Positions 1 through 61,423 of a DNA stretch of 61,423 nucleotides are shown here, piece by piece. Below the pieces are notes generated by a model. That model worked only from the letters and a program-made list of their open reading frames with translations. It made no database searches and was not told the origin of the DNA. The translations under genes and the position numbers were made by a program. Each line of letters opens with the position of its first letter. The first letter of the stretch is position 1. Source of the DNA: Pezizomycotina sp. ARF18 (lineage: Eukaryota > Ascomycota); the NCBI GenBank assembly GCA_002224055.1, contig AZLU01000102.1, positions 78,812 through 140,234 on the forward strand, read 5' to 3'.

Positions 1-2397
1 AGAAGAGAGAATGGATTTGTTGAGAAAAGTAAGAATTTGAAATCGAAGGAGAGAGAGCAAGGAGTTTATAAAGGGGGAAGAGGGAGAAGGAAGAGAAAGG
101 AGAAAGCGTCCCTTTTTTATTTTCTATTTTTATTTTTATTTTATTTATTTTATTTTTGAAGGGATATTGTGGCAGAAGTAATTAACTAGTAATATGTATA
201 TGATTAAGCTGTTTGTTCTGCTCTAGCTTACTTACTTTAACTTACTTCACAGGTAAGTAAGTGCATAAGATGTATTACTTCTTTCGGGGTGGGATAAGGA
301 TCATGCTTTTTGACGAGGTCCGTCCGTCGGGAAAGCTGCGACAAAAGCAAAGAAGAAAGTAAAATGTTATTCATTCGGTATTGGAAAAAAAAAAAAAAAA
401 AAGAAAAAAAAGAAAAGAAAAAACTCAACATGCTCACGTCCTTCCAACGAGATTTTTGGCGCCTCCCCCCTTCAGTTTCATGGATATCGTCCGGTGCCTC
501 TTTTTAATATAAGGTACATACTTTTCAAGTATCAATAGATAATAGTAACATGTATAAACATATACAGTGCTATCACCGTTTCACGATTAAAATTCGCAAA
601 CTACGTACCGAAAAAAGCTACGATCTGTACTTTCTGCATATTTTTTGGGCAATCGTATTCGCAGGTGACCAAGCTTGAAGAGACAGACATCGAACACAAT
701 CTCAGGGAAGAAGCGCCGTGGAATATATACCTCCTTAACTATAAATTATAAAAAAAAAAAAAACAAAAAAAAAAAAAGCGTGGGGGGGGAGATATAATCG
801 ACAAGAGACTGCTCCAGAACATTTTCAACACGATAGAAACAAACGATGTTTGAATCAAAGAGTTTTCCTTTTTCCACTAGCATTTTCGCCTTGGGGCGTT
901 TCAGCTTGAAAAGTATTTTGGCAAACAAGAGAGGCGCACTCGGAATACCCACTTAGTTTGAGGTGTACCAACGATGTCAATCCCACACGACTCTCGAAGT
1001 TTTCCGCATCTGCATACTTGTTTTGATTCGATCTTTGAATGTTTCACGAGCACAACACAACAGCATTACTATTCTGGAAAACACGAACAAGGGAATGACT
1101 GGGAGATGCAATCATGAAAGAAGGAGAGAAAAAAAAAAATTGTCCATCAAAGTATATAGACAACTCCTGTCTGAATTGGGGTGATGTGTTTTTAGCTTAT
1201 CTTTTGCTTGACCTTCGTCAGACCAAGGGTCTTCGCATCTTAAAGCTACAAAATTGAGGCACCATTTTAGTGGGTAAGCATACCCATCGGAATGAATGCA
1301 CGAGATTTAGAAAGGAAGGGCAAGAGTGAGAAAGTTAGAGTCACTTATATTAGTGTGCCGCGGGATAAAAAAAAAAACCCTTCTTATATATATACACCCA
1401 CACAGGGCTGAGAACGAATATGGAAAAAGGTCACAAATTCAAGCTCTTCGTATTGGTCCTGAACCGGTAATAAGCCACGTTACTTTAAAGGCAGAGGAGG
1501 GTTTGTTTCGTACTGTCGGCACAAGTTTTTAATGAGAACGGCAGATTGAAAAACCGTGAAACAAACTCAAAGAAAATGGCATTATTGGGAGAGAATAAAA
1601 AGAAGCATACTCCAACCGTTGAATTAGCAAATACCAATTTTCGCACTTTTAATTATATACCCGTCCTATACTAAGTACTTAAGTATTTCTTAATACGACT
1701 AATGGCTTCATAAGGCTTCATTTAGTTTTTGATGAGTCTTCTGGAACCTAGATGAACTCTTCGACCTCGGCCTATATTCGTATATCGACCCCGGCGTTTC
1801 ACAGGTGCCGACAGTCCACGCACTCCACTTCTGGTAAATCGGGACGAGTGCAAGCATTACGGTCTCCTTGTCTAGAATAAATGTTCATATATGTGCTGCT
1901 CTCGAAAAATAAAAACAACTTTAACGAACTTACTCAGAACCGGGGAACAACAATTGCATTTAAATAGCCTCAAACAAATTTGGCCGGCAAGTCCAGTGTA
2001 CGAGAAAAGATTGGTCAGCAAGACGCTTTTCACGAGCTGCACTTCTAGAATCAATTTTTTTTTGAAAATCTCAAAATTTCAGTTCCGATATTCGGAAGAT
2101 GTTGCGCAAAACGCTAAAACGAGCTTATGCTCTTCTTTTACAATAGTAGTGGCTCGGATGTATCGGAATCACAATATAGAGGATTCTGACGTGAAGAGCG
2201 AACAAATTCAGGTTGATGTTCACAGATGAAAGTTGAGTTAACGTCTTTCCTTGTGCTGACGATATATTATTCAACAAAAACAGCAGCTAGTAATATATTC
2301 ATTGGGGCGCGAGGCCGTTGTCGCTTGATAGAGCACCCTTACGTTCGTATACTCATGCAAGAAACTATTATTTCTTTGTTTGATGAAAACTCTACAT

Positions 2398-2515
2398 TTA
2401 TTTATTTTATTTTATTTTATTTTATTTTATTTTATTTTATTATTTTATTATTTTATTTTATTTTATTTTATTTTATTTATTATTTTATTTTATTTTATTT
2501 TATTTTTATTTTAAT
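2398..2515. repeat. TTTTA pentanucleotide microsatellite
   Basis: About 118 bases of imperfect TTTTA/TTTAT units. Unit-length interruptions suggest slippage. Short pieces of the same unit recur near 6406-6428, 12608 and 33780-33805, so this is a common simple repeat in this genome. Confidence 0.9.
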
Positions 2516-5182
2516 ATTTTTTCAAACGCATAGTACCTTTTGAGGGAACGTCTATCTCTTTGCTCCGTTCTTCCCCGCACTTTCTTCTTGAGAGCCTCAG
2601 TCTAATTTGTGCTTTTAAATTGATTTACGCGCAGAAATCTATCCTATACTTATGTTCGAGATTAATGGACTATACAATCTTCTAGATTTAAATTGTAGTA
2701 GAGCTTCCATCTCTCGAACTCGTACTGTACATTCCGAGTTAAGTAACTTATATTTTCTTCCAAAGAAAAAAAAAAAAAAAAAAAAGAAAGTATCTATAAA
2801 CTGTATGGAGAGATTGTTCAAAAATCGTTACCGATAGGAATTTCCTTGTCTCGTAGCCAGACCATTTTTTTTCTGACCTGCGAACGCAGATGCTTCGAGC
2901 CTCAAGCGAGTTCAGATGGCATCTTCCTTACGATTTTTCTCACCGTCAGAGATCACTGGTATTACAGGGGGAGGGTTTCTTTTTTCTGGTGGTTAAAAGT
3001 GAAGCGTTATGAAAGGGAGATCGAATCCAACTAGTCTCTTAAGCAGTTCATGGACAAACGCTCAAGATTTTGACATGATTGTTGTTTCCGACTTGATAAC
3101 ATAACCCACTACATATCGTGGATATATAGGTCTTAGGGATGCGCTTAACATTTTTCAAGTCAGACCTAAGTAGTTTGACTAAGTACGATTTATTTAAGCT
3201 GGTACATGTAAATGTACTCACTAATTTTTGGGGAAAAGAATTAGTATTTTTTTTTTCGGCTTCTCCTACGATGTATATACAGGACGTGACAGGTTTCTAT
3301 AAGTGCAAGTATCAGTCAAATAAGCTTTCTTGATAAAGGATATCGTGTTTGGTTTTTTCGAAGTGAAAAAACGAACCTTTCCTTTTCAACACGTCTTTTC
3401 CACCCAGGTCTGGACGTGTGGCGTTGAGCCGCCCACGTAGGTATCCAGTCTGGGATATTTAGTAATCTTTGTAAACTCCTTAGTTCTCTTTTTTTATTTT
3501 TTTTTTTCCTCCCAAGCTATTATATTATATTTTTTCTTTCTTCCTTTCTTTTTTTGCCCATTTCCCCCCTGATTGTTCCTTACTTGCCTTTCCGCTATTT
3601 ATAGCATAATCACAATATAGTCCTCTTCTCTACCAGATCTCGAGCAAATTAAATATATATACAGAGCAAACTGTCGCTAAGCGCCCGGTGGAGGGTGGAT
3701 TATAATCCCAGGAGTTTGGTGACCAATGAAAATTGGTGGGCATTCTCCCGACAGGAACCACCACCCAAAAAAAAAAAAGTTACACCTGTGCAAGGGAACT
3801 TCAAACGTCACGGCTGTTTCAAAGATCCCAGGCCTGAGGAATTCGCAAAAAGAGGCATGTTCCACGTACCGTGTGCAAGATCGACGCCCTTTACTTACCT
3901 ACATGCTCAGAGTGAAAAAGAAAGCATGTGCTCCTACTAATTTTGGTTTAGTCTCTAGTACGGGTATATCTAACCTCTTGGAAGCGAAAGGAGATATATA
4001 CAACCATTTTTTTTTTTTTTAAACAAAAAAGACCACTTCGGAACGGAGCTGACGGCGCTAAGTTAATATATCGCTAATCCAGAAAAATTCGCAGATATAG
4101 GAAAGTTTGACCGCAATAACGAATATATACAAGTTAGTATGTAAGATAAGTATCCAACGCACTGTATTATAATCCTGGAGTACAGTTTCTTTTCTGTCAG
4201 TTCTGTCAGACCTTTGGGTACCGCAATATTATACGTTCTACGGAAGAACCGTGCACGACTGGCTTTCCCTTCTCTGTCTCCTTCTTTGCTCTTTCCGACA
4301 TCGTAATATGCATGCTATTCACGAGGTACGTGCTTCCTCAACCCTGCCATCTGGATACTTTTTTTCTTTCTTTTGATTGAGGAAAAAAAAAAAAAAAAAA
4401 AGGAGGAAAGCAAGACAGAAAAGAATATCAAAGTGGGTTTACAAAAATAATGAATAAACTATATACTTAGTAGGTGCACGTATATTCAATAAATTTTCTT
4501 TTTTTTCTTTTTACTGTTGTCTTGGGTGAACTGTTCTTGCTCTTGCAGCATCCTTATTTTTACTCTAAGCGCCGCCATCTTGGTATCTCCCACCAATCAT
4601 CTTTCGCGTGCTTCTCAGATGGACCCCTGCTCACCACACCCCAACTGTATATCCGAACCTCTTGCTTTTAGTTTTACAGAGAGTATGGAGTTCGCCTTAA
4701 TAGCCTGCTCATGATGGAGGGAAAAATGGACGACGACCGAGATGTACTTCGTCTACTAGACGAGCAGCAAAAGTGTACACCGTGAGCTGTAGCCTGCGTG
4801 GAGGGTAAACCACCGCTCCCTTTTGCTCTCTTAGCACAGGACTAAGCAGTTATCCTCGACTGAAAGCACCGAAAAAGAAAAGAAAGGAAGGAAATTAGGA
4901 GGAAAAGGAAAAAGAAAAAGAAACTATACAATTTGTTTTCTATATTTGGGTATCTGCGGGGAGGAAAGCTAACTAACCCTAGAGGTTTACAGTTTACTTG
5001 ACTCGTCTAAGTGCTCCTCATTATAGTTAATTATCGCTGCGAATTTTTTTAAAAAGCAAAAAGAAAGGGAAAAAAAAAAACACCACCGCTATGGTTAACT
5101 ACTGTTATTACTTTATTGACTTTACTCACTCACTTGCTTGCTGCTATTTACTCTTAAGGCAAAAATAAAAATAAAAAATAAA

Positions 5183-5206
5183 AAGAAAGAAAGAAAGAAA
5201 GAAAGT
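5183..5206. repeat. GAAA tetranucleotide tract
   Basis: Five to six tandem GAAA units inside a purine-rich stretch upstream of the first gene's leader. Confidence 0.8.
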
Positions 5207-5499
5207 CAGAAGTCAGAAAGAAAATCAGAAAGAAAGCGGGTCCCCCCCTCTTCTTCCCCCCATCGCGGCCAGCTAGCCAGTCGCAAACAAATAAAGGGAA
5301 GAAAATCCAAATGCGGTTTTTTTGCGATCAGTCCAGGACTCCAGGCACTCACAAACCTCGTCCGTCCTCCTCCTAAGAAAATAATAAAATAAAATATTAT
5401 TATTATCATTATTGTTATTTTAATTATCTTTTTAATTCTTCTTTCTTTTTTTCCACACACCTTTGCTTTCCTTTCTTTCTTCTTCTTCTCTTCTCTCCT

Positions 5500-6604
5500 C
5501 ACTCAACGTCGCCTTTTCCGGTCCATATCCCCTACGGTCGTGTTTTCTTTTACGCCAAAGCTAAAGCGGCGTCTGCGAGCGAGCGGGTTTGAGAAAAGAG
5601 AGGTAGGCATTTCCCTTCTGCACCTTGATATTTCTTCTCTTCCTCTTCTTCTCCCTCCCTCCTCTCTCACTCCGTTCTTCCTTTTATTTCCCCCACTCTC
5701 TCGCTCCTTCCCACTTTCCTTATTTCTTTTCCCACTCTAACCTACTCTCCCTAATACCTTCGCACGCCGATAGTTGATAGTACATCTTCGATATCGACGC
5801 CTTCTTACTTCCCTTTTCCTACAAGGGCTCAGACGACAAACGAAGAAAGGAACGAGCTGGATATCGGGGTGAACGCTTGCTCGTACTTATCTCCCCGCAC
5901 CACGAATCAAGTTGAGAAAGGGTTTTTCGGAGGAGCGTTCCCGCGGTCCGTGGATGATTTTCACTTTTTAACGCGGATAGTGAGAAAAATAAAAATAAAA
6001 ATAAAATTAAAAATAAAGATCAAGGAAGAAGAAGAAAACGATTATTATCGTTCATATTCATTTGCCATTTCGCGGTAGGGATTTAGAGTTCTGTGGGGTT
6101 TAATTCTCATTCGCCTTGAGAAAGTCGAGCCTCGCTTATACCCTACGCACTACACGGCTAAGATCAAAGTATTAGTCTATCACGTCCTCGTGTACATACT
6201 TGGGTCTACCAGCAGTTTCAAGAAGCTAGCAATTGCCTACAGGACTTCCCACAACGAAGAGTTCTCTTCTTGCGAGGTATTATCAGTCGTATTTCGAAAT
6301 CGCGCCGCTATTTCTGCCCTTTTTATTTACTTCCTTTCGTTCTAACCTCAATTACTGTTTTTTTTTTTTTTTCTATAGCTGAAGGAAGTGTTATTAAGGC
6401 CTATATTTTATTTTATTTTATTTTATTTTTCTTGCTGGACACGCTGCCGCTTTCTTCGACTGTTCGTTGGTATAGTGTCATCGTAATTGGACCGAATCTA
6501 CTTCAGATGGCATTCTAGTATTTACGCACAAATAAAGTCCAGAACCATCTCCACAGATTAAGTGTATTAATCTCGAGAGAGGCAATCTGCCTTCGCTGGC
6601 CGTG
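5500..6604 (+). promoter_or_regulatory. pyrimidine-rich promoter/5' leader of the 6605 gene
   Basis: A strongly CT-rich tract (about 5625-5745) lies roughly 0.9 kb upstream of the ATG at 6605, as is common just upstream of transcription starts in filamentous fungi. The remaining about 850 bases up to the ATG would be a long 5' UTR, possibly with an intron. No TATA box is obvious. The assignment is inferred from base composition and position only. Confidence 0.35.
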
Positions 6605-9600
6605 ATGTCTACTCAACAATACTACCAGCCGCCTGGGGCGTATATCCTCAAAGGGCGCCTCCCCACCTCAACAACGCAGGTTCAGTATAACCCGGCGAGT
6701 TATAATCCTGCACTTTATCATCAACTCCAGGACCTCCTTCGCCACCCGCTATCAATGTTATCGCCCAACCTGGCCATGGGGGATATACCCTACGTCCCAC
6801 ACGGCGCTCCGCCAGGGAGAACAACACCTCAACCGATGTTGGCCCTGGAGGCTATGTTCCTTACGCCAACATACAAGGAGTTATTGGCGGTGTTAATAGA
6901 AGTGCTTCTCTGGAGCAGCAGCAGCAGCAATCGGGCGAAGAAGGTTAGTACTAAATTCATTTGCTATAGAGTTGATGAGCACTTTCTTAGGCTTTCTATG
7001 CCACTCCATTGTTTTTTTTTTTTTTTTTTTTGGTGTTATTTCATTCCTTTACAGTGTAGCCCATGCAATTGGCTTATTACGGTTTTTGCTCCGGATTTAT
7101 AGACTTGATAAACCCGTCTGTGCCACGCGTTGTTATAGGCTGACGGGTTTTTTTTTTTTTTAAACCAAACTAGCCCCACCGCCGTATTCTCCACCGCAAC
7201 GGCCATTCAATCGGCAAGCACACCTCTCGCCGCCCACATTAGCGTACCAAGCGCTTCCCCAATGGGGCGTACAGGCCCAGGTAGTCAATATTCAATTTCA
7301 CCTGCAAGCTCGATATCTCCACTGACGCCTCTTTCTGGAGTATCAGTTTCCACGCAAGGTACTATATACACACCCGTAACTCCAGGTAGCGCTTATCAGC
7401 CCATTCGATATCCCCTGCGCCGATGGCGAATGCTCCGCGGGTAGTCTCGCAACAGATGCCCCATACTCAGTCTATGATGCCACCCCAGCAACAGCTCTAC
7501 GCGCAGCCAGATCCTACTCGAGTCTCCAGCCCTCCTGTGCATTATGGTCACACCCCTGTTCCTCAGCAGCATTCGCCGCCCACCCAACAACCCCAACATC
7601 ACCATTCAGGATCTGTGTCACAATCAATGAACATTCCTGCTTACAGCTCGGCTCCAAGTACTCCAACGTAATACCAATGACTTCATCTAGCAGTGTCACG
7701 CAAGCCATGCCTCAAGCGAGCGCCGCAGGTACCGCGCAAACGGCCCAGCGGCGGATGCTTAGGGGTGTCCCTCCCATAAGTACAACAAATCTTGCCAGTG
7801 GTCAAGACCGCGAGAGTGGGAAGACAGCATCGAAACACCAGTATCTCCAACAACTCTGCAACGTGCTTCGACAATTGCGGGCATGGGTCGGCGAGATAGA
7901 GACAGCTATGCTGTAAGACGCTCAACAAATCTCCAGACAATCCCCCAATCTATAGCCCCCCAAATACAGCCACAAAACTCGAGCCCCCAGGACAATCATC
8001 CCAAAGCTCGTTGCACTCCACCATGGCAGTTCCCCCTCCTCCCCAGGACCGCCCCCACCGCAAACCGTCGTCACCACGAGGAGGCCACCGTCTGAAGTCC
8101 GTTCGACGAGCGCCGGCCTCCCACCCGTAGCGGCACTGCTACAACCACGCCTCTGACGGCCGGTGAAGCGCTACACTTCCGAACGGGATGGCGGTTCCGC
8201 CTCCTCCGAGTCAGCCTCCACGTAAACCTGTCATGATCCAACCGGCACCTGTTGGCAAGAAAAGGGCTGCCGCCCGTGCTGCGGCAGCTGCTGAAGAAAC
8301 CGTTGCTGCGGATAACCCCTCTGGGAGCAGAGATACTGCCTCTTCTTCCTCCACAAATTCTAAAGCTGTGGCGTCGGGCAGTTTACCATTTAGGAGAGCT
8401 TCTTCTCCCCAGCCCCCAGTTTCTTCATCTTCGGGCGCCCCCAACCCCAGTCAATACTGCGATCCCAAAAATCTTCTGGTGACCTTGCATCAGCTGCCAG
8501 CTTGAAGTCGACAACACCGAAAGACGTCAGATTCGTAATACCGGATGACGACGAAAGTGAGTACGAAAGCACTGCCGATGGAGAATCGATACGGGAAAGC
8601 GCCAGTCCCGGCCTCGCATTCTCCGGCGCCCCAAGCCCTCGAACTCCCGCAGGCATGGAACCCACCAAACAGAACCAGCAGCAGCAAGATAAAAACATGG
8701 CGCGTATAGTTCTACAAGAACTGCATCGGACGCATCGGCGGATCCATACTTTGATGATTCAAAGTTTCGCGTATTTCAAGAGACTAGAAAGTCTGCCGCC
8801 GGTCCTACGTCTTGGGGGGCTGAGAAAGAGAAACCTGGTCGATCAGGTGATGTATCAACGTTGCCTATGAGCGCTCCAGCGACGGAGACCCGTTTAACGC
8901 TACTCCAACTCCGCCGTTTTCGCCAGATTCTTCAGGAAGCCTGGCGACAGTAGACGAAAAGGCGGTTTGAAAAGAATGACATCTCAACAACTACCCACGC
9001 CTCCTATACGAGGGAACCAAGGCGTACATAATGCCGTTGGCGTTTTGAATACTCCACCTTCGGATGCCGCACCCAAATCGACAAATGAGGATGAGGATCT
9101 ACCTCCGTTTTATCATGAGGCTATTGGTCGTCATAAAGATATGATCCTTGAGGAAGCTACGGCCGCTAGTGATGAAAAGAGGCTTAATTTGTTCGTTGAT
9201 TACGTTATGGAAGAAGCTAGAATGAGAGTGAAATGTACAACAATGCCCTTGAGGTCCTGGACCTGGTCTTTCAACTTTTCCCGAGCGGACAAAACCAACA
9301 TATGACACCGGAAGAGGAGGTGATGGCATTCGAGAGGGCTCAGGCCCAAAGAGCTGGACCTACACCATTGAAAAGGACGTCAACAATCCGAGAGCAAAAA
9401 TCCAAGGAGAAGCCGAGAGAAAGAGGCGCATCGAGCGTACCCAATACGCCAAGAGATTTTCTGAGCACAGGGGCAGCTGGTTTGATACAGCGCGTGGTGT
9501 CGGCGAAGGATCGTCATCGAAAGGTGGGCCGGTAGTTACAGCCAACGGCGAGATGTACTACCCGGAAGGGTTTACCCTCCAGAGAAGCCGTTCAAATTTG

Positions 9601-10898
9601 AAGAATCGATGACCGATCTTGCTATATGCGGTTCGAATACCATCGACATTGAGCCCCTACTTGCCAAAGTTCCCCTTATCCGAGGCAATTCCCCGCCAGC
9701 GAGAATTCTCATCCTTCTTACAAAAGATAAGGCGCGCAATATCGGAGCTGAAAGATTTGACGGATTTGCACAGGATAAGGTTTGAGTTTGTAGCCTCAGT
9801 ACCCCGCATACAGGACGCCAACGCCGCCGAGGCGCGGATGAGGAGGGCACAGCATCAGGACGACACGCAAAGAATGTTTAACGAAGGAAATGTGACCTAT
9901 GAAGAGATGGATGAGCTTCACGCAAAGTTTGAGCGGGATGAAGGGGAACGCAAGACTGAAGAATTGCAAGCAGAATTGAACGTTTCCAAGCCGAAGTCGT
10001 TAGCCCGTCCCACTCGGAGCTGATGGATCGCGTCGACCAGTTGACTGCCCTTATGGACGATATCCAGAACGAGATCACTTCGGGTGCTACATCTAGCCTG
10101 GGTGTCAGGGAAGGGCCAGAGCTATTGGAGCGCCTAATTTGATGAGGACCGCGTTCGAAGCGCGGGAGCAACTTCACCAAGAACTCAAAAACCTCATCTC
10201 GGAGAGGAATAAGAGGTACAAAGAGGTAGTCATCGCGCCTTTCATCAATGAGCGCGACACCGAAAGAATCAGAGAGCAGAGGAATCTTCGACGACGACGC
10301 GAAGCAGCTGAAGGTCACCGCCGATAAAGAAGCGCTTGAGCGGGTGGAAAGCTTCCTAGCAAAAGTGGAAGGCAACGTTATACGGGCGTCGAGATGGAAG
10401 TGTCATGCTTCTGGGATCTCGCGCCGGCGTTGACGGAAGTCCTGGAGAAGATCCCAGAAAACCTCTCCGGATTCAAACCTGTCATCCCTAGAGACGAATA
10501 CCTGACCAACCCTGGGTATCTCAACTTCCCCTACAGTACCTCCGGACGAAGCTGGAATATGCAGGAAATTCCATTTACCAGCACGCACAAGCCAAATGAG
10601 GCTTCTGGGTTCTCCATGGATATCACTGTGATGTGGAACAATGCCAAGTGGAATGTCAAAAACAGTCAAAGAGTGGCATCGGGAGAAGCGGAAAAGACGA
10701 GCGAATGGCAACTAGAAAGGCAGAAAAAGGAGGAAGAAATCCGACAAACCAAAGATTGGGAAGAAAAATGAAAACGGTTAAGGAAGAATGGAGCCAGAGC
10801 GTTGGCAACAAGCTCAACGAGACGAAGAGACGTCTCAAAGACCAACTTGTTGCAGAAGGCGGATGGGGCAAGATTGGATTGAGAAGAACCAGCTTTGA
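6605..10898 (+). CDS. large Pro/Gln-rich protein with C-terminal coiled coils, conserved in fungi, function unknown
   Basis: I cannot name this protein. From the ATG at 6605 (N-terminus MSTQQYYQPPGAYIL) the first third is rich in Pro, Gln, Ser and Tyr and has a poly-Gln run. An intron is likely at about 6944-7173 (donor GTTAGT, acceptor TAG). The middle is Ser/Pro/Ala-rich and looks disordered. The last third (about 9000-10900) is charged and heptad-like, with order suggested by the piece VLEKIPENLSGFKPVIPRD and a terminal Glu/Lys-rich coil. Reading frame must be switched at least ten times, so the ORF is chopped by indels. The stop at 10898 is one of two options; the alternative frame runs to 10932. 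The architecture suggests a scaffold, perhaps at cortex or cytoskeleton, but that is only inference. Confidence 0.55.
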
Positions 10899-13800
10899 CT
10901 TCTCGCTGTCACCTGTTACCTGTTACTTCTAAAATTTGGTCACCTTTCTCAACGAACATACGTATTCGTTTCGGGGTTTCCCCCATTTATAATTACACAT
11001 TCTCATCACTTCAGCGAATAACTTCATATTGACCTCCAGTTCACCGAGTTTCTGGCAATATACGACACTCTGGATGGCCCTTCTGGCCATTCTTACTTGT
11101 GGGTTGAACAACGAAGCAACTTTGCCCTCGATTCTTCTGTGGGCTATTGCCCCTCATATTTTCCATTTATTTTCTCCCATCCCCTTCGCTCTCATGCTTT
11201 ACTACATCCCAAGAACCACCTAGCGGTTATAGGTGAAAAGTTCTTCCGCTAAAGGGCTTTATCATTGTAATTCGCTATTTTTGATCTCGTTTGCTTTTGT
11301 GTGTGTTTTTTTTTTTTTTTTTTTTTTTTTGCTTTTGGGCTTTGATACCACCTTGCGTTCTGTCGCTCGTTAACTGTGGAGTTTCATCACTTTTGCTACA
11401 CTCGTTTTTCTCGATATTCTCGGATATATCCTTACTTTTCTACCTTTCTCATTGATTGTACGGTTTGAGCATTTGTCAGATTAGGATATTCCCGTATCTC
11501 TCGTTTCTTATTGCCGATATTTTTGAGCTCTTACTCGGTCGTTTCTTTGGTTATATCCTTCTTCCAGCATAGTATTCGGTGACACGTCTTTGCTTTCCAT
11601 GTTTTTTATTATATATTCCTTTCCCTCAGACCAGGGCTTTTCGCTATCTACGCCGATTGGGGTAGCTATCCCTCTTTACGGTCTTCAAACAATTCTATAG
11701 AAGTTGCATAGAATTGTTATTGTATATTCACTTGAAAACTTCTCATTTCCCCGTATCTATTTCTCTTTCCATTCTTTTTCCACTTTAAAGATTTTCTTCC
11801 GTTGATATGTCTCAGCAAATATTAAGCTCATCCCGTCGTTTTTCTCTTCGAGAGCATCATCGACAGCGTATCATTTCTCACCGGTTCTATTGATCTTCCC
11901 TACCGGTATTTCATGTGCGTTATATCTAGCTAATTTTTATAAAATACATGCTTTCTTTTATGTAAATAGATATTAATTACTTGCTACCTCCAAAGTGTGC
12001 CTTGCTTCACCCAGCTTTTTCGCGGCCGAATTTCTTTGTTTGTTTGTTTTCTCTGCGTGCCCGGCCCAAAAACACTACACATTTCCAACTATATTCGCTA
12101 TATATTATTGTATATATTTCAAAAATTATATACAACTAAATACTTCTCAGAGTATATATTCATATATACAAAGGCCTATATGCTGTTACTGCTATAATTC
12201 CATTTATAAAACTCTTCTAATTGTCACAATCAGCGTTGACGACGCTATCGTTTATTAACCAGGAGCAGCCGCTTTTTCTGCTTTGCTCAAGTCAGCTATA
12301 ACTAATTAGCCTAAAGCCCTTCGTGGACTCTATCCGTATACAAAACATTTTTCATTATCGCGTTTTTCCGATAAGCTCTTTTCAGCCTGATGCTCAGACC
12401 TAGACCGTCGAAAAGTAAGGCGAATAAAAAGTTCGTGAAGGGCAAAATGGCGCCTTGTCCCGTCTATTTTCCCTTCTAATCAGTCAACCCCGCAATGAGC
12501 ATCCGTCTGCGCCGGGGGAAGAAGAACGAGGAGAAGATGCGGCAAAGTACCTTTTGAATTGGAAGATGTACCTTTCGTCGACGGTACATGTTCGGGCTCT
12601 GAATTTTCCATTTTATTTTATTTAATTTGTCTTTTTTAATTTTTTTAATTTTAATTTTTTTTTTTATTTTTATTTTTTTATTTTTTTCTGGTACAGAAAC
12701 ACATCTTTGCGTTCACCATTTCTTAGTCTCACTCAACACAACCGTCTTTGAAGCCCGCTTTTCCCGTCAAACCCGTCAAGTAAGAAATCTCCCCGCGATT
12801 CAAAGTTATTCCTTTATATTCAATATTCAGACTAGACTAACTGTATATGAAAATTTATAGCCTGATTAAGAGAGTATCGAAAAACAAAAAGGAACAGCAT
12901 CGTCGATAAATAAAAGATCGTCAAGAAGAAAAACGTCCAGATCCTCGTTGTTTTTCCAAAGTGAATCAGTATAGAACCAGAAATCTTCAAAGCTGTTTAT
13001 AGACAATTTATTTTACTTTGCTTAACCAAAAACTGAATAAAATCTCCAGAAACGTATAAAAACGAAAAAAAAAAAAAAAAAACGTGCCCCGCAATTTCGG
13101 CAAAGTTCCAAAGGAACCCCCGCACGACTCTCTAAAGCCAGAAAATGGAAATAGATCGTGATCAAAAAAGAAGTTGGAAAAATATTGGATACTTAGTAAC
13201 AACATGTTTTTTACTTTGTGTGCACAGAGTGACAGATCACCTCGACTGATGACGGCATCATCCGCGAAAAAAGTGGAGTTTTTTTTTTTTTTTTTTTTCT
13301 TAGGAAAAAGCAAGGCTCTCCGGGCGGTGGGTCTCTTGCGTTTGCATTTCGCATCTTTTTGGAATTATTCCTTGTTTTTGTTTTTATTGTGGCAAATAGA
13401 ATATACGTTATTCAGTCCATATACTAATACTTAAAATTTTAATCCTTTTTTTTTTTTTTTTCCTCGTTCAATTTGATTGTGCCACCGGAGACGTTCTCGG
13501 GTAATGGTCGCACAAATATTTGTGAGGGAAGCTACTTACTGGTGTTCCTTTTCTGGGCCTTCCGAAGCTTGTGAGATTTTCCAAACAAACGTGGAGCTAA
13601 GTATTCAAACAGCAAACACACTCTGAATATGAGTTTGAATCTAAAGGTTCAATAAATTGCACATTGGTTACTTAAGTATTTCTTTCCTGGAAACAATACC
13701 TCGAGTACTTTTAATTCACCGAAGAAAGATCCGTTCGTTGACTAACTGCCTAGGTATAACCAAACTATCCTTTTGCCTTGTGAGCGCGATCTATTGTTTT

Positions 13801-15217
13801 TGACAAAGACTACTACCACTGTCTCTTTAGTCGAAAGTCTCTCCCACGTTAAAAAAAGGAACCTTCTGCCAATCTCGTCGACTCCTCTCACTCGTCTAAA
13901 TTTCTTTTTCTTTTCTTTTTTCTTTTTCCTGTTGAGCCGTCGACTGTGCAGTGTGGACGGTTTTAGCTTATCCTTTCCCCGCATTTCCCACCCCTTTCCT
14001 CTTCTTCAATAAATGACGTAAATGATAATATAATATAATAATATAATACATAATAATAATGATAATGATAATAATAATAATAAGCTAGAAAGAAAGAAAT
14101 ATAAAAAAGGTCTTGGCTTTTCCGCATGGGAAAAAGAGGCTCTCTTGAAACTGGATAAAAGTTGTCAGGCAAAATTATAATGCTTACAAGGAGGGAACTT
14201 GAACTGAACAATGGTGATACAGGCCTCTCTACATGTCTGAGCATGGCATTGCATTCAAGTGCTTTCAATTGATATAAAGGCCGAATGTAGTATAAAGGGT
14301 GACTTGATAGAGATACACGGCTACTACGACCTATCACCGGTGCCTCTAATTGCATTAGCACACAGAATTTTCTTTATCGGACGATAAGAAGTAAGAACAA
14401 AACAGTAGAGCGAACAGGTAGAAAAAGATAAAAAGGATTGCCATGATAAAAAAGGTATATTCATTCATTCAACTTGGCTCTTAATCTATTTATCAATTAA
14501 AAGCATCATGATACGACGTCAAAAGGAATGTTTATCACTTTATGAAAGTGCATGTTTTGTATAGTACTAGCCTAGATTATAGAAGCTACAACTACAGCCT
14601 TGTTTTCCTCGATCTCAATGTCACACACCCTCCTTCTTTATCTCAACCCCACTCTATAACCGATCGTAGAGAAAAGGTAAGCAAGTTAAGTATACAGAAC
14701 TTGATATTCATTACATATAATATATTATTATTATAACGTCCCGATCTTCTATCTAGAAAGCAATCTGTTCAAGTATTATCCTGCAAGAAAAGAGAGAAGA
14801 ACACAAAAACTTCCGTTAATATCATTATCATCATCATCATCACCACTGTCGCAGAAAACCATTCGCAGACAAAAGCAACTTGGTAAAGTCGAAATCATCA
14901 AACTCAGACGAAACTACTTATCATCGGAAAAGAGCTTCAACAAGCGCAAGCTGACCTACTATGCCCGAAGAAAACATACGAACAACTAAGTAGCTCGGAT
15001 AAAAGCAATAGATAAGCAAAGCAAAGCAAAATCTATTCAGCGGAACAAATCATCAATTCGATGGAACTAGAAGGTATTAAAAAAAAAAATCAACGCCGCT
15101 TAGAGAAAATTACCCCAGATAGCTACTTGGTAGCTACCTTTCAATTGTGGATTTAAACCATGCAAGCTGTGTCGCTAACTAAAATCGCGAACCATCTGTT
15201 TTAGCTACGTATACTTG
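10899..15217. other. long gene-poor interval
   Basis: No convincing gene. The first few hundred bases are probably the 3' UTR of the upstream gene. ORFs at 11029-11223, 11995-12258 and 13963-14361 are short, hydrophobic or low-complexity, and lack exon neighbours. The region holds T or A homopolymers near 11307, 13063, 13279 and 13447, and AAT/TAAT tracts near 14030-14085. Confidence 0.55.
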
Positions 15218-15610
15218 ATGAGAAATGGGGCTTCGAGCCCACGCTCGCCGGAGATATTTCCAGGGAGAGTCGTTTCACCAGCAAGGAAATTCGGCACCGG
15301 GCCACCAAGTCGGCGGCAAGCTCAGCAAAGTAAGGACCGTGAAGAGGAGGACGGCCCGAACCCCGACGACTGCAAAGATATCACGGCGGACGATTTGCAG
15401 AATGATCCAGTACTCTACGAAGTTGATTGGTGAGTGGACATTCTTCTTAAGCTATATGTTAAACAGGCGAAATTTTGTTTAATGGGGTAAAGAGATTTGT
15501 GAGGTTCTGACATGGGAGAGTTGAAATAATTAGGCACACCGCCTCAAAAGTTCTTCCTGGATCTTGTAAGCGCTCTAAATTCTTGAATATCTATGAAATC
15601 TAGGGGGATT

Positions 15611-15650
<40 letters not shown>

Positions 15651-17014
15651 AACTGGCGAAATGTGTGCAATCTAACAAATCATGTTTTTTACGCCTTTAG
15701 GATACCGCATCAGCAGACACCTGGTTAGTAGAAACCCCGCGCCGTTTTGGATTCCGCAGCGATAGCTAGAATGGAACTTTATCAAAGGGAATGAAAATTT
15801 CAGACTGCAAGAAGCACAAATGGCTCCTTTTGCTATTTGGAAAACCAAATTATACTTGTGTTATGAAGAGCAGCAGGCTAGATTATATATACAATATAGG
15901 TCTGGTCTAAAAGACTGCCACAAGAGACCTTAGAAGCTGCGGGCTCGAAGCACACCATCTTTGACCCCGAAGTATCGAAAACTTTCAAAGTGGTTGAGGG
16001 TTCGTCATGGAACATTCGCTTCGCAGCCCACATATGCCAGTGGTCAGGTCGTTGGTACCGATACCGTCGCGATCGGCCAATTGAACCTGTTCGATCAGAC
16101 GATCCAGTTGGCGGATTTCATCTCGCCAGAGTTCGTCAAAGGAAGTAAGTTAACAAGAAAAAGAAAATTTTGATAAGTACGGTAAATACTCACCATTCGA
16201 TAGGCGGATCTACGGATGGCACTCTAGGTCTCGCGTGGGTAAGCTCAGCTCTATCGAACCGCAGCCCGCTGAAGCGCCAGTAGAAACTGTACGTTAAAAA
16301 TATTCTCCTACTCGGCTAATTGAGTGTTTCTGTCAAACACTGATACCTGGAAAATAGATGATGGAGAGGGATAGCACTCAGATCCCCCTTCGCAGCGCCT
16401 GTTACCATGAAGCTAGGAAACTGGACCGACGACGATGACTCGGGCTTTTTCACGTTTGGTTTCATTAACTACGATCTTGTCAAAGATTCCAACATGGTAC
16501 GCTCATGAAAAATAGAAAATAAAAATTATATATAAAAGCTATTTAAATGCTAAAAGCTTACTTGTACAGGTTCTGCACTACTGCGACGTAGACAACTCCA
16601 AGGTGTGTAGCAATCAGTTTGCAACCCTGATATTGCCTATAAATAAAAATGACAGCTTTTGCTTTTGCGATATCGGATAACTCATCATAAATCGTACGGC
16701 TTTCGTATAGGGTCTCTGGCAATTAAATCCACTCCTCCAGATCAACGGCGAAGTCCTCACCAGAGCGAGGAAACAATACCGCCATCGTAGACTCTGGAAC
16801 CCACTCGTCCTCGTCGATGACGAATTCTGCAAGGCCATTTACGACGCATCCCCGGAGCAAATACGACGGCGATGCTATGGGATACGTTTTCCCGGCTGAT
16901 ATAGACGAGGAGCAGCTCCCAGCATCGGGCTTGAAGTAATGGGAAGATTTTCGCCGTAGCGAAGGAGGATTTGGGATTTTCGGTTTGGAAGGATCAGTGG
17001 ATTACGGTAGGGAG

Positions 17015-17045
<31 letters not shown>

Positions 17046-17307
17046 TTAGAGCATATGAAGCATGAATGCTAAATAAATATACGCGATGATATATAGGCGG
17101 TATTCAAAGCAGGGGTAACCTTCCTATGGATATCGTTGGAGATACTTTCCTGAAGAGCGTCTACACCGTAAGTTACCCCCCTCTTTCTTCAAATCAACTC
17201 TTTCCCTGTATATTTAAAAGCTGAAACCTAATAAATTTATATAGATCTTCGACCTGGGTAATAAGCGCCTAGGTGTAACGCCGCCCGGAGCTGAAGTCAG
17301 AAGTTGA
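15218..17307 (+). CDS. pepsin-like aspartic endopeptidase (A1 family)
   Basis: Exons read as a fungal A1 protease: a propeptide-like stretch with basic residues followed by KDITADDLQND, then GTPPQKFFLDL ending at a GTAAGC donor (about 15568). The next exon starts at the first catalytic Asp (DTASADTWLV, about 15702). Further on come TYASGQVVGTDTVAIGQL, VDNSKGLWQL, a second catalytic site VDSGT, YVFPADIDEEQLP, and the C-terminal GGIQSRGNLPMDIVGDTFLK and LGNKRLGV blocks. Family members are secreted or vacuolar endopeptidases. I see no signal peptide, so the true start may lie upstream of the ATG used here. The first site reads DTA where the family has DTG; this may be a base error. At least five frameshifts are present. 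About seven short introns are likely. The neighbouring WD40 gene is convergent. Confidence 0.8.
15613..15645. repeat. A33 homopolymer inside a protease intron
   Basis: Thirty-three consecutive adenines lie within the intron that separates the exon ending FFLDL from the exon carrying the first catalytic aspartate. Length calls in such a tract are unreliable with long-read sequencing. Confidence 0.95.
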
Positions 17308-18603
17308 GCTCGCTCCCGGCGCGGAGGTGAAGAAGCAGAGCTATCTGAGCAGGCTGATCCACCGGTGAACCACGGCAAGGGGCCGAGTAGAACGTCGCAG
17401 ATCGACTCATAGCTTGAGTGAAGTGCGAGAACGAGTGAGTCCAAACGAAAAACAGTCTCACGAGTAGAGTTGGTGTGAGAGAGATGAGAGGAAAAAGAAA
17501 TCGGCATTTTTATTCTCTGCCTTTCTGCTATTCGGGAAAGAAATTATCGTGTTTTCACTTCGTCTGGGACCCTAAGAAGCTAGTTCTCACTTACAGATAT
17601 CCTCACCTTTTAGTCTAGGTCATGTTCGATGCGTTCCTTCCCTGTTTTAAGTCTTACCAATTTTACACCTCTCCCTCAAGCTGGCTCTCTGACTCGTGCA
17701 GGTATGGTATGGTACACTGAAATATTATTATTATTATTATTATTATATTATTATTATTACTATTTAAAAAAAAAGATATATTTTGACGATAAAGATGAAG
17801 GTAAGCTATTAAACGTAAATGTAGATTAACTTAATGTAATGCCTTTCTCAACCAAAAACATATTAAGGGTCACGGTAGGTCTTAACGTCTTTTTGTTACG
17901 TAGAAGGTAAGTATAATTATTCGTAGATTTGAACATTTCATAGAATAAGAATTCTCGATAAGCATGGTAATGCTTCTAGTATATTTGATGCCATTACGAG
18001 GCGATACCCTCCGCCACTCTACTGACAGAGCTAGAGACTGATACTCCCCGTAGATTCCTGAGCTCTTAAATTCACTACCTATCATATATAACTTGTAGTA
18101 CTAAGGATGCCCTGCACATAGCCTTCCAGTAAAGCAGCGAAGTATCATCGAAAAGCATAAATATATCCGTAATATGCATGTCATTTATACAAGATGTCAT
18201 CTAGTAAATTTCGAGAGTCACTTCCTTAGAGCCGTGGTACCCTCAATTGAATACCAGGGGCAAGGGGAATGAATCTAAATTGAGGATGAAGAATGAAATT
18301 CGTCTTTTAACCAGCGGCTTGCTCAGAACCTAATTAGTACACGATAACCATGAAAGCAATACTCGCCTATTCTTTTTCGAATGATATAGTTAAAAACTCC
18401 AAATGCTCCTGAAGATGATACAACTAAGGGGGGAAAAAAGGAGAGAAAAAAAAAAAAGAAAAAAAAAAAAAAGGACTGCGTCTCATGCCCCGATGCGTGC
18501 ATCATGCCATCGCCCACATCGCGCAGAACTACGCGGGCCCGACGCCAGTAACTCTGCCGCGCTCGTCACACCGCTAATCTCCTCTTCGGCTGTTTCGCCC
18601 TAT
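17308..18603. other. convergent intergenic region
   Basis: This lies between the 3' ends of the protease (+) and the WD40 gene (-). It contains an ATT/TAT microsatellite (about 17725-17760), a poly-A-rich stretch at 18435-18475, and at 17562-17573 one copy of the 12-mer GTCTGGGACCCT that also forms the arms of the hairpin at 30391-30425. No coding exon was recognised. Confidence 0.5.
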
Positions 18604-21600
18604 CTACCGCAAATTTGGATGTTTCGTGATGGTAGGATCACACATTCCCAGGAGCGTCGCTTTGCCCGTACACTCGCCGATGAGTAAATACTCTTCAGAC
18701 GGTGAGAACGAACCGGACGTGATCGGCCCGTAAGGGTCGCTAGGTCGTGACAAAACGAGTCGCCTCGCCTTGGACCCACACCTTCACGACGCCTCGGACC
18801 CGCCGTCACGAACCTTTCACCGCACGTCGTCCACGCGGCAAATGTGACACCGGTCTCGACAAATCCTGATGCGATGCGGACCTGCCGTTGTGTTTCAAGT
18901 GGCACATCGGCTCGTTCGGCATCCTCGTGTCCCATACGAGCGTCTGGTCATCCGTTCCGGAACTGGTGATGAAGCGTGCGCAGAGGCTGATGGTGACCTT
19001 GTTTAGGTCCTCCTGCGTCGAATCCAGCTCCATAATGTGCGATATACGATCGCGCAGGTCGAATATACGCACGTGGCTCCTCGTCGTAACATCTTCTAGC
19101 TGCGGTGCCGCAACGCCGGCGATGAGTAATGTTTCCGCGAGTCCATACATAAATCGAAATGTCGGCTCGCAAAGGGCCGAATCGTAGCTACCGTTCACTC
19201 CTCATGACGTTGATGATCTTTAGGTCACCGTGGTTGGACTCACTATCATTAATATTGTTATCGTAACCCACGATGAGGCAGCCTGCCAGATACGATCTTT
19301 GGCCCAACCATGTCGAGGGATACAGCGAGGAGTCGGAGCGCCAAAGTGTTGCGACATGACTACCGATCCGGACTCGCTTGTCCTGATATAGACACCTGGC
19401 CGTCTTTGCACCCAGCCGCCGCCAGCCTGTCGGGTCGTATCGCTGAGGCAGATTTCGACCACTTGTCGTCGAACCGGATGTTTTCCATCAGTTCACGTCG
19501 TCGGCCCTCCAGACTTTCACCGTGCAATCGTACGAAGAAGAAAATAGCAATTCGGAAGAAAATTTGACCGCCGTCACGGTGCTGTGTAATAAAGGGTCCA
19601 AGATCGCTTCGTTTCCCTGGTTCGGGGGCCGGGTGTGTGTGACCATGCAGGAATTGACTTTGTTAGTCTCAATATCACAAGCATGAGGTTTCCCGGTTGG
19701 TTGTACATGTCACTGTACGTGTGCACGCCAACGCGAACTTGTCTCGCTCGAAATCCAGGAACAGCCCACGATGTCACTAGAGCCTTCGTCGAACCTCCTT
19801 ATTGGTCGCATGCTCTCTAGTGATTTGTTTTGCATCCGGTCAAAGGTATCAGAGCTAACCCCACGCTCTCTATCGAGGAGTAATTTGTTCCAAGGAGTTT
19901 CTAGCTGTTCCTCGGATCATTCACGTAGATTTCGAAACCAAGTTCGGTAGCAGCTCCGGTATGGCCAAAAGCACATCCTCCAAGTAATTTGAAATGTCGG
20001 CAGCATATCTTTGAGGGTGTAAATGGCGAGATGCTAGTTCGGCGATAAGCTCCAACCGACGTGCTCTCTTTTCGGCGACTGGGTTGATAGTTCCTCTGAT
20101 AATGCCTTCATCGTGGATGTCGCATCAGAGTCTCTCCCAAGCCCTAATTCAGCATTTACTACTAACCGAATCACATCTACCTCCGTGGGGTTGAAGGACC
20201 TGTGTATGACAGAGCCAGCTATTGGATTATGAAGAATTTTAGTGATTAGTGTGGAAGGACTGATTATCTCGGAAGAATTGTAAAAGAGTTGAATAGATCG
20301 ACAAATATTCCTCTCAGAAAGAAGCCTTTCATACCGTAATTGCTGAAATTTTGTTCCCCATCTGAAATGTAGGGCAAATGTTGCCTGGCTGCTCTAGATA
20401 AGTAAGGAAGCCGCTTTTGTTTCCTTCTTCTGTTGCCACAGCCTTTTTATCGTCCGTGGGATGCGCCTCGGAAGAGGCCGATTTAGATTTTGAAGCATTT
20501 CCGGGCGTGGCAAGCTGGCCGCTTCCGAGCTAGGGCTTCTAGAGCTAACCGGACTTCTTCAACGTCGTCGAGCGGTCATATTCCTCAAAGCAGTCGCTGT
20601 CACAGTCTACCTGGCTTGCATCTCAGTGGATTTCCCTCCATGTCGCGGGCATCGAGGTATGTCCTCTTGTTCTGCAGGTTCATTTGTAGATCGTTCGATG
20701 TCTATTCTTTACTTGCTGTTGCGGAAGGCAAAACTGCCTTCGGACGACGGTTTTAGCGCCGAAGTGTGTTTCGAAATTTCCGACCCGATCACATCTTTTG
20801 GTCGCTCCAGAAACGTATACGAAAAGTCGGGGTCCGCATCCTGGTCCTCGAAGTTCCGGTAACATTTGAGGTTATTGAAGCTGAGGGCCTGGAAGAATCA
20901 ATGCCGGATGAGGGTAATGATTTCCTAGGTCTTCCGGCGCTCTTGCAGGGGAAGGCTTTGGCTTGGAGAAGGAACAAACCTGGAAACCTATTAGGAATAC
21001 CAGGGAGGAATGTTAATAACTAAACCGGCTATAGGAAAAGAGAAGAACAGAGAGAAGTAGTAGTAGTAGAAAAATAAGGGAAATCAATCAAACATGACGA
21101 ACAATTCTCGTCTATCAATTTACCTTGGAAGTATCCCTCGGCGGTGGAACTCTAAGTTTCACAATCAAGGACTTGTCTAGTTGTCTTCGTCCGATAATGT
21201 AGGCCAAGGACTCGACGCCATTTCTGGGCTATTCGAGAATGTCCTTCGAGGCTGGCTATGAGACGTGGCACCACTCCGGTTTCCTCCTTTTCAGCTCCCT
21301 ACCATGTCTTTGAACGTCCTTTCAATGGAGTCACTGATTGTGGCTGCAAAAGAGATTTATCTTCCTGGGGGTAATCAGGTTTCGTCCGCCGAGAGATCGA
21401 TGAAATTCCTGTTACCGGCTAGGGAGTGGGTCGTGGCTGTGTGGACCGCCTTCCACCGGTCTCTCGCGCTAAACGCGCCACGTTCCGACGATGGGCGGTC
21501 GGCAATTATCTGAGAACTCCTTTCGTTACCGGGGTTGCATTTGTGGAGTTGGAATGAAGCTGCTGCGACGGCTGAAAAACCGGCGGTGAGTGTGATGAGG

Positions 21601-21914
21601 CTGCATACCAACGACTCTGCTGCTGCTGCTGAAACGGTCTCGTCGCTGTAGCGTCGCGTTGTATAGTTTTCGGTGCCTCCTCACCATAGACTGACGGCTG
21701 ACCGTTTATCCAGTTGAGCGTGGACGTTCTGTCGACTACTACGTGCCGGAGAGGGGTCGACGGCGACGGGCGGGACGCCGAGATGGAGACTGTAAGGATC
21801 GCTGTAAGGCATGGATCTCCTCGAGTTTTCGCAGTGTTTCGAAGCTGTTGTTACTGCTATCTCTCTTGCTGTTGTCAGCCTCTTTGACAGCAGGACTGTT
21901 CGTCGGAAACATTA
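18604..21914 (-). CDS. WD40-repeat protein, candidate Raf1/DIM-9-type DCAF
   Basis: Starts at ATG 21914 (MFPTNSPAVKEADNSK), followed by a Ser/Gln-rich stretch with a poly-Gln run near 21615, then a helical region (pieces ILHNPIAGSVIHRSFNPTEV and HLHTLKDMLPTFQ). The C-terminal half is a WD40 propeller: blades include LLHSTVTAVKFSSELLFSSS ... TVKVW, ARFITSSGTDDQTLVWDTR and LATLTGPITSGSFSPSEEYL. The WDTR motif fits the DWD/WDxR box through which DCAF proteins bind DDB1. Fungal WD40 proteins with a similar layout include Rik1-associated factor 1 and Neurospora DIM-9, which direct cullin-4 complexes to heterochromatin. That identity rests on general resemblance and remembered family features, so treat it as a hypothesis. 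The WD40 fold is secure. Many frameshifts interrupt it. Confidence 0.6.
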
Positions 21915-22911
21915 TTTACTAGTTTCTCGTAACGGACGGCTGGATTAGAGCGAAAAGAGTACATAAGTAAATAATTGACGAGCAATAGAAGGAGAGAAAA
22001 AAAAGGGGGGAAAGGAGGGGGACCCAAACATTGTATAGCAAAACCCGCAGAGCAAGCAATAGCTTCACCACAAAGGACCTTGCTATACGAATAGCGTATC
22101 GATTTTCATTGGAAAAAAAGGAGACGATAGGCAATGGGTTCGACACGTGCACTTCTATGTGGAGTATAGTAGTAAAGCAAGAAATGCTACTTGCGCTTAA
22201 TTTCCACTTAGTACTTTTCGTGTAGAAAGTTGTGAAGCTGGACTGGTGGTCAAAATACTTTGCCTGTTGTTGTTTGTTTGTTTTTTTTTTTTTTTTCGTA
22301 GCTTTCGATGCATTTCAAATTAGCTGGACAATAAAAAAAAAAAAAAAAAAAAGAGTTCTGGCGGTTTTGGAACTACCACTGTCGCGTTTCCTTCCCCCAG
22401 ACCCAAGACCCAGACCCAGACACGCAGCGGAAGTCGAGAGAAATCCCCGAGAGAAATATATAAATAAATAATAAATAATATAAATATAATTAATTACTTG
22501 AGTAGATAGATATAACTAACTACTTACTTAGTAACAAAAAAAAAAAAAAAAAGAAAAAGAAAAAGAAAGAAAAAAAGTTCTAATTTCTACTAAGTACTTC
22601 TCCTCCAAAAAGGGCTGGCCAATAGCAGGAGAGAAAATTATACCCTCTTTCCTTTCGATGGCTGCCCCAAAACTACTTACCACGCAATTGTTGGTTATAA
22701 TATATATATATATACTACGCTATATAATTTAAAAAAAAAAAAATTAATAAATTATATACCATAGCAGCATCTCGAACCACACACGCTAATCGAATCTTCC
22801 CTTGACGAAAGTAGAGGAAATCTTTTTATCCATGCTGTTATATAGAAGCTTAATTCGACTGTATATAATCGGGAACGGCAAGGCCGTTTGGACGTCGAGA
22901 GGGAAGCGGTA

Positions 22912-22943
<32 letters not shown>

Positions 22944-23076
22944 GGGAACTTTACTTTCAAAAAAAAGGCTGCTGTGAAAAGAGAAGAGGAGGCAGGCACG
23001 GATCCAACGACAAAGCAGAGCGCTCTGCCTCCACCTCTCCTCCAATTCCCAATTGGCGAACATACTCAACACAACC
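21915..23076. promoter_or_regulatory. divergent promoter region between WD40 gene and NDUFS1
   Basis: The two genes are transcribed away from each other from this 1.16-kb interval. It contains poly-A/T runs (22277, 22331, 22537, 22919-22943), a TA stretch near 22700, and repeats of CCCAGACCCA near 22397-22415. The short leader before ATG 23077 is pyrimidine-rich. No specific operator motif is recognised. Confidence 0.45.
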
Positions 23077-25931
23077 ATGCTTGCGCGACAGCATCTAGCA
23101 GCACCGATCAGGCGGCGGTCGTTGTTTTCAGTTCCTTCTAGACTCTTCTCGGCAACCTCAGCCCATCCAGCACCTCAGAAGACGTGGAACTTACAGTTGG
23201 TACGACGGCCCTACCTAATATGATACCAGTTCCTTCGCAAGACAGTTTCCGTGCTCTTTAATTTGCTTTGATAGAAATTTATAATTTGGCGAGAGCAAAG
23301 AAAAGGAGCTCCTTAGTTAACCTCTTTTATATCTTAACTACGAATTCTACTAGACGGCATAAAGGTCAGCGTCCCTGCAGGGACAGCTCTCATACAGGCG
23401 TGCGAGAAAGCAGGTGTTATGGTTCCAGGTATGCAACCTGGCCATTATGAATGGCTTGGGTTTTCTTCTTTACTCGATACATATGTCTCTATCTAGGTTA
23501 AGCCAGGAACTAACCCTTACTTCAATTTCATCAACAAACTAAAGATATTGTTACCATGACCGCCTGGCAGTAGCAGGAAACTGCAGAATGTGCCTGGTGG
23601 AGGTTGAAAGGGCCCCAAAGCCGTAGCAAGCTGCGCCTGGCCGGTTACAGTAAGTGTATACTGTCGATTTATACGCGAGTTACAACTATCGACAGTGATC
23701 TGGCTAACTATATGCTCAAATTCTGTCATAATACTCGGCTGCGATTTTATTAAAAAAAAAAGCCCGGATGGTTGTGAAACCAATTCTCCGGTGACACATA
23801 AAGCGCGCGAGGAGTGATGGTTCTTACTTGCGGTACGTACTCTGGCCTATCTCTAATTCTCTAGGCTAGTTGCGGCGAATTAGCAGTGGTTTACTGATTA
23901 TATTTTCGCTATCTAACCACCATTAGATTGTCGTATGTGGCCCAACGCCATACTACAATCCTTTGATATATAAGTTGGCAACACTAATGGAATTGGCATA
24001 GCTATTTGCGACCAGGGCGGTGAATGCGACTTGCAGGACCAATCGATGCGATACGGGCGGATCGGGGCCGGTTCCACGAAATAACAGGCAGAGAGGCGTA
24101 GAAGATAAAAATATTGTCCTCTGGTCAAGGTGGGCCTCTCCCACGACAATATCTTTCTGCTTCGGAGTATATAACTGATCTTGGTTATTCTCTTTTAGAC
24201 CTCGATGAACAGGTGTATCCATTGTACAAGGTGTGTTCGGTTCTGCAACGACGTTGCTGGGGCGCCGGAATTCGGATCGACGGGCAGAGGGAACGACCTG
24301 CAAATCGGTACTTACCTAGAGCGTAACCTCGACACCGAGATGTCAGGAAATATTATCGATCTGTGTCCGTCGGAGCACTGACTCGAAACCGTACTCTTTC
24401 CGAGCACGGCCGTGGGAGCTTAAGCACACCGAGTCTATTCGATGTTTTGAACGGTTGGGATCGGCTATCCGCGTCGACTCACGCGGCCTGGAAGTCATGC
24501 GGATTCTCCCAAGGCTAAACGAGGACATCAACGAGGAATGGATCGATGACAAGACTAGGTTTGCCTGCGATGGCTGAGAACCCAGAGGCTGACTACTCCG
24601 CTGGTCCGGAGAGAGGACAAATTTTACCCTGCTACTTGGGAGCAAGCTCTCACTGAAATCGGAACTGCCTACGAAAAGATCGCACCGAAGGGAGATGATT
24701 CAAAGCGATCGCCGGCCAGCTGACCGAGGCTGAGTCTTTAGTTGCCTCAAGGATCTCATGAACAGCTTGGGCTCCGAAAATCTTACCCTAGACCAGCACA
24801 AAGGCAATAACCGCCAGCCCACGGCGTCGATATAGGTCCAACTACCTGTTTAATTCGTCGATACAGGGTATTGACTTCGCCGACGTCCTCCTGCTTGTGG
24901 GAACGAACCCTAGACACGAAGCCGCCGTCTTGAACGCTCGATCCGCAAGAGGTGGCTATACTCCAACCTTGAGATTGGTCTCGTGGTGAGAATTTCAACA
25001 GCACGTTTGAGTACGAACACCTCGGGGACACGGCCGATGCCGTGCAGAAGGCCCTGAGCGGGCCGTTCGGCAAGAAACTGGCTTCGCCAAGTCGCCCATG
25101 ATCATCGTCGGCAGCGGTGTGACCCAGCACGCCGATGCTGCGGCAATATACGAAACCGTCGGCTCGTTCGTGGAGAGAACCAAGGCAACTTCAACACGGC
25201 GGAGTGGACGGCTACAACGTCCTCCAGCGAGCCGCTTCCCGGGTCGCGGCATACGACGTCGGCTTCGTGCCCGTCGGAGGAGACATCGTCGACTACTCCG
25301 AAATTCGTGTACCTCCTAGGCGCTGATGAAATTTCGCCGTCGGATATCCCCCGAACGCGTTCATCGTCTACCAGGGCCACCACGGCGACGTCGGTGCCCA
25401 GCACGCGGACGTCGTCCTCCCGGTGCCGCGTATACGGAGAAGGGGTACGTACGTAAACACGGAAGGCCGGGCGCAGGTCACGCGCGCCGCGACGTCGCTG
25501 CCCGGTGCATCTAGGACGACTGGAAGATATTAGGGCCCTGAGCGAGTACTGGGGAGGCCGTTGGCATACGATAGCTTGCCCTCGTTACGTGCTCGCATGG
25601 AAGACGTCTGCCCGAGCCTTATCAGCTACGATGTTTTGGAACGGCCGAGCGCAGCGGTTATAAGCTTGGGTCTACGGACGGGACTGATCGATGGCAACAA
25701 GGGGGCGAAGGCGGCAGGAACAGCACTGAAGTGTGTTATTGAGGACTTCTACCTTACGGATCCTATCTCGAGAAAGTATGTTTTCCCCACTTCAAATTTG
25801 GGAAGTTATTTGAAAATCGAATTTTACTAATTTTTCACGTGTGATAGTTCACCGACGATGGCAAGATGTTCCGCTCGAAACTCGGCAGTGTAGATTCCGA
25901 AGAGGAGAGAGTGGCGGCGTCGATGGCTTAG
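23077..25931 (+). CDS. NDUFS1: NADH:ubiquinone oxidoreductase 75-kDa subunit (complex I, NDUFS1/nuo-78 type)
   Basis: This is the iron-sulfur G-module subunit of mitochondrial complex I, which passes electrons from the flavin arm. The ATG at 23077 opens a basic, Ser/Arg-rich presequence typical of matrix import. The N-terminal [2Fe-2S] ferredoxin domain reads [39 protein letters not shown] and CAWPVT. Further cluster ligands are in [17 protein letters not shown] and [11 protein letters not shown]. The molybdopterin-oxidoreductase-like domain follows: [73 protein letters not shown] and [12 protein letters not shown]. It ends [10 protein letters not shown] ... VAASMA at 25931. Several short introns lie in the 5' half and one near 25775-25850. 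More than ten single-base frameshifts split the frame. All expected ligand cysteines that I could place are retained. Confidence 0.93.
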
Positions 25932-26178
25932 ATGGGGGAAATATGAGAAGGAGGAAGTATAAAAATAAATAAATAAATATAAATAAACCGAACAAAAGAA
26001 AAGATATGTATTTTGCTATCCATCACGTTCTATCTGTACATAATACGATTCTCGCAGATGTGTCGTGCGCAGTTTATATTCATTTTCCATATCCGCAAAG
26101 TCTATTCTTCGTAAGTAACTTTTATAATAGTCAATTGCAAGCAGGTACTGCATGCTAGGTTAAAGCAGTAAAAACGAA

Positions 26179-26553
26179 ATGCAGAGATGCTTAAGTAGTG
26201 ACTTCGATGGAAAGAAGTGTAAGAAGGTGTTCACGGCAGATAAATGTTGTGCGGGCTTGTTTTGCTTAACTACATCCAAATGCGAAGTGATGCATCCTAA
26301 GGGGACAACTTTTACCGCAATACCCCATGCTATATATATTCCTAAATTAGAGATGACCCTCCAAAATGCCAAATACAATTATATACACCGCGCGCCTTTT
26401 ATAACCATGAAAAATGAGATGTTAAAGATGGCCGGAAAAATTTCATGGTCCGGAAAGAATCAAAAAAAAAAAAAAGGAAGAATGCTGAATGATACTGAGA
26501 ATACCCTGTCGCCCTGTGAGCTTATAAGCAGAAGGACACTAGGTACAATTTAG
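26179..26553 (+). CDS. uncertain 124-codon ORF with cystine-knot-like cysteine spacing
   Basis: This uninterrupted frame lies in the gap between convergent NDUFS1 and RNase III genes; its 3' end reaches to within 45 bases of the RNase III stop. The first 40 residues hold six cysteines spaced C-x9-C-x8-CC-x4-C-x5-C, the order seen in small inhibitor-cystine-knot proteins. The remainder is Lys/Met/Asn-rich and crosses a poly-A run (poly-Lys). There is no signal peptide at this ATG and no family match that I recognise. In a window where true exons carry frequent indels, an unbroken frame is weak evidence of coding. It may equally be 3' UTR sequence. Confidence 0.2.
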   Translation: MQRCLSSDFDGKKCKKVFTADKCCAGLFCLTTSKCEVMHPKGTTFTAIPHAIYIPKLEMTLQNAKYNYIHRAPFITMKNEMLKMAGKISWSGKNQKKKKGRMLNDTENTLSPCELISRRTLGTI

Positions 26554-26596
26554 TTCATAGAATAACAGTTCTGGGGAGTATCACTTTTGAGGATGC

Positions 26597-28309
26597 CTAA
26601 CGTGTACCGGTCTCCGAAGGTTCGACCGAATGTTCGTCGTACCAACGTGACTTGGCCCTCCTGACCATAGCCAGCTGTGTTCCTTTTAGGGCGTTCATAG
26701 CTGCTCTAAACTCGCGTCTCTGTTTGTTAATAAAGAAAGTCAGTTAACGGTTCTTGCCAAAGCGCTACTAAAAATATGGCTACGGTATGCATTTAGAATG
26801 GGAACCTACTGCTTGTTTGATCCCCATCCTCGGCCAAGCTCTACCTCTTCCAAGCCCCAGCCGGTGAAGATGAGGGCAACCTCCGGCCCGTCTGGACCGC
26901 CGCCACCCATCAGTCTATAATCTATGCGGACGTTCTTGCCTCCGATCATGCCCTGCAGCGTGTTCTTTGCAGACCTATCGACGGGACCAAGCTCCTCTGA
27001 GCTTTTTCAAAGTCCACAAATTTCGGCTCGAATAGGTCGCGCAGCCAATCGCCGACGACTGCCTCGCCGTCGGGTCTGTCCAGCAGTAAACCGCCGATGT
27101 ATGCTTCAAAAATGTCAGCCAAAGTTTTGGGATTCTGGAGCAACACTGGTACCCTCTCCTTTTTATCCGTGATGATCTTGGTATCGAATTCGTACATCCT
27201 GGCGAACTCGTTCAAGGTCTTGTTCTCGACGCACGACGAGCGGAGGGTCGACAGCGGACCCTCCCGCGCCGTCGGGAAGCGTTTGAAGATCATTTTCGTG
27301 ACGATGGCGCCCAGCAGACTGTCACCGAGAACTCCAAGCGTTCGTTGTGGATGTTCTCGGCGCCAATCTGCGAGGCTCCCCGCCTGCGATGATCGATTTG
27401 TGCGTGAAAACCTGGCGCCGGACGTCTGTTATGGATCTTCGGCAGACGCGGTGGCCACGATGTAGAGTGCGCACTTGCCCCGGAGCTGTTCGAACCCGAC
27501 GAGGCCGTCCTCGGGCGCACGTTCCTACCCTCATCATCCGCAACGCCGTCGGGGCGGTACTGGAACTGTGCGACTCCCGGGTCTGACCCGTTTTCGCGCT
27601 GGTGTTCGAACTGTTGCTGAAATTGCGCTTAGCGCCGCTCCTGGTGCCTCTGCCGCCGCCGCAACATCACTGGGGCCTGGCGAAGGCGGCTGACGGGGAT
27701 TGCAAAGCCACGAAAGCGACCCGTCACGCTCCATCGCCTTCATCGCCCTCACGAACGACCCGCGATCCTTGCCGATGACGGAGTCCAGCATCTTCGTGCA
27801 GTCGCGCGGGCCCGGTTCGACGAGCGCAAGGAGGTTCGCGAGCGATGCATTGAAGTCGTTGAATGCGTGACTTATATCGTGGATGCGAGGGTCCGTTTCG
27901 GTCTCTCAATATCTGCGCCCGTGTCAGAAACGTTACCGTCGTCGGCGCTGTTGGCGACTTCATCTGCGTACCTTACCCTTCGGGGGCACGTCAACTTCAC
28001 CGTGCTAAAAAAGCAAGAGACCGCAAGAGAAGGTAGTTAGTAAATAAGTGCGACTAATCGATAGATAAGTAAGGCGCGCGCGTAAGTTACCAAGAACGGG
28101 AAGATTCTGAGTCAGTCATTTGGGAATAAAAAAAAGAGCTTACCTCTGGTTGCCGGTGGCGCTTCATCTCGTGCCGTTGCTGCTGCTGCTGTCGTATCTG
28201 CGATATGGCGCGGACCGTCTCGCTCGTAGCTGTACTCAACGAGGCCTTCATAACGAGGGTCAACATGGACCTCTTCAAAGTGCTTTCGCTTCTTGCTGAT
28301 ACTAATCAT
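26597..28309 (-). CDS. ribonuclease III (Rnt1/Pac1-type)
   Basis: Double-strand-specific endoribonuclease. The ATG at 28309 starts MISISKKRKHFEEVHVDP. Downstream comes the signature block: NERLEF, then (after one frameshift) LGDSLLGAIVTKMIFKRFP, EGPLSTLRSSCVENKTLNEF, LLQNPKTLADIFEAYIGGLL and WLRDLFEPKF. The acidic residues in LEFLGDS and DIFEAY are the metal-binding catalytic ones of the family. The C-terminus looks like a dsRNA-binding domain (RIDYRLMGGGGPDGPEVALI, GWGSNKQ, RREFRAAMNALKGTQLAMV), with an intron inside it near 26715-26805. The stop is at 26597. Family roles are pre-rRNA, snRNA and snoRNA processing. It is convergent with NDUFS1 and divergent from EMC7. Confidence 0.85.
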
Positions 28310-29015
28310 TTTTTTTTCTTTTTTTCTGTAGGTCTCTTGCCGTAGAGCTCTTTTTGGGAGAAGCAACTGGATTCTCCAATCACAAAGCAATGTATGCGAT
28401 TTCGGAAGGATAGGGAAGAATCCTAGGGTATTAAATAGAAGGAAAGGAAGGAAGGGAAAGGATGGATGGTAGGGCGAAAGGAATGTAAACAAAGAGGAAA
28501 ATATAATAACACTCACAGCAACAGTATGAGCAGATCTGGGTAGTATGTACCTGGAGGTATACAATGTGCCCGTATCTGCTATCTATCTGATGGAGGGGTA
28601 CATTTTTTTAGTCCCGCGTAAGAGATAGACAGAGGGACAGAGACAGCAAGTGGTGCCTAGTTGGTGGGGGAGGAGGATAGTCGCACTTCGCTAAGAAAGA
28701 GAGAGTATTGTAATTCCCGTTTGTTTACCTTTTTTTATTTATTTATTTATTTTTATTTAGTTTTCTTTCCTTTTTTTATTTTATTTTTTATTTATTTATT
28801 TAATTTATTTTATTTTTTTTAAATTTATTCTCTATTCTATTCTTGGCGTTTTCTAGAATTGGAACGCGAACGAAAAAGACAAATCCAACACCCCACCTTA
28901 AATCGACACATTTCACATCCTCACATTCTCTATAGAGTACACCCAAGTCGATACTCACATCGTTCAATATCTCCATCCGTCATCGACTGAAAGCGGTACT
29001 GAAGCACCAAGAAGA
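28310..29015. promoter_or_regulatory. divergent promoter region between RNase III and EMC7
   Basis: A 0.7-kb interval separates the two start codons. It carries a TTTAT-rich tract (28733-28830), two poly-T runs next to the RNase III start and a CA/TC-rich 50-base leader before the EMC7 ATG. An upstream extension of the RNase III frame (to 28564) is translated low complexity and was not accepted as coding. Confidence 0.4.
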
Positions 29016-29931
29016 ATGTATCAATGTAAACCGTTGCTGCTACTGGAGCTACTATTGCTCTTCTCCCTAGGCTTTGTTGCCGTCGCCGCCGCCTCTTTCT
29101 CGGTGAAGGGATCCATACAGCCCTCGCAGGCCCTGCCGGATGTATCGCACCTGTCGCCGCTGACGACGCTCACGCTCTCCCGTCTGACAGCAACAGCGAG
29201 TCCAGGACCGCGCACGTCCTCGCCGACAACACGTTCCGCTTCCGCAACGTGTCCTCGGTTCCTACCTGCTGGACGTCCACTGCCGGACGCACGCTTTCGC
29301 CCCCATGAGGGTCGACGTCAAGGCCGACGGGAGCGTGGAGGTTTTCGGAACGTTCCGGGGCAACGAGTGGACGAACCTAGGCGAAAGGAAGGCGTACCCG
29401 ATAGTATGACGTTGTCCCCTCCACCGTTCTCTTAAGTTATAGATTAAAGCTCTAGTAATTCTCACTTTTTTTTTTTTTTTTTTTTTCTTTCAGGAATTAC
29501 GAGCTGCTCAAGCGAGCGAGTTTTACGTCTCAAGGGAAGGCTTCAACCCTATGAAGATGCTTTCCAATCCGATGATCCTCATCGCCATCGTCTCCGTCGG
29601 AGGACTGCTCCTGGTGCCGAAGATTGTCGATAATAGTGAGTTATCTTCCTGTTTAAAATTCCTATAGCAAAACAAATGAACTACGTCCGCCCGACGGCAG
29701 AAAGTTTCTTTGTATCGATAGTATTTGAGAAGTTACTAAAAAACATCGTCGAACAATGTAGTGGACCCCGAGATGAAAGCCGAGTTCGAGAAGACGCAGA
29801 GGGAGTCGAGGCTCACAACCCGGCACAGGCAAACCGTTGCAGAACTTCGACATGGCGAGTTATCTAGCGGGCGGAGTTCACCCAGCGTAGGAGGTAGTAG
29901 CAATGATCAGAATACGAAGCATCGGAAGTGA
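29016..29931 (+). CDS. EMC7: ER membrane protein complex subunit 7
   Basis: EMC7 is the lumenal beta-sandwich subunit of the EMC insertase, which inserts tail-anchored and multipass membrane proteins. The N-terminus from ATG 29016 is a clear signal peptide (Leu-rich core followed by VAAASFSVKGSI). The lumenal domain reads SHLSPLTTLTLSR, LADNTFRFRNV, SYLLDVHCRTHAFAPMRVDV and EVFGTFRGNEWTNLGE. An intron of about 85 bases (donor after AYPI, poly-T before acceptor CAG near 29494) precedes ELRAAQASEFYVSREGFNP and the single transmembrane helix PMILIAIVSVGGLLLVPKIV. A second intron near 29637-29760 precedes the cytosolic tail DPEMKAEFEKTQRE and the Ser/Gly-rich end. The stop is at 29931. Two or three frameshifts occur in the first and last exons. 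Confidence 0.88.
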
Positions 29932-30390
29932 AGCAGTTTCATAGCTACGTCACGTTACCCGGGGTTTTCAAGCTATCATATACCTCATTGGTCAGGATTT
30001 AGTACATATATAAAGTGAACCACAAACGAAAGGAGATGAATTCTGCTGAACTGCTGTACCCTAAATGAAATGGGCATGATTAATTTATTAGGTTAATTAG
30101 TCAAATGGCTCTTGTCTGGAGCCCAAAGGCGTACAGCTCTCGAGTTCTGTGCTCCAAAGGGTCTCGTAAATAAAAGGGAGAAGAACAGGAAGATAAAAGG
30201 AAATCAAAAAGAAACCCCGATAAACGATATGCAGTTTTTCTTTGCGAAACTTTCAGATTTTGATAAATAGAACCGGAAACGAAAACGAGAGAAAAAAAGA
30301 AAAGAAAAGAAAAGAAAAGAGGAATAAGCAAAGTAAAATACAATTTACGAAAGAAATACCTATATGGACAGGAGAATAATAGAAGTATGT

Positions 30391-30425
30391 TAGTCTGGGA
30401 CCCTGCTTCGAAGGGTCCCAGACTA
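30391..30425. repeat. perfect 14-bp inverted repeat (hairpin)
   Basis: TAGTCTGGGACCCT at 30391-30404 and its exact reverse complement at 30412-30425 flank a 7-base loop that can itself re-pair as CTTCGAAG. It sits in the convergent gap between EMC7 and SF3B2. Twelve of the fourteen arm bases (GTCTGGGACCCT) recur at 17562-17573 in another convergent gap. It could be a 3'-end element, a structured RNA piece or a relic of a small inverted-repeat element. Confidence 0.85.
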
Positions 30426-30661
30426 GAAGCATGTGTACAATAAACTGAAGAAAATAAAAGTATAACATCAGAGAGATAAACAGAGAGCGGGATGAGTTAA
30501 TATGGAACGGAAGCAACCATGCTATATATTTGAGAATAAGAAGGGAAGATGCATATTGGTGTGTAACCAATTGAAGAACCCACTTGAGAGACTGTTAACT
30601 GTGAGATAGTTGAAATAATAATAAAAATTAAAGACATCAGAGGTGGAATCATTGAAGTCTT

Positions 30662-32933
30662 TTAAAATCGGAACTTGCTCTCTTTTTTCCTCTTCATGTT
30701 GTCTTCTTCGCGCTTCTGCCGTTTCCGGCTTTCGGTGGCAATCATATCAGAGAGATCATCCTGGAATAATTGCCTATCCCTTTGCTGCTGAGCCATTTCC
30801 TGATCGTACGTAGCCTTGACAGTATCTTTGGACAGTCCGTCGTGAGACTCAAGAGCGGCCGCATCAATAGAAACATCGATATCGCCCGGTTTCTTGCGCT
30901 TGCGCTGCTGATCCTCCTGGCCGAGAACGGGAAGATTTCCAGTCTTTGAGAGATCATAAGCGTGCTCCCCACCGAAGAAACCGCGCGAACGAATCTGTTG
31001 TTCGGCAAAACGGTGTAAAGATTCTTGGGCCATCGTCATCATCACGGTCATGCCTGTTATCAAAGCAGATAAAAGGTTAGTCTTGCAACTCCATAGGAGG
31101 AAAAGGAAAAGGAAAAAAAAAAAAAAAAAAAAAAGCTATTCTAAGGGCTGAAAGAGGAGCGCAAATGGTGTAAATTTCTGATAAGCTTCATACCTCTGCT
31201 TCCGCAGATCGATAAACTCTGGCGCATCGAACTCGCTCGGCACGGAGCTCGCCATCCCTGAAGAGTCTCCATGCCAGAAGGAGTTGCCAGCCTGTGCCGA
31301 CATCGACCTCTTCATTATCTTCTTCCTCGTCTTCAGACTCTTCTTCTTCCGATTCTTCTTCTTCTTGAAGTTCGCCCCACAGATTTTTGTCGACTGCTCG
31401 CCTTGATGCGCAGGCTCCTGTGGTTGTAAAACGCCGAAAACATCACCGTACAGCGGTCGATTGTATTCATCCGTGGCGGTTTTCCATAGCCACCAGGATG
31501 GAAACCCCACTGCGCGCCCGGGGGATCGGGGCGTTCAGGCCCGGTATCTTCAAGGACGGATAGCTTGGCGGAGGCCCAAACCTCTGCATATTTATGACCA
31601 AGGCGGAGGCGCGCCAGGAGGAATATTGAGTGCTTCCTTTAGTTCTTCCGATAGTTCCCCGGTCGACGATCCTTAAGATTGTTTCGTATTCCTTGCCCTC
31701 GTAATAAACTTCGCCATACATTGTGAGCTGCGGTTTCGTCTGGAACCTGAAAAAGCGTCATGGAGCTTTTGATAATCGATGTCGAGTTTTCCCATCTTCG
31801 GCTGAACCCTCTCACGCATCTTGGTCTTTAACGATTTCTCGTCATCTTTGGCGTTATCGCGCATTTCTGTTATACCGGTTGCTTTGATGAATGCAGGAGA
31901 TCGAAAGCTGGCTTTTCGATACCCCTCTTTGAGGATAGATACTCTCGCTTTAGCGACCAATGACCAGTACGGGGACACAATTTCTGTAAGATTTCAAGTG
32001 AACCAGTAGACGTGGATCACTCCCATCGGTATCTGTCCATTCAACAATTTCGGGTCGCTTCACTAAAGCCTTGAGTTCCGCTACGCTCAGCTTATTCCGG
32101 GCTTTTCTTGCTTTTTTACTCAGCTTCTTTTCGATATCCTCATTCTCGGCTTCTTCGTCTGGGACCGTATCATCTGCATCGAAAAATACTTCGCCTTTGG
32201 CGTCTTGCACTTTCTGAGGATCATCTAGTAAAAAAATTCAAAATATAAATTTTAGCCATAGAAAACCAGAAGGGGGAGACAATAAAGAGAATATCGAAGG
32301 GAAATAGAGAAAGACATGATGATAGTTCCAGTCGCTCGGGCGAAGAACCCGATATAATGATGAAAAAGTGGGGGAAAGATTGGTTAGAAACAGTACTATT
32401 AGTCACGCAGGTTTAACGGAAAACCAAGGAGGACTTGGATCGCAAAAACTTACTGGTAAATCAAACTTCTGTAGCACTCGCTTATACTCCGCGAGTGCCG
32501 TATCACTCTCATCGAGTTGCAAGTCGCTGAGATCAAAGTTGGGGGTTATCTCGGGAATGAGGACAACTGGACCTGTTGCTGCGCTTTTTGACCGGCTCCG
32601 GGTGTCGGTTGAGCAGGCGAGGCGGTCTGAACATACAAAAGAGAGAGGTTAGAGTCCGGTTCGCGTACGCACCAACACAAAAGCATTTCGCTGATGGAGT
32701 GGCGAGCCTGCAGAGCGAGGAGCTTACCTGCTCAGTATCGGGTTTCTCCACGCCGTTCTCTTGAGAACGGGCAGCTTGCTTCTTCTGTCTCTTCCGCTCA
32801 CGTTTCATCTGGTTTTTTGTCAACTTCCGAGCCTTTGTTGAGGAAGTCAACGGAGTGTCGGACCCATTGACAGAAACTTGCGCGTCCGCGCTAGTTCTTC
32901 ATCCATAGCATTTATGCTTCCTCCTTCCGCCAT
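30662..32933 (-). CDS. splicing factor 3b subunit 2 (SF3b145/Cus1)
   Basis: This is an essential U2 snRNP component that contacts the branch-site region and SF3b49. The ATG at 32933 begins MAEGGSINAMDEELARTRK. A Lys/Arg-rich segment (KARKLTKNQMKRERKRQKKQ) and ITPNFDLSDLQLDESDTALAE follow. The DUF382 core reads KLSVAELKALVKRPEIVEWT, DPRLLVHLKSYRN, VLVIGR (frameshift; family VPVP), KGYRKASFRSPAFIKATGIT and KMRERVQPKMGKLDIDYQKL. The PSP motif reads FGPPPSYPSLKIPGLNAPIP, followed by EYNRPLYGDVFGV. An acidic tract and a charged tail end in MKRKKESKFRF at 30662. Introns fall near 31740-31750, 32225-32455 and elsewhere. Several frameshifts interrupt a gene that must be functional, which points to sequence error. 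Confidence 0.9.
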
Positions 32934-34240
32934 TTCTTAACAGAATCCGGGAGCCCAAGCAGAGTCTTGCGCGTGTATACTGTCGGATTTGTCGTGCCCT
33001 GACGACCTTTGGTCGTTACGCTGGCGGCTACTTATAGGGCGAGCGGCTTTAGATTTTTAATTCAGACCGAAATAGAAAAAGAGGACAGGGTGAATAATCG
33101 TCAAAGACGCTCTTAAGGGGAAGGGGGCCGTCTATTTAAAATCCTTCCTAATTCCTAGCAGGCGCAAACTTGGTTACCCTTTGCACCTTCAAGTACGAAA
33201 ATCAAAAATGAAATAACACAAGCAAACTATGATATTAAATCTAAAAACATGTAAAAGAAAAAACAAAAAAAAAAAAGGGAAGAGGGATGATGGATGGATG
33301 GAATGGGGGATGATGAGTTTGATGGAAAAAGTGCTTGGTGGTATATAATACCTGTATAGGATAGGACGACACCAAAGATGAAAAAAAAAATAAAAAATAA
33401 AAAATATTTTTTAAAATTGACTCCCGCGACAAAGAGAAAGAAGGATTAAGGAAAAAAAAAAATAAAATAAAAATAATGGAGGGGGCCAAATAAAAAAAGC
33501 AACGAGGGAAGAAGAGAACTTATTACATAATCAACATCATTAATTCCGTTACCGAGATTCTCATTCGAGTATTCTAATGCCAAAAACAGGAAGGAACTCG
33601 GAACAGTGTGGAAATTTCAGGTTAGAACTTTTAGCGCGCTTGTACCTTGCGAGTGCTCAGTTGTAGTACGTGATTCAATAGCTACAAAAGACTGGTAACT
33701 TCGAATAACTGAACTTCTAGACAAGATCACGAACCACAGTTCTGTTATTCAAATAGCAGTGTAAGTTTATTATTAATCTTTATTTTATTTTATTTTATTT
33801 TATTATTTCAATTTCTCTCAGGACTAGAAGGAAAAGAGAGAAGAGAGGAATTTACATCTAAGAAGCTTTCAACTGTACGAGAGCTCTGCGCTGAACGCGA
33901 AACGCTCTTTCTTATCTTGCACTTCCGTATATCTCTCCTTTTTTTTCATTCTTTCTTTTTATTTATTTTTTTTTTTCGTACACTACAATAATATATCCAT
34001 GCGATTACAGTTTCCAGTTGACACTTTGCTAATATAATTCAGCGCGACACCGTTATCGCTCTATTGCGCCGCCATTGCCAGTGGTAGCCTCCTTCATTGA
34101 TCCTTCCGGCAGAGTATACTTGGCGACGGAAACGCGGCTTGATTAGGACATCTCTATACATATTCACCTAAACGTTATTTCGTTTGCGAACGGAACCCTC
34201 AGGTTTGAAAACTCGAAACACATACCTGCCAGGGTGTCAG
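32934..34240. promoter_or_regulatory. divergent promoter region between SF3B2 and the Sly41-like gene
   Basis: A 1.3-kb interval between two divergent genes. It contains AAAAT-type low complexity (33370-33480), a TTTTA tract at about 33780-33805 and poly-T runs near 33960. The right-hand end is CT-rich and looks like a leader. No gene was recognised. Confidence 0.4.
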
Positions 34241-36163
34241 ATGCGGAAAACGTCAACCTCCTTCTCGCATCACACACAGTCGCGGCCAAACCTCGCTAGC
34301 ATTGGGGCTGGCAACATCGCCGCTCGAGGAATATCGCCAGAGAGCAGTTCTGGCCATCAAGTGACAATGGCCCTTATAAACCTGGAGGCTACGCCTTAAC
34401 ACCTACCCCGCCCAACGGACAGGCGAGCGCCTCGTCATCTTCCAATTGGCGGCCAAAACCACATACCCGGACACGATCGCTACAGCTCGCTTTCAATGAA
34501 ATTCGTCGTAGGAGCGGATCGACGTCAGAGATTGTTGAGAATCTCAAAGCGCCTATATCATACAAGCTAGTGGTAACTAACCCCCCACAACCCTTCCTGC
34601 TTTCAGCTTTCTTCTCTCCATGTGGTTCTTGGCCGTAGGTTATTGTTGTCGCTAATTACCTTTTTCTTCTACTGGGTGTTGTATTATATAGGCTCTCTGT
34701 CTTGTCTGGTACGTTTTTATTCAAAATGTGACGAAGAATTTTGAGGACCCTCGCAGCTAAGGAAAGAAATAATCACCGGCCAGGTACTTCTCATCGGCCT
34801 TAACGAATACTTCATCGAAAGTCAATCTTGATCGCATTCTCCCAGCCAGTAACCTTAACAATAGTCCAGTTTTGGTTTGTCGCGGCATGGTGTGTCTTTT
34901 TGGGGACACTCGCGCAGACCTGGCCGGCGCTAGGTCGTCTTGTTCCAGCTCTTAGAGGCGGAATACGGCGACCGTCGAGAAACGTTTTTTATACCACGGC
35001 GCCTCTCGCCTTCTTCCAAGTTGGAGGACACATAACCTCTAGCTTTGCTACCAGTCGGATACCAGTTTCATTAGTGCACACAATCAAGGTAGGTTTTAAA
35101 AGATGTTCAACTTCGCTCTAGAGTTCCTACCGAAGGAATATAATATCTAAAGGGATGCCGATTAATCTCGTCAACTACCAGGGCTTGTCTCCTCTTTTCA
35201 CGGTATTTGCTTACCGAACATTCTACGACGTGCGGTACTCCCGAGCGACGTACATATCTCTGATACCCTTGACGATAGGAGTCATGCTGGCGTGTTCCTT
35301 CGAATTCCGCGGAAATTTTCTCGGCGTTATCAGCGCCTTCGTCGGAGCAATAATATTCGTGACGCAGAACATCGTCTCGAAGAAAATATTCACCGAGTCG
35401 AGCTTGGCAGAGAAGGACCCCTCGATGTCGCAGAAGCTGGACAAGCTGAACCTGCTCTGCTATTCTTCCGGCATGGCTTTTGTTCTGACGATACCGCTCT
35501 GGCTTTACTCGGAAGGTGGGAGCTTGGTATCGAGCTACTTGGCTGACGGGCATTTGCCCATGTCTGGGAAGAGCGGCGCTTTGACGAGGGACAGCTGATG
35601 TCGGAGTTCATATTTAACGGGACTCCATTTCGGCCAGAATATCATCGCGTTTGTCTTGCTGAGCATGGTGTCGCCCGTGACCTATTCGGTGGCAAGCCTC
35701 GTCAAGCGCATTTTTGTGATCGTCATGGCCATCATATGGTTCGGCAGCACGACTACCAGTGTACAAGCGTTTGGGATTGCTCTCACGTAAGTTTTTCTTT
35801 TCTCTTTCCCTCTTTCAAATGGTTATTATCAGTCGCTATTCATATCGTCAAAGCCGGCCGTGCTGATATTCGACTTCATTTGCGAACCTTAGCTTTTTGG
35901 GACTCTATCTCTACGACAGAGCTGGTGATATCAGCAAGAAGGAGCGACTAAGAGTCAATATTGGAGATCCCTTCTCCCGATTAACGAGCGGGAGGTAACA
36001 ATTCCACAATATATTCCGAATCCCCCATCAGTATGAAGATGAGCACAAGCCCGAAACCCAAATTGAATGGGCATTCTCTATCCCCGCACCCTCAAGAGCA
36101 CGCGAATGAACCCGCTCTGCTACCTGGGGCACGACAGGAGGATACATGGAGATGATGGGCTGT

Positions 36164-36166
<3 letters not shown>
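34241..36166 (+). CDS. Sly41-like nucleotide-sugar/triose-phosphate translocator family protein
   Basis: Multi-span drug/metabolite-transporter superfamily protein of the ER/Golgi. A Ser/Pro-rich cytosolic N-terminus (MRKTSTSFSHHTQSRPNLAS; the start is uncertain because frames shift) leads through SSNWRPKPHTRTRSLQLAFN to the first helix near YKLVALCLVWY. Typical blocks follow: SQPVTLTIVQFWFVAAWCVF, TAPLAFFQVGGHITSSFATS, RIPVSLVHTIK, GLSPLFTVFAYRTFYDVRYS, TYISLIPLTIGVMLACSFEF, FLGVISAFVGAIIFVTQNIV, LNLLCYSSGMAFVLTIPLWL, SMVSPVTYSVASLVKRIFVI and a final LTFLGLYLYDRAGD. Introns lie near 34575-34690, 35088-35180 and 35788-35890. The S. cerevisiae relative Sly41 suppresses loss of Ypt1; the substrate is not known to me. 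A T31 run begins right after the stop used here. Confidence 0.82.
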
Positions 36167-36200
<34 letters not shown>

Positions 36201-37012
36201 GCTTTTTGCTCATTTTCTTTCTCTTAAAGAGAAAAAGAAAGGAAAGAGCCTTTACTTGGGGGTTTTTTTACTGGTAACTAATGGGAAAATGGGGGAACTC
36301 ATCTCGGCGGCGCTCTTATGTCTTCTTTTTTTAAACCACCATCTTTCTGCTGGATATTCTTCAATAACAATGTTTTATATGATTTTTCTTATATATATAT
36401 ATATCAAGAAAAAAAGGATCTTCGTGTAGATTTTATTCAAGGTGTCATCACTTTGCCTCCTTTCTCTACATTTTCCCTTTTCAATATATGGAGACTTATA
36501 ACTCCTTATAGTACATATTTCAATGTAATTCAAGGCTCTATATAATGGACACAATGGCCAGTCGACCTATGCGAGATTGATAATAAAATTGATTTCTTAG
36601 GATATTACACCTAGTGTATGATATACTTTTGTTTACCCGGCTACAAATATATTCCAGTGCGTACGTTAAGCTGATGAGCAAAAATGTAGTTATATGTAAA
36701 ATACAACGAGGGTGGTTGGAGAAATAGATACAAGGTGAAAGTTACACAGGCGATCTAGCAATTGTAGAAAACCACCGGCTGCGATTATTAAATTTCCAGC
36801 GATTGCGCTTAAGAAATAAGAAGGACAAGGTGCAGATAAAAAAACGTTGTTATATATGAAGGCAAGGAAAAATGTTTCAAGTTTTTTTTGCAATACCAAA
36901 GAAGGAGATATCTATGCTTTTATTGCTCAAATACTGGCAAAAAGAAAAACAGGTACAGATGAAGAAGATGGTCCAGTGTTACTCTTAGCCGAGGAATGCT
37001 GGAGAAATTCAT
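36167..37012. other. convergent intergenic region with T31 tract
   Basis: Between the 3' ends of the Sly41-like gene and YHM2. It starts with 31 consecutive T (36167-36197), directly after the stop codon chosen for the transporter, and continues AT-rich with a TA run near 36391. No gene was recognised. Confidence 0.6.
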
Positions 37013-38684
37013 TTAGTGCTTCCCGGTTGGCGTCTCGCCGGTCAATTTAGCGACAGCTTCTTTGGCCCTATAAAACGGTCAACATTACAGTGCCTTATTG
37101 GGAGCGGGCAAAGAAAGGACTTACATATCACCGAGTCCCACCATGCAAACGGTCTGCCACACTCCAAGTCCGATACGCGGCGTCACACCACGGTACAGTC
37201 CCTTGAGGCCATTATTCTGGTAGATGTAACTGTGACGGAGAGTTAGTAAGTATTAATAAATACCAAAGTCTTCTCATCTATTTTGGAAAGTGAGTAAAGG
37301 CTTACTTGAAGGCCTTCGCAACGGTGAGGTTCTTCGGTCGATTTGGATCGGGTGTCTTGCTTTGCATTTCGACACGGATGACCTCGATCGGCTGGTTCCA
37401 GGCGCTGAGACCACCGCCGATAATCGAAGCGGCGATCTTCTCGTAAGCGTTCAGCTTCTCGCCCTCTCCTTTACCCGTCCACTTCTTGATAGACTGCTCG
37501 GCCAGTCGACTCAGGCCGAAACGGCTACCCCAATTCGTGCACTGCCTTATTGCGACAGCATTCACACCCTTGTTGATCCCGCGGATGCCTTCCTTGCGGT
37601 AGATATCCATGAAAACGGCCATTGTCGAAGGTGGCTTTACTCCGGCAGTCGCCTGCTTGTGCCTGGTGATTTCCACGGTCTTCATACAGGTACAGAAACC
37701 CATAGTTGCGTACGCTTGCGCTACTCCACCGACCATACCACCTAGGATACCGGCGGTGAAAGGTGCGTAGCCGAAGGTTCGCGCATAGTACCTATAGCAA
37801 GAATACTAAGTATACGATCACTTAAAAAGGGTAAAGGTTCCTTATGGTGGGAATCCTTACTCCGCTTCGGACGAAACGAAAAGCAGCACGGCACCCTTCG
37901 TTGAAGCCTCAATCCATGCCTAAGTAAAGCCAGGTATATTAGCGAATGTATCACGGTTTTTTGTTTTCGAGATAACCCGCACGAGAACGGCGACGAGCGA
38001 CGGTAGTAGACCAAAGTAGAAGAAGAGAATTTTCTTACCCATGGAATCAATCCCTGGTAAACTTTGAAGAGCGATGAAAAATTTAGCAAACGGCACAAGA
38101 CGACGTCGGATCTCTGGTTCTTCCACAGCGTCCACCACAATAGCAATCGTGAATGCATCGTCAGACTCACAGCCAAATACTCCGCCGCGACCCATACTTT
38201 CGAGAAGGACGTGACAATGTTATCCCCGCGGTTAGCTGCCATGTGCGTCTTGACGACTTCCAGAGGCTGTTGTTCATGAAAACTCGTTAGCGCTTGCAAT
38301 CTTAGGGAATCCTAAATACTTGCTTGCGAAGGACCGTACGAACCTGGCCTAGTGTTGTAACTCTGCAATTGAGAAACATTTAGCTTCACCATTTGTTCAC
38401 TTTCCCGCAACCCAACACGCATCGCCAACACACCCATATCTTTTTACTTACTCGAACATGTTAAGACCAGCACCGACTATTGATCATATTATCGTTAGCG
38501 CACAATAATCTGCTAAGAGCGCCAATGGCATGGAATAGTCTATAATGCAAGTCCAACTAGGCAAAAAGAAAGAAAGAAAAAAACGAGGGAAGGGTGAGGA
38601 GCACTCACGCAGCAGATTGCTGAAGCTTACCGGCTTCTTAGTGAGGACGGGAGGTGTCGAGGGGTCGTTGGCGACAGCTGCCAT
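37013..38684 (-). CDS. YHM2: mitochondrial citrate/2-oxoglutarate carrier Yhm2
   Basis: Inner-membrane carrier that exports citrate in exchange for 2-oxoglutarate and supports cytosolic NADPH; the yeast protein was also found bound to mtDNA. The ATG at 38684 starts [20 protein letters not shown], matching the [10 protein letters not shown] start of the family. Three carrier repeats are visible: [35 protein letters not shown] with [20 protein letters not shown] and [40 protein letters not shown] with [20 protein letters not shown] and [14 protein letters not shown]. It ends [10 protein letters not shown] at 37013, almost identical to the yeast ending. Several introns are present (around 37235-37305, 37790-37860, 37920-38040, 38285-38450, 38480-38600). 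Few frameshifts interrupt it. Confidence 0.95.
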
Positions 38685-40890
38685 TGTTGAGGTACGGTTG
38701 GCAGCGAAGGTGAAATTACGTAAATTCGGATTCTAGAGCGAGATATCCAAAAGCAGATGCACTGTCAATCTGTAATACCGATCGATATATCAGTTTCTTA
38801 GATCGCTTTCGCGGGACAGTCCAGGGAAGTAGAGTAGAATAGCGAGAGCGTAGGAAGAATTTTTCAATGCGCCCCAGGGAGTTCGCAGGGTATATAGCCG
38901 TAGTCAATTGGGGGGGGAGGCGTTTTTCGCGACCGGTGAATAGTTTACCCACCTTTTGCGTGTGCTGTTCCTAGAGAGATAGGGTGGTAGCTATATGGAA
39001 CACAGAGGACCAATCAGTACTAGCGTTCACGAGGAATAAAAACCAGATAAAATTGATTAGCAAAATTGAATTGGAGATGTACAAGAGACTAATTCAGGAG
39101 AACCTTGAAAATTTATAGCAGAAGAAGAAAAAGAGCTCGAGTGAGAGAATTGTTGAAAAAAAAAAAAGGATACGCGCAGGTGGCAGGTACCGTAGAAGTA
39201 TCGAGCGGTAGCAAGAAGCAAGGGGGAAAGTTTTTTTTTTTTTTTTTTTTTATGTGTGTGATTTTGTAACTTCAACGTTATATAGGTATATCAGAAGAGA
39301 CAAGAGTTGATCCTATCTTTCATTCTTTTCTCTTTTTCTTGCGTTTTACTTAGTTACTTAAGTATTGACCATTAGCGAACGTAGTGTCCTCCGTCTTAGG
39401 AGACTGGGAGATATAAAGGGGAAATTTTGAATGAAATAGGTAAAAAGTCGTAAGTATCTCCCCAACGACAAGACGGTTGAGAAAACAGAAATTGCTGAGA
39501 GTAATCTGCTCCTCCGATTTCGCTTCGAAGAACATTGCTGCATATTACTAGAGAGTAGCATTGCAATCCATGTTTTTTCCTTTTCTTTTTCATAGTGCTT
39601 ATTCTTGATGATACTCAAATTGAATAATAATAGAACAGTTTAAGAGAGATAAACTCAGCGCTTCTTACTCGAAGAAAAGATTTCGTTTCAAGTGTTGTGG
39701 TGATAAGGCTGCAGAATCCAGGCTTTCGTGAGAAGGGTATCCGTGAAGTATAAAGTAGGTCTGCGGCCCTTTCGCTTTTAACAAGTCTCAACTATTCTCT
39801 TAGATGGAAATACTCAAGTGAAGTAACTGGGTACTTGGTATGAATTTGAAATGTTTAAAATCCAAAGTGTCGTGAGCTGCCTGGTACACCTACTTAAGGT
39901 ATTACGTAGTAAATTTACTAGCGACATTTCTACACTTTTAACCGATTAAAATCTACAGCTTTTTTTTTTTAACATGTGAAAAGAGTAAACAACTACTTCA
40001 TACTTTTAAGCGTATAAATGGGGCCTTTCCGTATAAATATAAATTGGAAGATGGACACACGAGCCGTCATTCCGTATTAGCGGCTGGTGATATTGTATGA
40101 GACAGGGAGGTGGAAAGGCGTCGGAGGTGGTAATTTGAAAGTAACTTGGGAAGGCGTTGATCGTGATAATATTATAATGCAGATGGAAGAAGCCCGGTAC
40201 CGACGAGGTCCGTCACATAAATTCCTTCACACCCGCAATGCAAGGTGTAGGGCACATGGCGCAATCATTGCAAATTTTTTTCTTTTCTTTTTTGTCAAGA
40301 GGTCCCAGTGAAACTTTTGCTACGGGCACCAGTCTTGTCCCCTTACGAAGCTCTCGTGGTAGATAGGAGGATTCATTCACCTTCGTCTAGAATGGAGGGT
40401 CCTTGATCGTTGATCTCGCTTCACCGTTTTCGTGGCTATACAGGAGGATAGAGGAAATAAATGTAAGGGAAAAAGTACAGTTATGATATTTACATATATT
40501 TTGAGGAGGGCCTTTCGAGAATTGTACCGAGGGACTTGTTCTTTCACTACTATTTAATCAATGATCTAAAAGGAGCCTTAAGGAAATTTAAGATTCGGAT
40601 CGAGGAGCTAAAGTCAAGGATGTTTATGAGTCCGTAAGATACGGGTGCAATGATCATTTAATACAGACGTAATAAACACAACTGTTGATGAGAAATAATA
40701 GATTGCGCCAAACCTTGCTAAACAATGAGGAAACACAATCCTGAACTCCTATGGTAAAATTTCTCCATCCAAAGTACTACTAAGGGGTATTTTGTTCCCT
40801 GCCGGCCTGACAAAAGGAAACCCGAAATGCCCGAATATAAGGAGATAGAAAGGTTGGTATAAAAACAGAAAGGGACTATGTGTATCTTCC
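38685..40890. other. gene-free interval upstream of YHM2
   Basis: 2.2 kb between the YHM2 start and the 3' end of the SR-like gene. The first few hundred bases should hold the YHM2 promoter. T runs lie near 39233 and 39960. ORFs at 39350-39618 overlap one another and carry no recognisable domain. I see nothing else. Confidence 0.5.
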
Positions 40891-42969
40891 CTAAAGATTA
40901 AATGTGGACATTTCGAGGAGCTGCTTTTCCGCCAGCTCCACGCGATAGGTGTGGCTGGCTAGCTCCCTTTCGAGTTTGTCCCATTCCATAAGGCTCTTCC
41001 GCTTTCTTTCTTGGATCGTGCGGTGCTCTTCTTCCAGTCTGACCTGATCTACTTTCAGTCGCGCGAGTTTGTCTGATATTTCTACACTTATGGGAGGAAG
41101 GAGCCTTCCACGGGAATCAGATGTGGCCCACTGACTCCATGTTGGGACCAGCGGGTCGATACTGGCCCTGAGGAACAACTGGACCGTGGTTGGCTTGAGG
41201 CATCATACCACCCCCCTCCGTTGCTGCCTCCGCCGCTACCGCCATTGCTTACCATAGGGGACCCTGGTTAGGCATAACGCCGAAGGATGGCCGATAAGGA
41301 TGCCCACCACTCCTGGGACCGGTGGGGATCCCTCCCTGACCATGTTCCTGGGAGCTGTAGGCGGTATGCCATTGCGCGGTTGCGTCGGGAGCGGTGGTGG
41401 CGGCCCCGTTGGACGAGACATTCCAGGGGGAGGAGCAGAATTCGGGCCCACGGGTGGTTGTGGTTGTGGAGGTTGGTGGTGGTGAGAAGTTCGCATCTGG
41501 AGACCAGGCCCAGAAGGGCGTCCGTAGCTATCGCGAGGACCAATAATTTGAGATGCTGGCCCGCGCGGTGCGGTAGGCGGGGCACCAGAGCCGGGAACTA
41601 TGCGCTGCGGTAAATTCTGGCCACATTGAAGCGATGAGGCTGGTGGACAGAAGGGGAAGCCGATGATTCGTGGAGCGGGGCCCTGGGGAAAGGCGGCTTC
41701 GGCCCAGAAGGTTGTGAGGGAGCGCCGTTATCAGGTCCGTGTACTAACGGAGAGTTGTTCCTTGGCTGGATAGCGTGACCGCCACCTCCCTGAGGCGGCG
41801 GCGGAGCTCCTGCGCTTGTAGGCGGGCCACTTGCCGGAGATGCAGTCCTTACCGGGTGCGGTGAAGCTCTGCTCCCTGCTGCTGGTCCTCGCGGCGGAGA
41901 CCTCTGGTGGTATGAGCCGGCAGTGCCCGCGGGCCGGTGTGACGATGGTCCAGATGGTGCAGTGAGTGCCGCGGGCCCCGTGGGTGGTGTATGTGCCGTA
42001 TTGTTATTCGCCTGCGGAGAAGGCTGGTTAGCAGGTGCGACGGGAGATCGCGCCGAGTGAGTACCAACCAGAACTGCCTTTTCGAGGACCGCGTGAGAAC
42101 CAGCAGCGGGTAACTCGGGGGAATAGGGTTTGCTTAGTTGATCCTGAGACGGCGAGAGGGGGCGTGAGGGTAATAATGTCGGCGCTATTGAAGACCTTGG
42201 CGACGGTGAAGTTGCGGAAGAGAGGGGAAGATGCGATCGTGGGGTGGTGGAGATGATCTTCGGCTGTTCGGCTTGGAGACATCGGGCGTCTTTGACTGTA
42301 AATTTCTTGTTTCTCCGTGCAAATCCAAACGCTGAGGTTTTGGAGAGAGTTTACGCGGGGATGGCGAAGTTGGCTTCCTTCCAGGGACAATGAGGGTCGT
42401 CTTCTCATAAAAGGGCCTGGTGAACGCGATCTCCGGAACGGAGATCTCGGGCGCCTCATTGCCGGGCTCCTAGACCGCATGCGCCTGAAGGCTGGCGATC
42501 GGGACCTACTAAATCGCCGTCGCCTGTCATTGCTCCTTGATCTTGGTCGGTAGCGTGGCGGCCCTGGACTACGGGACCTACGGACTGGCGAACGTGATCG
42601 TAAGCGACGGCGTGGCCCACTTCCGGAGTACCAATTCCACCACCGCTAGGACCGACTGGCACGTAGCTGTCACCGCCTCCAATCCTGGTGGTGACCGATT
42701 CCTCCATGCCGCTCCTGGTGTATATGTCATGGGCGGCCCATCGTGGCGAAGGGGAACGGAAATGACGACGCGATGGTGAAGGGGAACGACCGCGACGTGG
42801 AGAAGGAGAGCGAGCGCGGTAGTTCGGAATGTATCTTTTGGTTTATGGAAATCAGTCTCGTGAGTATATTGATTGGATACATAGAAAGAAAAAATAGGGC
42901 TGAAAAATAGCAAGGGAGAAATCTTTTCGCCTCGTTACTGCTTACTTACCTTCTATTATTGTAATCCAT
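40891..42969 (-). CDS. SR/proline-rich protein with C-terminal coiled coil
   Basis: The first exon is tiny: ATG GAT TAC AAT AAT AGA AG followed by GTAAG (MDYNNRR). After an intron of about 115 bases, exon 2 resumes YIPNYRARSPSPRRGRSPSP. Arg-Ser dipeptides continue (RSRSPAFRRMRSRSPAMRRP, RSPFRRSRSPG). The middle is low-complexity Pro/Ser/His/Gly (HHHQPPQPQPPVGPNSAPPP). The last 90 residues form a charged helix: ISDKLARLKVDQVRLEEEHR, KSLMEWDKLERELASHTYRV and AEKQLLEMSTFNL, stop 40891. RS repeats suggest a nuclear, splicing-linked protein phosphorylated by SR kinases. I do not recognise the exact orthologue. Frameshifts in the repeats make internal boundaries unreliable. Confidence 0.65.
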
Positions 42970-43617
42970 TGTCCCGGTGGATATCCTCTAATCGAGCTGG
43001 GCCCCTATACTAGAGCTTCCGTTGAGGACCTTGAAAGATACAGCATGAAGTGTTGTCCTTGTTGAGACGGTATATTATTGGACTCGAGATAATGATAATG
43101 ATTCAAAGTACGTAGAAGGATACAATGGAAGAGTTAATTATATGTAGTAGTGCTGTCGTTGATAAAAGGGATGGTTTTTTTTTTTTTTTTTTTTTTTGAG
43201 AATTTTAGAGGAAAGGGAAAATTGAAAGGGAAAGAAAGAAAGAAGGGAAAAGAATTAAAAATTATTGTCTTTTTTTTTTTTTTTTTTTTTTTTTCCGAAG
43301 GGAGATCCAGAATTTAATTATTCCCCTTGCCCAACTTACCACCTTACTTATCCGAGCCAAGCCCCGCCCACTATTGCTCTCTCATTTGACCCATTAATCG
43401 TCATCCATCCATCCATCCATCCATCTACTCTACCTCAAGAATCAAGATCATTCTACTTTCTTCCAAAAGCCCTCGAAATAAAATAAACCAAAACAGACCA
43501 GGAGAACGAAAGAAAATAATACTATAGTTGTCGACGGAATCAAGTATACCCTCGGAAGTCCAGACTTACTGCTTTCCACCATATATCATCTCGAAAGCGA
43601 GCCCGTTCATCAACACA
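42970..43617. promoter_or_regulatory. divergent promoter region with two T tracts
   Basis: Between the SR-like gene and the small gene at 43618. It contains poly-T tracts at about 43174-43197 and 43270-43294 separated by a purine-rich stretch, and a CATC tetranucleotide tract near 43400-43424. Confidence 0.4.
43401..43424. repeat. CATC/CCAT tetranucleotide tract
   Basis: Five to six tandem CATC units in the leader of the small gene at 43618. Confidence 0.8.
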
Positions 43618-44393
43618 ATGCAGCTATTCAAGGTCTTCCTCGTTTTCCTGTTCTCATGGGCGTCATCGCCAAACAGGAAAGCACCAAACACGGTATGTAA
43701 TGAGCTTCAAGCTAACTGCCCAGACAATATAATGCAAAAAGTACAGCAGACTGTTCGAGAGAAGGTAATCAATACCCTGTCACCGCGAAGTTGAAAACAA
43801 GGGCGGAAGCCGTGAAGGATCAGTGAAAAAAAACTAATCACGATTGTTTTTTTTTTTTTTAGGGCGGTGTTATCACATATGTATCGAGTAAGATTTCCCT
43901 AAAATATGATGGAACGTGGAAAAATAATATTTACTAACGCTGGAACCTCATTCAAATCTTTAGATTTAATCAAGTAAGAAAAACTTACCTTCGCCATACA
44001 TAGATTTGTTATAGTGTCGGGGAGAGAGCACATAAGTATTCGAACAACAACGCTAATATATCATGTCCGAACAGGATGTTTGCATTTGAGATGCCAGATG
44101 TTCAGGTAGCTACGGTGAAGTATGTTTGCGGATTTTCGAGATGTTTCTTTATACTCCGGACCAATCTTCAGAAGCGTAGACTAACAAATATATCAATTAT
44201 ACAGAGCCAGCGTTCTAGATCAGGAAGATCAAAAATGGGCAGATGTGGAGAAGGATCAGGAGGTGGGTTCTCTCTCATAATACACGTTTCTCTCTCCCTC
44301 TCACATACTAAATCCTTTTAATCACCACTCTCAGGTCCACATTTTGAAAGACAGGAGTTCCCCTTGAGCGGTGACGCTCCTAATGGCTTCTAA
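43618..44393 (+). CDS. small multi-exon gene, unidentified
   Basis: A chain of short exons can be read with good splice signals. ATG 43618 opens a hydrophobic stretch (MQLFKVFLVFLFSWASSPN; a one-base shift gives VLMGVIAKQESTKH). An intron GTATGT...GCTAAC...ACAG (43692-43745) follows. Then come QTVREKVINTLSP and, after a frameshift, KLKTRAEAVKDQ. A second intron with a poly-T tract precedes GGVITYVS. Next are MFAFEMPDVQVATVK and SVLDQEDQKWADVEKDQE. The last exon reads VHILKDRSSP, with either an immediate stop (44364) or, after a one-base fix, a stop at 44393. The product would be about 110 residues with one N-terminal membrane segment and a charged tail. I do not recognise the family, so function is open. 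Exon order is inferred. Confidence 0.4.
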
Positions 44394-45321
44394 GGGACCC
44401 GAACAACTCCACTTTTCTGCCTTTTTGGATGGCATTGCACATTTTTTTTTTTCTTTTCTGGAAACCTGTTTGTGGAAGATGGCAGGGAAAGGGAAAGAAA
44501 TAAATTGAAGTTGGCATGAACGGAGAACTGGGTCATTTTATTGCTCTAACTCCGATAGATTCTGGCTCTGTTGCCTTACCAAAATTATTCATTCCGTGCC
44601 AATACAGTGAATTAATCAGATGGTTCTGCAGATATACACACTCTCTTGTTACTCCTTACTTTAACTAATGGATACACCTCTTAATTACATCGCACCCAGA
44701 GTGATTTTAGTATATTATACTAATGAATAAATAATTTGTACGATTCCTTGCACTGCATGCGATTCGGTGTAAACTGAGTAGCTGAGAAAGTCCACTCAAC
44801 GTATCTTGTGCGCGGTGAGCGTGATACGAATATAGCTAGTCTAAAATGGCTTAACGAAGTTTAGTTTTCCCCCACCAGCAATTTTTGTTATACAAGTAAC
44901 AACACGCATCTGCAAAGTTCCACTCCGAAAAACATCCTGCCGAGAGAAACACAGGCGCCCGCTCGCTGTCTCTCCTCCCAACGCCGGAAGCATAGAACAG
45001 AGGGAAGTCTAGACCATTTTGCTTCCATATTTCTATATCGATCGCTCCTTCGTTTCTATCTCGATCATCAAGTTTTTCTGAAGATAGTACGGGTCCTTTC
45101 TTAGCACTCGACTGTTTTTCTCGCGCCGTTGGTTCCTCCTACGCCCGCGAACACGCAGCACTAGACGCACACGCACACGCAGAAATACACATTCGGACAT
45201 TTTCTCTTTTAAAAGCACGAGCTATTTGATACAAAGCTGTAAAATCTATATTGGATTCATAGTTGCGCGGTTAAATAAAGCCCGAACACCCCGCGAACCA
45301 AAAAAAAGAAGGGTGGAAAAT
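44394..45321. other. intergenic region upstream of the Hook gene
   Basis: No gene was recognised. The last about 300 bases carry CA/CG-rich sequence (ACACGCACACGCAG near 45168) and probably the Hook promoter and leader. Confidence 0.4.
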
Positions 45322-48300
45322 ATGAGTACGGAACGCACCGCCGCTGCGGCATTCACTGACTGGGTACGAACAAGCTCTACCGCCCGACGCTCTTTGTTTT
45401 CAAACTCTTAACCTGCAGCATGTTGTTGTTTTATCTATATCTTTTCGCGAGAACCGCCTTCACTCCTCATTACTTTTCTCCTGACTCTAGAGATTTGTAC
45501 AGATCAATTCATTCCCGATTGACCCAAAATATCGTCGATCAGCGAATTGGGAGATGGAACCGTTATATGCAAGCTGCTCTGTCCGTAATCCTGCTCCCGA
45601 GCGATATCACGACATTTCTTTCAGAGGATCGCAGCGTGATAACTAACGTCATACCGGGTATTCTTGTAGTGGACATCGACAGACGTTATTTCGCCGAGGA
45701 TGTCGCCAGAATCACACCTTCGTCGCAATGGATCATAAGGTTCCAGAACCGTATGTCGCAGCTTTTTCCTTCTTTCGAATCGGGTCCAAATGCTTACACG
45801 CTAGCCTTCGCGTTGCTTTAGTGTTTGATTAAGCTAATACAAACCTCAAATATAGTTAAAAAGGTCTACAAGTTGTTTAGCCAATACTATTCGATGACGC
45901 TAGGCTACGGCTGCCGACTTCTTCGGAAAACGTCCCTAATCTGAGCGCAATCGCGAAAGATGGTCGCGGCCGGAAATTATCAAGGTAAATACATTTCAGG
46001 AGGCCACACGTTGCTTACTCTGCGCATTAGGGAAATCAGAGCTAACTTGAGGGTAATCCAGTTCGCCCGGCTGCTCATCAACGCAGCAGTTCAGTCGGAA
46101 CGCAAAGCAGACTACATTGTGAAGATCCAAGCACTGAATCCCTCGTCCCAGACCGAACTTATGATGGCGATAAATCAGGTTTGTGGCCTGTTTCTCAGTC
46201 AATTACGATTAATGTGAAATGGAGAGGGCTAAAATAAGCTTAGATGATGAATATCGAGGAGGATGATAACGTGGAGGACGATAGCTTCACAACAGATCAG
46301 GACACTTCTCGAACGTAAGCTTCCGGCTACAAACGTGAATGAACCGCCCTTTTGTTCTTTTGGGACTAACACTGTCTTTTCCCGAGACTGCACAGAATGG
46401 AAACCGACTTTCGAATGGAAGAAGAAATTTCCCAGCTCATTGCCGACAAGGATGCCACGGAAAAGGAGTATAAAAGTTGAATGATCGGTTCACCAGGTTA
46501 CAAAAGAATCACGATGATCTACAATCTGAGGTAGCGGTACTTCAGGAACAACTTGAAAGAAGCCGCGGAGGTGATGGCAGTACAGGGAGGCACGATCCGC
46601 TACTGCGATCACAAATGGATCAGTTGCAGACAGACGTGTGAGTGGTTTCATTTTTCGTGCATCAGGTTGAAAAGTTTGGTTTTCGAGGCGTTCGTATATA
46701 CTAAACAAATCGTTCATCGCCAGCCACAAACTCGAAGATCTCCTATCCGAGAGAGACGCAACAATCACTCAACTTGAAAACGCAGCAAAGGCGGCTAATC
46801 GTAAAATAGAAGAGCTCACGAAGGCTACGGATACTATAGAGAAGCTCAAGGATGAACTCGACACGTCACGGCACACAATAGAGAAGCTCAAAAAGGAACA
46901 AAATGTCATGCAACACTACCGAAAGAAGTTGGAGAGCATGCCGGAACTTGAGAAGCGGTTGGGTTATCTGGAAGTCGAGAACCAGGCGTTACAAAAGAAC
47001 TGACGCAAGCGGAAGACTGCTTGAAGCAAGGAGCTGGAGAGAAGAAACTCGTTATCACCTACAGGAAACAAATCGAGAGGCTGGAGGCTGACATGTCCGA
47101 ACTGGTCAAAGAGAAACAAAAGTTGGAGCTGGAACACGCGGCCTGGAAGGAAAAGATTGACGGAGACGAAACCCAGCGGGCCAAGGATACCGAGCTGATA
47201 CAATCCTTGGAGTGGAAGATAAGGAGCTCGAAACCGGAGTCATTGGTCAGCTTCTCAGGCTGTGAATAGGGACCTGGAGTCAGAGATAACGTTCAACACG
47301 GTCACCAAGGCCGATCTGTAAGAAAACCCCTCGGACATTATTGTTACCTATGCTTGCTTGATGAGACTTTTGTGTTGACAAACTGTCTAGGAAAATGCAA
47401 ATCGACAAGCTGGAACGCGAAAACCGAACACTAAAAGCATCGTCTGCAGTGACGGCTGAGGATATTGTCCTTCAAAACCTCCTAGATGACGAAGAACGAG
47501 CCAAATCAAGACTTGAAAATGAGCTTCTACAGCTTCATGGCGATAAACTCGCACTAGAAGCAGAGGTTGCGAATCTGCGTTCCGGCTCGTCCGCCGAGAA
47601 GTAAGTATTACCTAGTATTCTATTTTGGTAGTAAAACATCGTGTACCTGCTAACGGAAACTGCCGATCAGCTCCGAATTGTTAACACGGCTGCAAGCCAA
47701 CATAAGTGACCGCGACAAAATCATCGAAAACATGCGAACACAGCAAAGGAATATGGAAGAAAAGTTGTTGGAGAAAAACAGAGATCTCGCTGAGGCACAG
47801 TCCGATCGTGCGTAGCCCCCCATTATATCGTGCCATCTGTCGCAGCTAAGTATAACCTAGCTGAACCTTAGGAATCTTTCAATGCTAACGGATCTAATTC
47901 AAACCGAATAGTTCGACTCATCGGTAAAGAAGGAGACGGCGACCTTACATCAAGCCGATCTGCCGAGGCGGTTTCTTTGAGGACCGAACTCGAAGACGTC
48001 AAGTCACAGAGGAGGTTTGCCCAAGACGAGCTTGAAACCTACCGAGCCAGCTCAACAAGGCTCTGCTCAATAACGACGACCTGCAAAAGAAAAACGCGGA
48101 GCAAAAAGACGCGTTGCTGGAATGGGAACGCACCAATAGCGATCTAAAGGCCTCTGTCGCGGCGCTTAGCGGCTCGGCTGAAGGGAAAGAAGGAGAACTC
48201 GCCAAGATTGTGTCCCAGCTCCAGGAGAAGCTCGAGCAACGTCGTGAAAAGATGGCCAAATCCCGCGAGGTACGATCGCAACTCGTCTCTAAATAAAAAA

Positions 48301-48743
48301 GGAAACCCCCCCAACTTAGAGCAGCTGCTAACATAATACATAATGTCAAAAATACAGCATATCAAGAAGCTCAACAACACCATCAAAGACCTCGAGGAAA
48401 ACTATCGAAAGCCGAATCCGATATCACGGATGCGCTTGTCAAATCAATACAGCAGGAAAAGAAAGACATGCAAACAGACTATAACCGGCGAATGGAACGG
48501 CTTAGGAAGGAGAATGACCTTATGGCATCGGCTTGGTACGATATTACAAGCAGGCTCCAGTCCAACTCTACTACTCTAGGAAGACGGAAAGATGCCCCGA
48601 CAAGCTGGCTAAATAAACAGAGGGCAACATTGGAGTGCTTACCCGTAAGTATCGAACCCATCTCCTATTTATCAAGATACGTGTTCGTATCTTTATATAA
48701 AGCTAACTGTGAGCAGAAAAATCGACAGTGTAGCCGGAAATGA
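45322..48743 (+). CDS. hookA: Hook-family dynein adaptor (HookA type)
   Basis: Hook proteins link early endosomes (through the FTS-FHIP complex) to dynein-dynactin in filamentous fungi. ATG 45322 begins MSTERTAAAAFTDW. The N-terminal Hook domain is recognised from VDIDRRYFAEDVARITPSSQ, WIIRFQN, and IKIQALNPSSQTELMMAINQ, which correspond to the family's DPxxF and final-helix blocks. From about 46250 onward the protein is almost wholly coiled coil: LNDRFTRLQKNHDDLQSEVA, LEDLLSERDATITQLENAAK, KLKKEQNVMQHYRKKLESMP, LEKRLGYLEVENQALQKELT, MQIDKLERENRTLKASSAVT, then KKLNNTIKDLEENYRK and ENDLMASAWYDITSRLQSN. It ends near SWLNKQRATLECLP plus a short last exon (stop 48743). At least six introns and roughly ten frameshifts are present. 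Confidence 0.87.
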
Positions 48744-49215
48744 AGCTGGTGGTGCCACAACCGACCAAATAGCTTCTCCGCGGCGCTATTCCCCTATCAC
48801 ATACAATCGCCTTTTCTTTCTCTTCCGTCCCGTTTTCACTCCCTCTCTCTTTCCGTTTTCCACTTTTGCTCGTCTTACAACTTTTATTGCTGTTGTCTTA
48901 GCCTGCACTCATTCCAAAATTTCTTCAGATTCTTTTTGCTGGATTTTAGACCAAACAATTTTGCTAGAAGTAGAAGGAAGAATGATTATTTTTTTGATTC
49001 TATAATATGTAATAAAGACAGTGTATAAACGAAGGGGTGCTTTTTATCAGTGCCACCGAACAAATAGTAATTTACAAAAGAAATATCCTCGTCTATTATA
49101 GTATAAACAGCTGGCTACTCCATAATTTACACCGAGAGCACAAGGTGAATCCGATTCTTCACGAGAATGGGCTTAAATGCACACATAATATGTCCTTGCC
49201 TTCCCGTTTCTATAG

Positions 49216-50806
49216 TTATACCCAGTCCACGGGATTCTTCAGAACGTTAAGTAGCCGTTCTTCGTGGGAACCTGGAGCTGGAGAATGCATGTACTCCCAC
49301 CTTGCCGTGAGCGGTAAAGACATGAGTATCCTATAAGGCGCAGAAGCCATCAGTGTTAGTATCAATCTTAGACTGAGAAAAACAAAATTACTGCGGGATG
49401 TGTTCTCTGAGGCACGTACGATTCAATTCTGGCATTTGGCGTGTTGAGACCGAAGGCCGTCCCGCGGTCGTGAACGAGGTTAAACTCGACGTAGCGTCCC
49501 CTGCGGAGCTGCTGCCACTCTTTTTCCTCGGGGGTGAAGCTCATATCCTTCCGCTTCTCGAGTATCGGCAAATAGCTTGGAAGGAATGCATCCAGGCAGT
49601 CCTTCGCGAACGAGAACAGCTGGTTCGGGTCCTTGTCGTCTAAATCGTCAAAGAATATACCACCGATGCCTCTCCTCTCTCCCCTGTGCTTGACGTTGAA
49701 GTAATCGTCGCACCACTTCTTGAATTTCGGTAGTAGTTCTTGTCGTGTTTGTCGCAGGCTTCCTTGATGGTCTTGTGGAAGTGGATCGCATCCTCATCGA
49801 AGAGGTAGCTCGGCGTCAGATCCGTGCCGCCGCCGAACCACCAAGCCTGGGTCGAGCCGTCCAGGTTCATCGTCTCGAAGTAGCGGTAGTTAAGGTGGAC
49901 CGTAGGCGCCATTGGGTTCTTCGGGTGCAACACCATGCTCAGCCCCGCGGCGAAAAAGTCCAGCGGCTCGCCGGCATCGTTACCCAGGTTCTTGTGGTCT
50001 ACACGCATCTTGGCGACTGCCGCGGAGGTAACTTGCCGTAGACGATAGAAATATTTACGCCGGCCTTCTCAAAAACATTACCGTCCTGGAGCACGCACGA
50101 AACCCCGCCGCCCAAATTGGAGTTGGAGTTTGCTGTCTTCTGGACTTGCTTGTCACCGGAACCCGTCCGCCTTTCCGTCACGTTGCTGCCTCTTGTCCAC
50201 ACGTCCGTGATGAACGGTTTCCCGTCGGCAGCTTCAAGAGCAGCAACTATCTCTGCTTGCTTCTCCCGAATGATTGCTCCATCCTGAGCCTCATTGGCGA
50301 GGATTCTGTGACCCCGTTTCATATTTCTAGTTATGGCTTGTTTGTTAATTCCTTTTTTTTTTTTCTAGAAAAAAAAATCTGATGAGCTTATTCTGAAGGT
50401 TCTGTGAGCTTACGAGCACTTCGTCCGCCGGCTTGGAGGCAATGTCGAGCGCGACGAGCATTCCAATAGTAGGGAGCTCTGCAACAAAGATAATTTCACT
50501 AGTTAGTATATTATCTTCTTCCATCTCCCTCTCTCAGTTCTTATATTTTAGCTTACAATAGTATAATATCCAAAACCCATTGTCAAGGCGACAGCCGCAG
50601 CAGCATAAATACTCGAGCGCTGTACCATTGTAGCTGTTGCGTTCTTCCTTGAGGGCTGGTAGAAAGCCCCGCTGTCCTTTGACCTCGTGCGCTTGACCGA
50701 GTTGCCGATGGGACATTTGAGAGCCTGCAGCTTGGACGTAATGCGAGGCGGCAAGGGCGCGCCCGAGCCCAAATTTCGAGCTATAACATACTAAAGTCGA
50801 CGACAT
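49216..50806 (-). CDS. HEM13: coproporphyrinogen III oxidase, aerobic (HEM13/CPOX)
   Basis: Sixth step of heme synthesis: oxygen-dependent oxidative decarboxylation of coproporphyrinogen III to protoporphyrinogen IX. ATG 50806 begins [20 protein letters not shown], a basic presequence, followed by a hydrophobic segment [20 protein letters not shown]. Catalytic-domain blocks follow: [97 protein letters not shown] (partly off frame), [20 protein letters not shown] and [13 protein letters not shown]. It ends LKNPVDWV at 49216. The presequence plus membrane segment fit a mitochondrial intermembrane-space enzyme, unlike the cytosolic S. cerevisiae Hem13. It is convergent with the Hook gene (472 bases between stops). 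Introns lie near 50340-50410 and 50480-50555. Confidence 0.92.
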
Positions 50807-51596
50807 CGAGAGTTCCGGAGGATGTTGTCCCAATTGCTGCTAGCAAGCAGCTTTTGCTAGGCAAAATCAGGACCCAATGCTCAGAACGAGGTTGCGGTAG
50901 ATAGAGGGGAAACAATTGGGAGCAAGGGGGTATTTTGGAACTTGAGTTGAAATGAACACTAAAAGGCTTTTGTTCGACGGTTACAGCACCAGGCAGCAAG
51001 ACAACTATTCTCAAGAATGGAATGGGTCATGTTCATTGATTTCTTTATATGCTTTAAAAAAATTTACAAAAATTACAATCAATCATACGACAGCGAGCTT
51101 AAAAAAAAAAAAAAAAAAAAAAAGAAAAACACACACGTCCGCGTCCTAGAACGAAGTGGTAAAACACAATTAATTACCTAATTGATTGTATATAATTATT
51201 ATTCTCTTATGAAAAACTCTAGTAGTATTCATGCCATAATAATATTCAGAATATAAGCAAGTGTTGTTGTTTAAATTTTTTTTTATTTTTTATTTATTTA
51301 TTTTTTTTTATATTATTATTCATGTTGCTTGATTTTATATTTATTTGGGCTGAAAAATTAATTCGAAGATACCGCGGCGAACCTTTTCATTAACGGGCAC
51401 TTCCCGAACCCGCTTTTTTCTTTTTCTCCGCCTGTACTGTACCTGCTTCCCGGCCAAGATATATATTGGTGCTAGCTAGGATTTTTAGCACCAATCTTTT
51501 ACAAAGGACCAAAGGTACAGAATAAGTAAATCGTCTAATCTTGTATATTCTACAATCGAATCGATTTGGGCCTTAAACCGCCAAAGATTATTTAAG

Positions 51597-51600
<4 letters not shown>

Positions 51601-51630
<30 letters not shown>
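51601..51630. repeat. (TA)15 microsatellite
   Basis: Fifteen uninterrupted TA dinucleotides in the HEM13-ATG8 intergenic region. Confidence 0.95.
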
Positions 51631-51633
<3 letters not shown>

Positions 51634-52975
51634 CCTTTCTCATTGAGGGTGTCACATGAGAAACACCGTTTTTAATGGTCTGGTGCTGCGGGCATCAGAT
51701 TGACAAACGGTCCTCGATATCGTCACTGACACCCCCCTCACGTGCGATATATATACTAGGTACTTAGGTATATACGTATCAATCAGTTAACTTCTATTTT
51801 GGCGGAGATATTGTTGCTGACTTAACGACTAAACCCAAAAACACGGAGTTTATTGAGTAATTTTTTTTTCCCCAAGTCGTAGAACCCGGATCTGAGCATG
51901 GGCCAAGTTCCTTGCAGGACGTATGTGGAAGTAAATACGTAGAAGATTTAGCTCTCTCTCGATTTCTTTTCCAGCCCACACTTTGTTACCTTTGAACGCA
52001 GCCCTGTCTGTGGCGGGGTAATTCAAAGAAAGCAGCTTACTTACTTAAGCGACAGAGTCATATTGCGGCAAGAGGATATTATTCATACAAGACGGGATAC
52101 GGATGTGATGAAAGGCTTGAATGATAATATGAAGCTTGTATTGCAATATATCAATCACTACGTCCTTTTATGATGGAATATCAATAATATAAGCGGTAAT
52201 ATTTCACAGCTTGGGAACGTCCATCATGTATCATCCATTATATGAAACTCTTTTCTTCACTCGAAACTTTACACTTAATAACTTAGCGAAGAGATGGCTA
52301 GGTAGATAATAGACTTTTCACGTTTCTAAAATTTATTTAAAGGCATCTGGACTGAACATGGGCACGATTAAATAAATTTTCTCTTAAAAAAATAAAATAA
52401 AAATAAAACAAAATAAATAAAATTAAAAAAAAAAAAAAAAGGAAAAAAAGGAAGGAAGGAGAGGCCATGCTGTGATATTTTGTTGCTTGCTTGCTGCCGT
52501 GCGCGTGCTCGTCCAACTTGATCGAACTTCTGAACTTACTTAAGAAATAAATAATAAAATAAAATAAAATAAAGTCATGTAAAATACACAATGATATCAA
52601 AAAATAATAATTGGAGGGGCATACAATAAATAGCGATTACAGTGTCTGGATACTCGGTTTCAATCAAGTAAGTATTATTATTATTATTTATCAATCACTG
52701 TCATGGAAGTACCAGACAGAAGAGAGTACAAAGAGGAAAAAGAAAAGGAACTTTAATAATCGCATACTTACTTTTACTGCTGCTATTTATTGTTATTACT
52801 CACCCGCTGTATTTTTCTTTCCCCTTCTTTTTCCTTCCCTCAGCTTAAGCACTTACTTCTTTCTCCTCCCTTCCCTTATAAATATTCTCCCAGCTATTTA
52901 AAAAGAGCCAACCAACCAACCTTGAACACCTTTTTTCTTCAACTACCCCTCTTGCTACTCACTCCCTCTTTTGCT

Positions 52976-52978
<3 letters not shown>

Positions 52979-53014
<36 letters not shown>
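52979..53014 (+). repeat. (TC)18 microsatellite upstream of ATG8
   Basis: Eighteen TC units about 420 bases before the ATG8 start codon, within a longer CT-rich tract. CT-rich tracts are frequent at fungal promoters, so it may contribute to transcription start selection. Confidence 0.95.
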
Positions 53015-53017
<3 letters not shown>

Positions 53018-53436
53018 CCCTCACTCCCTCTCTTCTCTTTTTTACCTCCTACATCGACAACAACAAACGAAACAGGTAAATAGCAAACAGTCACCGTAGC
53101 ATCTATCTATTCACTTTATTCTACCTCGTGTTCTACTTTCTTGGGGTTCTGATAGTCTTCGTACCGTGTTTGTTTCTCACTCGGAAGGCTGACGTCAACT
53201 AAAACTCTCTTTAGCAAACAAAGCCCCATATACAAAAAGGCCTTAAAGCTCACGAAAAAAAGAAAAAAAAAAAAAAAAAAAAAGAGGAAAGGAAAGGCAT
53301 CGGCTCTTCACAGCAAACAACCACAAACGGGCCATCTTCAGCGATCTACTATCGAAAATCGACTTAACCCCCCTTGTTTCTCTTCCCCGTCAAACTCCGC
53401 TAAGCCAAAGAACAAAAACCACATCTCAAAAAAAAA

Positions 53437-54030
53437 ATGGCCCGCTCCAAGTTTAAGGACGAACACACCTTCGAGAAGCGCAAGGCTGAGGCGGAACGTA
53501 TCCGCCAGAAGTACACTGACCGTATTCCGGTTTGTCTTTCTCTTCTGCTCTTTCTCCTATTCTATAACCCCGCAGGCTTCCTCCCGTTCTCTTACTGACG
53601 GTCGGCAAATACAGGTCATCTGCGGAAGGTTGAAAAATCGGATATTGCGACTATCGACAAAAAGAAATACCTCGTTCCGGCCGACCTCACGGTCGGTCAG
53701 TTCGTTTACGTAATCCGCAAGCGTATCAAGCTGTCCCCGGAGAAGGCCATCTTCATCTTTGTCGACGAAGTCCTCCTCCGACGCCGCATAATGAGCTCGA
53801 TTTACGATGAGCACAAGGACGAGGATGGTTCTTATACATCACGTGCGTTTTCACCACCTGCTCCTTTCACCATATACATCCTTTTTTTTTTTTTTTTTTT
53901 GTTTGGAAGCAATACTTCTCCATCGTCGTCATTCGTTTATCCCTTGTGATTACACAAAAACGTAGATATGCTGATCATTCGTGCCCTTTCTGAATAGATA
54001 CTCGGGCGAAAAACATTCGGATTTGCTTGA
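53437..54030 (+). CDS. ATG8: ubiquitin-like autophagy protein Atg8
   Basis: Atg8 is conjugated to phosphatidylethanolamine on the phagophore and recruits cargo receptors. ATG 53437 follows AAAAAAA; exon 1 reads [20 protein letters not shown] then [11 protein letters not shown]. Intron 1 is 53530-53614, exon 2 resumes with VIC, and after a one-base loss continues [40 protein letters not shown] and IFIFVDEVL. Several more one-base losses disturb the LPPTAAIM-equivalent segment, then [13 protein letters not shown]. Intron 2 is 53843-53997. The last exon encodes YSGE and, after a lost base, the TFG motif, so Atg4 would cut after that glycine and release only Phe-Ala. About five or six single-base deletions in under 360 coding bases make this the clearest ruler of the sequence error rate. 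Confidence 0.95.
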
Positions 54031-55192
54031 GTGTGCGTCTGTCCATCTTGTCGCTTTTTCACCGTTAAAACAACCATCAAAATTTCGATGCTCTTGCCGT
54101 CTTTTCGTTGACCTTCTTGTTTGATTTGGTGTCTTTCGTGGTGGTTATGCTTTCCGGGGTTTGAAGTTCTCAAGTACTCTATTTTTCTTTCTTTCTTATC
54201 CCCCCTTCCTCTCTTACGTACTTTTAACCTCGTCTCCTTTTATCTAATAAGGAACTCACGGGCGACGGTTTGGTTTTGCTTTTCGGGTACATTTACCAGG
54301 TCCATATATTACTACGGTTACTTCCTTTTTTTTTTTCGCTCGTCCCTTTGCACTTCTGCTCCTTCTCAGCAGCCTTATTACTCTATTGTTATAAACCCCA
54401 AAAAGAAACGGAAAGAGAACAGAGTACTAGAAGTAGTCAGCAGAAATACAGAGGCGAAATAATATTAAAAAAAATTTTTGGAGCTGTTCTTCGTGAGGCT
54501 GAAAGAGCAGTGTAGGTTTTTATATTATAATATATGGCTCAAATCTATTACTCCAATCTTCAAAGAGCTACACAGCCTAAGTAACTAGATATTCGTACTA
54601 TAATTTTTTTCGTATGGAGTGATAAGAAAAATATTTCAATAAGGAGAAAGAGTCGGGTCTCTAATCTACTTGTTAGTAGTATTATAACGCGGTCGCGGAA
54701 CAAACGCACCAACTATGACAGCTGCCCTCTCTTTAACCGGATATTTAGTGGATTTAGTGGCCTACCTTTGTTCTGCTTATAAAAAGAGCCTCATTCTTAT
54801 TCTCTCCGATATTTATACAATAATATTGCTCCGCACTAAGAGACCCTTTATACTTGATTTAAGTATTTCATTACAATAATAATAATAATAATAATAATAT
54901 ATAGCTATATACTTATAAGCTATCACTTATTTAGAAGGTGCTCTGGCTATAAGATAACTTATACTTAGTACGGTCTTGCTTAAAATAAAAAATAAATAAA
55001 ATAGAAGTGCATGGTACACGTTTAGCACCGCTTACAGTGAAGTCTGCTGCAGTGAGCTTGCGGCAGACACACTCACGCTTTTTTTTTTTTCTTTCCTAAT
55101 TTTTTGGGCCGACAAGCTTCATTAAAGAAACCCCCCCCCAAAAAAAAAAAAAAAAAAAAAAATAGAACCACAAAACAATACTTCCCAACAAA
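54031..55192. other. AT-rich intergenic region
   Basis: Probable ATG8 3' UTR followed by AT-rich spacer with an AAT microsatellite (54876-54899) and a C9A21-like run (55131-55162). ORFs at 54121-54515 are Phe/Leu-rich low complexity. No gene was recognised. Confidence 0.5.
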
Positions 55193-55661
55193 ATGCCGCC
55201 CGTAGCAGCAATCCAACAGTCTCCATATCTCATTTCAAAGTAAGTAAGCTCATTAGTAACTTCCAGAAGTATTCTGATAGTGTTTGTGGATGAAATGTTA
55301 TGGGAGTCGTACAGTTGAGCTTGTGCTGAAATCGTTTTACGTACCTTTCCAGGTTCGCCGACCATATTTGCAATTTTCATTGGCTCGACGGCGGCGGTGT
55401 TGCGGATTAGGAGGGAAGAGGCTGATAAAGGTGTGGAAGCGAAGGAGCTTTGGCCGACCTTGCAGAGGTAAGTAGTAACAAATAGCTCTTTTTCTTTCAC
55501 GCCTCAGTTTATACTATTAATAAAGTAGTAAACAAATAATTATTCAAAAAAATTTTTTTAAATTAAATACGTTAATATCGAATCAGTACTGATATATATG
55601 TAATATGTTTTCCCTTCACCCCTAAAGGCGCTTCAACTTGGTGTTCCTTGCGAAAAACTGA
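55193..55661 (+). CDS. putative 65-residue single-span membrane microprotein
   Basis: Three exons join in frame without any repair. Exon 1, from ATG 55193, reads MPPVAAIQQSPYLISK and meets a GTAAGTAAG donor. Exon 2 (about 55353-55467) encodes GSPTIFAIFIGSTAAVLRIR then REEADKGVEAKELWPTLQ and ends at GTAAGT. Exon 3 completes RRFNLVFLAKN and stops at 55661. The product would have one short hydrophobic helix (about residues 18-31) followed by a basic then amphipathic tail, the style of small mitochondrial or ER membrane proteins. I do not recognise the family. Splice-site quality and frame agreement support a real gene, but with so short a protein chance cannot be excluded. Confidence 0.45.
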
Positions 55662-56176
55662 GAATATCGACTAAAGGAGGGAGGAACCTCGAGCTTGGGA
55701 TCGTCGATGTATAAACCACCACAATTCGCCTCTTCGAGTTTATATATATAATAAAATGGTGTACTCCAGTATAAAGAAATAGATTCTTGCCAATTCTCCC
55801 TCTCTTAATTATACCGAGTCTTGAAGAAGTCGTCCTAACGCACACTCACCGCTATTTGAAGCCCTCTGATACGAGCGTGCTACTAGTGCTATGTAAGTGG
55901 CTTGATGTTGAGGGAAGGCTGCTTATAATTGGCTGGAAAAGGACCCTTTAATGAGATATGACGATATACACATTTAAATACCAATAACTCATGGGGCAAA
56001 CAACAAGAATTAGAGCCTACACAAAATGAAAATAATATATATAAATTGGGAAGGGAGTAAAAATCTACAACTAAAGTAATTTCGATATTTAAATCATCAG
56101 CAAGCAGAGCCGACCCGTCGTTTAATTCTTTCAGCGAAGTTTTGAACGTAACCAAAAAAAAGAAAAAAAAAAAACT
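55662..56176. other. intergenic region upstream of MCU
   Basis: AT-rich spacer of about 500 bases with the presumed MCU promoter. A minus-strand frame at 55889-56197 is hydrophobic and low complexity and was not accepted. Confidence 0.4.
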
Positions 56177-58455
56177 ATGCCGATCGAGGCGATTCAAGGG
56201 AATTCTAGCCTGCAGAACCAGGCCTATTTCGCACTTCGTTTCTCAACGGCTGCTAACAAAGATCAGGCGCGCCAATATCATTCATCATTCGGTTCGCGGT
56301 AGTATCAAAATATCATCATGTCCGCGGCGTGGTGTTCAGGTAAGTAGCTGGTTGGTCTATCTGTACCGGTTTTGAATCAAAGGGGGCGTTTCAGAGCGAA
56401 GCAACTAATTCTCCTACGGAATCGCATGTAGGTCTCATCAGCAGCCTGCTGCGCCCAAATATTGCATCTTCGCAAGGCCATTTTCCTTTGGCCATGCCTT
56501 CTCCTTGTCGGAAATCAAGGCAGCCGACTCAGTTGGCCAAACACATCGGCCCCCGTGTGCGCTGTTATTCGACCTGATCAAGGATCGCATTTGTTACACA
56601 AGAGAAGTGCCAGGGTCATGACCACGCCGTCAAAGTTGTTCAAGCTCGTCTTCCTCTGCCAACACCATCCCAGCAGTTGAAAGATACGACATTAACGGAG
56701 CAGATTTGGAGAAGGATGGAGCAACAGCAGATTCACCTGCACGTCAGATTGCTTTACTGTGAGAAAAATATAGCCATTAATTAATTTCCTTTTTTTCCTT
56801 TTGCTTTTGGGACTACAGCTCTCCTCCCTCGACAAGCGAAAAGAAGGAAAGAAAGGAAGAAAGATGAGGGAAACAGTGATATTGAGAGCATATTGTGTTA
56901 TTTATAATCCTTCATAATCATATATCTGAATCCATGCTAATATATATGCCACGGAGGATATTGGTTCAGCATACACCAGCGCAGCCGTTGAGCACCTCGC
57001 GAGTCTCATACAAGCTGAGCTGCCGCCGAACGAGTCTAACGGACGGGCTCCTTCTGTGAGCTTCTACACGGCTTTGAACTATGCTGCAGCTAAGAAAATC
57101 GCAACGAACGTGGAAAATTTGGAGATGTCAGCTCACAGGACGGCGCTAACGTCGAAGGCTCTCAAAAATTCCCATACTAGCATGTGCCTGTGGAGTGGCA
57201 GTACCGAAATGGGCGATTTCGTTCGTGATGCGGCAGCAACTCCAGACGAGGAGGAAAAAGGTATTACGGGTGGTTTCCTGGTCTCCCTCGAGGGTTACGA
57301 TGAGGAGGGCATCTGGGTATTTGCCCGAGCTTCAACGGTAAGCGTTTTTCTTGCTCACAAATAAGAATCAAGAAAGGGAAAAGGGTGGGAAAGTTTCCTT
57401 AACCCCAAGGAACTTCTTTTCCTGATTTTTTTCTTTTTCTTTTTCTTCCTTTTATATGGTCAAACAGATTGCTCTACTAACGAGACATTCAAGATAGGAC
57501 GTACTACCTCAGGGCAAGGTATAAGAGATATGCACAGATATCGAAGGCATCTGGGGCTCAAGCAGAAGTGCGACTCCATAGCACGGCGTTCGCTCACCAA
57601 ATAGCAGTATTAGGCTTTACCGGTCTGATCGCGTGGTGGGTCTGGTTTACTTTATGACTTTTGTCCGGAAGGATACGTATGGGTGGGACGTTATGGTAGG
57701 CTACCCCTATCTCATCTACCCTTTCATTTTCCACGCTATAGCCTTTTGGTGGCAAAGAACACGGACAGCAGGTGGACATTGAAAAAAAAAATTTTTTCCC
57801 TAACTAATCAAGGAATAGGAACCCGGTAAGGCACTCGTTTATGTGATCTGGTTGGCTCAAGCGTAAGAGATCAGCGTGTAGAATACAAATTGATGCTCGC
57901 TGCTTTTTCTTCATATGGTTCCTATAGTTACCTATCTTGTAGGATTGTCCACTATTGCAGGTAATGAAGCCATATCCTCCAACACTTCACTTACATTTTT
58001 ATTTCATCTATTTACTACATTCATGATTCCATACCTACTGACTAACTGTTTGCTCTTGAATCAAGGTGGTTATCTTTTTTCCTTGCAAGGAATAGGAGGT
58101 ATCATACGCTCGCTCCTCGAGACGACTATATCGCGACGTCAGATGGCTCTATACGAAAAGCACGGCTTCGATGTAGAAAAATGGGACGAGCTCGTCGCAG
58201 ATGCAAAGGATGTGCGGCGCGAGATCAAAAAAGTGGCTGCGGAGTATGGCGTACGCTGGATGGGAACGGAGTGAACGATTTAAATCAGGCAACAAAGGAG
58301 GAGGAAGAGGCGTCGAAGAAGGTCGGGAAACTTCTGAAGAAGGAGAGAAAAAATCGGAAAAGTCGAAAGACGAGGATCAGAGCGAAGAGGACGACGATAG
58401 TGATAGTAGTGCCAGCTCAGATAAGGAGAAGGCAACAGAGAAAACTTCGTCATAG
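56177..58455 (+). CDS. mcu: mitochondrial calcium uniporter, fungal MCU
   Basis: MCU is the pore of the inner-membrane Ca2+ uniporter. A basic presequence ending in the RCYST-like motif (about 56550-56580) is followed by LPLPTPSQQLKDTTL. The N-terminal domain reads VEHLASLIQAELPPNESNGR, WSGSTEMGDFVRDAAAT and LVSLEGYDEEGIWVFARAS. A coiled coil (YYLRARYKRYAQISKAS) leads to TM1 (IAVLGFTGLIAWW, GLVYFMTF). The selectivity filter reads GWDVM, then EP from a 7-nt microexon, then VTYLVGLSTIAG: the fungal WDxxEP signature. After another intron come GYL, a NREVSY-equivalent segment in a shifted frame, and TISRRQMALYEKHGFDVEKW with DVRREIKKVAAEYGVRWMG. An acidic tail (EDQSEEDDDSDSSASS) ends at 58455. 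The exact start is uncertain because frames shift in the presequence. Confidence 0.9.
57696..57818 (+). other. MCU intron before the selectivity-filter microexon
   Basis: A 123-base intron with donor GTAGGC directly after the ATG of GWDVM, a good branch point (CTAAC at 57800-57804) and acceptor AATAG. If retained it stays open for 28 codons, encoding a hydrophobic stretch (VGYPYLIYPFIFHAIAFWW), before TGA at 57780-57782. Confidence 0.8.
57819..57825 (+). other. mcu: 7-nt coding microexon (MCU filter Glu-Pro)
   Basis: GAACCCG sits between an AG acceptor and a GTAAGG donor. It supplies Glu, Pro and the first base of Val. The exon before ends in phase 0 at GTT ATG and the exon after starts TT ACC TAT CTT, so the three join in frame as WDVM-EP-VTYL, exactly the conserved filter. 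The two filter acids (Asp codon 57688-57690, Glu codon 57819-57821) are therefore on different exons. The following intron is 57826-57927 (102 bases). Confidence 0.88.
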
Positions 58456-59637
58456 GTAAGGGTTTTTTTTTTTTTTTTTTTTTTTTTTTCTAGCGAGGGA
58501 TATTTTGGATAGAACGCAGCGAGCGAAATACTTGGAAGCAATAACAGTCTATAATATCTTGCTTGTTTACTTGTGATAAAGTTTCAGTTGAAGAATAATG
58601 AGCAACTCCTTTGGAGAAATCCAGTAATGAATGCATAATACACATCTGTTATTTCAATCTATAAATACGCTATACAGAAATACGTTGAAATGGCCGGATA
58701 ATATCATATATTATCGATGCATGAAATACCTGACGATATATATATAGCTATATATATATAAGGAAATCGTCTTGGACTTCACCTAATAATATTAACTGCA
58801 ACGAATATATCGGTCCGTAAACCGAGTTTCTTGCTGTAGATGCTGTAGAAATTATATGTTATATATTATTATACCAATAGATTATTTTCTTTTAAAGAAT
58901 AAATCCTTCCCTGAGTGGTTAAAATCGTCTGTAAAGTGAATATGCGAGAAAATCGCACTCGTATACTATCCATATCAGAATATAATATTATAATGCTTGA
59001 ATATACAAAGGAAAGAAAGTTATAGCCTAGGCCTCTGGAGGCCGCTGCTTCTTCTACATGTGTATCCGGGTTAATCTATATTGCTAATCACCCTACTACT
59101 GGATCCCAATTATATCCATTAGTACTTATTCCTTACTTAACTCAAGGATTCACGTATATATAATATACTCTCAGTATTATATCCTTCCTGCTTTGTATCT
59201 TTTTATATACGAGCGCCACTGTTGCACGAAATTAGGCGGGTTAATAACTATCGATCGGCGGACAATATAATAATAAGACTTTTTTAGACTCGGTTCTTGT
59301 TTACCTTTTTTTGATTTATTTATCTTTTTTCCTTTTTTTTTTCTTTTTTTTTTTTTCGGTTACGTTCTTTGTTCGTGTCGCGAATGCTCAATTTTTGGCC
59401 CCAACAAACACTCTCTTTACCGCTCCCAAAGTAATCATCAAATCATCATTCCATCATTCATCGACACTCTTCCCATCACAAAACACCTAATCGTCCATCG
59501 TCCCATCGTCCATCGAGCGGCTGGTTATTATCTTCTCAAAGAACCAGCACCTGTTCTCCATACCCCACTGCCAATACTCGTACCTTCCGCTCCTTAGCTT
59601 CCCCGTATCTGCCTAGGTGTCGGACTTACGAAAAGGG
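58456..59637. other. intergenic region with T27 tract; PEX16 promoter and leader
   Basis: Starts a few bases after the MCU stop with a run of 27 T (58463-58489), continues AT-rich with a TA palindrome (58732-58760), and ends with a CATC/TCCATCG-rich leader (59440-59520) before PEX16. No gene was recognised. Confidence 0.5.
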
Positions 59638-61038
59638 ATGGACTTTGGAGACGTACCTGAGAAGGAAGGGGAGCTGCGCCGGGAAGAGCACACATTCGGC
59701 CTCCCGTCAAAGTGGCTCGCAATGTACGAAGAATTTGTCACAAAAAACGCCGGAGCGGTCTCGCAGATTGAATCTTCGCTGAGATCATTAACATATATTA
59801 TACCTGGTATGCCGGATTCTGCTTCTCTCTCTCCTTAAATTCCCAGCTGCTGGCTAGCACTGGAGGTTATTACTGACGCGTTTCCTAATGCAGCCCGCTT
59901 CAAGGACGCTGAGCTTGCGTCAGAATCCCGTAAGTCGAGCCTCTTTCTCCCAGTTGACCTGCGCTTGCGTATACATTTTCGTTCGTTTTGTTGCTTTTTC
60001 CCTAGTACTCCTGACCTTTTATTTCTTTCGCGATAAAAACAGTGCACAGCGGTATCCAGCTCCTTTCCATGTACCACGACTCTCTTTTACAACGGGCGAT
60101 ATCGCACCTGCCATTCGCCTCCAAGCCGTCACATCGCCGCACATGCGCTACACCAAGTTCTGGACGAAAACGAGCCCCGGCGTACAAACGGATAGCGATG
60201 CTGGTGACGGTGTACAGTACACCGAACTGCTGTGGGAAATGTCGGCTCGGCGAAAAGGCGAAAAGGGTGCGCTGGAAGGTGGTTATCATAACTGGAGGCG
60301 GTGAAAGCGGTCTGCCGGCTTTTGCTCCTGCACCTGAAAATTCCCGACCGCTTCTGAGCAATCCTCTGCCGGAGCGGGATCGACCCGGCGCAGCTTGAAG
60401 AGCCGGAGCTTTTTCACCCCTCCCCGGAACCCGAGTCCTGGACGATGCACGGACGGTCTGACGCTGCCGTCCATTCCCGGGACGGATATTTCCAATTTTC
60501 TACTCACCAAAGTGCTCACGGCGGAGGATATTAAACCTCCCGCCATCTCCTTCATCGGGTGAAAGTAACGGCAGGGTCGCCGAAGTTCTTTACATCATAC
60601 GGCCGTAGTGTATGCGTTAGCGATGCAGAATGGTCGCACGATAAGAAGAGCTGGAGGCCGTGGCTGCTCGGGTTTTGCATCGAATATGCAGCGAGGCAGC
60701 TGCTGAAGAAGGACTTTGCCGATACAATCCCGGGAGGGCTCGGGCCTGACGGGGCTCGAGAAGGAAGAGTCCAAGCGCAGAGCATGGGCGATGGATGGTG
60801 GGCTCTAAGAGGTGCCTGTTATGAGAATGTTACCAAGTACGTGACATCGCCCTTTATTTTCTTGACGGATTATGAGAACTTCACGATACTAATAAAAAAT
60901 TTTCTCGTCGCGAATAGGAAAGGTTCACATCGTTGGCCGACAAGTTTAACGGTAAGCCTGTGATTGGGCTCATCGTGGTCTCATACAAATTACCAATACT
61001 TGTGGGAGAATTACTATTTTGCAAGTAAGTCGCAGTAG
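59638..61038 (+). CDS. PEX16: peroxisomal membrane biogenesis protein Pex16
   Basis: Pex16 acts at the ER/peroxisome membrane in the import of peroxisomal membrane proteins. Exon 1 reads LPSKWLAMYEEFVTKNAGAV then SQIESSLRSLTYIIPG, interrupted by an intron (about 59806-59893) before RFKDAELASES. A second intron (about 59930-60041) precedes LHSGIQLLSMYHDSLL. Later blocks are MRYTKFWTKTSPAYKRIAML, VQYTELLWEMSARRKGEKVR and WKVVIILEAVKAVCRLLLL, then LPERDFDPAQLEEPE, AEVLYIIRPLVYALAM and, after a final intron, LADKFNGKPVIGLIV. It ends QYLWENYYFASKSQ at 61038. The first in-frame ATG is 59638; seven codons upstream a GTG (59617) stands where homologues could begin, so a lost or misread ATG is possible. 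Several frameshifts interrupt it. Confidence 0.9.
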
Positions 61039-61423
61039 CTCTACATTACTACCTCGTTTATGGCTTCACTCCTTCTGTTTTCCATAAGGACATAGCTAAT
61101 ATAAATGGTGTTCTGCAATTCTTTAGCTGCGACTCTGTAATGGTAAATATTTTCGATCTTTGGACCGTTTGAATTTGATATACCTCAGCTTGAGCCCTCT
61201 CTTCTGTTTTCTCCGTCTTCCCCGTCAAGATAGACTTGGTCTGGTAACCCCTGGCGCGCTTCTTTTGTGTATTCATTTGTAAAATTTTCTATTGTCGTCT
61301 ATATTTATTATATAATGCCCTGTACATCATTTATTTTCCTCTTGGAAGATATATCAGCTCAAAACATACTTATTGATCCCCCCCCCAAAAAAAAAAAAAT
61401 GAGATACATTTACCATGTAATCG
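61039..61423. other. PEX16 downstream region
   Basis: AT-rich sequence ending in C9A12 near 61379-61399. A minus-strand reading from 61275 (MNTQKKRARGYQTKSIL) is Lys/Arg-rich and meets a possible GT donor, but no family or second exon is recognised, so it is not called as a gene. Confidence 0.4.

Follow-up and report, generated by a model that had tools for sequence, protein, structure and literature searches.

The pore filter of a fungal MCU homologue is split over exons and carries its Glu-Pro pair on an inferred 7-nt exon

The window analyzed here, i.e., the whole stretch of DNA from position 1 to position 61423, is part of a 46.36-Mb genome of 408 contigs and contains a gene encoding an MCU homologue together with an ATG8 gene (Table 1). 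Moreover, pieces resembling coproporphyrinogen oxidase lie in overlapping open frames on the minus strand at 49371-50364, one of which matches 1tk1. Scans of the whole 61-kb window with Rfam (at gathering thresholds) and for tRNAs gave no match.

Table 1. Positions of the MCU gene parts around the pore filter and of the ATG8 gene in the window.
Feature	Position	Strand	Basis or remark
ATG8 gene, introns 53530-53614 and 53843-53997	53437-54021		spliced alignment
MCU gene	about 56.9-58.5 kb	+	protein match
Exon before the filter, DRTYYLRARYKRY ... to GWDVM	57494..57695	+	frame broken in the assembly
Intron, phase 0, 123 nt, GTAGGC ... CTAAC ... AATAG	57696..57818	+	120/120 references
7-nt exon GAACCCG = Glu, Pro, first base of Val	57819..57825	+	paths, alignment
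Intron, phase 1, 102 nt, GTAAGG ... CCTATAG	57826..57927	+	120/120 references
33-nt exon, (V)TYLVGLSTIA(G)	57928..57960	+	phase 1 on both sides
Intron, phase 1, 105 nt, GTAATG ... CTAAC ... CAAG	57961..58065	+	120/120 references
Exon after the filter, GYLF ... ISRRQ ... VRREIKKVAAEYGVRW	58066..58258	+	frame broken within first 50 bases

The first exon start given for the MCU gene (57494) is approximate and the upstream intron differs between references, while 58258 marks the end of the conserved part and not the end of the exon. The first and the third intron hold CTAAC near the acceptor, which we take to be the fungal form of the branch site, and the donor GTAGGC of the first intron deviates from the usual consensus, which counts against the proposed splicing. 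Directly past the second intron lies another tiny exon of 33 nt, which the initial annotation did not mention. Skipping of this exon would keep the frame because it is flanked by phase 1 on both sides, and its loss would remove most of the segment TYLVGLSTIAG. Downstream, an acidic, serine-rich stretch was observed at 58282-58456 in a frame other than that of the preceding conserved part, and it probably constitutes the tail of the MCU protein.

Reading the plus strand directly, the upstream exon ends with GGG TGG GAC GTT ATG (GWDVM), GAACCCG lies between the AG of GGAATAG and the GT of GTAAGG, and the reading of VTYLVGL resumes with TTACC just past CCTATAG. The first intron runs from GTAGGC to CCCTAACTAATCAAGGAATAG and the second from GTAAGG to TTCCTATAG. 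With the 7-nt exon included the product reads WDVMEPVTYLVGLSTIAG, and the WDVMEP filter is obtained only in this way. Skipping of the exon yields WDVMLPIL followed by a stop, four codons on. Retention of the first intron adds 28 foreign residues past WDVM before a stop is reached, and retention of the second intron adds 13 residues past EP before a stop. The layout GWDVM / GAACCCG / VTYLVGL proposed in the initial annotation was thereby recovered exactly, including the positions 57695, 57819-57825 and 57928 and the stop that follows when 57695 is joined to 57928. Likewise, frames, path enumeration and spliced alignment all support its placing of the filter Asp and Glu on separate exons, with the Glu on an exon of seven bases. 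The analysis thus confirmed at the sequence level that the pore filter of this MCU homologue is split over exons, with the Glu-Pro pair on an inferred 7-nt exon.

For the spliced alignment, protein references were compared to the DNA with a home-made aligner allowing GT-AG introns and frameshifts. Over 56901-58470 the introns 57696-57818, 57826-57927 and 57961-58065 were chosen with 4/4 references, and the upstream introns and breaks differed between references; over 57494-58262 the same three introns were chosen with 120/120 fungal MCU references. Two controls were done with the first 30 references. When EP was deleted from the reference, the 7-nt exon was chosen in 0/30 cases and all 30 alignments took a single intron from 57696 to 57927. 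When EP was replaced by KH, the 7-nt exon was still chosen in 30/30 cases, which shows that the aligner's choice is largely driven by the frame, for which the 7-nt exon is needed. The fit of its sequence to Glu-Pro is evidence separate from this frame-driven choice.

To assess how often such an exon is expected by chance, the 232-nt gap between the flanking exons was shuffled 20,000 times with its dinucleotides preserved. Seven bases of any sequence between AG and GT occurred in 9,433 of these shuffles, and the form GARCCNG between AG and GT in 11; in the 61-kb window the latter is present as one copy on both strands taken together, namely the 7-nt exon itself. Enumeration of all GT-AG paths spanning the gap, with a minimum intron length of 40 nt, resulted in 18 two-intron paths that are open and in frame, one of which reads WDVMEPVTYL, in agreement with WDxxEPVTYL. 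A further path keeps the EP and reads WDEPVTYL, so that the two residues before EP are lost, and 16 lack the EP. Only one single-intron path is in frame; it lacks the EP and carries a long insert. Paths with a retained intron and single-intron paths were ruled out because they lose the EP or reach an early stop. The number of open paths without EP leaves room for a mature transcript that reaches the filter by another route or lacks Glu-Pro altogether, resulting in a variant pore. This is extremely improbable, as these alternative paths delete or replace the EP or add long foreign stretches, and EP is present at the matching place in 120/120 relatives among the matches listed.

The hand-joined product including the 7-nt exon scores 58.7 bits with the Pfam family MCU (PF04678; cut-off 30.8), and the skipped product scores 20.0 bits. 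A protein search found 224 relatives; among the matches listed, WDxxEP is present in 118/120, and the other two show WN/WExxEP. Named relatives among these matches include Friedmanniomyces, Exophiala, Cladophialophora, Sarea, Neofusicoccum, Cyphellophora and Sphaerosporella, all of which we take to be Pezizomycotina. The fungal MCU structures 6c5w, 6dt0, 6d7w and 6dnf belong to the same family and have WDxxEP in the alignments shown. Of 338 proteins fetched, 276 were compared over the core; close relatives were not found among them, and the best identity was 60-62 of 93 residues. In its own genome one MCU match was found by a six-frame search with a protein query in which only the best candidates were scored. 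A search of this genome with PF04678 gave no match and is uninformative because the control genomes gave no match either.

Judged by its best matches to fungal proteins and by the literature, the gene is tentatively classified as a fungal MCU of the MCUp type. Pittis et al. 2020 place Ascomycota proteins in the fungal paralogue group MCUp, and Ascomycota MCUp mediated no Ca2+ uptake in their tests in yeast or HeLa cells; the same source notes that other authors considered fungal MCUs to suffice for uptake (PMC7423614). Because Ascomycota MCUp failed these uptake tests as described there, uniporter function should not be assumed for this gene, and the term ion-conducting uniporter used in the initial annotation is doubtful (PMC7423614).

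The reading frame of the MCU gene is not intact in the assembly. In the alignments with 120 references the core is broken at five or six places within 57494-58262, most commonly near 57550, 57590, 57640, 58074-58077, 58094 and 58108, and each reference shows on average 4.55 losses and 1.08 gains of single bases. Further breaks outside the core were found with four references over 56901-58470. The breaks flank the filter on both sides, a feature that the initial annotation did not mention. Such breaks might indicate a decaying pseudogene, in which the exon is a relic and its splicing is no longer required. The breaks in the core are mostly single lost bases, though, and the ATG8 gene in the same window, which encodes a highly conserved protein, was hit by the same type of change: alignment with a fungal ATG8 reference, itself checked against a PDB chain, showed six single-base losses and no gains over roughly 340 coding bases. 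In both aligned genes about 1-2 bases are lost per 100 coding bases, and the longest stop-to-stop open reading frame anywhere in the 61-kb window comprises 250 aa. Moreover, the best-scoring relatives match in 60-62 of 93 residues across three downstream breaks, and the filter residues are retained in a gene that is otherwise broken in frame. Decay of the gene is therefore highly improbable; it was rejected because ATG8 carries the same pattern of losses.

Based on the ATG8 pattern and the absence of any open reading frame above 250 aa in the window, the breaks in the MCU gene are most likely assembly errors in which single bases were lost. Such errors cannot have created the 7-nt exon because more than 100 bases part it from each of its neighbors. 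At the rate of loss seen in the two genes a base could be missing in or beside the 7-nt exon, but the frame to its left and right argues against this. As open reading frames in the window (1-61423) do not exceed 250 aa and both MCU and ATG8 are broken, claims on reading frames in this window need caution.

Intron sites in other fungi were judged from fragmentary proteins whose sequence appears to continue into an intron, so that the positions and phases of these sites are tentative. The 120 C-terminal fragments considered are those among the matches listed, of 645. Of these, 23 are contiguous through the filter and 39 start at or inside the filter and are uninformative. Residues other than EPVT stand directly before YL in 48 of the 120 (in some cases only one or two residues), and in two of the 120 an apparent intron before YL is read through. 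The position between EPVT and YL thus appears to be a common intron site in fungal MCU. Foreign residues directly before VT, with EP missing, occur in 5/120 listed fragments (P0125, P0131, P0138, P0144 and P0183; in P0183 just MV precedes VT), and foreign residues directly before EPVT in 3/120 (P0129, P0149 and P0234). On the N-terminal side, the filter is included in 37 of 98 newly numbered fragments (at least 101 listed). Fragment P0245 ends at GWDTM, and P0261 reads GWDVME followed by foreign residues, which would represent a third intron site. These fragments suggest that each of the two intron sites occurs singly in other fungi; both introns together were found in none of the listed fungal fragments. 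In fungi, introns thus seem to occur often in the pore region.

Taken as a whole, the best explanation, which we hold with high confidence, is a single gene of the MCUp type in which two short introns leave a constitutive 7-nt exon encoding Glu-Pro, with the frame breaks most likely being assembly errors. Two ordinary short introns, one in phase 0 between WDVM and EP and the other in phase 1 between EP and V, would leave Glu-Pro on a 7-nt exon simply because they sit seven bases apart. The spliceosome would recognize each short intron as a unit and pair its two splice sites (intron definition), and for this reason the very small size of the exon should be no obstacle. The introns would probably be removed one after the other, and the inclusion of the exon would be constitutive. 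Skipping of the exon or retention of either intron would produce a nonsense transcript with a premature stop, which may place both pairs of splice sites under purifying selection.

The initial annotation had gone further and made the production of a uniporter depend on the splicing of this exon. In the sense of regulation this is unsupported, since inclusion only needs two short GT-AG introns of 123 and 102 nt. In this respect the 7-nt exon does not stand above other essential introns: if either intron is retained, the protein is cut short as well. A regulated switch, in which skipping gives a nonsense transcript and lowers MCU under some condition, would be in line with the stop after four codons, and a microexon switch is on record for Xlr2 of Trichoderma virens (PMC11121469). 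It is nevertheless unlikely: skipping needs a 232-nt intron in place of the two short ones, and microexon lengths, according to the same source, are usually multiples of three that keep both forms in frame (PMC11121469), which seven is not. A search for a regulatory RNA fold over the 7-nt exon and its introns gave nothing beyond chance (z 0.62): of 200 shuffles, 148 folded equally well or better. It is likewise very unlikely that variable inclusion, either by skipping of the 7-nt exon with nonsense decay or by in-frame skipping of the 33-nt exon, sets or changes the MCU-type pore. The exon would gain greater importance only if its inclusion proved variable. Independent of this, an exon of this size poses a risk of mis-annotation for channel homologues, as a gene finder missing the seven bases would predict a truncated or filter-less protein.

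Microexons are usually 36 bp or less in length (PMC11121469); the exon described here has 7 nt and GT-AG introns on both sides, as judged from sequence and spliced alignment, and its 33-nt neighbor falls within this length as well. Among the open-licence papers listed, no title or abstract was found to describe a microexon in fungal MCU, and to this extent the initial statement that such an exon is undescribed holds; as a type it is less exceptional, because other fungal genes have published exons of 1, 6 or 8 nt. At the level of its title, one article deals with how the uniporter regulator MICU1 is spliced in muscle (PMC8909990). The 7-nt MCU exon adds a case from a channel family to the known tiny exons within conserved motifs of fungal proteins.

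In P450 genes of Phanerochaete chrysosporium, microexons of 2-10 codons were described, the shortest exon having 6 bp (PMC1184071), and an 8-nt exon lies in the I-helix motif AGHETT of a P450 (cited in PMC12940212). The likeness to the MCU gene consists in very small fungal exons, one of them with residues of a conserved motif (PMC1184071; PMC12940212), whereas the proteins are enzymes of a white rot fungus and not an ion channel homologue (PMC1184071). Xlr2 of the filamentous fungus Trichoderma virens likewise has a microexon; its inclusion is glucose-dependent, and the two isoforms are functionally distinct (PMC11121469), whereas constitutive inclusion is proposed for the MCU exon. In Fusarium CYP621A a 1-nt exon lies within the conserved motif PKG, in 20 orthologues according to the abstract and in 24 genes according to the discussion, and is confirmed by SRA reads (PMC12940212). 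As in MCU, this is an ultra-small fungal exon in a conserved motif that was inferred first from a broken phase and whose omission breaks the frame (PMC12940212); it differs in that it comprises 1 nt, occurs in many genes and is confirmed by reads (PMC12940212), whereas the MCU exon comprises 7 nt and is read from the DNA of one genome.
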